NCBI RefSeq assembly: GCF_036170895.1
Contig: NZ_CP108036.1
Location: 6,069,501-6,133,500 of the forward strand
DNA: 64,000 nt
Source: Streptomyces erythrochromogenes
GTDB taxonomy: Bacteria > Actinomycetota > Actinomycetes > Streptomycetales > Streptomycetaceae
Direction of reading: 5' to 3'
Shown here: in pieces, positions 1-64,000 of the stretch
Numbering within the stretch: the stretch's first letter is position 1
How the letters are laid out: every line of letters begins with the position of its first letter
Program-made: the position numbers and the translations under genes
Notes under the pieces: model-generated
Databases searched by the model: none
Told to the model about the DNA's origin: nothing
What the model saw: only the letters and a program-made list of their open reading frames with translations

Positions 1-141
1 GAACCGGCCGACGTGGGCGACGCCGCGGTCTTCCTCGCCTCCGACCGGGCGCGGTACGTGAGCGGGGCGAGCCTGCTCGTGCACGGCGGCGGGGAGCGCC
101 CGGCGTTCCTGGATGCGGCAACTGTCAACAAGGAGAGCTGA
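1..141 (+). CDS. SDR-family oxidoreductase, C-terminal fragment (cut by window edge)
   Basis: The window opens inside a reading frame that ends with TGA at 139-141. The last 46 residues include a stretch of the type FLASDRARYVSGASLLVHGGG, which is the usual C-terminus of a classical short-chain dehydrogenase/reductase (strand and loop that close the Rossmann fold, followed by the G-G pair). The catalytic part lies outside the window, so substrate and cofactor cannot be judged. The next SDR gene starts one base after the stop, which implies an operon with it. Confidence 0.8.
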   Translation, partial: EPADVGDAAVFLASDRARYVSGASLLVHGGGERPAFLDAATVNKES

Positions 142-142
142 G

Positions 143-1060
143 ATGGCGGGACTGTGCGAGGGCCGGGTCGTGATCGTGACGGGCGCCGGGCGGGGGCTGG
201 GCCGGGCCCATGCGCTGGCCTTCGCCGCGGAAGGGGCGAGGGTCGTCGTCAACGACCTGGGCGTGGGCCTGGACGGGCTGCCCGGGCCGGAGAGCCCGGC
301 GGCGCAGGTGGTCCGGGAGATCGAGGCGCTGGGCGGCGAAGCCGTGGCGCACGGCGGGGACATCGCGACCCCGCAGGGCGCGGACTCCCTGGTGGAAGCC
401 GCCCTCGACGCCTTCGGGCGCCTCGACACGCTCGTCAACAACGCCGGGTTCCTGCGGGACCGGATGCTGGTGAACCTGGACGAGGACGACTGGGACGCCG
501 TCATGCGGGTCCACCTGAAGGGCCACTTCCTGCCGCTGCGGGCCGCTGCCGCGTGGTGGCGGGCGGAGGCGAAGGCCGGCCGGCCGGTGGCCGCCCGGGC
601 CGTCAACACCTCCTCCGGGGCGGGGCTGCTGGGCTCCGTCGGCCAGGGCAACTACAGCGCCGCCAAGGCGGGCGTCCTCGGCCTCACCCTGGTCGCGGCC
701 GCCGAGATGGGCCGGTACGGGGTCCACGTCAACGCGATCGCCCCGGCCGCGCGGACGCGCATGACGGAACGGGCCTTCGCGCAGACCATGGCCGCCCCCG
801 AGGACGGCGGCTTCGACGCGATGGCCCCCGAGAACGTGTCACCGCTCGTGGTCTGGCTCGGCGCGGACGCCTCGGCCGGGGTCACCGGACGGGTCTTCGA
901 GACCGAGGGCGGCCGGATCACGGTCATGGAGGGCTGGCGGCCGGGCCCCACCGCCGACCGCGGGGCCAGGTGGACCCCGGCAGAGGCGGGCGAGGCGGCC
1001 GTCAAGCTCCTGGCCGCGGCCGAACCGCCGCTCCCGGCGTACGGATCCGGCCCGGCCTAG
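143..1060 (+). CDS. Short-chain dehydrogenase (hydroxyacyl-CoA/steroid-type SDR)
   Basis: A 305-residue NAD(P)-dependent SDR. ATG at 143 was chosen over an upstream GTG because AAGGAGAG lies just before it and the previous gene stops at 141. Visible motifs are TGAGRGLGRAHA (cofactor-binding glycine motif, about residues 14-25), NNAG (central strand) and YSAAKAG (catalytic Tyr and Lys). The acidic residue after the second strand (VVNDLG) resembles the multifunctional-enzyme type 2/hydroxyacyl-CoA dehydrogenase group, and the C-terminal tail with EGWRPGP is also typical of that group. The likely role is oxidation of a 3-hydroxyacyl-CoA or hydroxysteroid in cytoplasmic catabolism. It sits directly after another SDR in one operon. 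The exact substrate is unknown. Confidence 0.85.
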   Translation: MAGLCEGRVVIVTGAGRGLGRAHALAFAAEGARVVVNDLGVGLDGLPGPESPAAQVVREIEALGGEAVAHGGDIATPQGADSLVEAALDAFGRLDTLVNNAGFLRDRMLVNLDEDDWDAVMRVHLKGHFLPLRAAAAWWRAEAKAGRPVAARAVNTSSGAGLLGSVGQGNYSAAKAGVLGLTLVAAAEMGRYGVHVNAIAPAARTRMTERAFAQTMAAPEDGGFDAMAPENVSPLVVWLGADASAGVTGRVFETEGGRITVMEGWRPGPTADRGARWTPAEAGEAAVKLLAAAEPPLPAYGSGPA

Positions 1061-1083
1061 GGGGCGACCGGCCGATCAGGGCG

Positions 1084-1815
1084 CTACTTCGCGGACACGG
1101 CCGAGGCCGTGTCCGCGGACGGCTTCTCCAGGCCGAGCATCTCCAGGGCCGAGTCCATCTCCGCCTGGAACAGCACCCGCGGGTTCGCGTCCGGGCCGAA
1201 CTGGCGGTAGACCTCCAGCGCGACGGGGCCGTACATGCGGCCCCACACGCGCAGCGACGCCAGCAGCGCCTGCGGCGGGAGGTGGGGGAAGCACTCGCGG
1301 GCGAGCGCGGCCAGGGAGGGGACGAAGTCGGCCCACTCCGCCTCGGCCCGCTTGAGCTGCTCGGGCGCCTGCGGCCAGGCGGCGTCGACCAGGCCGAGGA
1401 GGATCATGCAACATCGGCGGGCGGCCGCCACGACGATGTCGGCCGTCGGGGCGTACCCGGGGGAGCTGTCCCCGTAGGTGAGGCGGAACTCCGCCGGGTG
1501 GGTGCGGGCCCACTCCCGGAAGGTGCCCGCGACCGCGAGCAGCCGGGCCGCGGTCGCGTCCTCGGGCAGCGCGTCCCGCGCCGCCTCCTGCTGGTCGGCC
1601 AGCCGGTTGTACGTGTCCGCGGCCAGCGTCGCCAGCAGGTCGTCCCGGGTGTCGAAGTACCCGTACAGGGCCGCCGCCGTCATACCCATCTCGCGCGCGA
1701 TGCCGCGCAGGGTGATCCCCGCGACGTCACCGGCGGCGAGCAGGTCGAGTGCGACCTCCTTGATCTGCGCGGTGGTCTCGATCCGAAGGCGTTCGCGGCG
1801 GGACAGGGTCTGCAT
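1084..1815 (-). CDS. TetR/AcrR-family transcriptional regulator
   Basis: A 243-residue repressor-type protein. The N-terminal HTH is clear: a helix from about residue 16 (IKEVALDLLAAG), then ITLRGIAREMGMTAAALYGYFDTRDDLLATL, the canonical TetR recognition region. The C-terminal ligand domain is of the kind often seen in Streptomyces TetR proteins with a WHG-like fold (FREWARTHPAEFRLTYG near residue 100). It is convergent with the SDR ending at 1060. Its promoter lies between 1816 and the end of the permease remnant and contains AAAC-ACC-GTTT, a possible autoregulatory site. It could control the neighbouring SDR/MFS genes, but nothing in the sequence proves this. Confidence 0.9.
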   Translation of the reverse strand: MQTLSRRERLRIETTAQIKEVALDLLAAGDVAGITLRGIAREMGMTAAALYGYFDTRDDLLATLAADTYNRLADQQEAARDALPEDATAARLLAVAGTFREWARTHPAEFRLTYGDSSPGYAPTADIVVAAARRCCMILLGLVDAAWPQAPEQLKRAEAEWADFVPSLAALARECFPHLPPQALLASLRVWGRMYGPVALEVYRQFGPDANPRVLFQAEMDSALEMLGLEKPSADTASAVSAK

Positions 1816-1865
1816 GGCGGGGGCTCCTCCTCAGGGACAGGGCGAGAGTGTCGCACCCCCCGTAC

Positions 1866-1876
1866 AAACACCGTTT
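1866..1876. promoter_or_regulatory. Possible TetR operator upstream of the 1084-1815 gene
   Basis: The inverted repeat AAACACCGTTT lies about 50 bases upstream of the TetR start, inside an AT-richer patch (ACAAACACCGTTTACTTACC) that would also hold the minus-strand -10 region. Size and position fit a TetR autoregulatory operator. The match is short, so this is tentative. Confidence 0.3.
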
Positions 1877-1878
1877 AC

Positions 1879-2827
1879 TTACCTTACCGTGTTGACGAAC
1901 CGCAACTCGCCGGTCCTCCGCCGGCCCCGCGTGAGGACGCGGGCGACCAGCACCACCCCCAGACTGCCCAGGCTCATCAGCAGTTGGGGCCGCGTCTGCG
2001 CGGTGAACAGCACGGAGCACAGGACCGCCGACAGCGCCAGCACCACCAGCACCGTCAGGTACGGGAAGCCCCACATCCGGAAGGTCATCCTCTCGGGCTC
2101 GGTGCGCTCGGTCCGGATCCGCAGCACGAACTGGGAGACGGCGATCCCCAGATACATGATGACGAGCACGGCACCGGTCGAGTTGAGCAGGAAGGGGAAG
2201 GTCCGCCCCGGGCTCACCGCCTGCGCCGCGACCGCCCCGCAGCCCACCACGGTGCCGAGCAGCACCGCCCGCCGCGGCGCGGCCGCCCACCGCGGCGCGT
2301 CCCCGTGCCCGGCCAGCGTGTGCAGCATGCGCGAGGAGGCGTACAGCGTGGAGCCCAGTACGGACATGAGCGCGGTCAGGATCACCGCGCTCATCGCCGA
2401 CGCCGCGAAGGGCACGCCGATCCGGTCCAGCGCCGTCACGTACGGGCTCTCCCCGCCGGAGATCTGCGGCCAGGGCACGATCGCGACCACCAGCAGCACC
2501 GAGCCGAGGAAGAACACCAGGATCCGCCAGACGATCTGACGGGTGGCCCGCGCGACGGCCCGGCCCGGATCGGGGCACTCGGCGGCCGCGACCGCCACGA
2601 TCTCCGTCCCGCCGAAGGCGAAGACGACGCCGACGGTGGCGGTGAGGACAGCGCCGGGCCCGTGCGGGGCGAACTCCCCGTGCGCCGTGAGGTTCCCCAG
2701 CGCCGGACCCGGCCGGGCCGCGTGCGGGAGCGGCGACGGCGTCGGTGGCGGCGAGCGGGCCGGCCATCCCGGCGCCCGCGGCGACGGCGGAGGCGGCGAG
2801 GAATCCGCGGCGGTCCAGGTTCGGCAT
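1879..2827 (-). pseudogene. Chimera: Tat signal peptide joined out of frame to the C-terminal half of an amino-acid permease
   Basis: From ATG at 2827 (AAGGGA ribosome site upstream) the frame encodes a clean Tat leader (MPNLDRRGFLAASAVAAG, then an Ala-rich stretch to about residue 35) belonging to some exported protein. From about 2740 downwards a different frame reads as an APC-superfamily permease, with GNLTAHGEF, an FAFGGTEIVAVAAAE helix and the segment up to the stop at 1879. That part has several hydrophobic helices but lacks roughly the first five of the family's twelve. The internal ATG at 2598 gives a 239-residue open frame, too short to be a working permease. The likeliest reading is a deletion that joined the first codons of one gene to the middle of another in the same orientation, with a frame change at 2700-2750. 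Confidence 0.7.
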
Positions 2828-2957
2828 GACAGGTTCCCTTGCGTGGCGCGAGTGCGGTACGTGGTGGGGGGCTGTGCGGTGGGGGAGGGGAGCCGGGCCC
2901 CGGAGCGGAGCGGGGGCTCGATGCGTCTCCGGGGCCCGGCGTCGGAGGGGCGGGCCG

Positions 2958-3704
2958 TCAGGCGTTGGCGCCGCCGTCGACGGTCAGCGTGGTGCCCGTG
3001 ACGAACGAGGCCTCGTCGCTCGCCAGGTAGAGGACGGCGCTCGCGATCTCCTCGGCGCGTCCGTAGCGTCCGAAGACGTTCAGGCCGCGTTGGAAGTCGG
3101 CGGACGGGCCGTCGGCCGGGTTCATGTCGGTGTCGATCGAGCCGGGGGCCACCTGGTTGACGGTGATGGCGCGCTCGCCCAGGTCACGGGCGAGACCCAC
3201 GGTCAGGCCGTGGACGGCCGCCTTCGACATGGCGTACGCGGTGAAGCCCGGCGCGGGTACCTGCGTGGCGAGGCAGGAGCCGATGTTCACGATGCGGCCG
3301 CCGTCGGGCATGGACCGGGAGACGGCCTGGGCGGTGAGGAAGGCGCCGCGGACGTTGATGTCCAGGGTCCGGTCGAGGGTGGCGAGCGGCACCTCGGCGA
3401 GCGGCGGGCAGGTCATGTCCGCGTATCCGGCGTTGTTGACGAGGATCCGCACCGGGCCGAGTTCGCGCACGACGCGGTCCACGGCCGCGGTGACGGCCTC
3501 CGCGTCGGCGGCGTCCGCCTCGACGGTCACGGCGCGCCGGCCCAGCGCCCGTACCTGGCCGGCTACTTCCTCGGCCTGCTCCTTGTTCGAGCGGTAGGTG
3601 ATCGCGACGTCGGCGCCGTGGGCGGCGAGCGTGCGGGCGATCTCGGCGCCGATGCCGCGGGAGCCGCCGGTCACCAGGGCCACGCCGTGGAGAGTGGTCG
3701 TCAC
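2958..3704 (-). CDS. SDR-family NAD(P)-dependent oxidoreductase (FabG-like)
   Basis: A 248-residue classical SDR. ALVTGGSRGIGAEIA near the N-terminus is the cofactor motif, YRSN after the second strand suggests NADPH preference, NNAG is present, a Ser lies in NIGSCLA, and the catalytic pair is in YAMSKAA. The C-terminus SFVTGTTLTVDGG is complete. The MFS exporter starts 52 bases upstream on the same strand, so the two probably form one operon. This arrangement is common for small-molecule export or detoxification sets. The sequence suggests a 3-oxoacyl/ketone reductase fold but does not fix the substrate. Confidence 0.88.
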   Translation of the reverse strand: MTTTLHGVALVTGGSRGIGAEIARTLAAHGADVAITYRSNKEQAEEVAGQVRALGRRAVTVEADAADAEAVTAAVDRVVRELGPVRILVNNAGYADMTCPPLAEVPLATLDRTLDINVRGAFLTAQAVSRSMPDGGRIVNIGSCLATQVPAPGFTAYAMSKAAVHGLTVGLARDLGERAITVNQVAPGSIDTDMNPADGPSADFQRGLNVFGRYGRAEEIASAVLYLASDEASFVTGTTLTVDGGANA

Positions 3705-3756
3705 AATGATTCCTTTTCTGTGTGCGGGAGTGGGGTGGTCTGGAAGGGTGCCGGGC

Positions 3757-4962
3757 TCAGGCCGCGGCCGGCTGCCGCTCGGGGGCGGCCGGGGCGCAGC
3801 CGCCGGTGCCGCCCTTCGCGCTCCGCAGGTCCGGGAGGAGGGTGAACAGACCGAGGAAGGCCATGATCACGCCCAGTACGAGCGGGGCCCGGAGCCCGTA
3901 GGCGTTGATTCCGACACCGCCGAGCCAGGAGCCGATGACGATGCCGAGAGTGATGAAGGACGAGTGCACGGTGTTGACCAGCGGGCGGGCGTTCGCGGTG
4001 CGCTGGACCCGGGTGATCATGCAGGGGTTCATCGTGACGCCGACCAGGCCGATGCCCATCATGAAGATCAGCGCGGGCGCGGTGACCTCGGCGAAGACGG
4101 CGAAGCCGGCGAGGAAGACCATGTTCAGGCCGAGCCCGACGAGCTGGGTCACGATGGTGTGCTTGTCGGCGAAGCGGCCCACGATGTTGTTGCCGACGAC
4201 GGTCGCCGCTCCGTAGGCGACCAGCAGCCCGGGCACCGCGCCCTCGCTGAAGCCCGTGAGCTCGGTGAGGATCGGGGTGAAGTAGCTGAACGCGGAGAAG
4301 GTGGCGCCGATGATCAGCGTGGAGGTGGAGAACACCAGCCACAGCCGCGGGTTCTTGAAGGCGCGCATCTCCTCCTTGACGGAGGAGCCGCCCCCCGACT
4401 GGGCGCCGGTCACGGACGGCACGCCGAAGACCGTGGCCAGGGCCGCGACGACGGTCAGGGCGGAGATCGCCCAGAACGCGGCCCGCCAGCCCAGCTGACC
4501 GCCCACGAAGGTGGAGATGGGCAGGCCGAGCAGGGTGCCGAGCATCAGGCCGTTCATCGCGGCGCCGATCGCCTTGCCGCGCATCTCGGGCTTGGTGATC
4601 TCGGCGACGACCGAGAGCGACACGCCGAAGAAGGCGGAGGAGGCGACACCGGTGATGACGCGGCCGATGGCCATCGTGAGGTAGTCGGTGGACAGGGCGG
4701 CCAGGATGTTGCCGCCGAGGAAGACGGCGAAGAGGACCATCAGGGCGCTCTTGCGCGGGAGCTTCAGCACCGCGGTGGCCAGGAACGGCCCGCCGAGGGC
4801 CATGGCGACGGCGAACGCCGTGATGAGGTAGCCGACTTGGGGGATGGTGGCCCCGACTCCCTCGGAGATCTGGGGCATCAGGCCGGCCACCACGAATTCG
4901 CTGGTGACCATGGCGAAGATGCCGAGGGCGAGGACGTACACGGCCTTGGGCACGGCCGTCAC
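3757..4962 (-). CDS. MFS drug/metabolite exporter (DHA1, AraJ-like)
   Basis: A 401-residue major facilitator protein with about 12 hydrophobic segments. It starts with VYVLALGIFAMVTSEFVVAGLMPQI, the signature first helix of DHA1 sugar/drug efflux proteins, and has GRVITGVASSAFFGV and GNNIVGRFADKHTI (loop 2-3 and 8-9 type motifs). It sits in the cytoplasmic membrane and probably exports a small molecule by proton antiport. The promoter region (4963-5096) carries a perfect 10-bp palindrome, AACGATCGTT, of TetR-operator style. The gene that should encode the local TetR repressor (5097-5849) has lost its DNA-binding domain, so control may now be lost or depend on the TetR at 1084-1815. Confidence 0.9.
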   Translation of the reverse strand: MTAVPKAVYVLALGIFAMVTSEFVVAGLMPQISEGVGATIPQVGYLITAFAVAMALGGPFLATAVLKLPRKSALMVLFAVFLGGNILAALSTDYLTMAIGRVITGVASSAFFGVSLSVVAEITKPEMRGKAIGAAMNGLMLGTLLGLPISTFVGGQLGWRAAFWAISALTVVAALATVFGVPSVTGAQSGGGSSVKEEMRAFKNPRLWLVFSTSTLIIGATFSAFSYFTPILTELTGFSEGAVPGLLVAYGAATVVGNNIVGRFADKHTIVTQLVGLGLNMVFLAGFAVFAEVTAPALIFMMGIGLVGVTMNPCMITRVQRTANARPLVNTVHSSFITLGIVIGSWLGGVGINAYGLRAPLVLGVIMAFLGLFTLLPDLRSAKGGTGGCAPAAPERQPAAA

Positions 4963-4978
4963 AACCTTTCTATGGATA

Positions 4979-4988
4979 AACGATCGTT
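4979..4988. promoter_or_regulatory. Palindromic operator in the MFS promoter
   Basis: AACGATCGTT is a perfect palindrome 17 bases upstream of the MFS start, close to an AT-rich stretch (TATGGATAAA) that could be part of the promoter. TetR-family repressors of exporter genes typically bind sites of this form and position. The binding protein is not known. Confidence 0.45.
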
Positions 4989-5096
4989 CCAGAATTCGGG
5001 CAGGCGCAACCCAGGCGTGGTGCAGAGGGAATGGGCGCCGGTCGGATGCCGGTCAGGCGGGCGCCGGGCGGTTGTCGGATGGTCTTCAGGTGGTCG

Positions 5097-5849
5097 TCAG
5101 GCGGTACAGGACAGGCCCTGGAGGGCCTGGTCGACGACCTGCGCCAGGTAGTCCCGCCCCGCCGTCCGCTCCATCACGCGCAGCCCATGGGTGAGGGTGA
5201 CGAGGAAGCGGGTGGCGGACCGTACGTCGGTACCGGGCGCCAGCTCGCCGGCGGCCCGGGCCCTCAGCAGGAGGTAGGCGAAGGCCTCCTCCAGCGAGCC
5301 CAGCGCACCGCCGAGCCGCTGCGCCGCCTTCCCGTCCCCCGGCAGCCGCTCCAGTACGCCGTGCGTGACCATGCACCCGCCGCGCAGCGGGTCGGCCAGC
5401 GCGGAATCGACGTACGAGAGGAGGCCCGCAGGACCGGCCGGGCCGGTGTCGGACTCGGCGAGGGTCGGCCACATCCCGCGGGCCACCTCGTCGTCGAGGT
5501 AGCCGGAGTAGATGCCCGAGTCCATGCCGATCATCGCGCACCAGCCGACGGAGACGTCCCCGGCGGAGAGGATCTCCAGGAGTTCGGCCTGCTGCATCGA
5601 GGTCAGCTCCGGACCGCCCCAGGTCTTGGGCATGGCGGCACGGAACACCCCCGCGCCGCGGAGCAGTTCCACGATGTCCTCGGGCAGCCGGCGCCCGTCC
5701 TCGATGCGTGCGGAGTTCTCCCGCAGGAACGGTACGAGCTCGCGGGCGCGGTCCAGGATCGCCTCGGCGGTGTCGGGTACGTACGGCGTCGTCGTCATCA
5801 CGTTCTCATCAGGGGTGCGGGTCGGGTGGGACGGTGCGGCGGCGCTCAC
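5097..5849 (-). pseudogene. In-frame fusion of an acyl-CoA-dehydrogenase-like monooxygenase N-terminus to a TetR C-terminal domain
   Basis: The 250-residue open frame starts with a GTG that overlaps the previous stop as GTGA. Residues about 18-130 match the N-terminal helical domain of ACAD-fold flavin monooxygenases (HsaA/HpaB-like proteins): RLPEDIVELLRGAGVFRAAMP, then WGGPEL, and SAGDVSVGWCAMIG. From about residue 135 the sequence changes to a TetR ligand-binding domain: RGGCMVTHGVLERLP, LEEAFAYLLLRARAAGEL and a GLRVMERT helix. Neither half is complete: the flavin/substrate core of the enzyme and the TetR HTH are both missing. A deletion of the sequence between two adjacent same-strand genes explains it. 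A working protein is unlikely, although a ligand-binding TetR core could still fold. Confidence 0.65.
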
Positions 5850-6535
5850 GCGTAGCGTCCGGCGGCCATGACCCCGAGGGGGTCGACGGCGGTGCGCAGG
5901 GCGCGCTGGAGGGCGGCCTCGGCGGCGGCGCCCCCCGCGACGGAGCGGGCGTGCCCGGAGTCGAGGCGGTAGGGGCGCAGGCCGGCCTCGCCGAACCAGG
6001 TGTGGGCGAGGTCGAGGGCGCTGTGGGCGGCCTCGACCTGCGTGGCCCGGTCGAAGGGGAAGGACACGACGAGGTCGATGACGTCGGCGTCCCGGGCGTT
6101 GACCGTGGAGCCGGGCCGGATGCCGGTGGCGAGGTGGATGCGGTCCAGGATGTCCAGGGCCCGCACCACCGACGCGCCGTCGAAGGGCAGGAACGGCAGG
6201 AAGAACAGCCAGCCGTTGCCGTCGGCGTCCACCCGGTCGGCGGCCGCGCCGGTGGCGGAGGCGAGCATGCGCTCGTTGTGCGCGACCGAACCGCGGTAGG
6301 CGGCGTCCACCACGTGGGCGACGACGTCGTCGTCGGCGGGGGGCTGCCCGTCGCCGGCAGCGGCCGAGGTGAACAGGCCCGTCCCGGCGATCTCGTCCAG
6401 CAGGGCCGCCTTGAGGGCGGCGGCCGAGCGGTCGGTGCCCTCCACGCTCATGTGGGCGACGTAGCCGCCGGCGGTGTCCCCGCCTGGCGTCGGCGAACTC
6501 CTCGTCCGCAACGGACTGGAACGCGACGCCGTCAT
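5846..6535 (-). pseudogene. C-terminal fragment of a vanillyl-alcohol-oxidase/4-cresol-dehydrogenase-type FAD oxidase
   Basis: A 229-residue frame whose ATG shares its A with the stop of the flavin reductase (TGATG). The C-terminal part fits the cap/C-terminal region of VAO-type FAD-linked oxidases: WLFFLPFLPFDGA, a VNARDADVIDLVVSFPFDR strand pair, and the end ALRTAVDPLGVMAAGRY, equivalent to the family's DP-G-AAGRY ending. The whole N-terminal PP-loop FAD-binding domain (about 250 residues) is absent, and the first 25 residues look unrelated. It is therefore a 5'-truncated gene still inside its operon. The ancestral enzyme would oxidise a para-substituted phenol. Confidence 0.6.
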
Positions 6536-7026
6536 CAGCTCATGTTCACCGCGAGCCCGGGCCGCACGTGCTCCACGCGGGCGAGGAAGAGCGTGGGGTC
6601 CCCGCCGGGGAACCGCTCCTCGATCCGGCAGCCGAGCGAGGCCAGGGCGCCGGGCAGGTACGGGTGGGAGCCTTCGCCGTCGGTGGTGAAGTGCCCTTCC
6701 AGGTCCCGCCCGAAGGGCTTGTCGCGGGAGGCGAAGAGCCGCGCCACGTCGCCCTGGCGGTCGGAGAGCAGGTGGACCTGGAGCTCTCCGCTGGAATCGA
6801 TCGCCGGATACGTGCGGGACGACTTCATGACGGAGACCAGGACGCGGGGCGGGTCGAGCGAGATCGAGACGAACGAGTTCGCGGTCATCGCCGCCGCGCG
6901 GTCGCCCCGACCGGACGACAGGACGGTGACGCCCGTCGGGAACAGCCGCATCACGGCCCGGAGATCGTCCGGCGGCGCGGATGCGGATCGGGGTACGGGC
7001 CTGGCTGGGCCCAGAGTTGTGGCCAT
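6535..7026 (-). CDS. Flavin reductase of a two-component monooxygenase (possibly 3'-shortened)
   Basis: A 163-residue flavin reductase-like protein. LFPTGVTVLSSGRGDRAAAMTANSFVSISLDPPRVLVSV is the classical start of the split-barrel FMN/FAD reductases that feed reduced flavin to HpaB/HsaA-type oxygenases, and LGCRIEERFPGGDPTLFLARVEHV follows. Family members usually end a little later with a YY/G-G-Y element. Here the protein stops right after the VEHV strand, so the last strand may be lost. First gene of the minus-strand operon, with a 21-bp near-perfect palindrome in its promoter. Its oxygenase partner downstream is reduced to a fragment. Confidence 0.75.
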   Translation of the reverse strand: MATTLGPARPVPRSASAPPDDLRAVMRLFPTGVTVLSSGRGDRAAAMTANSFVSISLDPPRVLVSVMKSSRTYPAIDSSGELQVHLLSDRQGDVARLFASRDKPFGRDLEGHFTTDGEGSHPYLPGALASLGCRIEERFPGGDPTLFLARVEHVRPGLAVNMS

Positions 7027-7058
7027 GTCCCCCCTCCTCAGGAGTTATCGGCGGAAGA

Positions 7059-7079
7059 AAACTTAACAGAGTTTAGTTT
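7059..7079. promoter_or_regulatory. 21-bp near-perfect palindrome in the flavin-reductase promoter
   Basis: Half-sites AAACTTAAC and GTTTAGTTT (8 of 9 positions symmetric) flank a 3-base centre, 33 bases upstream of the flavin-reductase start and inside the only AT-rich stretch of the region. Size and symmetry fit a TetR- or MarR-family operator. The obvious candidate regulator is the TetR whose C-terminal half survives at the end of this operon. Confidence 0.55.
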
Positions 7080-7231
7080 CGATGGAAACCCAGGTCAGAG
7101 GCCCATCGATCGCCTTTATCGCAATCGAAATAGGCTTTGGATCATGGAACTAACGGAGGAGGTCGGGCCGGTGGCCCGGCCTGCAACGCCGGCGGCCGCA
7201 GGGGCCGGTCCGCGGAGGCCGGAAACGGAAG

Positions 7232-7264
7232 CGGGCCCGGCCCCCTGGCGAGGGGTCGGGCCCG
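7232..7264 (-). terminator. Hairpin terminator of the acid phosphatase gene
   Basis: A 13-bp stem (one G-T pair) with a 7-base loop: CGGGCCCGGCCCC pairs with GGGGTCGGGCCCG. It lies about 135 bases past the phosphatase stop. There is no U tract, as is usual for Streptomyces terminators. Confidence 0.6.
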
Positions 7265-7398
7265 AGTCTTCGTCGGTGCGTTGAGGTATGACTACCCGCT
7301 GGGTCCACCCGCTGAACCGCAGTCAGGCCGTCATGTTGTGCGCGACGGTCCGTGCGAAGATCGTGCACGAAGGGGAACCGGGCGGTTCCCCCCGCGCG

Positions 7399-8076
7399 TC
7401 AGGAGAGCTTGCCGCCGTAGTCCGGGAGCTTGACGGTGCGTTCGGCGTGACCCCCGACCAGGTCGGTGGGGCTGTTTCCGATGTTGGCGATGATCGTGTA
7501 GCCGCGCGCCTCGATCTCCGCGCGCTTGGCCGTCTTGTAGGTGCTGACCTCCTCGAAGAGGTCGGGCAGGTCGCGGACGTAGAGCCCCGACACCGGGTAG
7601 CCGACGGCCTTGAGGTTGTACTCGGTGAGGGAGTGGATGATGCCGGGGCGGGCCGTGACGAAGAAGACGGCCACGCCGCGCGCGTGGGCGTACTGGGTCA
7701 GGGCGCGGACCTTGGCGATGGCGGGCGTCGGGTAGGTCCAGAACCAGTGGAAGTCCGTCTCCAGCGAGGTGTTGTCGATGTCGAGGACGAGGGCCGGCTT
7801 CTCGCCGGCGGGCGAGTTCGCGATGCGCTGCTCGATGGCCGGACGGGCCGCGTCGACGGCGGCGGCCACCTCCCGCTGCCAAGTGGCGTAGTCGATGCCG
7901 AGTATCGCCGCGTTCCCGCCCGGCGCGGACGCGTTCGCCGATGAGGAGACGGGCGCGGGCGCGGCGACGGGGGCCGCCTCGGCCGCGGTGGCCGGAACGA
8001 GCGTCAGGACGGCGGCCGCTGCGGCGAGGCCGGCGGCGGCGGTACGGGGCGTTCTGGTGCGGCGGGACAGGCGCAT
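7399..8076 (-). CDS. Secreted HAD-family acid phosphatase (class B-like)
   Basis: A 225-residue exported phosphatase. ATG at 8076 was chosen because GAGGAG lies 7 bases upstream; an in-frame start 60 bases earlier has no such site. Residues about 1-35 form a signal peptide (RRTRTPRTAAAGLAAAAAVLTLV, AEA cleavage area). HAD motifs are complete: ALVLDIDNTSLET (motif I, DxDxT nucleophile), FVTARP (motif II), a Lys in YKTAKRAEIE (motif III) and ANIGNSPTDLVGG (motif IV). The family hydrolyses phosphomonoesters outside the cell for phosphate supply. It is a single-gene transcript with its own terminator. Confidence 0.88.
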   Translation of the reverse strand: MRLSRRTRTPRTAAAGLAAAAAVLTLVPATAAEAAPVAAPAPVSSSANASAPGGNAAILGIDYATWQREVAAAVDAARPAIEQRIANSPAGEKPALVLDIDNTSLETDFHWFWTYPTPAIAKVRALTQYAHARGVAVFFVTARPGIIHSLTEYNLKAVGYPVSGLYVRDLPDLFEEVSTYKTAKRAEIEARGYTIIANIGNSPTDLVGGHAERTVKLPDYGGKLS

Positions 8077-8229
8077 GTGGGGTGCTCCTCGGTCGCGAAT
8101 TGACATGGACGTGACCAGAGTTGGCGAGAACCGCACCCATGTCTACTGGCCGGTAGGAAACTTTTCGCGACCGATCGGTGAATGATCAAGCCAAGTGCGC
8201 GCGGACCGGGGCCACCGGGACCATCGGGA

Positions 8230-10050
<1,821 letters not shown>

Positions 10051-10069
10051 CCCCCGCAGCCCCCGTACC

Positions 10070-10114
10070 GCCTCGTCCTTCCGGCCGGGTACGAACCGGC
10101 CGGAAGGACGAGGC
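10070..10114 (+). terminator. Strong hairpin terminator after the trypsin gene
   Basis: A perfect 19-bp stem (10070-10088 with 10096-10114) and a 7-base loop, starting 20 bases after the trypsin stop. The stem begins GCCTCGTCC and ends GGACGAGGC. Confidence 0.85.
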
Positions 10115-10285
10115 GCACCCGTTTCCACCCGCGTAGCGTCGGCTGACGGACCGCAAGGCCGGAACACCGCCGTCCGCGCCTCGCGACACCCTCCCGGCGG
10201 CCCGCCGTGCGGGTGCGGGCCGACGCACGCACCGGTCCCATGGGAGGAAACCGGTGGCAGCGGGCGACAGCCGGGCAGGTGGCGC

Positions 10286-11245
10286 ATGGCGATCAGCGTG
10301 GTCATCGCGGACGACCAGGAGATGGTCAGGACCGGCTTCCGGATGATCCTCGAAAGCCAGCCGGACATCGAGGTCCTCGCCGACGTCGTCGACGCAGGAG
10401 CCGCCCTCGCCGCAGTCGCCGAGCACCGCCCCGACGTCCTCCTCCTCGACATCCGCATGCCCAGGCTCGACGGCCTCGACGTCACCCGGCGCCTGTCCGG
10501 CAGCGACCGGCCACGCATCGTCATCGTGACCACCTTCGACCTCGACGAGTACGTCCACGCAGCGCTCCACGGCGGAGCGTCCGGCTTCCTCCTCAAAGAC
10601 GCGAGCCCGGCCATGCTGGTTGAGGCCGTACGGGCGGCAGCCGTCGGCGACTCCCTCGTCTCGCCCGCCGTCACCGTGCGACTGCTGCGCGAAATGGCGC
10701 CGAAGACCCCGGCCGCCCAGGCCCGCCGCCCCAGCGAACCCCTCACGGAACGCGAGCGCGACGTCGTGCGCTGCCTCGCCCGCGGGATGACCAACGCCGA
10801 GATCGCCGGCGAGCTCTACGTCTCCCTCTCCACCGTCAAGACCCACCTGGCCAACGTCCAGGCCAAACTCGACGCCCGCAACCGCGTCGAGATCGCCGCA
10901 TGGGCCCGGGAAAGCGGCCTGGCCCTCACCAACACCGCCAAGCACGCCGCCACCGCCACCGCCGTCCGCGTCACGCTGCGCACCGTCCCCGCCGGCCTCG
11001 AGGTCCGCATCGCCGACGACGGAGGCCGCCCCGCCCGCCTCTCCGAAAAGGCCCGCGGCGGCGGCTACAGACTCGCCGGCATGACCGAACGCGCCGAGGC
11101 CCTCGGCGGCCACTTCACCGCGGGCCCAGCCCCGGAGGCGGCTGGGTCGTCACCGCGGTCCTGCCCCTGTGACCCGACCGCCGTCTCACAGGCCGACTAC
11201 CCCCGCGACCTGCGCGCCCGCGCCACGTATTCTCGACAACCATGA
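10286..11245 (+). CDS. NarL/LuxR-type response regulator with a fused histidine-kinase C-terminal remnant
   Basis: The 319-codon frame starts with a complete response regulator: receiver domain (VVIADDQEMVRTGF, phospho-Asp in VLLLDIRMP, TTFD, K in FLLKD) and LuxR HTH (LTERERDVVRCLARGMTNAEIA to VKTHLANVQAKL) ending near residue 213. It then runs without a stop into the ATPase end of a sensor kinase: LTNTAKHA (N box), VRIADDGG (G box) and GGGYRLAGMTERAEALGG. The kinase lacks its sensor and DHp domains. Near 11137 the frame slips: one missing C in a C-run puts the normal kinase end (GGGWVVTAVLPL, stop at 11172) in another frame. The ORF therefore ends with foreign residues that overlap the next gene. 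The regulator part is probably functional; the tail is a deletion scar. Confidence 0.75.
   Translation: MAISVVIADDQEMVRTGFRMILESQPDIEVLADVVDAGAALAAVAEHRPDVLLLDIRMPRLDGLDVTRRLSGSDRPRIVIVTTFDLDEYVHAALHGGASGFLLKDASPAMLVEAVRAAAVGDSLVSPAVTVRLLREMAPKTPAAQARRPSEPLTERERDVVRCLARGMTNAEIAGELYVSLSTVKTHLANVQAKLDARNRVEIAAWARESGLALTNTAKHAATATAVRVTLRTVPAGLEVRIADDGGRPARLSEKARGGGYRLAGMTERAEALGGHFTAGPAPEAAGSSPRSCPCDPTAVSQADYPRDLRARATYSRQP
11228..11233 (+). promoter_or_regulatory. Probable -10 element giving a leaderless chorismate mutase mRNA
   Basis: TATTCT sits 8 bases before ATG 11242, and there is no ribosome-binding sequence between them. Transcription would start at or within a few bases of the start codon, as in many Streptomyces leaderless genes. 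Confidence 0.4.
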
Positions 11246-11604
11246 ACATCAGCGACCTCGACAACGGCACGGGCAACGGCAACGGCACGGGCCGCGCCGC
11301 CGACGGCATCGACGAGAGCGTCACCGCCGAACTCGCCCGCTTGCGGGACAGCATCGACAACATCGACGCGGCCGTGGTCCACATGCTCGCCGAACGCTTC
11401 AAGTGCACCCAGCAGGTCGGCCACCTCAAGGCACGCCACCAGCTGCCCCCCGCCGACCCCGGCCGCGAGGCCAGCCAGATCGCCCGGCTCCGCCAGCTCG
11501 CCGAGAACGCCAAGCTCGACCCCGCCTTCGCCGAGAAGCTCCTCAACTTCATCATCGCCGAGGTCATCCGCCACCACGAGACGATCGCCGCGGGCGAGGA
11601 GTAG
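11242..11604 (+). CDS. Chorismate mutase (AroQ class, monofunctional)
   Basis: A 120-residue protein. After a variable Gly/Asn/Thr-rich N-terminus (about 25 residues, imperfect GTGNGNGTG) comes the all-helical CM type II domain: LARLRDSIDNIDAAVVHMLAERFKCTQQVGHLKARHQLPPADPGREASQIARLRQLAE, then a final helix with FIIAEVIRHHE. It converts chorismate to prephenate for Phe/Tyr synthesis in the cytoplasm. Basic and acidic residues expected in the active site (R in the first helix, the K/R of the KARH segment, E near the third helix) are present. It overlaps the stray end of the chimeric frame before it. A -10-like TATTCT suggests a leaderless transcript. pepN follows after 39 bases. Confidence 0.9.
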   Translation: MNISDLDNGTGNGNGTGRAADGIDESVTAELARLRDSIDNIDAAVVHMLAERFKCTQQVGHLKARHQLPPADPGREASQIARLRQLAENAKLDPAFAEKLLNFIIAEVIRHHETIAAGEE

Positions 11605-11643
11605 ACACTCGGGTCCGGCCGCCCACTGCGGCAGCATGGGCCC

Positions 11644-14157
11644 ATGTCCGCACTGAAGCGCAACGAAGCGCAGCTCCGAGCCCAGCTCCTCGACGTCCAC
11701 CACTACGCCGTCACCCTCGACCTCACCGGCGACGACGACACCTTCGACTCCACCACCGTCATCCGGTTCACCGCACGGACCAGCGGCGACACCTTCGTGG
11801 AGCTGAAGCCGGACACCCTGCGCTCGGCGACCCTCGACGGCAACCCCCTCGACCCGGCCGCCCTCGAAGACAACCGGCTGCCGCTCACCGGCCTCACCCA
11901 GGGCCCCCACGAGCTGCACCTCGACACCCGCATGCGCTACTCCCGCACCGGCGAGGGCCTGCACCGCTTCACCGACCCCGCGGACGGGCACACGTACGTC
12001 TACAGCCAGATGTTCCTCGACGACGTCCAAAGGGTCTTCCCGGCTTTCGACCAGCCCGACCTGAAGGCCGTCTTCGAGTTCACCGTCACCGCACCCGGCG
12101 ACTGGACCGTCCTCGCCAACGGCATCACCACCCGCCTCGCGGACCGCGACACGGACGGCGCCGGCATCTGGCAGTCCGCCCCCACACCCGTCATCTCCAC
12201 CTACCTCGCCGCCGTCGCCGCAGGCCCCTGGCACAGCGTGACCACCGAGCACGCCGGACTGCCCTTCGGCATCCACTGCCGCCAGTCCCTCGCCCCCCAC
12301 ATGGACGCCGACGCCGACGAGATCCTCTCCATCACCAAAGCCTGCTTCGACCGCTACCAGGCCAAGTTCACCGAGCCCTACCCCTTCGACTCCTACGACC
12401 AGGCCTTCGTCCCCGAGTTCAACGCCGGCGCCATGGAGAACCCCGGCCTCGTCACCTTCCGCGACGAGTTCATCTACCGCTCCGCCGTCACCGACACCGA
12501 ACGCCAGTCCCGCGCCATGGTCATCGCCCACGAGATGGCCCACATGTGGTTCGGCGACCTCGTCACCCTCGCCTGGTTCGACGACATCTGGCTCAACGAG
12601 TCCTTCGCCGAATACATGGGCTACCAGACCCTCACCGAAGCCACCCGCTTCACCGACACCTGGACCGACTTCGGCGTCACCCGCAAGCCCTGGGGCTACG
12701 ACGCCGACCAGCGCCCCTCCACCCACCCCGTCGCCCCCGCCCCCGACGACGTCCCCGACACCGCCTCCGCCCTCCTCAACTTCGACGGCATCTCGTACGC
12801 CAAGGGCGCCTCCGCCCTGCGCCAGCTCGTCGCCTGGCTCGGCGAGAAGGACTTCCTGGCCGGCATCAACACCCACTTCGCCCGCCACAAGTTCGCCAAC
12901 GCCTCCCTCGCCGACTTCATCGACTCCCTCGCCGCCCACACCGAACGCGACGTCCGCGGCTGGGCCGACGCCTGGCTGCGCACCACCGGCATCGACACCC
13001 TCACCCCGCGCATCGAGGACCCCGAAGGCACCAACGGCTGGACCCTCACCGTCGACCACGACGGCAGCCGCCCCCACCACATCGCCGTCGGCCTCTACGA
13101 CCACGACCCCGTCGACGGCCGCATCCTCGAACTGCGCGAACTCCTCGACCTCGACGTCCCCTCCGACGAGATCATCTCGGCCGGCGGCGCACGCCCCGCA
13201 CTGCTCCTCCTCAACGACGCCGACCTCACCTACGCCAAGGTCCGCCTCGACGAAACCTCCCTCGAAACGGTCCTGCGCGGCCTCTCCGGGATCCCCGAGG
13301 CCCTCACCCGCGCCGTCGTCTGGAACTGCCTGCGCGACATGGTCCGCGACGGCGAACTCGGCCCGCAGGACTTCCTGGCCACCGCGGCCGCACACCTGCC
13401 CGCCGAACACGACCTCGCCATCGTCCAGGGCGTCCTCACCTTCGCCCGCAACGAAGTCGCCGTACGCTACGTCGCCCCCGAGGACCGCACGGAGGCACTC
13501 GCCACCCTCACCGGCATCGCCCGCGACCTCCTGCGCCGCACCGAGGACGGCTCGGAGCCCGGCATGCGGCTGACCGCCGTACGCACCCTCGTCGGCAGCG
13601 CCACCCAGCCCGACACCATCGCCGCCTGGCTCGCCGACGACACCGTCCCCGGCGGCCCCGCACTCGACCCCGAACTGCGCTGGCGCATCCTGGGCCGCCT
13701 CGCCGTCCTCGGCGCCATCGGCGAGAGCGAGATCGACGCCGCCCTCGCCGCCGACCCCAGCGCCACCGGCGAGGAAGGTGCCGCCCGCTGCCGCGCCGCC
13801 CTCCCCACCCCCGAGGCCAAAGCAGCCGCCTGGGACCGCCTCTTCCACGACGACAGCCTCTCCAACTACCTCTTCAGCGCCACCGCCCAGGGCTTCTGGC
13901 AGCCCGAACAGGCCGACCTCGTAGCGGAGTACGTGACCCGCTACTACCCCGAAGCCGTCGCCCTCGGGGCCCGCCGCGGCCCCGCCATCGGCGAAGCCGC
14001 CGGCCGCTACGCCTTCCCGGCCCACGCCGTCGACGAGGCCAACCTCAAGGCCGGCCAGGCCTGCCTCGCCGACCCGGACGTGATCCCGCTCCTGCGCCGC
14101 AAGCTCGTGGACCAGCTCGACGACCTGGCCCGCGCCCTCCGCATCCGCCGCCGCTAG
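11644..14157 (+). CDS. pepN: Aminopeptidase N (M1 zinc metallopeptidase)
   Basis: An 837-residue M1 peptidase, the usual length for actinobacterial PepN. The N-terminal beta-sandwich (about 1-195) is followed by the catalytic domain with GAMENPGLVTF (substrate N-terminus recognition), HEMAHMWFGDLVTLAWFDDIWLNE (HExxH-x18-E zinc site), and then the C-terminal ERAP1-like helical domain. It removes N-terminal residues from peptides in the cytoplasm. It lies 39 bases after the chorismate mutase on the same strand and is followed by the MITE-like region. The protein looks complete and ordinary. Confidence 0.95.
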   Translation: MSALKRNEAQLRAQLLDVHHYAVTLDLTGDDDTFDSTTVIRFTARTSGDTFVELKPDTLRSATLDGNPLDPAALEDNRLPLTGLTQGPHELHLDTRMRYSRTGEGLHRFTDPADGHTYVYSQMFLDDVQRVFPAFDQPDLKAVFEFTVTAPGDWTVLANGITTRLADRDTDGAGIWQSAPTPVISTYLAAVAAGPWHSVTTEHAGLPFGIHCRQSLAPHMDADADEILSITKACFDRYQAKFTEPYPFDSYDQAFVPEFNAGAMENPGLVTFRDEFIYRSAVTDTERQSRAMVIAHEMAHMWFGDLVTLAWFDDIWLNESFAEYMGYQTLTEATRFTDTWTDFGVTRKPWGYDADQRPSTHPVAPAPDDVPDTASALLNFDGISYAKGASALRQLVAWLGEKDFLAGINTHFARHKFANASLADFIDSLAAHTERDVRGWADAWLRTTGIDTLTPRIEDPEGTNGWTLTVDHDGSRPHHIAVGLYDHDPVDGRILELRELLDLDVPSDEIISAGGARPALLLLNDADLTYAKVRLDETSLETVLRGLSGIPEALTRAVVWNCLRDMVRDGELGPQDFLATAAAHLPAEHDLAIVQGVLTFARNEVAVRYVAPEDRTEALATLTGIARDLLRRTEDGSEPGMRLTAVRTLVGSATQPDTIAAWLADDTVPGGPALDPELRWRILGRLAVLGAIGESEIDAALAADPSATGEEGAARCRAALPTPEAKAAAWDRLFHDDSLSNYLFSATAQGFWQPEQADLVAEYVTRYYPEAVALGARRGPAIGEAAGRYAFPAHAVDEANLKAGQACLADPDVIPLLRRKLVDQLDDLARALRIRRR

Positions 14158-14653
14158 CCCTGTGGGCGGCTCGGCGGAACGGGGGGCCGGGGCCGGGTCC
14201 TGCGGGCGGCTCGGCGGAAGGGGGCCGGTGCCGGGTCCGGGGCCGGTCCGGGATGTCGTCCGGGACTGCATGATTTATGGCGCCCTGGCGGGAACGGCCC
14301 GCAGAGCGAATCACGCGCCAACAAAACACGTTCTACGTCCCGGACAACACCCCGGCCCACCCCCGGCCCCGACCCCGGCGGGCGGGTCCGGCTCGCGAGG
14401 CCGGTGACGGGGGCGGGGCGGGGTGCCGGCCGGGACGTAGAACGTGATTTGTTGGCGCGGCAGGAGCCTCTACGGGCCGGTCCGCTTCAGGCGCCATAAA
14501 TCATGCAGTCCCTGACGGCACCCCACCCCGGCCCCGGCACCGGCCCACCCGCACCGCCGATTCGGACAAACCCCGGCGGTTACCCCATTCGGGTCTGATC
14601 GTTGTACTGACCGGGTGCCACTACCGCACCCCGGCCAGCCCCCGGAGGTCCCG
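14158..14653. other. Intergenic region between pepN and the decarboxylase gene
   Basis: 496 bases without a supported gene. Contents: a short direct repeat right after pepN (GGGCGGCTCGGCGGAA at about 14164 and again at 14204), the 251-bp inverted repeat at 14262-14512, and an upstream region of the decarboxylase gene with an AT-richer patch near 14580-14610. I looked for a 19-bp iron box of the DmdR/IdeR type and did not see one. Confidence 0.6.
14262..14512. mobile_element. MITE-like 251-bp element with long terminal inverted repeats
   Basis: The ends are a perfect 23-bp inverted repeat (14262-14284 and 14490-14512) beginning GGGACTGCATGATTTATGG. Inside each arm, after about 28 poorly matched bases, lies a second 31-bp repeat with one mismatch (about 14313-14343 and 14430-14460) containing CACGTTCTACGTCCCGG. 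The 86-base centre is very GC-rich and non-coding. The arms (ATTTATGG, AACAAAACACG) are more AT-rich than the surroundings. There is no transposase and no clear target-site duplication. It could be a non-autonomous transposable element, the decayed shell of an IS, or a very large structured RNA/DNA hairpin. Confidence 0.55.
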
Positions 14654-16084
14654 TTGACAGCGCCGCACGGCACCCGGCATTCCGGCCGGCCGGAAGACCC
14701 CACGACAGCGCCGCACGGCAACGCGCTCGCCGGCGGAGCCACCGGCCCCCAGGCCCTGCGCCCCCTCCTCGACACCGTCCTCGACGCCCTCCGCACCGGC
14801 GCCGCCGAACGCCGCGGCCCGCTCCCCGCCGGCGGCCCCGACGCCGTCACCGCCCACGTCCGCACCACACTGGGCACCGTACTGCCCGACCACGGCACCG
14901 GCGACCACGAAGCCCTCCGCACCCTCGTCCACGCCCTCGCCGCCGGCGCCGCAGACCCCGCCGACCCCCTCTGCGCCGCCCACCTGCACTGCCCGCCGCT
15001 CGCCGTCGCCACCGCCGCGGACCTCGCCGCCGGCGCCCTCAACCCCTCCCTCGACTCCTGGGACCAGGCCCCCGCCGCCTCCGCGATCGAAGCCCTCCTC
15101 ACCCGCACCCTCGCCGCCGAGTTCTACGACACCCCCCACCCCGACGCCCTCGTCACCACCGGCGGCACCGAAGCCAACCAACTCGCCCTGCTCCTCGCCC
15201 GCGAACGCCACGGCCCCCGCCTCACCGTCCTGCACGGAGCAGGCGCCCACCACTCCGTCCCCCGCGCCGCCTGGCTCCTCGGCCTGCCCCCCGCCACCGA
15301 ACTCCCCACACCCGCCGGCGTCCTCGACCCGGCCCGCCTCGCCGAGGCCCTCGCCACCACCCCCGGCCCCACCCTCGTCACCGCCACCGCCGGCACCACC
15401 GACGCAGGCCTCATCGACCCGCTCCCCGCCATCGCCGACCTCTGCGACCACCACGGCGCCGACCTCCACATCGACGCCGCATACGGCGGCCTCCTCGCCC
15501 TCAGCCCCCGCCACCGCCACCGACTCGCCGGACTCGGCCGCGCCCACTCCCTCACCGTCGACCTGCACAAACTCGGCTGGCAGCCCGTCGCCGCAGGACT
15601 CCTCGCCGTCCCCGACACCGCGCTCCTCGCCCCCCTCGCCCACCAGGCCGACTACCTCAACGCCACCGACGACACCGAAGCCGGCCTCCCCGACCTCCTC
15701 GGCCGCTCCCTGCGCACCACCCGCCGCCCCGACGCCTTCAAGATCGCCACCACCCTGCGCTCACTCGGCCGCGACGGCCTCGCCCACCTCATCGACCGCA
15801 CCTGCGAGCTCGCCCAGCACCTCGCCCAGCGCCTCGACGCCCACCCCGGCTTCGAACTCCACGCCCCGCCCACCATCAGCACCGTCCTCTTCCGGCCCAC
15901 CCACGCCACCGACGACGAGCTCGCCACCCTGCGCCGCGCCCTCCTCCACCAAGGCCGCGCCGTCCTCGGCCGCACCCACGCCGACGGCCGCCTGTGGCTC
16001 AAAGCCACCCTGCTCAACCCGCACACCACGGCGGGAGACCTGGACACCCTCATCGCCCTCCTGGAAGGCAGCACCCACCGATGA
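14654..16084 (+). CDS. PLP-dependent lysine decarboxylase-like enzyme (DesA type)
   Basis: A 476-residue group II decarboxylase. TTG at 14654 was chosen because GGAGG lies 5 bases before it; GTG 14615 is possible. PLP-binding features: ALVTTGGTEANQLALLLARE, the Asp in HIDAAYGG, and the Schiff-base Lys in TVDLHKLGWQPVAAG. This is the pattern of siderophore-linked decarboxylases such as DesA, which makes cadaverine from lysine, or diaminobutyrate/ornithine relatives. The stop overlaps the start of the N-monooxygenase (ATGA), so the two are translationally coupled. DesA/DesB pairs begin desferrioxamine assembly, but no DesC acyltransferase or DesD synthetase gene follows here. Confidence 0.82.
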   Translation: MTAPHGTRHSGRPEDPTTAPHGNALAGGATGPQALRPLLDTVLDALRTGAAERRGPLPAGGPDAVTAHVRTTLGTVLPDHGTGDHEALRTLVHALAAGAADPADPLCAAHLHCPPLAVATAADLAAGALNPSLDSWDQAPAASAIEALLTRTLAAEFYDTPHPDALVTTGGTEANQLALLLARERHGPRLTVLHGAGAHHSVPRAAWLLGLPPATELPTPAGVLDPARLAEALATTPGPTLVTATAGTTDAGLIDPLPAIADLCDHHGADLHIDAAYGGLLALSPRHRHRLAGLGRAHSLTVDLHKLGWQPVAAGLLAVPDTALLAPLAHQADYLNATDDTEAGLPDLLGRSLRTTRRPDAFKIATTLRSLGRDGLAHLIDRTCELAQHLAQRLDAHPGFELHAPPTISTVLFRPTHATDDELATLRRALLHQGRAVLGRTHADGRLWLKATLLNPHTTAGDLDTLIALLEGSTHR

Positions 16085-17490
16085 CCGCCCAGCTCGATGC
16101 ACCCCACGACCTCGTCGGAATCGGCATCGGACCGTCCAACCTGTCCCTCGCCGCCCTCGCCCACGGCCTCCCCCAACAAGGAGCCGGCGAACTCGCCACC
16201 GCCTTCTACGAGCAGCGCCGCGACTTCCGCTGGCACCCCGGACTCCTCATCGACGGCACCACCCTCCAAGTCCCCTTCCTCGCCGACCTCGTCACCCTCG
16301 CCGACCCCTCCAGCCCCTGGAGCTTCCTCAGCTACCTCAAGCACAAGGAACGGCTCTACCCCTTCTACTTCGCCGAGCAGTTCCACATCCACCGCGCCGA
16401 ATACGACGCCTACTGCCGCTGGGTCGCCGGCCGCGTCCCCGGACTCCACTTCGGCCACCAGGTCGACGCCGTCCGCTGGAACCCCGAACGCGACCTCTTC
16501 GAAGTCGACTTCACCCAGCTCGACCCCGCCGGCGAAGCCGAAGCCCTCGGCCGCACCTACACCCGCAACCTCGCCCTCGGCATCGGCACCGCCCCCCACG
16601 TCCCCGAACCCCTGCGCCCCCTCGCCGAAGCCCCCACCGTCCCCGTCATCCACTCCGCCGACTACCTCGACAACCGCGAGCGCATCCTCGGCGCCGAACA
16701 CGTCACCGTCATCGGATCGGGCCAGTCGGGCGCCGAAGTCTTCCTCGACCTGCTCCGCGCCCGCCCCACCGGCCGCGAACGCCTCACCTGGCTCGCCCGC
16801 ACCCCCTCCTTCGCCCCCATGGAGTACTCGAAACTCGGCCTCGAACACTTCACCCCCGACTACACCCGCTACTTCCACTCCCTCCCCGAACCCGTACGCG
16901 ACCACCTCGTCCCCGCCCAATGGCAACTCCACAAGGGCATCGACACCGCCACCATCGCCGCCATCCACGACGAGCTCTACCGCCGCACCCTCCACGGCGG
17001 CTGGCCCGACGCCGTCCTCACCCCCGGCGTCACCGTCCGCACCGCCGGACGCGTCGCCACCACCAAGGTCGAACTCCACCTCGAACACGCCGAACAGGGC
17101 GCCCGCTCCCGCCTCACCACCGACGCCGTCGTCCTCGCCACCGGCTACCGCGAACGACCCCTCACCCGACTCCTCGCAGGCCTCGACCCCTACCTGCGCA
17201 AGGACTCCTCCGGCCGCCCCCGCATCGACGACCGCTACCGGATGGTCCTCGACCCCTCCGTCACCGGCAGCATCTTCGTCCAGAACGGCGAACGCCACAC
17301 CCACGGCGTCGGCGCCCCGGACCTCGGCCTCGCCGCCTGGCGCAGCGCAGCCATCCTCAACACCCTCACCGGCAAAGAGCCCTACCCCCAGCCCCCGCGC
17401 ACCGCCTTCACCACCTTCGGCCTCGAACAGCGCGAACACACCCGCCCCCGCCCCGCCGGCGAACTCCTCCCGCTCGTCGAGCACCCCTGA
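16081..17490 (+). CDS. L-lysine/diamine N-monooxygenase (IucD/DesB family)
   Basis: A 469-residue flavin N-hydroxylase. Start is the ATG overlapping the previous stop. Motifs: GIGIGPSNLSLAALA (FAD site with the family-specific GPxNLS), WHPGLLIDGTTLQVPFLADLVTLADP (substrate region typical of lysine/ornithine/cadaverine N-oxygenases), VTVIGSGQSGAEVF (NADPH site) and LATGYRERPL (the LATGY motif). It hydroxylates a primary amine with O2 and NADPH to give the hydroxylamine of hydroxamate siderophores. The upstream decarboxylase points to cadaverine as substrate (N-hydroxycadaverine product). Partners acting after it are absent locally. Confidence 0.88.
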   Translation: MTAQLDAPHDLVGIGIGPSNLSLAALAHGLPQQGAGELATAFYEQRRDFRWHPGLLIDGTTLQVPFLADLVTLADPSSPWSFLSYLKHKERLYPFYFAEQFHIHRAEYDAYCRWVAGRVPGLHFGHQVDAVRWNPERDLFEVDFTQLDPAGEAEALGRTYTRNLALGIGTAPHVPEPLRPLAEAPTVPVIHSADYLDNRERILGAEHVTVIGSGQSGAEVFLDLLRARPTGRERLTWLARTPSFAPMEYSKLGLEHFTPDYTRYFHSLPEPVRDHLVPAQWQLHKGIDTATIAAIHDELYRRTLHGGWPDAVLTPGVTVRTAGRVATTKVELHLEHAEQGARSRLTTDAVVLATGYRERPLTRLLAGLDPYLRKDSSGRPRIDDRYRMVLDPSVTGSIFVQNGERHTHGVGAPDLGLAAWRSAAILNTLTGKEPYPQPPRTAFTTFGLEQREHTRPRPAGELLPLVEHP

Positions 17491-17588
17491 GGGCCACCCC
17501 ACCGGCCGGACCAGACAGCGGCCCTCCGGCCGGGCGACCGCCCACCCCCCCGGCCGCGCCTCCCCGTACCGGCACTATCGTCGCCGTC

Positions 17589-19061
17589 ATGCAGCGCAGC
17601 AGTACCGACGGGGTCACCGTCCTGTGGCAGACCGCCCCCGCCCCCGGTCCCCTCACCGCCGTCCTCTCCTTCGGCACCGGGGTGCGGGACGAGACCGCCC
17701 CCACCCTCGGCGTCACCCGCCTCGTCGAAGCCCTCGCCATGACCCGGGTCGGCAACCGCCCGCACGAGTTCGGCAGCACCGTCGGCGAAGAGATGACCCA
17801 CTTCATCGCCACGGGAACCCCCGACGACATCACCGGCTTCCTCCTCGCCGTCTGCAGCGCCCTCGGCGACCTCCCGCTGCTCGACACCGGGCACACCACC
17901 CGCCTCCTCGGCATCCACGCCCCCCTGACCTGCGACCACCGCGGCTCCGCACCCCTCGACGCCCGCTACGGGCCCCACGGCCTCGGCCTCCTCGCCCACC
18001 AGCGCCCCGACACGTACGCCCGGCTCGGCCCCGACGCCGCCCGCACCCACGCCGCCACCCACTTCACCCGTGGCAACGCCGTCCTCACCCTCGACGGCCC
18101 CCCGCCCGCCGGCCTCAGCCTCCCCCTGCCCGCCGGAACCCGCCCCGACCGCCCCGCCCCCCGCCTGCGCGCCGACACAGCCGGAACCTGGCAGCACCGC
18201 CAGGTCGACACCGTCTCCCTCCTGCTCACCTCACGCGCCCACGAACCCGTCGCCGACGCCGCCTGCCACGTCCTCGGCCACCGCGTCGAGCACAGCACCC
18301 ACCGCACCCGCGGCATCACTGACGAACCCACCCTCCACCGATTCCTCCGTGACCGCCTCACCCTCGACCGCGTCCTGGCCCTCCACCCCGCAGACGGCCA
18401 CGCCGAAGAAGCCGCCGAGATCCTCTGGCAGGAAACCCTGAACCTCGCCCGCCGCGGCCCCACCCGCGACGAGCTCGACACCTTCACCGCCCACACCCGC
18501 GCCCAACTCGACTGCAGCCACAGCCACTGGACGGCACTCCACCGCGCCTTCACCGCCGAACACTTCGGCATCCCCCACCACGACAGCGGCACCCTCCTCG
18601 CCCAGCACACCGCCGTCACCGCGCAGGACGTCACCGACTACCTCCGCCGCGCCCTCACCGACGCCGTCCTCGTCGTCCCCCTCGACGCCTCCCCCCGCCT
18701 GACCACCCTCCACGGCACCCCGCTGCCCAGTTCCACCTGCTGGCGCTTCCACGGACAGCACACCCCGACGCCCGGCACCCGCTTCCGCATGAACCCCCTC
18801 CGCCGAGCCACCACCCCCCGCCACGAACGCGCCGAGTACGTCCTCACCTCCTGGGGCCTCGTCGCCCGCGACGCCCAGGACGAGCACCCCATCCGCTTCG
18901 ACGAGATCGCCCTCATGCGCCACGACGGCCCGGGCCGCATAGTCCTCGCCGGCTGCGGCTGCACCCAGCACGTGTACCCCGACCACGTCGCACGCGGCGA
19001 ACGCCTCATCGCCGCCCTCGACGCCGCCGTCCCCGCACACCTCGTCCGCACCGACGCCTGA
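17589..19061 (+). CDS. M16-like (insulinase-fold) protein without the zinc motif
   Basis: A 490-residue protein. ATG 17589 follows a 98-base gap after the N-monooxygenase. The N-terminal region (VTVLWQTAPAPGPLTAVLSFGTGVRDETAPTLGVTRLVEALAM) aligns in layout with M16 peptidases, which read GIAHFLEHLLF at this point. Here the HxxEH zinc motif is RLVEA, so both His are lost. A second region near residue 240 resembles the repeated M16 domain (HEPVADAACHVLGHRVEH), and the C-terminus looks unrelated to known catalytic sites. It is therefore probably a non-catalytic M16 homologue, perhaps a partner subunit or a binding protein. No signal peptide. Its position after the amine-hydroxylating pair may be incidental. 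Confidence 0.6.
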   Translation: MQRSSTDGVTVLWQTAPAPGPLTAVLSFGTGVRDETAPTLGVTRLVEALAMTRVGNRPHEFGSTVGEEMTHFIATGTPDDITGFLLAVCSALGDLPLLDTGHTTRLLGIHAPLTCDHRGSAPLDARYGPHGLGLLAHQRPDTYARLGPDAARTHAATHFTRGNAVLTLDGPPPAGLSLPLPAGTRPDRPAPRLRADTAGTWQHRQVDTVSLLLTSRAHEPVADAACHVLGHRVEHSTHRTRGITDEPTLHRFLRDRLTLDRVLALHPADGHAEEAAEILWQETLNLARRGPTRDELDTFTAHTRAQLDCSHSHWTALHRAFTAEHFGIPHHDSGTLLAQHTAVTAQDVTDYLRRALTDAVLVVPLDASPRLTTLHGTPLPSSTCWRFHGQHTPTPGTRFRMNPLRRATTPRHERAEYVLTSWGLVARDAQDEHPIRFDEIALMRHDGPGRIVLAGCGCTQHVYPDHVARGERLIAALDAAVPAHLVRTDA

Positions 19062-19122
19062 AACACGGACGGGGCCGCCGCCCGCCGCCGCGGACACCGG
19101 CCCCGTCACGAGTGAGGGCGAA

Positions 19123-20928
19123 CTAGAACACCGGCACTCCCGCCCGCGTCAGCCGCCAGTCCACCGAAGCGAACTGCGCCGGGTCGATCGTTCCCTTCGC
19201 CTTCACCCACTGGATGATCGTGTTGCGGATCTCGTCCGAGTTCGACCACAGCTGCTTGGCCTGCGGCACGTGCGGGAAGTTCCCGCCGCCCGAAGCACGG
19301 TAGTTGTTCACCGCCAGCACGAACTGCGCCGCCGGATCAACCGCCTTGCCCTGGAAGGACAACCCCGAGATCCGCGAACCCGCCGGCTGCGCGATGTCGA
19401 TGTCGTACGCCAGCCCGTACACCGCGTCGTAGTTGTAGTCCGGGATGTTCTCCGCGTTCGTCAGCTTCGCCGGATCCACCGCGTCACCCGGCGCCGTCCG
19501 CACGAAGTACCGCGCCGAGTACTCCAGGTAGTCCTTCAGCTGCGCACCCGTCAGCAGCCGCGCCTCCATCGTGTTCTCGAACGGGTACAGACCCGCCGCA
19601 TCCCTGATCGTCACCTGCCCGGCCGGGATCGCCGCCGTCCGCGAGAAGCACGAGGCCTGCGACAGCACCGGCAGCGCCGCCCACTGCGTACCCGCCAGAG
19701 CCGTCTTCACCGTCTCCGCCTGCACGTGGTTGATCAGGTCGATGATCGCCACGTCCTTTACCGGGCCCTCCGCCGAGGACATCACCTGCGTCGAGGTGCC
19801 GATCACCTGGTTCACGTACGCCACGACCTTGCGGTGCTCGTCCGACAGCAGCCGCGTGATCTTCGCGTCCTCGGCCACCGTGTTCGAGTTCAGGACCTTC
19901 GCCGCGACCTTCGCCACCGACCAGCGGCCCTTCTCCCACACCAGCTCGAAGTCGAACAGCGTCAGCCGCTGCCCCCACTTCAGCGGCTCCGACAGCACCA
20001 CGTCCTTGCCGGTCGCCTTGTTCTTCACCCGGTACTCCGGGATCTCCGTGTGCGCGTGCCCCACCAGGATCGCGTCGATCCCCGGCACCTGCTCCGCCAC
20101 CAGCGCCGCCGCGTTCTCGATGTACGGCAGCTGGTCACCGTACGAGGACGTACCGCTCGACCCCGAGTGGGCCGACACGATCACCACGTCCGCGCCCATC
20201 GACCGCAGCTTCGGCACGTACTTCGCCGCCTGCTCCTCCAGCCCCGGGAACGTCATCTTCCCCTGCACGTTCGCCTTGTCCCACAGCGCGATGCCCGGGT
20301 TCGTCAGCCCCAGCACCGCCACCTTCACGTCCCGCCCGCAGGGCGTGCGCAGCTTGTGCATGCTGTACGGCGCGAACGCCGGCCGCAGCGTCTTCGCATC
20401 CAGCGCGTTCGCCCCCAGCAGCGGGAAATCGCACTGCTCCTCGAACTTCCGCAACACCGGAATGCCGTAATTGAACTCGTGGTTCCCCAGCGCCGCCGCG
20501 TCATAGCCGATCGCGTTCATCGCCTGCGCCATCGGGTGCACCGGACCGCGCCGCGCCGTGATCGGATCGACCTTGGCGTAGTAGTACGACAACTGCGTGC
20601 CCTGGATGGTGTCACCCGCGTCGATGAGCAGCGTGTTGCGCCGCCCCTTCTCCGCCCGCACCTGGTCCACCAGGGTCGAGATCTTCGCCAGACCGACGTC
20701 GTTGTGCGCCTTGTCGTCGAACTCCTTGTCCGTGAAGTAGTCCCAGTTGAAGACGTTCCCGTGCAAGTCGGTCGTCCCCATCACCGTGAACGCGTACGTC
20801 CGCGGCCCCGGCTTCCTCGCGTCCTGCTGCGTCGCGGCCGCCGCCGGGGTGCTCGCGGCCCCCGCCAGCGCCACGGCCGCACCGGTCGCGGCCGTGGTCC
20901 CTATGAAAGTCCTGCGATCGAACGCCAT
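19123..20928 (-). CDS. Tat-exported 5'-nucleotidase / bifunctional metallophosphoesterase
   Basis: A 601-residue secreted enzyme. ATG at 20928 was chosen for AAAGGGAGAT upstream and because it opens a Tat signal (FDRRTFIGTTAATGAAVALAG). The calcineurin-like domain shows TTDLHGN (metal site 1), IDAGDTIQG, LGNHEFNYG (the NH-D/E motif), VSAHSGS and VGHAHTEIP. The C-terminal 5'-nucleotidase domain has the substrate-binding NNYRASGGGNFP. It releases nucleosides and phosphate from nucleotides outside the cell (also 2',3'-cyclic nucleotides in some relatives). Divergent from the SIMPL gene over a 127-base gap. Confidence 0.92.
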   Translation of the reverse strand: MAFDRRTFIGTTAATGAAVALAGAASTPAAAATQQDARKPGPRTYAFTVMGTTDLHGNVFNWDYFTDKEFDDKAHNDVGLAKISTLVDQVRAEKGRRNTLLIDAGDTIQGTQLSYYYAKVDPITARRGPVHPMAQAMNAIGYDAAALGNHEFNYGIPVLRKFEEQCDFPLLGANALDAKTLRPAFAPYSMHKLRTPCGRDVKVAVLGLTNPGIALWDKANVQGKMTFPGLEEQAAKYVPKLRSMGADVVIVSAHSGSSGTSSYGDQLPYIENAAALVAEQVPGIDAILVGHAHTEIPEYRVKNKATGKDVVLSEPLKWGQRLTLFDFELVWEKGRWSVAKVAAKVLNSNTVAEDAKITRLLSDEHRKVVAYVNQVIGTSTQVMSSAEGPVKDVAIIDLINHVQAETVKTALAGTQWAALPVLSQASCFSRTAAIPAGQVTIRDAAGLYPFENTMEARLLTGAQLKDYLEYSARYFVRTAPGDAVDPAKLTNAENIPDYNYDAVYGLAYDIDIAQPAGSRISGLSFQGKAVDPAAQFVLAVNNYRASGGGNFPHVPQAKQLWSNSDEIRNTIIQWVKAKGTIDPAQFASVDWRLTRAGVPVF

Positions 20929-21055
20929 GCCATCTCCCTTTTGAGGCCTGAACAACGCGCGTAGATTCTGACCCACCGGTAACAAGCCGCAACACCCCCG
21001 CCAGGTTTCGATCCGGTGACCACACCCGAACGGGCGACAGTGCGAGAGTGAATCC

Positions 21056-21760
21056 ATGACCCAGGACGCATCGCACCAGCCCTACGGCACCCCCGAAGTA
21101 CCCCGCGTCGCAGTCCGCGGCGAAGCCCGCCTCGAAGTCGACCCCGAGATCGCCCGCATCGGCATCACCGTCAGCGCCCGCGGCACCGACCGCCGCACCG
21201 CACTCGAAGACCTCACCCGCCGCAACAACACCGTCCTCGACCTCATCAAGAGCTACGGCGACCCCGTCGAAAAACTCGAAACCGGCGCCCTCTCCATCAC
21301 CCCCGAACTCACCCGGCACGGCCGGGCCGAACGCGTCCGCGCCTACCACGGCCGCGTCCACATCACCGCCGAACTCAGCGACTTCACCACCCTCGGCGAA
21401 CTCACCACCCGCCTCGCCGACCTCGAACTCACCCAGGTCGACGGCCCCTGGTGGGCCCTGCGCCCCACCTCGCCCGCCCACGGCGAAGCCCGCCGCCAGG
21501 CCGTGCTCGAAGCCGTCCAGCGCGCCCGCGAATACGCCGAAGCCCTCGGCGCCCGCCTCGCCGCCCTCGTCGAACTCGCCGACCTCGGAGCCGAGAACGC
21601 CGCCCCCTTCGCCCAGGCCCCCGGCGGCTCCGGCATGCGCACCATGGCCTTCAGCGCCACCGAGGACGCCGGCCCCCCGCCGCTCGACCTCGAACCCCAG
21701 CGCCAGACCGTCTACGCCCAGGTGAACGCCCGCTTCACGATGACCCCGCCCCAACTCTGA
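21056..21760 (+). CDS. SIMPL (DUF541) domain protein
   Basis: A 234-residue protein with the SIMPL/DUF541 fold: VAVRGEARLEVDPEIARIGITVSARGTDRRTALEDLTRR near the N-terminus and a C-terminal VNARFTM strand. The family is otherwise known as periplasmic or secreted proteins and as interactors in signalling, with no defined biochemical activity. This copy has no signal peptide and no membrane helix and starts directly with the domain, so it is probably cytoplasmic. Followed by a hairpin terminator at 21783-21806. Divergent from the nucleotidase gene. Confidence 0.82.
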   Translation: MTQDASHQPYGTPEVPRVAVRGEARLEVDPEIARIGITVSARGTDRRTALEDLTRRNNTVLDLIKSYGDPVEKLETGALSITPELTRHGRAERVRAYHGRVHITAELSDFTTLGELTTRLADLELTQVDGPWWALRPTSPAHGEARRQAVLEAVQRAREYAEALGARLAALVELADLGAENAAPFAQAPGGSGMRTMAFSATEDAGPPPLDLEPQRQTVYAQVNARFTMTPPQL

Positions 21761-21782
21761 AACGCGGATAAAAAGGGCCCCC

Positions 21783-21806
21783 GGGGGTGCTCATCAGAGC
21801 ACCCCC
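21783..21806 (+). terminator. Hairpin terminator after the SIMPL gene
   Basis: GGGGGTGCTC, loop ATCA, GAGCACCCCC: a perfect 10-bp stem 22 bases past the stop codon. Confidence 0.75.
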
Positions 21807-21871
21807 ACGCACATTCAACACTTGTCAACAACCTTTTCCCCAAAGGTTGTTGAGTGGACACCAGGAAGCGA

Positions 21872-21900
21872 TTACCTACCCGTTGGTAGGGGAATAGGCT
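21872..21900 (+). promoter_or_regulatory. Candidate pyk promoter, short or no leader
   Basis: TAGGCT at 21895-21900 lies 6 bases before the pyk ATG and 17 bases after TTACCT (a weak -35). No ribosome-binding sequence precedes the ATG. This fits a leaderless transcript beginning at or next to the start codon. A short inverted repeat, CTACC-CGTT-GGTAG, lies between the two elements and could bind a regulator. Confidence 0.45.
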
Positions 21901-21906
21901 CGCCCC

Positions 21907-23334
21907 ATGCGCCGAGCGAAAATCGTATGTACCCTGGGCCCCGCCACCGACTCATACGACCAGATCAAAGCACTGGTCGAAGCCGGAATGGACATCGCCC
22001 GCCTCAACCTCAGCCACGGCACCTACGCCGAACACGAGGAGCGCTACCAGCGCGTACGCAAGGCCTCCGACGAGACCGGCCGCAGCGTCGGCATCCTCGC
22101 CGACCTTCAAGGCCCGAAGATCCGCCTCGGCCGCTTCCGCGAAGGACCCGTACTCCTTGAACGCGGCGACGCATTCACCATCACCGTCGAAGACCACGAA
22201 GGCGACCGCCACACCTGCGGCACCACCTACAAAGGACTCGCCGCAGACGTCACCACCGGCGAACGCATCCTCGTCGACGACGGCCGCGTCACCCTCGAAG
22301 TCACCGACGTCGACGGACCCCGCGTCCACACCCGCGTCATCGAAGGCGGCATGGTCTCCGACCACAAAGGCCTCAACCTCCCCGGCGTAGCCGTCTCCGT
22401 CCCCGCCCTCTCCGACAAGGACATCGAAGACCTCCGCTGGGCCCTGCGCACCGGCGCCGACGTCATCGCCCTCTCCTTCGTCCGCAGCGGCCGCGACATC
22501 GAAGACGTCCACCGCGTCATGGACGAAGAAGGCCGCCGCCTCCCCGTCATCGCCAAGATCGAAAAGCCCCAGGCCGTCGACAACATCGACGACATCGTCG
22601 CCGCCTTCGACGGCATCATGGTCGCCCGCGGCGACCTCGGCGTCGAAATGCCCCTGGAACAGGTCCCGATCGTCCAGAAGCGCGCCGTCAAACTCGCCAA
22701 GCGCAACGCCAAACCCGTCATCGTCGCGACCCAGATGCTCGACTCGATGATCGACAACTCCCGACCCACACGCGCCGAAGCCTCCGACGTCGCCAACGCC
22801 GTCATCGACGGCACCGACGCCGTCATGCTCTCCGGCGAAACCAGCGTCGGCAAATACCCCGTCGAAACCGTCCGCACCATGTCCCGCATCGTCGAAGCCG
22901 CCGAAGAGGACATCCTCGCCAAGGGCCTCCCACCCCTCACCGACCGCAACAAGCCCCGCACCCAAGGCGGAGCCGTCGCCCGCGCAGCCGCCGAAATGGG
23001 CGACTTCCTCGACGCCAAATTCCTCGTCGCCTTCACCCAGAGCGGCGACACGGTCCGCCGACTCTCCCGCTACCGCTCACCCATCCCGCTCCTCGCCTTC
23101 ACCCCCGACCCCGCCACCCGCTCCCAGCTCAACCTCACCTGGGGCGTCGAAACCTTCCTCGGCCCCCACGTCGACTCCACCGACGCCATGGTCGCCCAGG
23201 TCGAAGAAGAACTCCTGCGCATCGGCCGCTGCGTCACCGGCGACGTCGTCGTCATCACCGCCGGCTCACCCCCCGGCGTCACCGGATCCACCAACCTCGT
23301 CCGCATCCACCACATCGGCGACGCCGTCCACTGA
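21907..23334 (+). CDS. pyk: Pyruvate kinase
   Basis: A 475-residue glycolytic enzyme. It converts phosphoenolpyruvate and ADP to pyruvate and ATP. Visible are AKIVCTLGPAT at the N-terminus, LNLSHG (Asn/Ser/His around the K+ site), DLQGPKIRLG, the catalytic Lys in VIAKIEKPQA, the Mg-binding Glu/Asp in GIMVARGDLGVEMP, and the Thr in VATQMLDSMI. The C-terminal regulatory domain is complete. A 44-base gap separates it from the hypothetical gene that follows, probably in the same transcript. Confidence 0.96.
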   Translation: MRRAKIVCTLGPATDSYDQIKALVEAGMDIARLNLSHGTYAEHEERYQRVRKASDETGRSVGILADLQGPKIRLGRFREGPVLLERGDAFTITVEDHEGDRHTCGTTYKGLAADVTTGERILVDDGRVTLEVTDVDGPRVHTRVIEGGMVSDHKGLNLPGVAVSVPALSDKDIEDLRWALRTGADVIALSFVRSGRDIEDVHRVMDEEGRRLPVIAKIEKPQAVDNIDDIVAAFDGIMVARGDLGVEMPLEQVPIVQKRAVKLAKRNAKPVIVATQMLDSMIDNSRPTRAEASDVANAVIDGTDAVMLSGETSVGKYPVETVRTMSRIVEAAEEDILAKGLPPLTDRNKPRTQGGAVARAAAEMGDFLDAKFLVAFTQSGDTVRRLSRYRSPIPLLAFTPDPATRSQLNLTWGVETFLGPHVDSTDAMVAQVEEELLRIGRCVTGDVVVITAGSPPGVTGSTNLVRIHHIGDAVH

Positions 23335-23378
23335 CCCCACCCCACCGCGCCGGCCCGTCCGGCGCGGACAATCACCCC

Positions 23379-23945
23379 GTGGACGTCATCAAACTGCTCG
23401 AAACAGCCGCACTCCTGACCCCCGAAGAGACCGCCACCGGCAACGACCTCACCGGCCGGGACGTCTGGGAACTCCTCGCCCACGACGAGTGGGAAACCGC
23501 CCTCACCCTGCTCGAAGACGTCAGGAACGCACGACCCCTGCCCCTGACCTCCTGGGAACAACTCGCCGACGCCGCCCAGCAGCTCCACCTCGAACGCAGC
23601 ACCGCCTGGTGCCACTGGCGGGCCGCCGAAACCCGCAACGGAATGATCCGCGCCGACCTCACCCTCGGCGCCCGCACAACACCGATCCCCGGACACGGCG
23701 TACTACGTCCCGTATGGGACATCGGCAACCTCTCACCCACCGGAGACCCGGCCGTGAACATCGCCGCACTCTGGCTCGAAAACACCCGCTTCCTGGAACC
23801 CGGCGACCGGGCCACCGCCCGCCTCGTCCCCCTCACCCCCACCCAGTGGCAACACGTCCGCCCCGGCCAACGCATCACCCTGCACGAAGGCCGGCCCGCG
23901 ATCGCCACCGCCGTCGTGACCGAGGTCCACCTCCCCACCGCATAA
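23379..23945 (+). CDS. Hypothetical protein, conserved next to pyk
   Basis: A 188-residue protein from GTG 23379. The first half is helical and acidic (VWELLAHDEWETALTLLEDVRN, WEQLADAAQQLHLERSTAWCHWRAAETR). The second half looks like a small beta-barrel with the layout ARLVPLTPTQWQHVRPGQRITLHEGRPAIATAVVTEV, which resembles the third domain of translation GTPases (EF-Tu/EF-1A C-terminal barrel). No GTPase domain is present. I do not recognise a function. From memory a protein of this kind sits beside pyk in other Streptomyces. Its 3' end overlaps the convergent EF-hand frame. Confidence 0.65.
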   Translation: MDVIKLLETAALLTPEETATGNDLTGRDVWELLAHDEWETALTLLEDVRNARPLPLTSWEQLADAAQQLHLERSTAWCHWRAAETRNGMIRADLTLGARTTPIPGHGVLRPVWDIGNLSPTGDPAVNIAALWLENTRFLEPGDRATARLVPLTPTQWQHVRPGQRITLHEGRPAIATAVVTEVHLPTA

Positions 23946-24147
23946 CCCCGGCGTCCCCGTTCGCATCCGCCTCGTCGAACAACGCCGACGACGCCTCCGC
24001 ATCCCCCACACCCCCGAACGGCAGATCACCCCGCGCCGCCGGCGTCGGTCCCGTCGACCACAACGCCGAGATCACCTCCGCGCGCGTCAGCTCACCATCG
24101 GCATCCAGATCCAGCGCCTCGAACAACAGCCAGGCCCTCTCACTCAT
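23875..24147 (-). CDS. Small EF-hand protein with a degraded second hand
   Basis: A 90-residue frame from ATG 24147. The first EF-hand is complete: ALDLDADGELTRAEVISAL, with Asp/Asp/Asp/Glu ligands in the 12-residue loop. A second helix and loop begin (ALFDEADANGDAG), but at the point where the -Z and Glu ligands should come the frame turns into Arg/Gly-rich sequence overlapping the end of the convergent 23379-23945 gene. The original 3' end was probably lost or replaced. It may bind one calcium ion through the first hand. Confidence is limited by the overlap and the degraded end. Confidence 0.45.
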   Translation of the reverse strand: MSERAWLLFEALDLDADGELTRAEVISALWSTGPTPAARGDLPFGGVGDAEASSALFDEADANGDAGVMRWGGGPRSRRRWRSRAGLRAG

Positions 24148-24211
24148 CACGCACACCCCTCGTCGCACCACTCCTTGACCCCAAGCCCACTTGAGGTCCT
24201 ACGGTCACACC

Positions 24212-24670
24212 ATGACCACCACCAAGGATTACTCCCAGAAGCAGCTCGCCGCCCAGCCCATCGGCCACTGGAGCCGCACAGCCGCAAACCTCGTCATCGG
24301 CGGCCTGCGCACCGCCCTCGCCGAAGAGAACCTCACCCAGCCCCACTGGTGGACCCTCAACCACGTCGCCGGCGCCCCGGGCCAATGGACCCGCCCCGCC
24401 CTCACCGCGAAGCTCGCCCCCTACGACGACCAGCACACCGACTTCGAAGCCGTCTACGCCGACCTCACCGCCCGCGGCTGGCTCACCGAGACCGCCGACC
24501 GCCTCACACTGACGGAAGCCGGCGAGGCAGGCCGCCTCCGCGCCCACGACCGCAACGCCAAGGTCCACACGAGAATGCGGGAAGGCATCGACGACGCCGC
24601 ATACGCCGCCACCATCGACGTACTGCGCCGCACGGTCGCCAACCTCGGCGGCGACGGCGACCTGCCGTAA
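24212..24670 (+). CDS. MarR-like winged-helix protein
   Basis: A 152-residue protein from ATG 24212. The middle part follows a MarR-type wHTH: WWTLNHVAGAPGQWTRPALTAKLAPYDD (recognition region), then VYADLTARGWLTETADRLTLTEAGEAGRLRAHD (wing plus helix: DLTARGWL / LTLTEAGE). It probably regulates transcription in response to a small molecule. It precedes two GNAT genes in the same direction (51-base gap) and is divergent from the EF-hand gene. The target is not evident. Confidence 0.7.
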   Translation: MTTTKDYSQKQLAAQPIGHWSRTAANLVIGGLRTALAEENLTQPHWWTLNHVAGAPGQWTRPALTAKLAPYDDQHTDFEAVYADLTARGWLTETADRLTLTEAGEAGRLRAHDRNAKVHTRMREGIDDAAYAATIDVLRRTVANLGGDGDLP

Positions 24671-24721
24671 CCACCGGGAAAGGGCTGGCGACAGGCCCGA
24701 CGGCCGAGTAGGAAGGGCACC

Positions 24722-25306
24722 ATGAGCACCTCCCTGCAAACATTCGTCCGCACCACGCTCGACCTCGCAGACGCAACCCTCCACCCATGGGGCCACACGC
24801 CCGCGGGACCCGAGCGCCTGGACGACCTCGTCGCCGCCGCGGCCGACCCGACGATCGCCCTCTGGAACCCCCTCGCCACGGCCGACCACAAAGCCGCCCA
24901 GACCTGGCTCGAAGCCCGCGAGGACGGCTGGGACCGCGGCGTCGGCGCCGCCTTCGCCACCCTGGACGCCACCGACGGCACCCTGCTCGGCACCGTCAAC
25001 CTCCGCTGGACCGACCGGGCCGACGGCCTTGCCATGATCGGCTACTGGTTCCTCCCGCACGCCCGCGGACGCGGCCTGGCCACCCGCGCCACGCGAGCCG
25101 TCACCACCTGGGGCTTCCACACCGCCGCCGCCCGCCGCATCGAGCTCGCCCACGCCACCGGCAACGAAGCCTCCTGCCGCGTCGCAGGGCGCTGCGGCTA
25201 CCTCCCCGAAGGCACCCTGCGCGAGTCCCACCTCTTCGGCGACGGCCTCCACCACGACGAACACCTCCACGCCCGCCTGGCCACCGACCCGGAACCCCGC
25301 CCGTGA
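24722..25306 (+). CDS. GNAT acetyltransferase, RimJ/RimL type
   Basis: A 194-residue N-acetyltransferase. The GNAT core is evident: ATLDATDGTLLGTVNLRWTD, MIGYWFLPHARGRGLATRATRAVTTWGF (pyrophosphate-binding R/Q-x-x-G-x-G/A version with ARGRGLA) and NEASCRVAGRCGYLPEGTLRE. The G-R-C-G-Y-xxEG element is characteristic of RimJ/RimL-like enzymes that acetylate protein N-termini or small amines with acetyl-CoA. It ends 4 bases into the next gene (GTGA), so it is coupled to the second GNAT. Starts with ATG after GGAAGGG. Confidence 0.85.
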   Translation: MSTSLQTFVRTTLDLADATLHPWGHTPAGPERLDDLVAAAADPTIALWNPLATADHKAAQTWLEAREDGWDRGVGAAFATLDATDGTLLGTVNLRWTDRADGLAMIGYWFLPHARGRGLATRATRAVTTWGFHTAAARRIELAHATGNEASCRVAGRCGYLPEGTLRESHLFGDGLHHDEHLHARLATDPEPRP

Positions 25307-25809
25307 GCGCGAGCATCCGGGACCGCACCGACCCCGACCTCAGCCACTGCGTACACGTCCTGGCAGAGGTCCACGAACACGACCGCTACCCGGTCAACTG
25401 GCCCGCCGCGCCCGACGCATGGCTCACCCCTCCCTCACTCCTCGACGCGTGGGTGGCGGAACTTCACGGCCGCATCGCCGGCCACGTCGTCCTGTCCCGC
25501 AGCGGCGCGGAAGACGCGGCGCCCGGCCTGTGGAGCGCCCGCACGGGAGCGGGCCAGGACACGACCGCCGTGATCAGCCGACTCTTCGTCGCCCCGTCCG
25601 CCCGCGGGCACCGCATCGGAGCGGCCCTCATGGCCCACGCCACCACGCAGGCCCGCAGCCGCGGTCTGCACCCGGTGCTCGACGTACTGTCCTCCGACAC
25701 CGCGGCGGCAGCCCTGTACGAACGCCTCGGCTGGCAACTGCTGGGCACGGTCGAACAGCGGTGGAGCCCGACCCGGACGGTGACCGTCCGCTGCTACGCG
25801 GCGCCCTAG
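25303..25809 (+). CDS. GNAT acetyltransferase
   Basis: A 168-residue acetyltransferase. GTG 25303 overlaps the previous stop. Core motif A: ISRLFVAPSARGHRIGAALMAHATTQARSRGLHPVLDVL, with the RGHRIGA acetyl-CoA pyrophosphate loop, then AAALYERLGWQLLG (motif B). The substrate is unknown. It forms a translationally coupled pair with the preceding GNAT, which suggests joint action or simple operon inheritance behind the MarR-like regulator. It converges on the broken HTH/LAGLIDADG gene with a 4-base overlap. Confidence 0.82.
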   Translation: MSASIRDRTDPDLSHCVHVLAEVHEHDRYPVNWPAAPDAWLTPPSLLDAWVAELHGRIAGHVVLSRSGAEDAAPGLWSARTGAGQDTTAVISRLFVAPSARGHRIGAALMAHATTQARSRGLHPVLDVLSSDTAAAALYERLGWQLLGTVEQRWSPTRTVTVRCYAAP

Positions 25810-26551
25810 TACTTCGGTCCGATGTGGGCGTCCATGAGCGCGACGGACGCTTTCCGGGCGACGGACACGTTGAACGGGTCGCTGCCGCGGGCCAGGATCG
25901 TCCACTCGACGCCGAGTGCGGTGAGCGTGTCGGTGCAGAGCCTCCGGATGTCGTCCGACTTGTCGGTGAAGAAGTACCGCGGGTACTCGTAGCGCTTGCC
26001 GTTGCGGACGGTCCAGTTGGTGATCCGACACCCGTCGGAGTGGATCAGCCCCCGGACGAACTCCCAGGGGTACGCGTCGACGATCTCCTGCTGCCAGCCT
26101 TCGAGCGCGATCCGCCGCTCGTGCTTCTTCCCCGGCCCGTGCTGCGGAACAGGCACGTCCAGTGCCGCCCGTAGCTGGTGACGTTGACGCAGCCCTGGCG
26201 CTGCAGCACGTAGACCTTGTCGGACGGCCGGACTGCCGAGATCGCTTCGGCGGCTCTGCTCGATCAGGCCGGGCCAGGCGTCCGCGCACACGATGCGCAG
26301 GTAGTGGCCACCCTTCGGGTGGGAGCTGATGCAGCCGTCACCGAGGTGGAGGCCGAAGAGAGAGGAGTACGCGGCTCGATCGGCCGGACCCGTGCACGGC
26401 TGAGCCTGGTTGAGCCAGGAAGCGGCTCGATGCGTACGCGCCAGGAGCGGATTGCGGCCCGGGATATTCCCGCTTCTTTGCTGACGGCGTTGAGGCTGCG
26501 GCCGTCACCCAGGAGCCTGAGAGCGTGTTTGCGGGTAGCGAGGTCGTACAT
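25806..26551 (-). pseudogene. Frameshifted HTH plus LAGLIDADG-like protein
   Basis: The pieces of one gene lie in different frames. From ATG 26551: MYDLATRKHALRLLGDGRSL and VSKEAGISRAAIRSWRVRIEP, an N-terminal HTH. Then in a second frame about 26390-26270: SSLFGLHLGDGCISSHPKGG and LRIVCADAWPGLIEQ (first LAGLIDADG-like repeat). Then in a third frame about 26265-26150: AEAISAVRPSDKVYVLQRQG and VTSYGRHWTCLF. Then back to the second: PQHGPGKKHERRIALEGW, EFVRGLIHSDGCRITNW (second repeat) and VARKASVALMDAHIGPKY, stopping at 25806. At least three indels separate the parts; the last is a missing C in TTCCGCAG. Intact versions of this protein are widespread in Streptomyces and have an HTH joined to a homing-endonuclease-like fold. 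This copy is dead. Confidence 0.8.
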
Positions 26552-26619
26552 GCGGGCGACGCTGTTGCCTCTTTTCTGTACGCGTCGCGCAATTCGGGTG
26601 CATGCCGCCGAAAAGAGTG

Positions 26620-26645
26620 AAGGTCACGCGTTCTCGCGTGACCTT
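26620..26645 (-). terminator. Terminator of the tRNA gene
   Basis: A perfect 11-bp stem with a 4-base loop (AAGGTCACGCG, AGAA, CGCGTGACCTT on the minus strand), followed by CACTCTTTTC. It starts 17 bases after the tRNA 3' end. Confidence 0.75.
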
Positions 26646-26661
26646 GGAAAAGAAGGAAAAG

Positions 26662-26736
26662 TGCCCCGGGTCGGACTCGAACCGACACTGTATGGGTTTT
26701 GAATCCATTGCCTGCTGCCAATTGGGCTACCGGGGC
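26662..26736 (-). tRNA. tRNA with anticodon CAA (reads UUG, Leu) but class I shape
   Basis: The minus strand folds as a full 75-base cloverleaf: 7-bp acceptor (GCCCCGG with CCGGGGC), TA at 8-9, an 18-base D arm with AATTGG, anticodon arm ATGGATTCAAAACCCAT, a 5-base variable loop (ACAGT), T arm GTCGGTTCGAGTCCGAC and discriminator A73. CCA is not encoded. With T33 fixed, positions 34-36 are CAA, a leucine anticodon. Bacterial tRNA-Leu normally has a long variable arm, and this one does not. The 31-39 pair is an A-C mismatch. The D arm looks like that of tRNA-Gln, but the anticodon is not TTG or CTG. A terminator follows. Confidence 0.8.
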
Positions 26737-26834
26737 CCAGCGGATCGAAGGTTTACCCCGACCCGCTGCGAGTCCACCTTACCGTAGCTAGGTAGGCTCG
26801 GGGGAGCAGTAATGCCCCGTATCAAGGAGCCCCC

Positions 26835-27488
26835 GTGACCGCCGAGCACGAGTCGACGCCCACGCCCGACGCCGACCAGTCGCACGTTCCGCCGCTGACG
26901 ACCCGGGTCGTCATCGCGGAGGACGAGGCGCTCATCCGTCTCGACCTCAAAGAGATGCTCGAAGAAGAGGGCTACAACGTCGTCGGCGAGGCCGGCGACG
27001 GGCAGACGGCCGTCGAGCTCGCCCGCGAGCACCGGCCCGACCTGGTCATCCTCGACGTGAAGATGCCCGTCCTGGACGGGATCTCCGCCGCCGAGAAGAT
27101 CGCGCAGGAGTCCATCGCCCCCGTCCTGATGCTGACGGCGTTCTCGCAGCGCGACCTCGTCGAGCGGGCCCGAGACGCCGGGGCCATGGCGTACCTGGTG
27201 AAGCCGTTCAGCAAGAGCGACGTGGTGCCGGCCATCGAGATGGCCGTGTCCCGGTTCGCGGAGCTGCGCGCGCTGGAGCAGGAGGTCGCGGACCTCTCGC
27301 AGCGGCTGGAGACCCGCAAGCTGGTCGACCGGGCGAAGAGCATCCTGCAGACGCAGTACGGGCTGACCGAGCCCGCGGCCTTCCGCTGGATCCAGAAGTC
27401 CTCCATGGACCGCCGGATGTCGATGCAGCAGGTCGCCGAGGTGGTCATCGAGGACGCCGAGGCGAAGAAGAAGGAGAGCGGGAAGTAG
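26835..27488 (+). CDS. pdtaR: ANTAR-domain response regulator (PdtaR type)
   Basis: A 217-residue regulator. After a 22-residue acidic tail comes a receiver domain (VVIAEDEALIRLDLKEML, phospho-Asp in VILDVKMP, LTAFSQ, K in YLVKPFSK). The C-terminal coiled coil ends in an ANTAR RNA-binding domain (LETRKLVDRAKSILQTQYGLTEPAAFRWIQKSSMDRRMSMQQVAEVVIE). ANTAR proteins bind twin hairpins in mRNA and relieve premature termination. In actinobacteria PdtaR is paired with the soluble kinase PdtaS; no such kinase is in this window. The GTG 26835 start follows AAGGAG. The long bidirectional hairpin at 27514-27551 separates it from livF. Confidence 0.92.
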   Translation: MTAEHESTPTPDADQSHVPPLTTRVVIAEDEALIRLDLKEMLEEEGYNVVGEAGDGQTAVELAREHRPDLVILDVKMPVLDGISAAEKIAQESIAPVLMLTAFSQRDLVERARDAGAMAYLVKPFSKSDVVPAIEMAVSRFAELRALEQEVADLSQRLETRKLVDRAKSILQTQYGLTEPAAFRWIQKSSMDRRMSMQQVAEVVIEDAEAKKKESGK

Positions 27489-27513
27489 TTTCCGCGCCCG
27501 TCCCGGAACATGC

Positions 27514-27551
27514 GTGAGGCCCGCCTCCCCCCGAGGGGAGGCGGGCCTCAC
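27514..27551. terminator. Bidirectional terminator between pdtaR and livF
   Basis: A perfect 17-bp stem (27514-27530 with 27535-27551, GTGAGGCCCG to CGGGCCTCAC) with loop CCGA. It ends 8 bases before the livF stop on the other strand, so it can serve both converging transcripts. Confidence 0.85.
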
Positions 27552-27559
27552 ACGTTCTG

Positions 27560-28272
27560 TCAGTCCTCGCCGAGGTAGGCCTTGCGGACGTCCTCGTTGT
27601 GGAGGAGGTCCTGGCCGGTGCCGGAGAGGACGATCTTGCCGATCTCCATGACGTGCGCCTGGTCGGCGAGGGAGAGCGCCGCCTGGGCGTTCTGCTCGAC
27701 GAGCAGGATCGTCATGCCCGAGGCCTTGAGCTCGGAGATGGTCGACATGATCTTCTGCATCATCAGCGGGGAGAGACCCATGGAGGGCTCGTCCAGCATG
27801 AGGAGCTTCGGCTGGCACATGAGCGCGCGGCCCATGGCGAGCATCTGCTGCTCACCGCCCGAGAGGGTGCCGGCGGCCTGCTTGCGACGCTCGCCCAGGA
27901 TGGGGAAGAGGTCGTAGGCGCGCTGGATGTCCTTCTCGATGCCGTCCTTGTCGCTGCGGAGGAAGGCGCCGAGCTGGAGGTTCTCCTCGATCGTCAGCCG
28001 CGGGAAGATGTGGCGGCCCTCGGGGGAGTGCGCCAGCTTCAGGGCGACGATCTTGTGGGCGGGGACGCCGACGATGGGCTGGCCATCGAAGGTGACGCTG
28101 CCCGCGGTGGGCTTCAGGAGCCCGGAGAGGGTGCGGAGGGTGGTCGTCTTGCCGGCGCCGTTGGTGCCGACGAGGCAGACGATTTCACCTTCGTTGACCT
28201 CGAAGGAGATTCCCTTGACGGCTTCGATCTTGCCGTAGGCGACCTTGAGGTCCTCGACCTTGAGCAGTGCGG

Positions 28273-28276
<4 letters not shown>
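27560..28276 (-). CDS. livF: Branched-chain amino acid ABC transporter, ATPase LivF
   Basis: A 238-residue ABC ATPase. Walker A GTNGAGKTTT, Q-loop region HSPEGRHIFPRL (LivF-typical EGR..F), signature LSGGEQQMLAMGRAL, Walker B LLMLDEPSMGLSP and the H-loop region (LLVEQN, which replaces the His motif by EQN as is normal for LivF). It energises uptake of Leu/Ile/Val or related amino acids at the membrane. Last gene of livKHMGF; it overlaps livG by 4 bases (ATGA). Confidence 0.95.
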
Positions 28277-29318
<1,042 letters not shown>

Positions 29319-29322
<4 letters not shown>

Positions 29323-31055
29323 GCCCCCGCCTTGGCGGTGGCCAGGTCCTGGGGGGCCTGGTCAGCGGTGTCGTCGTGGAACTCGAGCTGCGCGCGCTTG
29401 TTGGCGATGAGGCCTTCAGGGCGGAAGCGCATGAGCAGGATGAGGGCGATGCCGAAGGCGAGGAGCTGGTAGTCCTGGAGGAAGGCCAGCTTCGCCGGGA
29501 TCAGGAAGAGGAGTGCGGCGCCGAGGATGGGGCCGCGGATGGTGCCCATGCCGCCGAGGATGACGGCGGCGAGGAGGAACGCGGAGTTCGGCGGGACGGG
29601 CCCGGCGAAGACGTAGTTCTCGGGGACGACCGTGGTGTTGACGTGTGCCTGGACGGTGCCGGCGAGGCCGGCGAGGGTGGCGCCGAGGGCGAAGGCGATG
29701 AGCTTGACCTTGAAGCCGTTGATGCCCATGGCTTCGGCGGCGGTCTCGTCCTCGCGGATGGCGACCCAGGCGCGGCCGATGCGGCTGTTGCCGGCGCGGG
29801 CGAAGACCACGACGACCAGGGCCATCACCAGCAGCATCAGGAAGTAGTAGTTGGCGTAGGCGCCGAGTTCGATGCCGGCGACGATGTGCGACTCGCCGAA
29901 GTTCCACCCGAAGATCTCCAGGTGGGGAATGTTCGGGATGCCGTTCGGGCCGTTGGTGACGTCCGGACCGGAGGTGCCGTCGAGGTTGCCCATGGCGATG
30001 CGGAAGATTTCTCCGAAGCCGAGGGTGACGATGGCGAGGTAGTCGCCGCGCAGGCGGAGGGTCGGTGCACCGATGACCACGCCGAAGACGAGCGAGACGA
30101 TGGCGCCGACGATGACCGCCGCCCAGAAGGGGAGGTGGATGCCGAAGGCGGAGGCGGTGCTGCCGGAGACCAGGGCGGCGGCGTAGGCGCCGACACCGAG
30201 GAAGGCGACGTATCCGAGGTCCAGGAGGCCGGCGAGGCCGACGACGATGTTCAGGCCGAGGGCGACGGTCGCGAAGATCAGGATGTTGACCGCGATCAGC
30301 GTGTAGGTGTCGCCGCTCTGCTGGATGAACGGGAAGGCGATCGCGGCGGCCGCGGTGCCGAGGAGGGTGACCTGGCGGTTGTTCGCGGTGAGCACCGAGA
30401 AGCGGGCGAGGAGGCCCGACTTGTTCAGGGCGAGGGCCGCGAGGCCGACCGTGATCAGGTAGGCGACGAAGAGCTGCGGTTCCTTGTCATCGGTGTCGAT
30501 GCCGAAGGTGATGACGAAGAGGCCGAGGGCGAAGACGCCGGTGATGATGAGGATCTCGGCCCAGTTGGGCAGCTTGCTCTTGGCCGCGGTGACCTTGCGG
30601 CTGTCGTCGGGGAGCTTGTACGCGGCGAGGGCCGGGACGAGGGAGCCGACGAGGGCGACGTAGGCGCCGGGTTCGAGGTTGACGACGCCGCCGAGGACGA
30701 CGGTGATCGAGATGACCGTGAACCAGGTGGCGGCGAGGTTGCCGAGGGCCAGGAACCAGATGGCCTTGCGGGAGCCGGCGGGGGTGAGCCAGCTGAAGCC
30801 CTTGACGCCGAGTGCGGCGAGCGCGTGCACCAGGGTGAGGGCGGCGCCGACCAGGGTGACGTACTGGAGGTCGGCGGGGCTGCCGTAGAAGGTGAGGTCG
30901 CCGGGGAAGTCGGCGGTCCACGTCCAGGCGAGGAAGGCGCTGACGATGGTGAGGAGGCTGCCACCGACGATCGCGTAGAGGAGCGCGGCGGGTGCGGGTG
31001 CCGTCTTCGCGGTCTGCGTGGGCGTCTGCGTCTGCGGGGTGGTGTTGGTGGTCAT
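29319..31055 (-). CDS. livM: Branched-chain amino acid ABC transporter, permease LivM
   Basis: A 578-residue permease, ATG 31055. The C-terminal 300 residues are the standard LivM domain (NILIFATVALGLNIVVGLAGLLDLGYVAF, LRLRGDYLAIVTLGFGEIFRI, the EAA-like loop WVAIREDETAAEAMGINGFKVKL, and PNSAFLLAAVILGGMGTIRGP). In front is an extension of about 260 residues with several further hydrophobic helices (LYAIVGGSLLTIVSAFLAW and others). From memory, long LivM proteins like this occur in Streptomyces. It forms the translocation channel together with LivH. It starts 5 bases after livH stops and overlaps livG. Confidence 0.93.
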
Positions 31056-31060
31056 GGTTC

Positions 31061-31993
31061 TCACGCCCGATCCGTGACGCGCTGGCCGAGCAGGCCTTGG
31101 GGCCGCACGAGGAGGACGACGATGAGGAGTACGAAGGCCCAGACGTTGGACCAGGCTCCGCCGCCGAGCTGCTGCATGCCGGGGATCTCTTCGATGTAGG
31201 CGATCGAGAGGGCTTCGGCGAGTCCGAGGACGACGCCGCCGACCATGGCTCCGTAGATGTTGCCGATGCCGCCGAGGACGGCTGCGGTGAAGGCCTTGAG
31301 GCCGAGGATGAAGCCCATCTCGAAGTTGATCTGGCCCTTGTCGACGCCGTAGGCGACGGCTGCGACGGCGGCGAACGCGGCACCGATGGCGAAGGCCATG
31401 ACGATGATGCGGTCGGTGTTGATGCCCATCAGCTTGGCGGTGTCGGGGTCCTGCGCGGTGGCCTGCATGGCGCGGCCGCTGCGGCTCTTCTGGACGAAGA
31501 CGCCGAGGGCGAGCATGCAGAGCGGGGCGAGGATGAGGACGAAGAGGTCCGCACGCTGGATCGCGAGGCTGTCGGTGAGCTTGAAGGCCGGGCCCGTGAA
31601 CTCGGGGAAGCTGACGGCCTTCTTGGCGTCCGGGTAGAACTGCCAGACGAGCTGCTGGAGCGCGATCGAGAGGCCGATTGCGGTGATGAGGGGTGCGAGC
31701 CTGGGAGCGCTGCGCAGGGGGCGGTAGGCGAAGCGTTCGGCTGCGCATGCCACGGCGACGGAGCAGATGGCGCCGCCGACGATCATGACGGGTATCGCGA
31801 TCAGCAGGCTGGTGCCGGTCGGGAGGATGGCGTAGGCGGTGAGCGCGCCGAAGCCGCCGATCATGAAGATCTCGCCGTGGGCGAAGTTGATGAGCTGGAC
31901 GATGCCGTAGACCATGGTGTACCCGATGGCGATGAGGCCATAGAGAGCACCGAGGGCCAGGCCGTTGGCCAGCTGTTGCGGCAGTTCGTGCAC
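31061..31993 (-). CDS. livH: Branched-chain amino acid ABC transporter, permease LivH
   Basis: A 310-residue permease. GTG 31993 is favoured because GGAGG lies 8 bases upstream; an in-frame start at 32041 lacks it. The family pattern is clear: QLANGLALGALYGLIAIGYTMVYGIVQLINFAHGEIFMIGGF, then the loop AYRPLRSAPRLAPLITAIGLSIALQ, the coupling loop SRSGRAMQATAQDPDTAKLMGIN, and GNIYGAMVGGVVLGLAEAL. It has 8 or so transmembrane helices. It lies downstream of livK with a 108-base gap that may hold a processing or attenuation site. Confidence 0.94.
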   Translation of the reverse strand: MHELPQQLANGLALGALYGLIAIGYTMVYGIVQLINFAHGEIFMIGGFGALTAYAILPTGTSLLIAIPVMIVGGAICSVAVACAAERFAYRPLRSAPRLAPLITAIGLSIALQQLVWQFYPDAKKAVSFPEFTGPAFKLTDSLAIQRADLFVLILAPLCMLALGVFVQKSRSGRAMQATAQDPDTAKLMGINTDRIIVMAFAIGAAFAAVAAVAYGVDKGQINFEMGFILGLKAFTAAVLGGIGNIYGAMVGGVVLGLAEALSIAYIEEIPGMQQLGGGAWSNVWAFVLLIVVLLVRPQGLLGQRVTDRA

Positions 31994-32101
31994 CGCAGGG
32001 CCTCCGATGAGCGTGTCGGATAAGACTCCGCGCGAGGGCACTGTTTGCGCCCTCGCGCGGCGTTGGTTCAGGTGTTACGGGTGGTGCTGGGTGCTACGGG
32101 C

Positions 32102-33334
32102 TTACTGGTTGAAGGTGTCGCTCTTGACGTCGACCCACTTGCCGCCCTCGACCTTGTAGACCGTGAGCTGCTTGTTGGTGGTGTCGCCGTACTGGTCGAA
32201 GGCGACCTTGCCGGTCACGCCCTCGAAGGAGACCTTGCCGAGAGCCTCGACGACCTTGGCGCGGGCGTCGTCGGGGAGCTTGCCGCTGTTGGCGGCGACG
32301 ACGGCCTTGACGGCCTGGATGACGGCCCAGCCGGCGTCGTAGGAGTAGCCACCGTAGGCGGCGTACGGGTCCTTGTAGCCCTCGGCCTTGTAGTCCTCGA
32401 TGAACTTCTTGGCGGTGTCGAGCTTCTCGACGGGGTAGCCGATGGAGGTGGCGAGGTCGCCCTCGTTGGCCTCACCGGAGGCGCTGATGAAGGCGGGGTC
32501 CTGGATGCCGTCGCCGCCCATGAGCGGGACGGCGGCGCCGGCCTTCTTGATCTGGTCGGCGAGCAGGCCGCCCTCGGGGTACTGGCCGCCGAAGTAGACG
32601 GAGTCGGCGCCGGAGGACTTGACCTTGTCGGCGGTGGAGGAGAAGTCGGTCTCCTTCACGGTGACGTGGTCGGTGCCGGCGACCTCGCCGCCGAGCTTCT
32701 TGAACTCCTCGGCGAAGATCGCGGCGAGGCCGGCGCCGTAGGTCTGCTTGTCGTCGACGATGAAGACCTTCTTCTTGCCGGCGTCCTTGAAGAGGTACTG
32801 GGCGGCGAACTTGCCCTGGACCACGTCGGTGGCGGCGGTGCGGAAGTAGGTGTCGAAGCCGCGCTTGAACTCGCCCTTGCCCCAGTTGTCGCCCTGGCTG
32901 AGCGCGGGGTTGGTGTTGGCGGGGGAGACCTGCGCCAGCTTGGCGGAGGCGAAGACGCCCTGCATCTGCTGGGCAACGCCCGAGTTCAGCGGGCCGACGA
33001 CGCCGAGGACGTCCTTGTTGCCGACGAGCTTGGTGGCGTTGGCCTGACCGGAGGCCGGGACGGCCTGGTCGTCGAGGGCCTCGACCTTGAACTCGATGCC
33101 CGGGACCTCGTTGTTCTTGTTGGCCGTCTTGGCCGCGAGGTCCACGGAGTTCTTGATGCCCTGACCGAGAGCGGAGAGGGAACCGGTCAGCGGGGCGTCG
33201 ACGCCGATGACGACGACGGTCTTCTTGCCGCCGCTGTTGTCCTTGGAGCCTCCGTCGCGCGATCCGCAAGCGGTGAGGGTCAGTGCTCCCGTGGTGATCA
33301 CGGTGGTGAGGATGAGCAAAGAACGGTGTCGCAC
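32102..33334 (-). CDS. livK: Branched-chain amino acid ABC transporter, substrate-binding lipoprotein LivK
   Basis: A 410-residue lipoprotein. GTG 33334 has AAAGGAAG upstream. The signal ends in the lipobox LTAC (cysteine near residue 22), followed by a short Gly/Ser/Lys linker. The periplasmic-binding fold of the LIV family follows (VVVIGVDAPLTGSLSALGQGIKNSVDLA, VVGPLNSGVAQQMQ, SPANTNPALSQGDNWG and DFSSTADKVKSSGADSVYFGGQ). It captures the amino acid outside the membrane and delivers it to LivHM. First gene of the operon; the promoter must lie in the long upstream gap. Confidence 0.94.
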   Translation of the reverse strand: MRHRSLLILTTVITTGALTLTACGSRDGGSKDNSGGKKTVVVIGVDAPLTGSLSALGQGIKNSVDLAAKTANKNNEVPGIEFKVEALDDQAVPASGQANATKLVGNKDVLGVVGPLNSGVAQQMQGVFASAKLAQVSPANTNPALSQGDNWGKGEFKRGFDTYFRTAATDVVQGKFAAQYLFKDAGKKKVFIVDDKQTYGAGLAAIFAEEFKKLGGEVAGTDHVTVKETDFSSTADKVKSSGADSVYFGGQYPEGGLLADQIKKAGAAVPLMGGDGIQDPAFISASGEANEGDLATSIGYPVEKLDTAKKFIEDYKAEGYKDPYAAYGGYSYDAGWAVIQAVKAVVAANSGKLPDDARAKVVEALGKVSFEGVTGKVAFDQYGDTTNKQLTVYKVEGGKWVDVKSDTFNQ

Positions 33335-33874
33335 GATTCTTCCTTTCCCTGGCGCAGCCCTCTGTCGAGGTGCCGTTGGGTCGCCGGGCCGCACTGGAGA
33401 GGTCCACGGCCGTGCTGATTCGCGCCCTGCGGCGCGGTGACTGGCCGTGACTCTAGGGCCGAGGTGGCGAGCACCGGGAGGCGGGAAAGGAGGATGTGAC
33501 GCTCTTGTTATGCCAAGGCCAAGAATGTGTGGTGGGAGTTTAAACAAAACGGACATTTAGGCACCCTTGAGATCGTCCGCATGGTGAGAAATTGCAGTTC
33601 CTCTAAGGGGCTTGAGGCCTTCATGCACCTGTCTTAGATCAAATTGAGCCGAATGTGGCTGCGTGTGCCCGAAAGAATCCTCCGGGTGGTCATTGCCGAG
33701 GGAAAAGGCGGATTCGAGCCGTCTTAGGAATTACACAGAGTGATGATTGCAGCGTTGTGGCGGGACTGTGAACGATCTTGCTTCGGTGGCGGCAGGGCCT
33801 CCCACCTGCGGTTCGATCCGGCGGAGGCATCTGCCCGGAAGACGGACAACGTGCTCGGAATGCGGTGACGCCGG
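33335..33874. other. Long AT-richer intergenic region upstream of livK
   Basis: 540 bases without a supported gene. It contains the livK promoter region on the minus strand and, about 33500-33740, sequence clearly lower in GC than its surroundings, with a GTTTAAAC palindrome (33538-33545). No strong -35/-10 pair stands out. No reading frame with a ribosome site and GC3 bias was found on either strand. Regulator sites (for amino-acid or nitrogen control) are likely but not identified. Confidence 0.55.
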
Positions 33875-34276
33875 TCACATCGGCGGGCGCCAGTTCTCCG
33901 AGCTGCGGGTCGCGCCGCCCTGCTCGGCGCAGCGCTGCGCCACGAAGTGGTCGATCAGCTCAAGTGCCTTGTCCTGTCCGGCAGTTCGCTCTTCCGTGCG
34001 TCCTGCGGCCACCGCGGCCTCGTGGATCGCGTACTGGTCGTTGGAAAGCCCCTTCTGCTCCCAGTCGAGGCCGGACCACTTGGTGCCCAGGAGGGTCTCC
34101 TTCGCCCAGTAGGACACGAGGCTCGTGCACACCTGTACGGGCGAGGCGGGGGTGGGGGCGGACTGGCTCGCGGAGCCCGCCGCGGAGGGTGGTGCGGAGG
34201 ATGAGCAGCCGGTCAGGGCGAGCGCCGCGAGAAGGGTGTGGGCGGCGTACCGGGCCGTGCGTGGCATGGTCCCCAT
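33875..34276 (-). CDS. Small secreted lipoprotein of unknown function
   Basis: A 133-residue protein. ATG at 34276 was chosen, with ATG 34267 as alternative. Signal peptide RTARYAAHTLLAALALTGC with lipobox LTGC (cysteine near residue 24), then a Ser/Pro/Ala linker. The mature domain (VQVCTSLVSYWAKETLLGTKWSGLDWEQKGLSNDQYAIHEAAV and FVAQRCAEQGG) has two Cys that may form a disulfide and helical character. I do not recognise the family; similar small lipoproteins are frequent in Streptomyces. It is divergent from the gene fragment at 34397. Confidence 0.7.
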   Translation of the reverse strand: MGTMPRTARYAAHTLLAALALTGCSSSAPPSAAGSASQSAPTPASPVQVCTSLVSYWAKETLLGTKWSGLDWEQKGLSNDQYAIHEAAVAAGRTEERTAGQDKALELIDHFVAQRCAEQGGATRSSENWRPPM

Positions 34277-34396
34277 GGGGGGACGGTAGGCGGTGCCCAC
34301 CGGTGAGACAACAGATGTCACCGCGAAGCGTGCGGACTGGCGGATTCCGGGCTGTTGCGGGGCCCGCACGGCGGGGCCGGCTCCCATGCTCGGCCC

Positions 34397-34705
34397 GTGA
34401 GCGGACGCCGGAGCGCGACAGACTTGATCGAATCGGCTTGGCGCGAGCTGGACGCCCCCGACGCGGGCACCCGGGACGGCTGTCTCGAAGTCATCGCCGA
34501 CATCCCGGAGCGGGGCCTTCTGGCGAGGGCCGACGCCGAGCGGGTCGCCGGGCGCCTCGTCGCGGTCGCCCTCTCCGACGAGGGCTACGCGCTGCGGGAG
34601 GCCGCACTGAACGCGCTCGGTGCGGGCACCACGTCCTACGAGTTCCCCTACGGGGTGCCGGCGCCGCTGGCCGTCGGCGTGGACCGTTTCGAACCCCTGC
34701 TCCTG
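34397..34705 (+). pseudogene. 5' part of a helical-repeat-like protein without its own stop
   Basis: GTG 34397 opens a frame with good codon bias: RSATDLIESAWRELDAPDAG, then CLEVIADIPERGLLARADAERVAGRLVAVALSDEGYALREAALNALGAG, arranged like a helical (HEAT-type) repeat, then YEFPYGVPAPLAVGVDRFEPLL. After about 34705 the sequence becomes low-complexity and the frame runs on, without a stop, through the oppositely oriented thioesterase gene to 35350. The coding signal therefore ends where a 3' portion should continue. A deletion that removed the 3' end is the likely cause. I cannot name the family with certainty. Confidence 0.45.
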
Positions 34706-34828
34706 CACCAAGGTCCCGGGGCAACACACCTAGGGCCGTCCGGGAGGGAACGGCCTGGGCCCCGGCGGCGGGCGGTGAGCCGTTCGTCGGGGCCGGGCGG
34801 GCCGTGCCGGGTGGGTGGGGCGTGCGGG

Positions 34829-35320
34829 TCAGGCCTGGGAGTGGGCCTCGGCGCCACCGGCGACCTGGTCGACGTCGCGCAGCAGGCAGGTCAGGCGGGC
34901 GGTGCAGATCCGCTTGTCCTGCTCGTCGGTGATGACGATCTCGAAGGTGGTGGTCGAGCGGCCGCGGTGGACCGGGGTGGCGACGCCGGTGACGACGCCG
35001 CTGCGGGCGCCCCGGTGGTGGGTGCAGTTCAGGTCCACGCCGACGGCGATCTTGCTGATGCCGCCGTGCATCATGGCGCCGATCGAGCCGAGGGTCTCGG
35101 CCAGTACGGCGGAGGCCCCGCCGTGCAGCAGTCCGTAGGGCTGGGTGTTGCCCTTGACGGGCATGGTGCCGACGACGCGGTCGGCCGAGGCCTCCAGGAT
35201 GCGGATGTCCATGCGCTCGCCGAGGTCTCCGGCCGAGAACAGCGCGGGCAGGTCGATGCCCAGGGCCGCGTACTCGTCGAGGACCTCCTGCGGGAACTTC
35301 ACTGCGTGCTGCTCACCCAT
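34829..35320 (-). CDS. PaaI-family hotdog thioesterase
   Basis: A 163-residue hotdog-fold protein. GNTQPYGLLHGGASAVLAETLGSIGA carries the family HGG motif with the catalytic Asp/Glu replaced by the E of AVLAE, and VDLNCTHHRGARSGVVTGVATPVHRGRSTTTFEIVI is the second beta-hairpin. It hydrolyses acyl-CoA or aryl-CoA thioesters, typically as a tetramer in the cytoplasm. ATG 35320 follows GGAGCC. It is a single gene. From memory it is commonly found near polA in Streptomyces. Confidence 0.88.
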   Translation of the reverse strand: MGEQHAVKFPQEVLDEYAALGIDLPALFSAGDLGERMDIRILEASADRVVGTMPVKGNTQPYGLLHGGASAVLAETLGSIGAMMHGGISKIAVGVDLNCTHHRGARSGVVTGVATPVHRGRSTTTFEIVITDEQDKRICTARLTCLLRDVDQVAGGAEAHSQA

Positions 35321-35374
35321 GGTCAGGCTCCGTTCGTCAACGCTCGTTAACCTTCTTTTCCTGAGGTCGTTCTA

Positions 35375-37645
<2,271 letters not shown>

Positions 37646-37844
37646 CGCGCTCCCCTTCGAGCGTACGTACGTGTGCAGCACGGGTGGCCGCGTGCTTCGA
37701 TCCTTGCACGACCCACGGGGTTCGGGGAGGGCGGTCCGGTGCTTGTGACGCCCGGCGGGGTGCGCGGGGGGCGTCCGGTGGGGCGGATGCGCCGGGGGAG
37801 GCGACGGGCCGGAATTGTCGGTGGGGGCGCCTAGGATCGGGGAC

Positions 37845-40568
37845 GTGGCAGATTCAGCATCGAAGAAGACGGACCAGACGACCGCAGCGGACCGCCCCCG
37901 CCTGATGCTCATGGACGGGCACTCCCTGGCGTACCGGGCGTTCTTCGCGCTGCCCGCGGAGAACTTCACGACCGCGACGGGGCAGCCGACCAACGCCATC
38001 TACGGCTTCGCGTCGATGCTGGCGAACACGCTGCGCGACGAGGCGCCCACGCACTTCGCGGTGGCGTTCGACGTGTCCCGCAAGACGTGGCGTTCGACGG
38101 AGTTCCCCGAGTACAAGGCGAACCGTTCCAAGACGCCCGACGAGTTCAAGGGGCAGGTCGAGCTGATCGGCGAGCTCCTCGACGCGATGAAGGTGCCGCG
38201 CTTCGCCGTCGACGGCTTCGAGGCCGACGACGTGATCGCGACGCTGGCGACGCAGGCGGAGGCCCTCGGTTTCGAGGTGCTGATCGTCACCGGCGACCGG
38301 GACTCCTTCCAGCTCGTGTCCGAGCACACGACCGTGCTCTACCCGACCAAGGGCGTCTCGGAGCTGACGCGCTTCACGCCGGAGAAGGTCGAGGAGAAGT
38401 ACGGGCTCACCCCGCAGCAGTACCCGGACTTCGCGGCCCTGCGCGGAGACCCGTCCGACAACCTCCCCGGCATCCCGGGCGTCGGTGAGAAGACCGCCGC
38501 CAAGTGGATCACCCAGTTCGGGTCGTTCGCGGAGCTCGTGGAGCGCGCCGAGGAGGTCAAGGGCAAGGCCGGGCAGAACTTCCGGGACCACCTGGAGGCC
38601 GTCAAGCTCAACCGGGTCCTGACCGAGATGGTCAAGGACGTGGAGCTGCCCAAGTCCGCCGCCGACCTGGGCCGCCTGCCGTACGACCGGTCCGCGGTGA
38701 CCGGTGTGCTGGACGTGCTGGAGATCCGCAACCCGTCGCTGCGCGAGCGGCTGCTGGCCGTGGACCCGGGTGCGGCCGAGCAGGAGACGGCCCCGGCGCC
38801 CGCGGCCGGCGTGGAGCTCGACGCGTCCGTGCTGGGCACGGGCGAGCTGGCCCCGTGGCTGGAGAGCCACGCGGGCGGGCCGCTGGGCGTCGCGACCGTC
38901 GACAGCTGGGCCCTGGGCCAGGGCAACGTCGCCGAGATCGCGCTGGCCGCCGCCGGGGGCGCGGCCGCCTGGTTCACGCCGGCCGAGCTCGACGAGACGG
39001 ACGAGCGGGCCTTCGCGGCCTGGGCGGCCGACGCGGCCCGGCCCAAGGTCGTGCACAACGCCAAGGGCCTGATGCGGGTCTTCCCCGAGCACGGCTGGAG
39101 CCTGGCCGGTGTCACCATGGACACCGCGCTCGCCGCCTACCTGGTCAAGCCGGGCCGGCGCTCCTTCGCCCTGGACGCCCTGTCCACGGAGTACCTGCAC
39201 CGTGAGCTGGCCCCCGCCGCCGCCGACGGGCAACTGGCCTTCGGCGCCGACGAGACGGCCGAGGCCGAGGCGCTGATGGCGCAGGCCCGCGCCGTCCTGG
39301 ACCTGGGCGACGCCTTCACCGGCAAGCTCACCGAGGTGGGCGCCGCGGAGCTGCTGCACGACATGGAGCTGCCGACCTCTGAGCTGCTCGCCCGGATGGA
39401 GCGCGCCGGCATCGCCGCCGACCGCGACCACCTGGAAGCCATGGAGCAGCAGTTCGCGGGAGCCGTGCAGCAGGCGGTCAAGGAGGCGCACGCGGCGGTC
39501 GGCCACGAGTTCAACCTCGGCTCGCCCAAGCAGCTCCAGGAGGTCTTCTTCGGCGAGCTGGACCTGCCGAAGACGAAGAAGACCAAGACCGGCTACACCA
39601 CGGACGCCGACGCGCTGGCCTGGCTGGCCACGCAGACCGACCACGAACTGCCGGTGATCATGCTCCGGCACCGGGAGCAGGCCAAGCTGCGCGTCACGGT
39701 CGAGGGCCTGGTCAAGACCATCGCCGCCGACGGCCGGGTGCACACCAGCTTCAGTCAGACCGTCGCCGCGACCGGCCGGCTGTCCTCCACCGACCCGAAC
39801 CTGCAGAACGTGCCGGTACGCACCGACGAGGGGCGCGCCATCCGCCGCGGCTTCGTCGTCGGCGAGGGCTTCGAGTCCCTGATGACGGCCGACTACAGCC
39901 AGATCGAGCTGCGCGTGATGGCCCACCTCTCCGAGGACGAGGGCCTGATCGAGGCGTTCGCCACCGGCGAGGACCTGCACACCACGGTCGCCTCCCAGGT
40001 GTTCGGGGTGGAGCGCGACCAGGTCGACGCCGAGATGCGCCGCAAGATCAAGGCCATGTCGTACGGCCTGGCCTACGGGTTGTCCGCCTTCGGCCTCTCG
40101 CAGCAGCTGGGCATCGAGCCCGCCGAGGCGCGCGGCCTGATGGAGACCTTCTTCGAGCGCTTCGGCGGGGTCCGCGACTACCTCCAGCGCGTGGTGGACG
40201 AGGCCCGGGCCACCGGATACACGGCGACGGTCTTCGGCCGCCGCCGGTACCTGCCGGACCTCAACAGCGACAACCGCCAGCGCCGCGAGGCCGCCGAGCG
40301 GATGGCGCTCAACGCCCCGATCCAGGGCACCGCCGCCGACATCGTCAAGGTCGCGATGCTGCGGGTGGACAAGGCGATCACCGAGGCCGGCCTGCGGTCG
40401 CGGATGCTGCTCCAGGTCCACGACGAAATCGTGCTGGAGGTCGCCCCCGGCGAGCGCGAGCAGGTGGAGGAGCTGGTGCGCCGCGAGATGGGCGCCGCCG
40501 TCGAGCTGCGCGCCCCGCTGGACGTGTCGGTTGGTGTCGGCGCGGACTGGGAGTCCGCCGCGCACTGA
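37845..40568 (+). CDS. polA: DNA polymerase I
   Basis: A 907-residue enzyme from GTG 37845 (upstream sequence is GGGGAC). The N-terminal 5'-3' exonuclease domain (about 10-310) has LMLMDGHSLAYRAF, FAVAFDVSRKTWRS and GDRDSFQLV. The middle 3'-5' exonuclease-like domain (about 330-510) lacks the DxE motif (it reads VATVDSWALG), so no proofreading, as usual in this genus. The polymerase domain shows motif A DYSQIELR, the O helix RRKIKAMSYGLAYG and motif C LLQVHDEIVLE. It fills gaps in repair and removes Okazaki primers. Complete and typical. Confidence 0.97.
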   Translation: MADSASKKTDQTTAADRPRLMLMDGHSLAYRAFFALPAENFTTATGQPTNAIYGFASMLANTLRDEAPTHFAVAFDVSRKTWRSTEFPEYKANRSKTPDEFKGQVELIGELLDAMKVPRFAVDGFEADDVIATLATQAEALGFEVLIVTGDRDSFQLVSEHTTVLYPTKGVSELTRFTPEKVEEKYGLTPQQYPDFAALRGDPSDNLPGIPGVGEKTAAKWITQFGSFAELVERAEEVKGKAGQNFRDHLEAVKLNRVLTEMVKDVELPKSAADLGRLPYDRSAVTGVLDVLEIRNPSLRERLLAVDPGAAEQETAPAPAAGVELDASVLGTGELAPWLESHAGGPLGVATVDSWALGQGNVAEIALAAAGGAAAWFTPAELDETDERAFAAWAADAARPKVVHNAKGLMRVFPEHGWSLAGVTMDTALAAYLVKPGRRSFALDALSTEYLHRELAPAAADGQLAFGADETAEAEALMAQARAVLDLGDAFTGKLTEVGAAELLHDMELPTSELLARMERAGIAADRDHLEAMEQQFAGAVQQAVKEAHAAVGHEFNLGSPKQLQEVFFGELDLPKTKKTKTGYTTDADALAWLATQTDHELPVIMLRHREQAKLRVTVEGLVKTIAADGRVHTSFSQTVAATGRLSSTDPNLQNVPVRTDEGRAIRRGFVVGEGFESLMTADYSQIELRVMAHLSEDEGLIEAFATGEDLHTTVASQVFGVERDQVDAEMRRKIKAMSYGLAYGLSAFGLSQQLGIEPAEARGLMETFFERFGGVRDYLQRVVDEARATGYTATVFGRRRYLPDLNSDNRQRREAAERMALNAPIQGTAADIVKVAMLRVDKAITEAGLRSRMLLQVHDEIVLEVAPGEREQVEELVRREMGAAVELRAPLDVSVGVGADWESAAH

Positions 40569-40592
40569 TCCGCGTGACGATGCGCGAGCAGC

Positions 40593-40627
40593 GCCCGTCC
40601 CCGTCCGCTCAGGCGGTGGGGACGGGC
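40593..40627. terminator. Bidirectional terminator between polA and the DUF4184 gene
   Basis: GCCCGTCCCC pairs with GGGGACGGGC (10 bp), with an inner CCGC-TCAG-GCGG hairpin, 25 bases after polA. The minus-strand stop codon of the DUF4184 gene lies in the loop, so the hairpin overlaps its coding end. Confidence 0.7.
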
Positions 40628-41478
40628 GTTCGCGTTCCCTCGTCCGCGCGGTCGTCGCGGTGCCGGTCGCGGTCGCGGCGCCGGCGCAGGCGTACGTAGA
40701 CCCCGTAGAACAGCAGGGACACGCACAGGCCGCCGCCCGCCCCGAAGCAGACGGTCGGGATGATGTCGAGGGGCGTACGGATCCGGTCGAAGAAGGTGTA
40801 GAAGCGGATCACGCGGAAGACCACCCCGGCCGCGACGCCCGCCGCGATCAGTGCCAGCGCACCCCAGCGCTCCGCGCGGCCGAGCACCGGCACGGACGCG
40901 GGCGGCGCGCCGGCCGGCAGCCGGCGCAGGGCGGTCGCCGTGAACCACAGCAGCGCGCAGGCCGCGATCGCCGAACTGCCGTACTGCAGGAAGGTGTAGG
41001 GCGGGAAGCCGAAGGCGATGGGCTCGCCGAGCCAGGGCAGCGCGTTGGTCCCCCACCGGTCCATGTGCGTGAAGCTGTCCCACAGCACGTGCGTGAGCGA
41101 ACCGGCGACCGCCGACACGTAGAACCATGCGGCGAGCGCGGGCAGTCGGCGCCGGGCGCGCCATTCCTCGCCCCGCAGGAAGGCGTGGACCCTGCCCTGC
41201 CAACGGCCCGGCAGGAGCGCGACGAGCGGCTCGCGCAGCAGCAGCCAGCACCCCACGAGGACCGCGGTGAGCACCGCGTCCAGCGTGAACACCCCGAGCA
41301 GCGAGTGCGTCACGCTCCCGTAGGCCATGAAGCCCTCGACGACGGCGTCCGTGAAGTAGAAGGTGTCCGGCGCGAAGGAGCCGAGGACCATCGCGGAGGC
41401 GACGAGGGGACCCCGTGCACGGCCCGTCCGGCGGATGGCCGGAAGTACGGCCGCCGCATGGCTGAGAGTGAACGGCAT
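40609..41478 (-). CDS. DUF4184-family membrane protein
   Basis: A 289-residue integral membrane protein that begins PFTLSHAAAVLPAI, the family hallmark, and has SAMVLGSFAPDTFYF, SHSLLGVF-like TDAVVEGFMAYGSVTHSLLGVFTLDA and SLTHVLWDSFTHMDRWG (conserved His/Asp). About six hydrophobic helices follow, ending in an Arg/Asp-rich cytoplasmic tail. The conserved H and D residues suggest a metal-dependent membrane hydrolase fold, but the function is unknown. Convergent with polA. Confidence 0.85.
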   Translation of the reverse strand: MPFTLSHAAAVLPAIRRTGRARGPLVASAMVLGSFAPDTFYFTDAVVEGFMAYGSVTHSLLGVFTLDAVLTAVLVGCWLLLREPLVALLPGRWQGRVHAFLRGEEWRARRRLPALAAWFYVSAVAGSLTHVLWDSFTHMDRWGTNALPWLGEPIAFGFPPYTFLQYGSSAIAACALLWFTATALRRLPAGAPPASVPVLGRAERWGALALIAAGVAAGVVFRVIRFYTFFDRIRTPLDIIPTVCFGAGGGLCVSLLFYGVYVRLRRRRDRDRHRDDRADEGTRTPVPTA

Positions 41479-41662
41479 GGCACCTCTTCTGGATGTCGCT
41501 GTCGTCGTTCCTTACTTCGGGCCAATGCGCCCGAAGGGTCCCGACAGTATGCGTGACCTGCCCGAGGACGTGGGGATCCGGTGAATTCCGGGCCGCGGTG
41601 CGTGCCCGTTGCAGGGAGTTGACGTAGGGTCACGCGGACGTCGAGGGGGAGGGGTCCGGCTC

Positions 41663-42904
41663 ATGTCGTCTCGGATATTCGGCCGCAGGCTGCGCAGGGG
41701 GGCCACGGCCGCGCTGGTCTGCGCGCTGACGGTCGCCGCGCTGACCGCTTCGCGGGGTCCCGCGGGCGTGGACCCGGACGCGGCGGTCGCGGCCGGCGGG
41801 AACGTCGCGGACGGGCCGCTCCCGGCTGACGCGAGCGGCGGCGACTCGGCCTACTTCACCGAACTGCCCCCGCTGGTCAGCCCGCAGCCGCCGGCGGTAC
41901 TGCTGCCTGAGGGGACGCCGCCGACGACGGGAGCGGACCCGGCGCCGCAGTCCGAACAGCCCTCCGCCCCGGTCGTGACCGGACCGCGGGAAGGGGGGCA
42001 GGGGATACCGGCGAGCGTGCTCGCGGCGTACCGGCGGGCGGAGCAGGCCGTGGGGCAGAGCGACCCCGGCTGCGGGCTGCGCTGGCAACTCCTGGCCGCC
42101 ATAGGCAAGGTGGAGTCCGGGCAGGCGCGCGGCGGCCAGGTGGACGCGGCGGGGACCACTCTGCGGCCGATCCTCGGACCGGTGCTCGACGGCAACGGCT
42201 TCGCGAACATCCGGGACACCGACGGCGGCGCCTACGACGGCGACGCGCGGTACGACCGGGCGGTCGGGCCGATGCAGTTCATCCCCTCCACGTGGGCGGC
42301 CTGGGGCCAGGACGCGGACGGCGACGGGCGCCGCAACCCGAACAACGTGCACGACGCGGCCCTCGCGGCCGCCCGCTACCTGTGCGCGGGCACCCGGGAC
42401 CTGCGGGTGGAGGCGGACCTGGACCGGGCGGTGCTCTCCTACAACCACTCCACGGAGTACCTGCGGACGGTGCGGTCCTGGTTCACGTACTACCTCAAGG
42501 GCACGCACGAGGTCCCTGACACCGGCGGGACGCCGGCACCCGCGCCCGCGCCCGTGCCCACGACGCCGTCCCCGAAGCCGACCCCGCCCCCGGCCCCCAC
42601 GCCCAAGCCGAGCCCGACCCCCACGCCGGACCCGAAGCCGACGCCGTCACCCACGCCGGAGCCCACCCCGACGCCGACTCCCGATCCGACGCCTACGCCT
42701 ACGCCGACACCCACGCCGACGCCGTCGCCCACGCCGGACCCGAAGCCCACCCCCACCCCCACACCCACACCGAGCCCGACCGTGACCCCGTCGCCGAAGC
42801 CGACCCCCACTCCGACCGCGACGGCGCCCACCCGGACCCCGGCGCCCACGGCCACTGCGAAGCCCGCCCGGACCCCCGCGCCGACGGGCACCCCGGCCTC
42901 GTAG
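41663..42904 (+). CDS. Lytic transglycosylase with a long Pro/Thr tail
   Basis: A 413-residue exported protein. ATG 41663 has GAGGGGGAGGGG before it. Signal/anchor helix about residues 13-30 ([17 protein letters not shown]). The catalytic domain is about 115-290: [20 protein letters not shown] (catalytic Glu in KVESG), [23 protein letters not shown], and [22 protein letters not shown]. This is an SLT_2-type lytic transglycosylase that cleaves peptidoglycan. From about residue 293 the tail is made of P-T-P-x units (P, T, K, D, E) and probably spans or binds the wall. The repeat DNA is low complexity (42530-42880). Confidence 0.88.
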
Positions 42905-42920
42905 CGCCGGCCGGCCGGCC

Positions 42921-42948
42921 GCCACCCGCCACCCCACCGGCGGGTGGC
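42921..42948 (+). terminator. Hairpin terminator after the lytic transglycosylase gene
   Basis: GCCACCCGCC and GGCGGGTGGC form a 10-bp stem with an 8-base loop, 16 bases past the stop codon. Confidence 0.65.
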
Positions 42949-43061
42949 TCCGCCGGGTCCGGCCGCAGGCGGCGGACCCGTCGCCCAGACGGTTCTCATC
43001 TCGCCCCCGCGTTGCTACGGTGCCCCATCTCTGACGCCTCATCAGATTTCGGAGCCCCGGC

Positions 43062-43202
43062 ATGCGCGCATTCGTCGCCGCCGTCATCGGCCTCGCGGCC
43101 GCGCTGGCCCTCGTGTTCGCCATCACGGCGTTCGGGGTGCCCGAAGGCGAGACCTCACCCAAGCCCCTGCTCACCACCGCGCCCCCCGCGCCCGGAAAGT
43201 AG
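43062..43202 (+). CDS. 46-residue single-pass membrane protein (SPW_0924-like)
   Basis: A small gene from ATG 43062 to TAG 43202, encoding MRAFVAAVIGLAAALALV, then FAITAFGVPEGETSPKPLL and TTAPPAPGK. One transmembrane helix (about residues 4-24) and a short Pro/Thr-rich outside tail. It lies 14 bases upstream of the DUF3068 gene in the same direction. From memory a small protein of the SPW_0924 type precedes DUF3068 proteins in Streptomyces. Function unknown. Confidence 0.65.
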   Translation: MRAFVAAVIGLAAALALVFAITAFGVPEGETSPKPLLTTAPPAPGK

Positions 43203-43216
43203 AGGAGGGCCCGGCC

Positions 43217-44230
43217 GTGCGACGCAGAGCGAGCCTTGTCCTGCTGGCCCTAGCCGTGTTCTGCGCAGCCCTCGCGCCGCTGCTGCGCTGGTACGCGTAC
43301 CCGCGGCTCGCGAAGATCCCGCCGAACCAGTACCAGGAGATGGTCCTGGAGGCGAAGGACGCGACCCTCCTCGACTACACCGGCGGCATGCAGCCCAAGA
43401 AGGTCGACAAGGTCACGATCGTCCAGACCCTCAAGGGCAACGTGGAAGCCTCCAGGGAGATCGAGGCCAGCGCCGGCAAGGACGTCGTCGTCTGGGACAC
43501 GCTGTCCTACATCATCGGCCCGGACGGCAAGATGGTCTCCCAGATCCCCGAGCGCTACATCTTCGACGCGCACACCCAGGACCCGGTGCACGCCACCGGG
43601 GAGATGGTCGACGGCGACGCGGTCAAGCGCCAGGGCATCGAGTTCAAATGGCCCTTCTTCACCGAACCGCGCGACTACCTCTACTTCGACGCCCAGACCC
43701 GCACCTCCTCGCCGATCCACTACGTCGGACCGCGCCGCTTCAAGGGCATGGACGTCTACTACTTCGAGCAGACCATCCCCTGGACCAAGGTGGCCATGCC
43801 GAAGAAGATGCCGATCGAGGGCATCGACCCCGCGACGATCGAGGCGGCCACCGGCACCACCCTCTGGTACACCGCCAAGGTGCGCTTCTGGGTCGACCCG
43901 GTGACCGGAGCGCCCGTCAACGCCGAACAGGACATCCAGCAGGAGATGCGCGGCGGCATCGCCTCGGGCGGCCCGGACGGCAAGCTCACCGCCTTCGCGG
44001 GGCACGTCACCATGCGCGAGGACTACTCCGACTACACGGTCGACCTGGTCAAGGCGAACCGGGCCAAGGTCCTCGCGCTGCACACCTACGCCCCGGCCGG
44101 CCTGGCCGCCGGCGGCCTCGCACTGCTCGGGCTGGCGCTGTGGCTGGAGGCCCGCGGCCGCCGCGTACGCGACGACGAGCGCGTCCCGCGCGACGACGAG
44201 CGCGTCCCGCGGGACGGGGTCAGCGCCTGA
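43217..44230 (+). CDS. DUF3068-family membrane-anchored protein
   Basis: A 337-residue protein from GTG 43217 (GAGGAGGGC upstream). N-terminal helix LVLLALAVFCAALAPLL, a large extracytoplasmic domain (LAKIPPNQYQEMVLEAKDATLLDY, then FKWPFFTEPRDYLYFDAQTRTS and WVDPVTGAPVNAEQDIQQEM) and a second helix near residue 305 (LAAGGLALLGLALWLEA). The charged C-terminus contains two exact copies of a DDERVPR unit. The family is actinobacterial; some members are linked to mycolate or envelope proteins (porin-type PorA/DUF3068). Here function is unknown. Its end overlaps HrpB by 11 bases. Confidence 0.85.
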   Translation: MRRRASLVLLALAVFCAALAPLLRWYAYPRLAKIPPNQYQEMVLEAKDATLLDYTGGMQPKKVDKVTIVQTLKGNVEASREIEASAGKDVVVWDTLSYIIGPDGKMVSQIPERYIFDAHTQDPVHATGEMVDGDAVKRQGIEFKWPFFTEPRDYLYFDAQTRTSSPIHYVGPRRFKGMDVYYFEQTIPWTKVAMPKKMPIEGIDPATIEAATGTTLWYTAKVRFWVDPVTGAPVNAEQDIQQEMRGGIASGGPDGKLTAFAGHVTMREDYSDYTVDLVKANRAKVLALHTYAPAGLAAGGLALLGLALWLEARGRRVRDDERVPRDDERVPRDGVSA

Positions 44231-46742
44231 GCCGGGCGTTGGTGTGGCGGGTCGGCTCGGCCGTGGCCGGGTCCTCCGGCCAGGGGTGCTTGGGGTAGCG
44301 GCCGCGCAGCTCCGCCCGGACGGCGCGGTAGCCGCCCTGCCAGAAGGAGGCCAGGTCGGCGGTGACGGCCGCCGGACGCCCCGCCGGCGACAGCAGGTGG
44401 ACGAGTACGGGAACCCCCGCCACCCGCGGGGTCTCGGCCAGCCCGAACAGCTCCTGCAGCTTCACCGCGAGCACCGGCTGTCCGTGCTCGGCGGCGTAGT
44501 CCAGCCGGATCCGGGACCCGCTGGGCACCTCCAGGCGTTCCGGAGCCAGCTCGTCCAGCCGGGCCGCCTCGCCGGTGGCCCACGGCAGCAGCCGGTTCAG
44601 GGCCTGGCCGGCGTCGATCCGGGCCAGGTCCGCGCGCCGCCGGGCCCGGGACAGCTCGGGCTCCAGCCAGTCGTCGGCCCGCTCCAGGAGCACCCCGTCC
44701 GCTGCCACGTCGGGCCACGCGCCGCCGAGCGTCCGGTGCAGGAAGCCGAGGCGGGCCCGAAGCGTCCGCGCGTCCGGGGACCAGCGCAGCAGGTCCAGCC
44801 CCTCGGTGCGCAGCCCTTCCAGCAGGGCCGCCCGCACGAGCGCCGGGTCGGGGGTGCGCAGGGGGCGCACGGCCAGCTCGATCGCCCCGAGCCGCTGCGC
44901 CGCGCGGGCGACGACGTCCCCGTCCTCCCAGTGCACCTCCTCGGCGTCGGTGCGCAGGTGCGCCGCGGCGGCCAGGGCGGTGTCCCCGTCGACGACCGCG
45001 GCCATCCGGATCCGCGCGGAGGCGGAGTGCGGGGGCCGGTCGGCGACGGCGACGGCCAGCCAGGGCGCGTGCCGCAGCGGTGACCCGTCGCCGAGCCCGG
45101 CCCCGGTCCCGGAGGCCATGAGGAAGGCGCCCTCGCCCCTGGCCTTCGCCACCCGCTCGGGGAACGCGAGGGCGGCGACGAGGCCGGCGGCGGCATCGTC
45201 CGGGGACCGGCCCCCGGACTCGGTCTCGGACGTGCGCCCCGCAGGGGCAAGGGCACGCTCCAGGCGGCGGGCCTCCGTGCGCCAGCGGGCGGCGTACGCG
45301 TCCCCGCCCGCGCGGGCCCGACGCCAGGCCGACGCCAGGTCGTCCCCGTACTCGCGCGGCGGCTCCTCGCTCAGCAGGGCCACCACCTCCGCCGCCCGGT
45401 GGGCGCCGAGCGCGGCGCTGCCGTCCAGCAGGGCCCGCGCGAGCCGCGGGTGCAGCCCGAGCCGGGCCATCCGCAGCCCGCGCGGGCCCGGCCGCCCGGC
45501 CGCGTCCACCGCGCCGACGGCCACGAGCACCTCCCGCGCCGCGGCCATCGCCCCGGCCGGCGGCGCGTCCAGCAGCGCCAGCCCGGACGCGTCAGGGTCG
45601 CCCCAGCACGCCGCCTGCAGTGCGAACTGCGCCAGGTCGGCGATGCGCATCTCCGGCGACGGGAACGCCGGCAGCCGGCCGTCCTCCGCCTCCGTCCAGC
45701 AGCGGTACACCACGCCCGGCGCCTCACGCCCGGCCCGGCCCGCCCGCTGGCGCCCGGCCGCGCGGGAGGCCCGTACGGTCGCCAGCGCGCCCAGCCCGCG
45801 GGCATGGTCCACCCGGGGTTCGCGGGCCAGCCCCGAGTCGACCACCACGCGCACCCCGGGGACGGTCAGGCTCGACTCCGCCACCGCCGTCGCGAGGATC
45901 ACCCGGCGGTGGTCCGAGGCCGTCAGCGCCGCGTCCTGCACGGCCGCCGGCGCCCGGCCGTGGACCTGGAGCACCTCCGCGTCCACACCGCCCAGCTGCC
46001 CCGCCACCCGGGCGATCTCGCCGACGCCGGGCAGGAAGCACAGCACGTCACCCGAACGCTCCGCCAGCGCCCGCCGCACCACCGAGGCCACGTGCGCGAG
46101 CTGCGCCGGGTCCACCCGCATCCCGTGCGGGGGCCGCACCGGGCGGGCCGGGGGCGCCCAGACGGTCTCCACCGGGTACGAGACCCCCGCGGCCTCCACC
46201 ACCGGCGCGCCCCCGAGCAGCCGGGCCCAGCCCGCGGAGTCCGTCGTCGCCGAAGCCGCCACGAGCCGCAGCTCCGGGCGCAGGGTCTCGCGTACGTCGA
46301 GGAGGAACGCGGCGACCGTGTCGGCGTCCAGATGCCGCTCGTGGCACTCGTCCAGGACGACCACGTCCACGCCGGCCAGCTCCTGGTCGCGCTGGAGCCG
46401 CTGGAGCAGCACTCCGGTGGTCACCACCTCCACCACCGTGCCGGGGCCGGCCACGCGCTCGCCGCGGACCGTGAAGCCGACCGAGCCGCCGGGCTGCTCG
46501 CCCAGCAGCCAGGCCATCCGGCGCGCCGCGGCCCGGGCGGCGATCCGCCGCGGCTCGGCCACGACCACCCGGCGCCGCGCCCCGCCGCCGACCAGGCCCG
46601 CGAGCACCAGCGGCACCAGCGTGGTCTTGCCGGTCCCGGGCGGCGCGCACAGCACCGCGGTGCCGTGGGCGTCGAGCGCGGAGACCAGCCCGGGCAGGGC
46701 CTCGCGTACGGGAAGGGCGTCGAGGGCGGCCTGGCGGATCAA
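44220..46742 (-). CDS. hrpB: ATP-dependent helicase HrpB
   Basis: An 840-residue DEAH-type helicase. Motifs: I CAPPGTGKTTLVPL, Ia AEPRRIAARAAARRMA, II VVLDECHERHL (DECH), III SATTDS, V ATAVAESSLTVPGV and VI QRAGRAGR. The HrpB C-terminal domain ends with RYPKHPWPEDP. The family is related to DHX RNA helicases; in E. coli HrpB has no clear phenotype, in some bacteria it acts in mRNA processing. ATG 46742 lies 4 bases from the methyltransferase stop (46747), so the two are co-transcribed. Confidence 0.93.
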   Translation of the reverse strand: MIRQAALDALPVREALPGLVSALDAHGTAVLCAPPGTGKTTLVPLVLAGLVGGGARRRVVVAEPRRIAARAAARRMAWLLGEQPGGSVGFTVRGERVAGPGTVVEVVTTGVLLQRLQRDQELAGVDVVVLDECHERHLDADTVAAFLLDVRETLRPELRLVAASATTDSAGWARLLGGAPVVEAAGVSYPVETVWAPPARPVRPPHGMRVDPAQLAHVASVVRRALAERSGDVLCFLPGVGEIARVAGQLGGVDAEVLQVHGRAPAAVQDAALTASDHRRVILATAVAESSLTVPGVRVVVDSGLAREPRVDHARGLGALATVRASRAAGRQRAGRAGREAPGVVYRCWTEAEDGRLPAFPSPEMRIADLAQFALQAACWGDPDASGLALLDAPPAGAMAAAREVLVAVGAVDAAGRPGPRGLRMARLGLHPRLARALLDGSAALGAHRAAEVVALLSEEPPREYGDDLASAWRRARAGGDAYAARWRTEARRLERALAPAGRTSETESGGRSPDDAAAGLVAALAFPERVAKARGEGAFLMASGTGAGLGDGSPLRHAPWLAVAVADRPPHSASARIRMAAVVDGDTALAAAAHLRTDAEEVHWEDGDVVARAAQRLGAIELAVRPLRTPDPALVRAALLEGLRTEGLDLLRWSPDARTLRARLGFLHRTLGGAWPDVAADGVLLERADDWLEPELSRARRRADLARIDAGQALNRLLPWATGEAARLDELAPERLEVPSGSRIRLDYAAEHGQPVLAVKLQELFGLAETPRVAGVPVLVHLLSPAGRPAAVTADLASFWQGGYRAVRAELRGRYPKHPWPEDPATAEPTRHTNARLRR

Positions 46743-46746
46743 GACG

Positions 46747-47595
46747 TCAGGCCCTCTCGCAGACGAAGATCGCGGTGCCGGGGATCAGGTTGCCGCGCAG
46801 CGGGGACCAGCCGCCCCACTCCTGGCCGTTCCACTCGGGCCACTCGGGCTCGACGAGGTCGAGCAGGCGGAAGCCGCCCGCCACCACGTCGCGGACGCGG
46901 TCGCCGAGGGTGCGGTGGTGTTCGACGTAGACCGCGCGGCCCTGCTCGTCCTGCTCGACGTACGGGGTCCGGTCGAAGTAGGAGGCGCAGACGGTCAGGC
47001 CCTCGGGGCCGGGCTCGTCGGGGAAGGCCCAGCGGAGGGGGTGGGTCACGGAGAAGACCCAGCGGCCGCCGGGGCGCAGTACGCGGTGGACCTCGCGCAT
47101 GACGTTCACCGGGTCGGCGACGAAGGGGACGGCGCCGTAGGCGGAGCAGGCGAGGTCGAAGGAGCCGTCGCGGAAGGGGAGCCGGCCGGCGTCGGCCTCG
47201 ACCAGGGGGATGTCGTCGCCGATGCGCAGCGCGTGCTGGAGCTGGCGGTGGGAGAGGTCGAGGGCCACCGGGCGGGCGCCCCGGGCGGCCAGCCAGCGCG
47301 AGCACTGGGCGGCGCCGGCGCCGATCTCCAGCACGTCCCTGTCCTTGAGGGAGGCGGCGGGGCCCAGGAGGCCCGCGTCCGCCTCGTCGAGTCCCTCGGG
47401 CCCCCACACGAAGCGGTCGTCGCCGAGGAAGGCGCCGTGCTCGCTCTGGTACTCGTCGGCGTTGCGGTCCCACCAGCCGCGGCTCGCCCGGCTGCTCTCC
47501 GCTTCCCCTGCGTCACGGCGTGTGGCCTCGGCGTCGTCCGCGGAGTCCGGATCGGCCTTGTACGCGTCTTCGGGGGCGTCGTCCTCTTGGTTCAT
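46747..47595 (-). CDS. SAM-dependent methyltransferase, class I
   Basis: A 282-residue methyltransferase. After an acidic N-terminal tail of about 38 residues comes WWDRNADEYQSEHG, then VLEIGAGAAQCSRWLAARGARPVALDLSHRQL (SAM motif I and acidic loop), FDLACSAYGAVPFVADP (motif II/IV region) and VLRPGGRWVFSVTHPLRWAFP. Small-molecule or metabolite methylation is likely; substrate unknown. It precedes hrpB with a 4-base gap. It is divergent from rpsA with about 350 bases between them. Confidence 0.85.
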   Translation of the reverse strand: MNQEDDAPEDAYKADPDSADDAEATRRDAGEAESSRASRGWWDRNADEYQSEHGAFLGDDRFVWGPEGLDEADAGLLGPAASLKDRDVLEIGAGAAQCSRWLAARGARPVALDLSHRQLQHALRIGDDIPLVEADAGRLPFRDGSFDLACSAYGAVPFVADPVNVMREVHRVLRPGGRWVFSVTHPLRWAFPDEPGPEGLTVCASYFDRTPYVEQDEQGRAVYVEHHRTLGDRVRDVVAGGFRLLDLVEPEWPEWNGQEWGGWSPLRGNLIPGTAIFVCERA

Positions 47596-47716
47596 GGGGC
47601 CCGTCGTCGTAGTCTGCGAATGTCTTGGGATGTGGCAGGAACCGCCATCAGGGCGTTCCCGCCCATGAATTGTGCCGGTTGTGCGGTGATCCGCCCGGGG
47701 TGTGGGCCTTCGCGCA

Positions 47717-47745
47717 TTGACCCTGTCCGGCCGTCCCCGTATGCT
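47717..47745 (+). promoter_or_regulatory. rpsA: Strong rpsA promoter
   Basis: TTGACC (47717-47722), a 17-base spacer and TATGCT (47740-47745). This is the best vegetative sigma factor (HrdB) match in the window. The transcription start would lie near 47752, giving a 5' leader of about 200 bases before rpsA. Confidence 0.75.
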
Positions 47746-47948
47746 ACAAGTTGCGCTGCGAGCCTGTGCTCCTCAGACCTAGCAGGCTGCGCTTGCATCT
47801 GTTGATGTCCCCTCGGTTTTCGAGGCCCTCCCCGCTTGTGCGGATCAGGGGCTTCCTTGGCTGTCCGGCTTCTTCGGCAGATGCCGATAAGGGCTCCCGG
47901 CGTAGCAGTACCTACGACTTTCTGTCCGTAACCGGAGCCCTTTCCCAC
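47746..47948 (+). other. rpsA 5' leader with a conserved-looking hairpin
   Basis: About 200 bases of transcribed leader. Near the start, AGCCTG (in GCGAGCCTGTG) pairs with CAGGCT (in GCAGGCTGCG) in a stem extended by GC pairs. More short GC-rich palindromes follow (for example CTCGGTTTTCGAG). No reading frame was found here. As in E. coli, S1 may regulate its own translation through such a leader; the ATG has no Shine-Dalgarno sequence. Confidence 0.4.
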
Positions 47949-49457
47949 ATGACGAGCAGCACCGAGACCACCTCTACCACTCCGCAGGTAGCGGTCAACG
48001 ACATCGGTAACGAGGAAGCCTTCCTCGCCGCGATCGACGAGACGATCAAGTACTTCAACGACGGCGACATCGTCGACGGCGTCATCGTGAAGGTCGACCG
48101 GGACGAGGTCCTGCTCGACATCGGTTACAAGACGGAAGGCGTGATCCCGAGCCGCGAGCTCTCGATCAAGCACGACGTCGACCCGAACGAGGTCGTCAAG
48201 GTCGGCGACGAGATCGAGGCCCTGGTTCTCCAGAAGGAGGACAAGGAAGGCCGTCTGATCCTGTCCAAGAAGCGCGCTCAGTACGAGCGTGCCTGGGGCA
48301 CGATCGAGAAGATCAAGGAAGAAGACGGCATCGTCACCGGTACCGTCATCGAGGTCGTCAAGGGTGGTCTCATCCTCGACATCGGCCTCCGTGGCTTCCT
48401 GCCGGCCTCCCTCGTCGAGATGCGCCGCGTCCGCGACCTCCAGCCCTACGTGGGCAAGGAGCTCGAGGCGAAGATCATCGAGCTGGACAAGAACCGCAAC
48501 AACGTGGTCCTGTCCCGCCGCGCCTGGCTGGAGCAGACCCAGTCCGAGGTTCGCCAGACGTTCCTCACCACCCTGCAGAAGGGTCAGGTCCGCTCCGGCG
48601 TCGTGTCCTCGATCGTCAACTTCGGTGCCTTCGTGGACCTGGGTGGCGTCGACGGTCTGGTTCACGTCTCCGAGCTGTCCTGGAAGCACATCGACCACCC
48701 GTCCGAGGTTGTCGAGGTCGGCCAGGAAGTCACCGTCGAGGTCCTCGACGTCGACATGGACCGCGAGCGTGTCTCCCTGTCGCTGAAGGCGACGCAGGAG
48801 GACCCGTGGCAGCAGTTCGCCCGTACGCACCAGATCGGTCAGGTCGTCCCGGGTAAGGTCACCAAGCTGGTTCCGTTCGGTGCGTTCGTCCGCGTGGACG
48901 AGGGCATCGAGGGTCTGGTCCACATCTCCGAGCTGGCCGAGCGCCACGTGGAGATCCCGGAGCAGGTCGTCCAGGTCAACGACGAGATCTTCGTCAAGGT
49001 CATCGACATCGACCTCGAGCGTCGCCGGATCTCGCTGTCCCTGAAGCAGGCCAACGAGTCCTTCGGTGCCGACCCGGCGTCGGTCGAGTTCGACCCGACC
49101 CTGTACGGCATGGCCGCGTCCTACGACGACCAGGGCAACTACATCTACCCCGAGGGCTTCGACCCCGAGACCAACGACTGGCTCGAGGGCTACGAGAAGC
49201 AGCGCGAGGCCTGGGAGACCCAGTACGCCGAGGCGCAGGCTCGCTTCGAGCAGCACCAGGCTCAGGTCATCAAGAGCCGCGAGGCCGACGAGGCCGCTGC
49301 TGCCGAGGGCGCTGCCGCCCCGGCCGCCGGTGGCAACGCCGGTGCGGGCATCTCGGGTGGTTCCTACTCCTCGGAGTCGGACGAGACCTCCGGCGCCCTG
49401 GCGTCGGACGAGGCCCTGGCCGCGCTCCGCGAGAAGCTGGCCGGCGGCCAGAGCTGA
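47949..49457 (+). CDS. rpsA: 30S ribosomal protein S1
   Basis: A 502-residue S1 protein. Start ATG 47949 (TTTCCCAC upstream, no Shine-Dalgarno). Four S1/OB-fold domains follow (starting near IVDGVIVKVDRDEVLLDI, VTGTVIEVVKGGLILDIGLRG, RSGVVSSIVNFGAFVDLGGVDGL and VPGKVTKLVPFGAFVRVDEG), each ending with a conserved V-S-L-S-x-K or similar strand. The acidic/Gly-rich C-terminal tail is typical of actinobacterial S1. It binds mRNA and the 30S subunit and is essential. Codon usage is strongly biased toward GTC/GAG/AAG as in highly expressed genes. It ends at the 49510-49539 terminator. Confidence 0.97.
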   Translation: MTSSTETTSTTPQVAVNDIGNEEAFLAAIDETIKYFNDGDIVDGVIVKVDRDEVLLDIGYKTEGVIPSRELSIKHDVDPNEVVKVGDEIEALVLQKEDKEGRLILSKKRAQYERAWGTIEKIKEEDGIVTGTVIEVVKGGLILDIGLRGFLPASLVEMRRVRDLQPYVGKELEAKIIELDKNRNNVVLSRRAWLEQTQSEVRQTFLTTLQKGQVRSGVVSSIVNFGAFVDLGGVDGLVHVSELSWKHIDHPSEVVEVGQEVTVEVLDVDMDRERVSLSLKATQEDPWQQFARTHQIGQVVPGKVTKLVPFGAFVRVDEGIEGLVHISELAERHVEIPEQVVQVNDEIFVKVIDIDLERRRISLSLKQANESFGADPASVEFDPTLYGMAASYDDQGNYIYPEGFDPETNDWLEGYEKQREAWETQYAEAQARFEQHQAQVIKSREADEAAAAEGAAAPAAGGNAGAGISGGSYSSESDETSGALASDEALAALREKLAGGQS

Positions 49458-49509
49458 TCGCAGCGCGCATCGCACTCCGGTGTGAGCAGAGCTGACTGAG
49501 TACGACGGT

Positions 49510-49539
49510 GAGGCCCGTCCCCTTCGGGGGGCGGGCCTC
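49510..49539 (+). terminator. rpsA terminator
   Basis: A 13-bp stem with one T-G pair and TTCG loop: GAGGCCCGTCCCC pairs with GGGGGCGGGCCTC, 52 bases after rpsA. Confidence 0.85.
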
Positions 49540-49570
49540 TCCGCGTTCCCGGCGGGCCCCTGCGATTCCC

Positions 49571-49606
49571 GTGCTCCGTGTGCTCCGTGTGGTCCGTGTG
49601 ATCCAT
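49571..49606. repeat. Imperfect 9-base tandem repeat
   Basis: Four copies of GTGCTCCGT-like units (two exact, then GTGGTCCGT and GTGATCCAT), in the gap between the rpsA terminator and the PAC2 gene. No coding or regulatory role is evident. Confidence 0.6.
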
Positions 49607-49694
49607 TGCGTTCCTGTGAAGGGGGCCAACTGGGGAATGGCGGCGCAGCCTTGGACGTTCTTGGCAGAGAACGAGACGAGGAGGAGTGGTGGCG

Positions 49695-50633
49695 GTGCTT
49701 GATCCACAGGGCTTGTACGAATGGGATGCCAAGGGTCTGGCGGTGGCGGACCTGGCGGTCGCCCAGGACTCGGCCGGGCTGGTCATGCTGTACCACTTCG
49801 AGGGGTACATCGACGCGGGAGAGACCGGCGAGCAGATCGTCGAGCGGCTGCTGGACACGCTGCCCCACCAGGTGGTCGCCCGCTTCGACGCGGACCGGCT
49901 CGTGGACTACCGGGCGCGCCGTCCGCTGCTGACCTTCCAGCGCGACCACTGGGCGGAGTTCGAGGAGCCGCGGCTTGAGGTCCGGCTGGTCCAGGACGCC
50001 ACCGGAGCGCCGTTCCTGCTGCTGTCCGGCCCGGAGCCGGACGTGGAGTGGGAGCGCTTCGCCGTCGCCGTCCGGCAGATCGTCGAGCGCCTCGGGGTCC
50101 GGCTCTCGGTCAACTTCCACGGAATCCCGATGGGCGTCCCGCACACGCGGCCCGTCGGCATCACCCCGCACGGCAACCGCACCGACCTCATGCCGGGCCA
50201 CCGCAGCCCCTTCGACGAGGCCCAGGTGCCCGGCAGCGCCGAGTCCCTGGTGGAGTTCCGCCTGTCCCAGGCCGGGCACGACGTGCTCGGCGTCGCCGCG
50301 CACGTGCCGCACTACGTGGCGCGCTCCCCGTACCCGGACGCCGCGCTGACGGTGCTGGAGGCCATCACGGCGGCGACCGGTCTGGTGCTGCCGGCCGTGG
50401 CGCACGCGCTGCGGACCGAGGCGCACCGTACGCAGACGGAGATCGACCGGCAGATCCGCGAGGGCGACGAGGAGCTGGTCAGCCTGGTGCAGGGGCTGGA
50501 GCACCAGTACGACGCCGCCGCCGGGGCCGAGACCCGCGGCAACATGATCGCCGAGCCGGCGGAGCTGCCGTCGGCCGACGAGATCGGCCGCGAGTTCGAG
50601 CGGTTCCTGGCGGAGCGCGAGGGAGAGGGCTGA
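49695..50633 (+). CDS. PAC2-family protein
   Basis: A 312-residue protein starting [24 protein letters not shown] 49695 was chosen because GAGGAG is 8 bases upstream; 49686 and 49689 are alternatives. The PAC2 (proteasome-assembly chaperone 2) fold is seen in [56 protein letters not shown], and [14 protein letters not shown]. Such bacterial proteins are widespread in actinobacteria and thought to be chaperone-like; no activity is established. It is separated from rpsA by 237 bases and precedes coaE by 58 bases. Confidence 0.85.
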
Positions 50634-50691
50634 GCCCCCCGCCCGGGGGTCCGCCTCCCGCACGGGTGTACGGGGGCCTAAGCTGCGGGGC

Positions 50692-51315
50692 ATGCTGAAA
50701 GTGGGCCTGACGGGCGGAATCGGTGCCGGCAAGAGCGAGGTCTCGCGACTGCTGGCGGGGTACGGGGCGATCGTCGTCGACGCCGATCGGATCGCACGGG
50801 AGGCCGTGGAGCCCGGTACGCCGGGGCTCGCGGCCGTCGTCGCGGCCTTCGGGGAAGAGGTGCTGACCCCCGAGGGGAGTCTGGACCGGCCGAAGCTGGG
50901 TTCCATCGTGTTCGCGGACCAGGACAAGCTCCGTACCCTCAACGCGATCGTGCATCCGCTGGTCGGCGCCCGGTCCGCCGAGCTGGAGGCCGCGGCGGGT
51001 CCCGACGCGATCGTCGTCCACGACGTACCGCTGCTCACCGAGAACGGCCTCGCGCCCCTCTACGACCTGGTGGTCGTGGTGGACGCGGCCCCGTCGACGC
51101 AGCTGGCCCGGCTGACCGCACTGCGCGCGATGGCCGAGGAGGAGGCCCGGGCCCGGATGGCCGCGCAGGCCACGCGCGAGCAGCGGCTGGCCGTGGCCAC
51201 CCTCGTGATCGACAACGACGGGCCGCTGGACGCGCTGGAGCCGCAGGTGCGCAAGGTGTGGGAAGAGCTTACGGCGCGGGCCTCGGGCCGGGCCCCGGGA
51301 AGCGCCACCGCCTGA
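50692..51315 (+). CDS. coaE: Dephospho-CoA kinase
   Basis: A 207-residue enzyme, last step of CoA synthesis (dephospho-CoA plus ATP to CoA plus ADP). P-loop [53 protein letters not shown] (lid and substrate-binding) and [10 protein letters not shown]. The C-terminal tail is short, unlike actinobacterial versions with a UPF0157 domain. Starts with ATG 50692 after GGGGC. Confidence 0.94.
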
Positions 51316-51381
51316 CGTGTGCATGGAATAGCGCGTGGGGCGGGGGCGTTGAAGGCGCCGGTAGAGGGAAGGATCCATACC

Positions 51382-51768
51382 GTGTCCGAGACCACGCGTC
51401 CCACGCCGTCCAGCCCGGAAACACACGTCATCGACTTCCGGGCGGCCGAGCAGCTGCTCGCCGCACGCGACCCGCGCGGCGCGGTCAAGCTGCTCGACTC
51501 GGTCATCGCCGCCCACCCGGAGAACACGGCGGCCCGGCTGCTGCGTGCCCGGGCCTTCTTCGCCGCCGCCCAACTGCGCCCGGCGGAGCTGGAGTTCGAG
51601 CTGGTGCTGGAGCGGGAGCCGGACAACGCCTTCGCCCACTTCGCGCTCGCCCGCACGCACGAGCGCGCGGGCCGGCCGGAGCAGGCGCGCAGGCACTTCC
51701 GGCTGGCCGCGGCCCTCGACCCGCAGCCGGAGTACCTGGCGGCGGCCCGCTTCGAGGAACAGGCCTGA
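51382..51768 (+). CDS. Tetratricopeptide-repeat protein
   Basis: A 128-residue protein from GTG 51382 (GGGAAGGAT before). After a 15-residue lead it holds three TPR-like units: AAEQLLAARDPRGAVKLLDSVIAAHPENTAARLLRARAFFAAAQLRPAELEFELVL, then NAFAHFALARTHERAGRPEQARRHFRLAAALDPQPEY. It is probably an adaptor protein. From memory, a TPR protein follows coaE in other Streptomyces. Start choice is tentative, since an in-frame ATG at 51319 exists. Confidence 0.82.
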   Translation: MSETTRPTPSSPETHVIDFRAAEQLLAARDPRGAVKLLDSVIAAHPENTAARLLRARAFFAAAQLRPAELEFELVLEREPDNAFAHFALARTHERAGRPEQARRHFRLAAALDPQPEYLAAARFEEQA

Positions 51769-51780
51769 TCTTCCCCTCGC

Positions 51781-51844
51781 CTGACCGCCTGACCGCCTGA
51801 CCGCCTGACCGCCTGACCGCCTGACCGCCTGACCGCCTGACCGC
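51781..51844. repeat. Octamer tandem array, 8 exact copies
   Basis: CTGACCGC repeated eight times without a mismatch, directly after the TPR gene, followed by two imperfect GCCTGGTCCGGCCGA units. It is a simple-sequence repeat, prone to length change. Copy number may vary between strains. Confidence 0.95.
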
Positions 51845-51888
51845 CTGGTCCGGCCGACGCCCGGTCGCCTGGTCCGGCCGAGCCCCGA

Positions 51889-52155
51889 TCAACGGCTGTC
51901 GGGCGGCTCGTACGGGGGGATGTCCCGGCCCGGCTGGTAGTGGGGGCCCTGGCGGATGTGGCGCACGATCATGAACAGGTCCACGCTGACCACGACCGCC
52001 AGCGCCCCGCACGCCGCCGCCCATCCGGGACGGCCCGCCAGCGAGAAGGCGACCGTCCCGGCGGCGGACCAGACCAGCCCCCAGACACCCAGCCAGAACC
52101 GCAGCCGCAGCGGACTGCGGGCTGTCACCGGCTCGTTTCCGGAACGCATGGCCAT
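51889..52155 (-). CDS. DUF6343-like two-helix membrane protein
   Basis: An 88-residue protein from ATG 52155 (GAGAGG upstream). RSGNEPVTARSPLRLRF is followed by two hydrophobic helices (LGVWGLVWSAAGTVAFSL and AAACGALAVVVSVDLFMIV) and a conserved tail HIRQGPHYQPGRDIPPYEP. The signatures (EPVTARSPLRLR and RQGPHYQPGRDIPPY) match what I recall as DUF6343. Function unknown. Confidence 0.7.
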   Translation of the reverse strand: MAMRSGNEPVTARSPLRLRFWLGVWGLVWSAAGTVAFSLAGRPGWAAACGALAVVVSVDLFMIVRHIRQGPHYQPGRDIPPYEPPDSR

Positions 52156-52193
52156 CGCCTCTCGCTGTCCATGGTCCCACTCGGGCGGCCGGG

Positions 52194-52811
52194 CTACGGG
52201 TTGAGCTTGTTCACGGCCTTGGTGGTCGTCTTCTTGAAGGCGGCGAGCGGGGCCTGCGACAGGTCGCCCATCTGCCCCCACTGCACGACGGTCACGGTGG
52301 AGCCGTCGCGTCCGATCCCGTACAGGTGCACGCCCGGCTCGGATTCCGGGATCGAGGTGTGGACCCCGTAGACGTGCGCGCCCTCCTCGACCGGCAGGGT
52401 CCCGTAGTCCTGCCAGGAGGCCGTGCCGCCCGGGGCCGTGCGCAGCCAGTCGGCGGCGCAGGCGGCGACCTTGCGCTCCAGCGTGCCGACCAGCTTGGCG
52501 GCCGCCGAGGGCGAGGCGGACCGTACGGAGACCTGCACGGCACCGGTGTCGAGCTCGGTGCCGAACGTGCGGTGCCAGCTGCCCGCCGCCGGCAGTACGC
52601 CGTCCAGGCAGAACGGCGCCGTCTCGGGCAGCCCCTTGGTGATCTCGCCGGAGTACCAGGGGGACGTCGGGTGCGGCGGCAGGTCGGTGCCGGTCAGGAA
52701 ACCGGGTGCGCCGACGGCCGCGGCGGAGGTCGAGGTGGTGAGGACGAGGGTGGCGGCCGCCGCGACCAGTGCGGTGGCGAGGGTGGCGGCAGTGTCGGTA
52801 CGTCGGAACAT
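52194..52811 (-). CDS. Secreted protein of unknown function
   Basis: A 205-residue protein with a signal peptide (TATLATALVAAAATLVLTTS). The mature domain of about 170 residues has three Cys and no catalytic motif I recognise (CLDGVLPAAGSWHRTFGTEL, LVGTLERKVAACAADWLRT and WGQMGDLSQAPLAAFKKT). The layout resembles actinobacterial PknH-like sensor domains, but the match is weak. It is divergent from the HTH-membrane gene (52983), with 171 bases in between. Confidence 0.7.
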   Translation of the reverse strand: MFRRTDTAATLATALVAAAATLVLTTSTSAAAVGAPGFLTGTDLPPHPTSPWYSGEITKGLPETAPFCLDGVLPAAGSWHRTFGTELDTGAVQVSVRSASPSAAAKLVGTLERKVAACAADWLRTAPGGTASWQDYGTLPVEEGAHVYGVHTSIPESEPGVHLYGIGRDGSTVTVVQWGQMGDLSQAPLAAFKKTTTKAVNKLNP

Positions 52812-52982
52812 GTCGGTTCTCCCCGTGGATGCATCGGTGTGCCTGACAAGGCTGTTCCCCGGTGGGGGCGCAGGGCGACGGTTCGGGGCGAAATCGGGAC
52901 ACTGGAACGCCCGTACGCGCTTTCACCTGGGGGAACACCTCAGGCATGGAACGGAGCCACGGGACACGGGACGGGGGACACG

Positions 52983-54323
52983 GTGAGTGAGGCCGAGGAT
53001 TTCGCGCGGCTGATGCGGGAGCTGAAGGAGCGCGGAGGGCTGAGCTACGGCGTCCTGGCGCGCAGGCTGCACACGAGTACGTCGACGCTGCACCGCTACT
53101 GCAACGGGGAGGCGCTGCCGGCGGAGTTCGCGGTGGTGGACCGCTTCGCGCGGGCCTGCGGGGCCTCGGCGGCGGAGGCGGTGGACCTGCACCGGGCGTG
53201 GCTGCTGGCGGACGCGCGGCGGCGCGCGGGGGCGGCCGCGCCGACGCCCGTACCGGAGCCGGCACCAGAGGCGGTACCCGAGCCGCAGGTACCGGAGCCG
53301 CAGGTACCCGAGCCGCCGGTACCGGCCGTCGCGGCGGAGCGGGCCGTGCTGGTGGTCGCTCCGGCCGCGGTGGGGGAGCCGGTGGTCCGCCCGTCCTGGT
53401 ACCGGCGCAGGGCGGCCGTGGTCGTCGCCGCGGGGCTGGCGGCGGGTGCGGTCGCCGTGGCGCTGCTGGCGGTGACCGGACCCGAGCGGGGGACCCCGCA
53501 GGCGGGGGCCGGGGCGGGGGCGGGCACGGGGGCCGGTACGCAGGGGCCTGCGGGATCCGGCCCGGCGGCGGGGACTCCGTCGGCGGACGGAGCGGCTCCG
53601 TCGGAGCCGGCGACGGGTCCGGCACCGCCTTCGGCAGCGTCGCAGGGACCGGCGACGGCGCCGGCCCCGTCCTCCTCCCCGCCGCCGGCGGCGGCCCCCG
53701 GCCAGGCGCCGGCGGCGCCCCTCAGGGCGGCGGTGCGGTCGCACGTGTGGGCAGCGGGCTGCGACCACGCCTACCTGTCCGAGCGGGGTCCCGCAGCGGT
53801 GCCCCCGCCGCCCGTGGAGGCGGACGCGCCCGCCTGGGCCTCGGCGCAGCGCGCCGTGCACGCCGGGAACCAGATCGTGGAGGCCACCCTGCACGGCACG
53901 GGCGGGGGCGCGGTGGTCCTGGAGGGCCTGGAGGTGCGGGTGGCGGCGCGCCGCACACCGCCCGCCTGGAACGTCTACCAGATGTCGCAGGGCTGCGGCG
54001 GAGGCATCACCCCGGCCGTCTTCGCCGTCAACCTGGACGCGCCGCGCCCGCTGGCCCGGCCCGTCGCCGGGAACGACGCCGGGAACCGGCTTCCCGCCCC
54101 GTCCTTCCCGATGCGGGTCTCGGCCGCCGAGCCGGTCGTCCTGCGGGTGGCGGCCGCCACCACGGGCTGCGACTGCGACTGGTCCCTGGACCTGCGCTGG
54201 TCCTCGCCGGCCGGCTCGGGAACCCTGCGCATCGACGACGGCGGCCGCTCGCTGCGCACGAGCGCCGCGACCGGTCGGCCCGTGTACGGGTACGCCGTGG
54301 AACAGGGCCGCTGGTCCCGCTGA
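52983..54323 (+). CDS. Membrane-anchored HTH protein with a Pro/Ala/Gly-rich linker
   Basis: A 446-residue protein. GTG 52983 follows ACGGGGGAC. Residues about 5-75 form an XRE-type HTH (FARLMRELKERGGLSYGVLARRLHTSTSTLHRYCNGEALPAEFAVV and the following helices). A Pro/Glu/Val linker (PEPQVPEPQVPEPPV) leads to one transmembrane helix near residue 140 (AAVVVAAGLAAGAVAVALLAVTG), then a long Gly/Ala/Pro linker and an extracytoplasmic domain with four Cys (AAGCDHAY, SQGCGGG, TTGCDCDW). It may sense an external signal and act on DNA at the membrane. Target unknown. Confidence 0.8.
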   Translation: MSEAEDFARLMRELKERGGLSYGVLARRLHTSTSTLHRYCNGEALPAEFAVVDRFARACGASAAEAVDLHRAWLLADARRRAGAAAPTPVPEPAPEAVPEPQVPEPQVPEPPVPAVAAERAVLVVAPAAVGEPVVRPSWYRRRAAVVVAAGLAAGAVAVALLAVTGPERGTPQAGAGAGAGTGAGTQGPAGSGPAAGTPSADGAAPSEPATGPAPPSAASQGPATAPAPSSSPPPAAAPGQAPAAPLRAAVRSHVWAAGCDHAYLSERGPAAVPPPPVEADAPAWASAQRAVHAGNQIVEATLHGTGGGAVVLEGLEVRVAARRTPPAWNVYQMSQGCGGGITPAVFAVNLDAPRPLARPVAGNDAGNRLPAPSFPMRVSAAEPVVLRVAAATTGCDCDWSLDLRWSSPAGSGTLRIDDGGRSLRTSAATGRPVYGYAVEQGRWSR

Positions 54324-54418
54324 ATCCGCAGGTCAGGGGCCGTTGTCGGTGGCCACACCTAGACTCGTGGGGAAGGGGTCGGCAGGTCCGGGAGGACATC
54401 GTGAGGGAGGGGGACACC

Positions 54419-57247
54419 ATGACCGCGCAGACGCACGCATCCGCGCTGCTGCGCCATGCCGCCGTCTTCCTGCCCGCCGCCGTCCCCCGGGAGGGACGGG
54501 TCGCCTTCTGGTCGCCCGACGGGGACCCCCTGCCCGAGGCGGGCACACCGGGTCCGCTCACCGTCGTACGGCCGCACGGCACCGGGGTCCGCAGCCGGAC
54601 CGTGCCCGCGGTGACCTTCTCGGTCGCCGCAGCCCTGCCCCTGCTCGCGCCGGCCCCCCGCAGCCCCGCCGCGCACCCCGCCACCCGGGCCTGGGGCACC
54701 GCCGCCACGCAGGCCCTGACCCTGGCCGCGCGCGGCCGACTGCTCCCCGGGCTCACCCCCGAGGGCGTCGACGCCTGGCGCGCGGGCCCGCTCGACGCCG
54801 CCGACATCGCCCACCTCAGGGCGGTCGCCGCCGCCCTGCCCCACGAGGGGTACGCGACGCCCCTCGCCGGCCGCCGTCCGCTCCGGCTGCCCGAACCGGA
54901 GGCGCTGGTCCGCGCGTTCCTCGACGCAGTCGCCGACAGCCTGCCCCGCACCCCGGCGGCTGCCGTCGCCGCCGGGCGGCCTTTCGCCGCCCGGGAACCG
55001 CAGCGGGTGCCCGGGATACAGGAGTGGGCCGCGCAGGTCGCGGCCGGATCCGACACCGGGGTCGGGCTCTCGCTCCGGCTCGACCTGTCCTCCTTCCGCC
55101 TCTTCGACGAGGCCGAGGGGGAGGAGACCCGGCGCGCCGGGGCCGCCGTCGTCCAGGTCCACAGCCTCGCCGACCCGACGCTGGTCACCGATGCCGGGCA
55201 GCTGTGGGCCGGCACCGCGGGAGCCGGCTTCGGTCCCCGCGCCCGGATCGACGCCGTGCTCGCGCTGCGCCGGGCCGCGCGGGTCTGGCCACCGCTGCTG
55301 CGGCTGCTGGACCAGCCCGTGCCCGACGCCCTGGCACTGTCCGACCCGGAGCTGGAAGACCTGCTGGGGGTCGCCGCGAACCGCCTGGCGGCCGCCGGGG
55401 TCGTCGTCCACTGGCCCCGCGACCTGGCCCGTACGCTGTCCGCGAACGCCGTCGTACGGTCCACCGCGCCCGGGTCCGCCACCGACGGGACCGCCTTCTT
55501 CGACGCGGAACACCTCTTCGCCTTCTCCTGGGAACTGGCCCTCGGCGGCGACCGGCTCACCCCGGGCGAGATGGACGCGCTGGCGCAGGCCCACCGGCCC
55601 GTCGTACGGCTGCGGGACCAGTGGGTCCGGGTCGACCCGGAGCTGGTGCGCAAGGCGCGCAAGCGCGAACTGGGCCTGCTGGACCCGGTGGACGCGCTGG
55701 CCGCCGCGCTGTCGGGGACCACGGAGGTCGGCGGCGAGCAGGTCGAGGCGGTGCCCGTGGGCGCGCTGGCCGCGCTCCGCGAGCGGCTGACGGGGGAACT
55801 GGCGCCGCTGCCGCAGCCCGCCGCGCTCAAGGCCACCCTGCGCGACTACCAGGCGCGCGGCCTGGCCTGGCTGGACCTGATGACCTCCCTCGGTCTCGGC
55901 GGCTGCCTCGCCGACGACATGGGCCTGGGCAAGACCGTCACCCTCATCGCCCTGCACCTGCACCGGGACCGCCGCGAGCCGACGCTCGTCGTGTGCCCGG
56001 CCTCCCTCCTGGGCAACTGGCAGCGGGAGATCGAGAAGTTCGCGCCCGGCACCCCCGTGCGCCGCTTCCACGGCGGCGGCCGCAGGACCGAGGACCTGAC
56101 GTCCTGCGAGGGCGGGTTCGTCCTCACCACCTACGGGACGATGCGCGCCAGCGCCGCGCAGCTCGCCGAACAGCGCTGGGGCATGGTCGTCGCCGATGAG
56201 GCGCAGCACGTCAAGAACCCCCACTCGGCGACCGCGAAGGCACTGCGCACGATCCCGGCGCCGGCCCGGGTGGCGCTGACCGGCACCCCGGTGGAGAACA
56301 ACCTCTCCGAGCTGTGGGCGCTGCTCGACTGGACCACGCCCGGCCTGCTGGGCCCGCTGACCGCCTTCCGGGCCCGCCACGCCCGCCCGGTGGAGCACCA
56401 GCAGGAGGAGGACGGGGGCAACGAGGCCGCGGTCGCCCGCCTGTCCGCGCTGGTACGGCCGTTCCTGTTGCGGCGCAAGAAGTCCGACCCCGGTATCGCG
56501 CCCGAGCTGCCGCCGAAGACGGATACCGACCACCCGGTGTCCCTCACCCGGGAGCAGGTCTCCCTCTACCAGGCCGCGGTGGACGAGGCGATGGCCGTGA
56601 TCGAGTCCAGCGAGGGCATCGAGAGACGCGGCATGATCATGAAGCTGCTGGCCTCGCTCAAGCAGATCTGCAACCACCCCGCCCAGTACCTGAAGGAGGA
56701 GCAGCCCCGGCTGCCGCACCGCTCGGGCAAGCTCGCCCTGCTGGACGAGCTGCTGGACACGATCGTCGCCGAGGGCGGTTCGGTGCTGGTCTTCACGCAG
56801 TACGTGACGATGGCCCGGCTGATCGAGCGGCACCTGTCGGCCCGGGGGATCGCCTCGCAGCTCCTGCACGGCGGTACCCCGGTCGCCCGCCGCGAGGAGC
56901 TCGTGGACCGCTTCCAGGCCGGTGAGGTCCCCGTCTTCCTGCTGTCCCTCAAGGCCGCCGGCACCGGCCTGAACCTCACCCGCGCCGGCCACGTCGTCCA
57001 CTTCGACCGCTGGTGGAACCCGGCCGTCGAGGAACAGGCCACCGACCGCGCCTACCGCATCGGCCAGACCCAGCCCGTACAGGTCCACCGCATCATCGCC
57101 GAGGGCACCGTCGAGGACCGCATCGCCGAGATGCTGGAGGCGAAGCGGGCCCTGGCCGAGGCAGTCCTCGGCTCGGGCGAGGCGGCGCTGACCGAGCTGA
57201 CCGACCGCGAGCTCGCCGACCTCGTCTCCCTGCGGAGGCCCGCATGA
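54419..57247 (+). CDS. SNF2-family DNA-dependent ATPase
   Basis: A 942-residue Swi2/Snf2-like ATPase. ATG 54419 has GAGGGAGGGGG before it. Residues about 1-475 are the SNF2-associated N-terminal region found in bacterial members. The ATPase starts near 480: LRDYQARGLAWL, motif I GGCLADDMGLGKTVT, Ia VVCPASLLGNW, II VVADEAQHVKN, III ALTGTPVENN, V FLLSLKAAGTGLNLT and VI DRAYRIGQTQ. It remodels protein-DNA complexes or translocates along DNA. The stop overlaps the start of the SWIM gene by 4 bases (ATGA), so the two work together. Confidence 0.93.
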   Translation: MTAQTHASALLRHAAVFLPAAVPREGRVAFWSPDGDPLPEAGTPGPLTVVRPHGTGVRSRTVPAVTFSVAAALPLLAPAPRSPAAHPATRAWGTAATQALTLAARGRLLPGLTPEGVDAWRAGPLDAADIAHLRAVAAALPHEGYATPLAGRRPLRLPEPEALVRAFLDAVADSLPRTPAAAVAAGRPFAAREPQRVPGIQEWAAQVAAGSDTGVGLSLRLDLSSFRLFDEAEGEETRRAGAAVVQVHSLADPTLVTDAGQLWAGTAGAGFGPRARIDAVLALRRAARVWPPLLRLLDQPVPDALALSDPELEDLLGVAANRLAAAGVVVHWPRDLARTLSANAVVRSTAPGSATDGTAFFDAEHLFAFSWELALGGDRLTPGEMDALAQAHRPVVRLRDQWVRVDPELVRKARKRELGLLDPVDALAAALSGTTEVGGEQVEAVPVGALAALRERLTGELAPLPQPAALKATLRDYQARGLAWLDLMTSLGLGGCLADDMGLGKTVTLIALHLHRDRREPTLVVCPASLLGNWQREIEKFAPGTPVRRFHGGGRRTEDLTSCEGGFVLTTYGTMRASAAQLAEQRWGMVVADEAQHVKNPHSATAKALRTIPAPARVALTGTPVENNLSELWALLDWTTPGLLGPLTAFRARHARPVEHQQEEDGGNEAAVARLSALVRPFLLRRKKSDPGIAPELPPKTDTDHPVSLTREQVSLYQAAVDEAMAVIESSEGIERRGMIMKLLASLKQICNHPAQYLKEEQPRLPHRSGKLALLDELLDTIVAEGGSVLVFTQYVTMARLIERHLSARGIASQLLHGGTPVARREELVDRFQAGEVPVFLLSLKAAGTGLNLTRAGHVVHFDRWWNPAVEEQATDRAYRIGQTQPVQVHRIIAEGTVEDRIAEMLEAKRALAEAVLGSGEAALTELTDRELADLVSLRRPA

Positions 57248-58449
57248 TCACCGCGCGGGACGACCGCCGCCGCACCTTCGAGACCGTGCCCGCCGGGGCG
57301 GAGGCGGTGAGCTGGTGGGGCCGGTCCTGGGTGGCCGCACTGGAGGAGGCCTCCGGCGACCCGGCCCGCCTGGCCCGGGGCCGTACTTATGCCGTGGCCG
57401 GGCACGTCGACGCGGTGACCGTCACCCCCGGCCGGATCGTCGCGTACGTGCGGGGCAGCAGGCCCCGCCCGTACCGCACCGAGCTGACCCTGCCCGCCTT
57501 CGCGGACCCGGAGTGGAGCGAGCTGCTGGAGGAGGTCGCGGCCGACCCGGCGGCGCTCGGCGCGCTCCTGGAGCGTGAGGTCCCGCAGTCGCTGGCGGGG
57601 ACCGTCCTGCCCGGGGCGGGCGAGCTCGTCCCGCACTGCTCCTGCCCGGACTTCGGGCGTCCGCCGTGCAAGCACGCCGCCGCCCTCTGCTACCGCGCGG
57701 CCCGCCTCCTCGACGAGGACCCGTTCGTCCTGCTGCTCCTGCGCGGCCGCGGCGAACGGGAACTCCTGGAGGACCTCACCCGCCGCAACGCCGCCCACGC
57801 CGCCCGCGAACAGCCCGATGCGGCGCCGGACTTCCCCGGTGTCGCCGCCCGGGAGGCGCTCGTCCGCACCGTGCTGCCGCCGCTGCCCGCGCCGCTCGCC
57901 CCACCCGCGGCGGCGGGCCTTCCGCCCGCCTACCCGGCCGACCCGGCTGCACCGGACCCGCTGGCCCTCGACCAGCTCGCCTCCGACGCGGCCGCCCGCG
58001 CCCTCGCCCTGCTCACCACCGGCGAGGACCCGATCGCCGGGCTCTCCCTCTGGCAGGACGCCGTACGGCTGGCCTCCGCGGAGCCAACGGCGGGCCTGAC
58101 GGGTGCGGCCCGCACCCTCTACCGGGACCTGGCCCGCGCCACCGGGCGTACCACCACCGACCTCGCCCGGGCCGCGGCGGCCTGGCGCCAGGGCGGCCGC
58201 CCCGCCCTCGCCGCCCTCGAAGAGCCCTGGGATCCGCCGGCCGGCCCCTTCGACCGGGCCCGCCCCGCGCTCCTCGCCGCGTCGCAGGGCTCCTTCCGCC
58301 CCGAGCGCAACCGCCTGACGGCCCGCACCCGCCAGCTCCGGCTCGGCCGCGACGCCCTCTGGTACGCCTACGAGTCCCGCCCGGACGACGACGACTGGTG
58401 GCCCACGGGCCGCCCCTCCCCGGACCCGGTCAGCGCCCTGCTGGGCTGA
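57244..58449 (+). CDS. SWIM zinc-finger protein partner of SNF2
   Basis: A 401-residue protein, ATG overlapping the SNF2 stop. SWIM motif near residue 125: HCSCPDFGRPPCKHAAAL (CxC and CxH zinc ligands). The N-terminal region SWWGRSWVAALEEASGDPARLARGRTYA is also common to this family. The rest is helical and Ala/Pro/Leu rich. SWIM domains bind DNA or proteins; the pairing with SNF2 ATPases is known in many actinobacteria and other bacteria and may form a chromatin-like or restriction/defence module, but no activity is proven. It overlaps the convergent HAD gene by 20 bases. Confidence 0.9.
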   Translation: MITARDDRRRTFETVPAGAEAVSWWGRSWVAALEEASGDPARLARGRTYAVAGHVDAVTVTPGRIVAYVRGSRPRPYRTELTLPAFADPEWSELLEEVAADPAALGALLEREVPQSLAGTVLPGAGELVPHCSCPDFGRPPCKHAAALCYRAARLLDEDPFVLLLLRGRGERELLEDLTRRNAAHAAREQPDAAPDFPGVAAREALVRTVLPPLPAPLAPPAAAGLPPAYPADPAAPDPLALDQLASDAAARALALLTTGEDPIAGLSLWQDAVRLASAEPTAGLTGAARTLYRDLARATGRTTTDLARAAAAWRQGGRPALAALEEPWDPPAGPFDRARPALLAASQGSFRPERNRLTARTRQLRLGRDALWYAYESRPDDDDWWPTGRPSPDPVSALLG

Positions 58450-58978
58450 GACCCTCCGCCCAGCGGGTGAGGGCGGTGAAGTCGCGGTCCCGCAGGCCGT
58501 GGCGCGGGTGGATGCGCAGCAGGAGGGCCGGGGCCGGATGGTGGGCGGCGACCCAGGCCCGGTCCTGCGGGGTGATCATGTCGTCGACCCAGGCGAAGGG
58601 CCGGCCGGCCGCCCAGTCCCGCAGGTGGCGGGTCTTCCAGGAGAGGCCGTCGGGGTCCTCGGCGAACAGTTCGGGCCATTCGACGACGGACAGGTCGCCG
58701 GGGAGCCCGATGTGCGGGGAGATCAGGGTGTTGGCCTGGTGCGTCCAGGCGGTGGCCCAGGCGATCTCGAAGGGCAGGGCCAGCAGCCGGGCGCCGTGGG
58801 ACGGGTGGAGGCGGACCCGCGCGCCGCGCCGGGCGCTGCGGGACTGCGGGTCGCGGTAGGAGAGCCAGACCTCCGGCCGCATGCGGTGGCTCCGGTACCC
58901 GCGCAGCCCGGCGGAGAGGGAACGGAAGGGGTTGAGCGGGCCGTCCACGTCGAGGAGCAGCAGTGGGCGATCAGTCAT
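58430..58978 (-). CDS. Small HAD-like hydrolase
   Basis: A 182-residue protein. ATG 58978 was chosen because the reading begins with the HAD motif: PLLLLDVDGPLNPF (DxD nucleophile). The other features are EIAWATAWTHQANTLISP (motif II Thr region) and FAWVDDMITPQDRAWVA (motif IV acidic pair). Residues for Mg and phosphate are present, so it is likely an active phosphatase or nucleotidase. It is convergent with the SWIM gene and separated by about 125 bases from the chaplin gene. Confidence 0.75.
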   Translation of the reverse strand: MTDRPLLLLDVDGPLNPFRSLSAGLRGYRSHRMRPEVWLSYRDPQSRSARRGARVRLHPSHGARLLALPFEIAWATAWTHQANTLISPHIGLPGDLSVVEWPELFAEDPDGLSWKTRHLRDWAAGRPFAWVDDMITPQDRAWVAAHHPAPALLLRIHPRHGLRDRDFTALTRWAEGLSPAGR

Positions 58979-58980
58979 GA

Positions 58981-59001
58981 AGTACCCAGTACCCAGTACA
59001 C
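58981..59001. repeat. Short direct repeats upstream of the chaplin gene
   Basis: AGTACCC, AGTACCC, AGTACAC: three tandem copies just upstream of the HAD start and about 105 bases before the chaplin. Downstream, ACCC-GTAT-GGGT (about 59031-59042) adds a small palindrome. These could be binding sites for a developmental regulator; no known site was recognised. Confidence 0.5.
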
Positions 59002-59103
59002 GATTGAGTGAAATCCCTACCACCCCTATAACCCGTATGGGTTTGGAGGCGTTGTTTCCGATGCGGGGCTGGGTCCCGAAATCCACCGGAAGGCAGGAAA
59101 GTG

Positions 59104-59811
59104 ATGCGTCACAGTCGTCGAAGTGGCTTGATCGCGGCGGTCGTTGCAGGCGGCGGCCTGGCCGCCGCAGGCGTGAGCGGGCTCGCCCACGCCGACGCGG
59201 ACGCCGGCGGCAGGGCCGAGCGCTCGCCCGGTCTGCTGTCCGGGAACCTGGTGCAGCTGCCGGTGAACGTGCCGGTGAACCTCTGCGGGAACACCGTGAA
59301 CGTCGTCGGCGTGCTGAACCCCGCGGCCGGGAACCGCTGTGCGAACGAGTCGCGGGGAGGCGGCGGGCATTCCACGCAGGGCGGGTCGCACACGTCGCAG
59401 CAGGGCGGCGGGAACGGCGGAGGAGCCGTGGCAGAGGGGCGCGGAAAGGATTCTCCGGGCGTATTGTCGGGTAATGGGATCCAGCTCCCCGTCGACCTCC
59501 CGCTGAACGTCAGCGGCAACTCCGTCAACGTGGTCGGCATCGGGAACCCCGCGCACAGCAACACGTCCGTCAACGGCGAGAAGCCCACAGAGGGCAAGCC
59601 CGTCCAGCCGCCCGTCGTCGAGAAGCCGGTCACCCCGGTCACGCCGGCCACCCCCGTCACGCCCGTCGTCCCGGTCACCGAGGTCCAGCCGCCGCGGCAC
59701 AGCGAGGCGCTCGCCCACACCGGGGCCGACGGCGCCGGGTACCTGCTGCCCGCGGGCGGAGGCCTGCTCCTCGGCGGTGTCCTCCTCTACCGCCGCTTCC
59801 GGCTCAACTAG
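59104..59811 (+). CDS. Long chaplin (two chaplin domains, sortase-anchored)
   Basis: A 235-residue protein from ATG 59104 (AGGAAAG before). Signal peptide (LIAAVVAGGGLAAAGVSGLAHA). Two chaplin domains: the first near 41-80 (GLLSGNLVQLPVNVPVNLCGNTVNVVG to NRC) has the two Cys; the second near 117-155 (GVLSGNGIQLPVDLPLNVSGNSVNVVG) has none. A Gly/Ser/Gln linker joins them and a Pro/Val/Thr linker follows. The C-terminus has the sortase signal LAHTG, a hydrophobic helix and RRFRLN. Long chaplins are attached to the wall of aerial hyphae and help rodlet formation. The promoter is probably developmental. Confidence 0.95.
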   Translation: MRHSRRSGLIAAVVAGGGLAAAGVSGLAHADADAGGRAERSPGLLSGNLVQLPVNVPVNLCGNTVNVVGVLNPAAGNRCANESRGGGGHSTQGGSHTSQQGGGNGGGAVAEGRGKDSPGVLSGNGIQLPVDLPLNVSGNSVNVVGIGNPAHSNTSVNGEKPTEGKPVQPPVVEKPVTPVTPATPVTPVVPVTEVQPPRHSEALAHTGADGAGYLLPAGGGLLLGGVLLYRRFRLN

Positions 59812-60472
59812 CCGCCCTCCGCGGCATGGTGCGCCACCCGTCCAGGATGGCGTCGATCCGCGGAGCCAGCCGGGCGCGGGCCGCGAAGCGGGGGACACCC
59901 GACATCAGCAAAGCGTCGTACTCGGTGTCGGTGTGCCGCACCGCAGCCCGCACCGCCACCGAGACCGCCGCTTCGTCCAGGGCCCGCCCCGCCGCGGTGC
60001 GGCCCACCCGGCCGCTGCCGCGCACCGAGGCATGGGTGGCGATCGCCACGGCCCGGTCGGCCGGGCAGCCGGGGAACAGCCGGACGATCTCGGCGGCGAA
60101 GGCCGCCGTGAAGCGGACGTCCTCCGCCGCACGGCGCAGCCGGTCGCGCTCCCGGCGGCGCGCCCGCGCCTCGGAGTCCGCGAGACAGGCGCGTTCCGCG
60201 CCGGCCAGGGCGGCGTCCTCGACGAGGAGCCCGAGGCGCTCGTACCGGCGGCGCCGCCTGTGGAAGCGGACCACGACGGCGGAGAGCGAACTGGCCTCGC
60301 GGGAGCGGCGGGTGAGCGCGGCGTCGCCGCGCGGAAGATAGACGAGGTGCCCCAGATCCGCACAGTCCAGGCACCGGGGCACACCGGCCTCGCGGACCAG
60401 GTGCCGGAGGGGACCCTGCCGGCACTCCGCGCAGTGGATCTGCTTCGCAGACTCGAACACGACCAGGCTCAT
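59804..60472 (-). CDS. DUF2293-domain protein with an N-terminal zinc ribbon
   Basis: A 222-residue protein. ATG 60472 is the preferred start (an in-frame start exists 30 bases upstream). N-terminus has two CxxC pairs (IHCAECRQG and PRCLDCADLGHLVYLPRGD) that form a zinc ribbon. The middle is helical and Arg-rich. The DUF2293 part (FTAAFAAEIVRLFPGCPADRAVAIATHASVRGSGRVGRTAAGRALDEAAVSVAVRAAVRH) is complete. Function unknown; binding to nucleic acid is plausible. It overlaps the chaplin end by 8 bases. Confidence 0.8.
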   Translation of the reverse strand: MSLVVFESAKQIHCAECRQGPLRHLVREAGVPRCLDCADLGHLVYLPRGDAALTRRSREASSLSAVVVRFHRRRRRYERLGLLVEDAALAGAERACLADSEARARRRERDRLRRAAEDVRFTAAFAAEIVRLFPGCPADRAVAIATHASVRGSGRVGRTAAGRALDEAAVSVAVRAAVRHTDTEYDALLMSGVPRFAARARLAPRIDAILDGWRTMPRRAAS

Positions 60473-60620
60473 ACAGGTGTGATACCGCCCTGCGCCCCTC
60501 ATATCACCTGGTGGCGAAGGGAGGTTGAGGTTTCACCGACTCTTCCGGGATCGGCCTGATCACTCCTACGGTGGGCCCTGGACCGCTGACCACGGGGGTC
60601 GGTCCACGGAGGAGGAACAC

Positions 60621-61019
60621 ATGGGCGCACGGCGGACGACGACGGCACGGCCGCCGGTGATCGGCTTCGGCATGAGCACCGGAAAGGCATGCGTCACCAC
60701 GATCCCCGCGGGCCATGAGATCGTCATCCCGCCGGGCGGCTGCACGGGCTGGCACTACCACCGGATGCGGCTCGAAGCCGTCGTCCTGGCGGGCACCCTG
60801 ACCCGGGTCCTGCACGACCTCACCGTCGAGGTGCACCGGCCCGGAACCGCCTTCGTGGAACCCGCGGGCATCGGCCACATACACCTGGGCCACAACCTCG
60901 GCACCGAGCCGGTCGTGCTCCACGTGACCCCCCGGCTGCCCGAGGGGACCGCCTTCTCCATACCCACGCCGGCCCCCTCCGGTGTCACACCGGAGGTCTG
61001 CCGGCAGCACCCCTGCTGA
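60621..61019 (+). CDS. Cupin-domain protein
   Basis: A 132-residue protein, ATG 60621 after GGAGGAGG. It has a cupin barrel: IVIPPGGCTGWHYHRMRLEAVVLAGTLTRVL (the first motif with HxH and Glu nearby) and AFVEPAGIGHIHLGHNLGTEPVVLHV (second motif with His). The ligands of a metal site are largely there. The function could be an enzyme, sugar-binding or sensor protein. A 21-bp palindrome with a 1-base centre (60976-60996) lies near the end of the gene. Converges on the WGR protein. Confidence 0.8.
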   Translation: MGARRTTTARPPVIGFGMSTGKACVTTIPAGHEIVIPPGGCTGWHYHRMRLEAVVLAGTLTRVLHDLTVEVHRPGTAFVEPAGIGHIHLGHNLGTEPVVLHVTPRLPEGTAFSIPTPAPSGVTPEVCRQHPC

Positions 61020-61046
61020 GCCGCCGCCCGAGCGGGCCGGCCGCGC

Positions 61047-62501
61047 TCACACCAGTCGGCGTATCTCGCCGCGGACCCGGTAGAAGCCCCTGGACGCCGC
61101 GTGCAGGTCGTCGACCACGTACCGGGCGCCGACCTCCCTGATCCCCCGCGGGAACTGCACGTTCCAGGAGGACTCGAAGCCGCTCGACACCACCTGTACC
61201 CGCATCCGGCCCCCCTGTTGGACGCACTCCACCACCACACCGCCCGCCGGCTCCGAGGCCACCGCGGCCATGGAGACCGTCGCCACCGCCGAGGCCGACG
61301 CGGCCGGGGTGAAAACCGGCAGCGCGGCCGCCGACTTCACGTCCATCGGCGCGGGCACCGAACCCTGCTGGGCCGCCGCGATCGCCTGCTCGCTCGCGTC
61401 CACGCAGACCAGAGAGCCGTCCGTGGTGACGAGGTACAGCCGCCCGTCCAGGTACTGCATCGACAGCGCCGACCCGCCGCCGGTCCCCAGCTTCCACAGC
61501 CGGTTCCCGTCCGCGTCGAAGCAGTAGACGGAGGAGGAGGAGTCGCCCGCGAAGACGTGGCGGCCGTCCGGCGAGGTCGCGCACGAATACACCGCCGCGT
61601 CGCACCGGTAGGTGGCCTCGGTCGCCCCCGAGGCCTTCGACAGCCGCTGCACGGTGTTGCGGACCGTACCCGCGTACACCGAGTGCTCCTCCTGCCAGCC
61701 GAACAGGACACCGCCCGGGGTGGCGCTGTGCCACAACTGCCCGGTGCCGTCGGCCGCGTAGGCCGTCACACCGGCGCTGTGTCCGTGGTAGACCGCCCGC
61801 TCGTCGGCCCGGACCATCCACCCACCGGTCCCCGAGGACTTCCGCGACCACTGGTGCTCCTCCTCGTGGTCGATGACGGTCAGGCCGCCGTTCGCGTCGG
61901 AGACGTTCAGTACGCCCTCGTGGATGTCCAGCCAGTAGATGTCCACGTCCGCCGCGATGGCGTAGGCGCCGAAGGGGACCTTCGACGACAGGTCGTACAC
62001 CGTGCCGTCGTCACAGCCCGCGTATATCCAGAACTCGTCCGCCACCAGGCACTTCACCCCGTCCGGCAGCGAATAGCGGGCCAGCACCTCACCGCCGTGG
62101 CTCAGCGTGTACACGTCGCCTGCCTGGTTGCCGACCCAGCAGCGGTCCTCGTCGACATGGATCCCGAAGGCCGCGGAACCGGTACGGAAACGCCACAGCA
62201 CGGGGGCGACGGCACGCGCCGTCGACGGCGCCGACGTCACCTGGCGGCGCGTCACCGCCCGGGCGGCGCGCTGCCCCTGCACGGCCGGGGCGTACCCCTT
62301 GCGGACCTTCTCGCCGATCTTCTTGGCGGCGGCCGCCCGGGCCTTCTCGGCCGTCGGGAACGAGGAGCTCTGCAACTGGCCGGGCGCGCCGATGCGTCCG
62401 TAGCGCACGGAGACCGCCGTGCCGTCCACGGTCACCTCGTAGAACTTGTGCGCCCCGCCGCCGTCCTGCGACAGCTCCAGATACGTCGTCTCCCGAGCCA
62501 T
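61047..62501 (-). CDS. WGR-domain protein with a beta-propeller
   Basis: A 484-residue protein. Residues about 5-75 form a WGR domain (TYLELSQDGGGAHKFYEVTVDG, VRYGRIGAPGQ and KARAAAAKKIGEKVRKGY), as in PARPs and MolR. From about 98 to 380 come repeated propeller blades (VLWRFRTGSAAFGIHVDEDRCWVGNQAGDVYTL, WSRKSSGTGGWMV, LWHSATPGGVLFGW, VYCFDADGNRLWKLGTGGG) of PQQ-like type. The C-terminal 100 residues are Ala/Val-rich and end in VVDDLHAASRGFYRVRGEIRR. There are no signal peptide or catalytic residues. It may bind nucleic acid or ADP-ribose and act as a scaffold. Confidence 0.8.
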   Translation of the reverse strand: MARETTYLELSQDGGGAHKFYEVTVDGTAVSVRYGRIGAPGQLQSSSFPTAEKARAAAAKKIGEKVRKGYAPAVQGQRAARAVTRRQVTSAPSTARAVAPVLWRFRTGSAAFGIHVDEDRCWVGNQAGDVYTLSHGGEVLARYSLPDGVKCLVADEFWIYAGCDDGTVYDLSSKVPFGAYAIAADVDIYWLDIHEGVLNVSDANGGLTVIDHEEEHQWSRKSSGTGGWMVRADERAVYHGHSAGVTAYAADGTGQLWHSATPGGVLFGWQEEHSVYAGTVRNTVQRLSKASGATEATYRCDAAVYSCATSPDGRHVFAGDSSSSVYCFDADGNRLWKLGTGGGSALSMQYLDGRLYLVTTDGSLVCVDASEQAIAAAQQGSVPAPMDVKSAAALPVFTPAASASAVATVSMAAVASEPAGGVVVECVQQGGRMRVQVVSSGFESSWNVQFPRGIREVGARYVVDDLHAASRGFYRVRGEIRRLV

Positions 62502-62594
62502 GACAGACCCCTCCCCGAAAGCCGGGCCACCGGCGCCCTTTCCGCGGTGATCCCTCGTGGGAAAAAGCTAGGGCCGACCACTGACAATGGGCCG

Positions 62595-63242
62595 GTGCAG
62601 TGGGAAGCGATCACATGGCAGCGGATGGCCGAGCGGCTCGCCGGACACCTCGACGACCCCGCCAACGCCCCCGGGCCGGACGGCCGGCAGCGCGTGGGCA
62701 TCGACGGAGCGCCCGCGGCGGACACCGGCACCCTCGCCGGGCGGCTCGCGGAGGAGCTGCGGCTGCGCGGGCGACCGGTCCTGGTGGTGCCGACGGGCGG
62801 GTTCCTGCGGCCCGCCTCCCTCCGCTACGAGTTCGGCCGGCGGGACGTGGACGCGTACCTGGACGGCTGGTACGACACGGCCGCGCTCTGGCGGGAGGTG
62901 TTCGGGCCGACCGACCCCGGTGGGACGGGGCGGGTGCTGCCGGACCTGTGGGACCCGGTGACCGACCGGGCGACCCGCAGCCCGTACGTCGAACTCCCGG
63001 CCGGCGGTGTGCTGCTGGTGCACGGGCCGCTGCTGCTGGGGCGGTGGTTCCCCTTCGACCTGAGCGTCCACGTGCGGTTGTCGCCGGGGGCGCTGGCGCG
63101 GCGGACCGAGGAGTCCGAGCGGTGGACGGGGGAGGCGTTCGCCCGGTACGAGGCCGAGGTGGATCCGGCGTCCGCCGCCGATGTGGTGGTGCGGGCCGAT
63201 GATCCCAGGCATCCCGCCTGGACGGGGGTCCGGGAGCGGTGA
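62595..63242 (+). CDS. Uridine-kinase-like protein with a degraded P-loop
   Basis: A 215-residue protein from GTG 62595. The fold follows the uridine kinase/nucleoside kinase family: RVGIDGAPAADTGTLAGRLAEELRLRGRPVLVVPTGGFLRPASLRYEFGRRDVDAYLDGWYD then the D in FDLSVHVRLSPGALARRTEESERW. In the family the P-loop reads G-x-x-x-x-G-K-[ST]. Here it is GAPAADTG, so the Lys and second Gly are replaced. ATP binding is probably lost or altered. From memory, Streptomyces have many such proteins with degenerate P-loops. Start is tentative. Confidence 0.7.
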   Translation: MQWEAITWQRMAERLAGHLDDPANAPGPDGRQRVGIDGAPAADTGTLAGRLAEELRLRGRPVLVVPTGGFLRPASLRYEFGRRDVDAYLDGWYDTAALWREVFGPTDPGGTGRVLPDLWDPVTDRATRSPYVELPAGGVLLVHGPLLLGRWFPFDLSVHVRLSPGALARRTEESERWTGEAFARYEAEVDPASAADVVVRADDPRHPAWTGVRER

Positions 63243-63340
63243 CCCTGCGGGGCGGCGGGGCTGGGTGCCAGTGCCGCTGCGCGGAGGCTCCACCCCGCCC
63301 CGCCCCTTCGCCGTTTCCCGGGCGCTGCCCGGACCCGCGC

Positions 63341-63484
63341 CTCAAACGCCGGCGGGGTTGGGGTGGCGGGCGCTGTCCGGACCCGGGCCTCAAACGCCGG
63401 CGGGGTTGGGGTGGCGGGTGCTGTCCGGGCCCGGGCCTCAAACGCCGGCGGGGTTGGGGTGGCGGGTGCTGTCCGGGCCTGGAC
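63341..63484. repeat. 48-bp tandem repeat, three copies
   Basis: The segment CTCAAACGCCGGCGGGGTTG starts at 63341, 63389 and 63437, with the remaining part of each 48-base unit also nearly identical. A degenerate fourth unit follows. It lies between converging genes. Motifs of the type CAAACGCCGGCG are common in Streptomyces intergenic regions, from memory. No CRISPR character (spacers do not differ). Confidence 0.9.
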
Positions 63485-63510
63485 CTCTGGTGTCGGCGGG
63501 GCTGGGGGTG

Positions 63511-64000
63511 TTACGGGCGGCCGCCCGGGCGGGTTATGGCTCGGGCTGCCGCGCGGCAGCCGGCGCGGGCCGATTCCGGTGGGTCCGCGCCTTCCAGGCG
63601 GGCCGCCAGGAAGGCGCCCGTGAAGGCGTCGCCGGCTCCCGTGGAGTCCACCACCGCCCCGGCCGGGTCCGAGGCCGCCACCTCGGCCGTGATCCGGCCC
63701 CGTTCGGCCACGAGCGCCCCCGCCGGGCCCCGGGTCACCACCACCAGCGGCACCCGCCGGCTCAGCGCCGTCGCCGCCCGGGCCGCGCCGGCCCCCTTCG
63801 GCAGCCCGGCCAGCAGCCGGGCCTCGTCCTCGTTCGGCAGCAGCACCCCCGCGCCCGCCACGGCGTCCAGGAAGCGCTGCGGGCCCAGCGTCGCCAGGAA
63901 CCCCGCCGACGCGGGGTCCACGCTCACCGGCACCCCCCGGGTCCGCGCCGCCCGCAGCGCGACCAGGGCCAGCTCCCGGCTGCTGTCGGCGAAGAACAGG
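63511..64000 (-). CDS. PfkB-family carbohydrate kinase, C-terminal part (cut by window edge)
   Basis: The frame reaches the window end without a start. Visible: ADSSRELALVALRAARTRGV, VSVDPAS, LLPNEDEARLLAGLP, VVVTRGPAGALVAERG and AVVDSTGAGDAFTGAFLAARLEG. The last contains the PfkB signature DSTGAGDAF with the catalytic Asp. The family phosphorylates sugars such as ribose, fructose or 2-keto-3-deoxygluconate. The N-terminal substrate region is outside the window. Confidence 0.9.
   Translation of the reverse strand, partial: LFFADSSRELALVALRAARTRGVPVSVDPASAGFLATLGPQRFLDAVAGAGVLLPNEDEARLLAGLPKGAGAARAATALSRRVPLVVVTRGPAGALVAERGRITAEVAASDPAGAVVDSTGAGDAFTGAFLAARLEGADPPESARAGCRAAARAITRPGGRP

Follow-up and report, generated by a model that had tools for sequence, protein, structure and literature searches.

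Within 10 kb of a Streptomyces erythrochromogenes chromosome, several genes look fused to a neighbour or cut short, which raises the question of whether the junctions are real and, if so, how they arose. The window, meaning the whole stretch of 64,000 nucleotides that was analysed, covers positions 6,069,501-6,133,500 of an 8.5-Mb contig; the second contig of the same genome is 0.1 Mb.

DNA lost at four junctions

Three of the four junctions lie inside an accessory island (~1050-7210), and the fourth lies in a response regulator/kinase pair. The features are as follows.

1084-1815, minus strand: TetR-family regulator 1, intact, at the island edge (ORF collinear with S. amritsarensis; family name from the sequence reading)
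1879-2709, minus strand: amino-acid permease, C-terminal ~277 codons, the first ~174 codons lost (Pfam AA_permease 212-427 only)
2709-2827, minus strand: junction and Tat-leader gene remnant, out of frame with the permease (ORFs, alignments)
2958-3704, minus strand: SDR, intact (Pfam adh_short_C2; dN/dS 0.06)
3757-4962, minus strand: MFS transporter, intact (Pfam MFS_1; dN/dS 0.27)
5097-5849, minus strand: in-frame chimera of an ACAD-like N-terminus and a TetR C-terminus (Pfam Acyl-CoA_dh_N 27-109, TetR_C_13 146-234)
5846-6484, minus strand: VAO-type FAD oxidase, C-terminal ~212 residues (intact 496-aa form in S. amritsarensis)
6485-6556, no strand: filler, 3 unmatched bases followed by an inverted copy from the deleted block (6488-6538 exact, 51 bp; weaker beyond)
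6557-7026, minus strand: flavin reductase without its last residues (Pfam Flavin_Reduct)
10286-11245, plus strand: in-frame chimera of a LuxR-type response regulator and a histidine kinase end, with altered tail (Pfam regulator and HATPase piece)

When genome contigs were scanned with the VAO fragment, a single relative came up, Streptomyces amritsarensis (NZ_MQUR01000005.1, L066), which is 93-96% identical to the window over the island and 91% identical over 6557-10669. Its island begins with a flavin reductase (179 aa), a type I chorismate mutase and a 496-aa FAD_binding_4 oxidase, continues with a 392-aa ACAD-like protein, a formyltransferase, a cupin and a TetR regulator (199 aa), and ends with an MFS transporter, an SDR (both named from the window copies) and a 451-aa amino-acid permease. 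All these genes, from the flavin reductase through the SDR and permease, run in one direction. The best models for the ACAD-like protein and the flavin reductase are those of a two-component monooxygenase (HsaA, HpaC), with scores far below the cut-offs of these models. For the genus search, 392 genomes were drawn, 22 of them unscored, and the protein searches covered the best 120 of 205 matches for ACAD-TetR, the best 120 of 7995 for the regulator-kinase chimera and 2 of 2 for the VAO fragment. Junctions against distant relatives were often poorly defined and were left out of all readings. A literature search found no paper on this locus, which implies nothing wider.

We found that the four junctions listed by an earlier, sequence-only reading exist and that, on alignment to relatives, each marks DNA lost from the window. 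At 5442-5466, the window misses 2623 bp relative to S. amritsarensis, and this loss takes the ACAD C-terminus, the formyltransferase, the cupin and the DNA-binding half of TetR. The remaining ends meet within 5442-5466 at a 3-bp match (AGG) and form one ORF with both Pfam domains, as had been proposed for this in-frame fusion.

At 6484-6557, 1276 bp are missing relative to S. amritsarensis, and the end of the flavin reductase, the chorismate mutase and the first ~284 residues of the VAO oxidase are gone. The ORF reported as a VAO C-terminal fragment (5846-6535) indeed holds the last ~212 of 496 residues; the cut flavin reductase next to it (ORF 6535-7026, 163 aa vs 179 aa in S. amritsarensis) and the filler between the two had been overlooked. 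The filler matches the inverted strand of the deleted block with a score of 110, whereas the other strand scores 20 and none of 300 shuffles exceeds 28, and the start codon of the VAO-fragment ORF at 6535 falls inside it.

At 2709-2769, a net 499 bp is missing relative to S. amritsarensis, whose permease covers the AA_permease profile from 1 to 427; the window alignment to this permease stops at 2709. The Tat gene of S. amritsarensis is a remnant too (about 31 codons and then a stop), and because S. amritsarensis carries its own deletion there, the Tat/permease join cannot be placed to the base. The proposed joining of a Tat leader to half a permease (1879-2827) therefore holds for the loss of the permease front, but the leader and permease lie in different reading frames, so there is no fusion protein. 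The exact join was seen in the assembly of the window only.

For the regulator/kinase pair, 689 bp are missing at 10669-11024 relative to S. amritsarensis. Since the S. amritsarensis regulator has itself decayed, the loss is better measured against genome G078, in which the regulator and kinase are both whole; relative to G078, 940 bp are missing from the regulator end into the kinase. With this reference, the junction is at 10922/10923 with a 3-bp match (GCC), and the 319-aa chimera keeps residues 316-373 of the G078 kinase. Hence, the regulator is joined to a kinase C-terminus in one frame (10286-11245), as first described, and the kinase tail is in addition out of frame relative to intact homologues. 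The exact junction occurs in no other assembly among the best 120 of 7995 matches. A different regulator-kinase fusion occurs in P0128, also from S. erythrochromogenes (286 aa, among the same best 120 matches), which has the same altered tail, keeps regulator residues 1-102 and retains more of the kinase; its kinase part begins after the ELHDLVAHHVTG stretch, which we take to be the H-box. Since P0128 and the window share the altered tail and differ in the fusion, two different deletions have hit a pair whose tail was already altered.

Misassembly that joined unrelated genes has to be considered, as the junctions are known here from assembled sequence alone and the regulator-kinase and Tat/permease joins occur exactly in this form in this assembly alone. 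However, the ACAD-TetR chimera recurs with one residue different in P0001, a group of 5 sequences whose representative lies on a 1.888-Mb contig (among the best 120 of 205 matches), and the VAO fragment, with its start likewise in the filler, is found again in P0241 (4 members) and P0119 (4 members on 2 contigs). In P0119, the VAO fragment continues into the TetR end, an in-frame VAO-TetR chimera that reflects a further or different deletion. The genome is also in 2 contigs, 100% complete and 0.86% contaminated. Because the ACAD-TetR and VAO fragments recur and differing fusions are found at both loci elsewhere, a single assembly error is unlikely, and we consider misassembly barely credible as the source of the junctions.

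Three further pieces at 24-35 kb had been counted as continuing the theme, a reading that the alignments and weak domain matches led us to reject. For the first (23875-24171), a small ORF, an EF-hand profile matched weakly and fell short of the cut-off (E 2e-5). The second (25806-26551) has weak helix-turn-helix/transposase matches and mostly aligns in S. amritsarensis, G078 and G251, so we read it as an old shared stretch. The third (34397-34705) aligns in G251 and gave no alignment in S. amritsarensis, G066 or G078.

Junction scars

We found short or no homology at the three resolved junctions: 3 bp, 3 bp and a filler with 3 unmatched bases. Thus, the short direct repeats that had been suggested as a check are present as 3-bp matches at two junctions, but the third holds inverted filler instead. 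With this GC content, a junction would show a 3-bp match by chance with a probability of ~0.08, so such matches are weak evidence. Filler from near the break is present at one of the three resolved gene junctions (the inverted 51 bp). At the two simple junctions, the hallmarks of deletion by repeats, insertion sequences or an integrase are absent: they have only the 3-bp matches, on which we rejected repeat- or element-mediated deletion there. A Pfam scan of ten ORFs (1727-11245) also found no transposase or integrase.

The genome carries two Ku genes. In S. ambofaciens, the text of PMC5869714 reports that repair of induced double-strand breaks left deletions of 191-23,591 bp, with micro-homologies of 1-6 nt in 50% of the scars and, in two clones, 42- or 83-bp insertions that came from nearby DNA. 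Together, the junction matches, the filler, the S. ambofaciens scars and the two Ku genes favour end joining, Ku-dependent or similar, as the most likely mechanism by which the broken ends were sealed here.

Distribution of the losses and state of both loci in relatives

Within the 174,355 bp that are collinear with S. amritsarensis, we counted indels of at least 100 bp and found 7 losses and 8 gains in the window's chromosome. Five of the 7 losses fall between 1080 and 11024 (0.40 expected), and as many fell in any 10 kb in a fraction of 0.0009 of 20,000 simulations; one of the five, an intergenic site at 1082 at which the window is 211 bp shorter than S. amritsarensis, is unpolarised, and the window was picked with the data already in view. 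The assertion that the junctions are far more than chance is therefore borne out by the clustering, with these two reservations. The gains show no significant clustering (simulated fraction 0.98 at 10 kb and 0.16 at 18 kb).

The sequence-only reading had suggested a process that deletes between same-strand genes, which we weighed as a special process of this lineage at work throughout the genome. The cluster of five losses in 10 kb would fit such a process, as would the comparison with G251 alone: of 46 length differences (100 bp or more, ~383 kb), the window's chromosome is shorter in 29 and longer in 17. In opposition, losses and gains against S. amritsarensis are 7 and 8, the chromosome is shorter at 12 and longer at 29 of 41 such differences from G078 (~383 kb), and where G078 and G251 agree in sign, the chromosome is shorter in 8 cases and longer in 14 (~383 kb); these comparisons cover 384 kb of the 8.6-Mb genome. 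Moreover, the island genes all run one way, so any deletion there joins same-strand genes and no special process is needed. We rejected this process, which we regard as extremely unlikely, on the co-directional genes and the lack of a consistent excess outside the two loci. Hence, the loss cluster is confined to the two loci, and there is no general deletion excess in the stretch compared.

We surveyed the regulator/kinase pair in 17 genomes using matches above 60 bits. The pair is broken or missing in seven (the window, G066, S. amritsarensis, G012, G293, G251 and G063); in ten it is whole, or whole up to the end of the fetched stretch, a count that includes G302, G281 and G223, whose kinase match ends at the edge of the fetched stretch, and G070, which reaches residue 375 of 384 at the edge. 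G251 has neither gene, G063 has a regulator with a frame change and no kinase match in the next 762 bp, and S. amritsarensis has no kinase match above 60 bits, with the last ~150 bp of the kinase region still aligning as DNA. The kinase remnants also differ: residues 316-373 in the window, 341-384 in G066 and 238-384, located elsewhere, in G012. The G012 arrangement, in which the regulator and kinase piece are 1.63 Mb apart in opposite orientation, was considered as the cause of the window's junction and rejected, as the piece begins at ~238 and not 316; judged from these residues, the G012 break is a separate event at the same place.

The island is likewise variable. G066 retains only two traces of it, 65 bp of the MFS gene (86% identity, E 5e-17) and a weaker match of 33 bp, and G078 and G251 have other ORFs at its place (read from unscanned ORFs), with only short matches inside the island. 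The G066 integrase has a match in PHROGs and none in Pfam. Full-length VAO-ACAD pairs are present in G017, G019 and G028. A chimeric layout common to the genus is thus found only in part: the same fragments occur in the very close P0001 and P0241, but the regulator/kinase pair is whole, at least over the fetched stretch, in the ten genomes and VAO-ACAD is intact elsewhere.

The G066 remnant and the different breaks of the island and the regulator/kinase pair in relatives lead us to read both loci as dispensable. Intact homologues exist in close relatives (the S. amritsarensis island and the G078 regulator/kinase), and inactivation occurred independently in related lineages (seven of 17 genomes, P0119, P0128 and the G066 remnant). 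We therefore conclude that two dispensable loci, the accessory island and the regulator/kinase pair, are very probably decaying side by side through independent deletions, in line with the earlier suggestion of decaying accessory loci. Independent deletions of ~0.5-2.6 kb cut out gene interiors and joined the rest; selection on both loci would have lapsed beforehand, and end joining would have sealed the broken ends.

Selective constraint, fate of the chimeras and comparison with known systems

In comparison with S. amritsarensis, we counted 53.5 nonsynonymous and 38.5 synonymous differences in the pieces of TetR, ACAD, VAO and flavin reductase taken together, as opposed to 60 and 118 in five intact genes (SDR1, SDR2, TetR1, MFS and acid phosphatase). 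The nonsynonymous excess in the pieces has a Fisher P of 0.00016 (rounded counts), or 0.0013 with the permease piece added. The intact ORF 8230-9198 (dN/dS 0.38) was left out of this test. Taken alone, dN/dS is low in the permease piece (0.23) and the ACAD piece (0.29); the intact TetR1 has 0.20. Hence, relaxed constraint is seen for the pieces as a group and not for the permease and ACAD pieces singly.

One alternative is that selection removed the enzymes and kept the exporter and SDR, so that a costly product was dropped and tolerance retained. The MFS transporter and SDR2 are intact, with dN/dS of 0.27 and 0.06, whereas the genes for the oxidase, oxygenase, mutase, formyltransferase and cupin have been truncated or lost. 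However, G066 lost its MFS gene save for 65 bp, and dN/dS also includes pre-deletion time and the S. amritsarensis branch. We consider such selective loss unlikely.

Another alternative is that selection has retained the chimeras as new proteins with a function. Of the four joins, two keep the reading frame (chance expectation, one in three), and P0128 and P0119 are also in frame at the same loci, although both came from protein searches, which miss out-of-frame cases. Against function, the ACAD-TetR protein is without the TetR helix-turn-helix (DNA-binding) half and the ACAD C-terminal domain, the VAO fragment gave no FAD_binding_4 match in the Pfam scan, the presumed H-box stretch of the kinase is absent from both the window and P0128 fusions, which sets them apart from a functional hybrid two-component protein, and nonsynonymous change is raised in the fragments as a group. 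Functional chimeras are therefore very unlikely.

In-frame fusions recur at both loci: different deletions in sister strains fused one two-component pair twice (319 aa in the window and 286 aa in P0128), and ACAD-TetR and VAO-TetR are both found at the island. It is a distant prospect that such chimeras are made and now and then retained; in that case, end-joining deletions within a locus, among them any whose inverted filler contributes a start codon, would be a recurrent natural source of new single-chain Streptomyces proteins. Annotators should bear in mind that the ACAD-TetR and regulator-kinase 'fusion proteins' of the databases probably stem from the decay of adjacent genes and are not hybrids by design.

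Dispensable bacterial genes decay as pseudogenes, and the two loci match this process in their successive independent deletions, their shifted kinase tail and their loss in relatives too. They differ from it in nothing of kind, and the compared stretch has no general deletion excess. Hence, this is ordinary genome decay, a well-documented kind of event that is unusually readable here through intact close relatives.

Indel hot spots between conspecific Streptomyces, as described in the text of PMC6722414, are whole-gene gains and losses largely ascribed to conjugation. The island resembles them in that its chromosomal position is occupied by gene sets that vary from one relative to the next (G066, G078 and G251). 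Unlike those hot spots, the events here are partial-gene deletions within an island, read at the level of bases.

A further close likeness is to the S. ambofaciens end-joining scars (PMC5869714), with which the window shares the range of deletion sizes, the few-base junction matches and the short local filler. In that work, breaks were induced and Ku dependence was tested, whereas here the events are natural and the pathway would be the same by analogy. The filler in the window is inverted; the text of PMC5869714 does not give the orientation of its insertions. Hence, natural deletion junctions with close intact relatives resemble experimental Streptomyces end-joining scars, and in one of them an inverted filler made a start codon.

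A putative phage attachment site

11242-11604: chorismate mutase gene
11529-11588: putative empty phage attachment site, 3' end of the chorismate mutase gene

The mutase gene's 3' terminus resembles an unoccupied phage attachment site. We found that the same site is occupied in the related genome G066 by a 59.6-kb insert (C26:29141-88760; stretches L091-L094), which is flanked on both sides by a 60-bp repeat (30 bp of it exact) and contains integrase, RecT-like and endolysin matches. At this 3' end, the close relative S. amritsarensis carries >60 kb of DNA differing from the G066 insert; the two have only 2,968 bp in common (81%), around the integrase.

Regulator and kinase genes and a nearby ORF

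Loci in G012:C1 (a related genome)
7.235 and 8.867 Mb: L047 11227 and L048 10699

The response regulator and a histidine kinase remnant are separated by 1.63 Mb in G012 and have opposite orientations, an arrangement that would be expected if a large inversion had one of its endpoints between these genes.

8230-9198: ORF, 322 aa

In several relatives this ORF aligns beside the regulator region, and Pfam and PHROGs searches of it at E 0.001 gave no match.

Other loci

The content of the stretch bounded by an SDR gene and an acid phosphatase gene (1048-7399) differs in every relative examined. The accessory island is present here in the window and S. amritsarensis; G066 is near-empty, and G078 and G251 carry other ORFs.

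The genome's second, 0.1-Mb contig contains a second Ku gene (G000:C2:61131-61670; Pfam score over cut-off).

25806-26551: two short ORFs

One of these ORFs has weak helix-turn-helix/transposase matches, and most of the segment is alignable in S. amritsarensis, G078 and G251; it is possibly an old transposase remnant.
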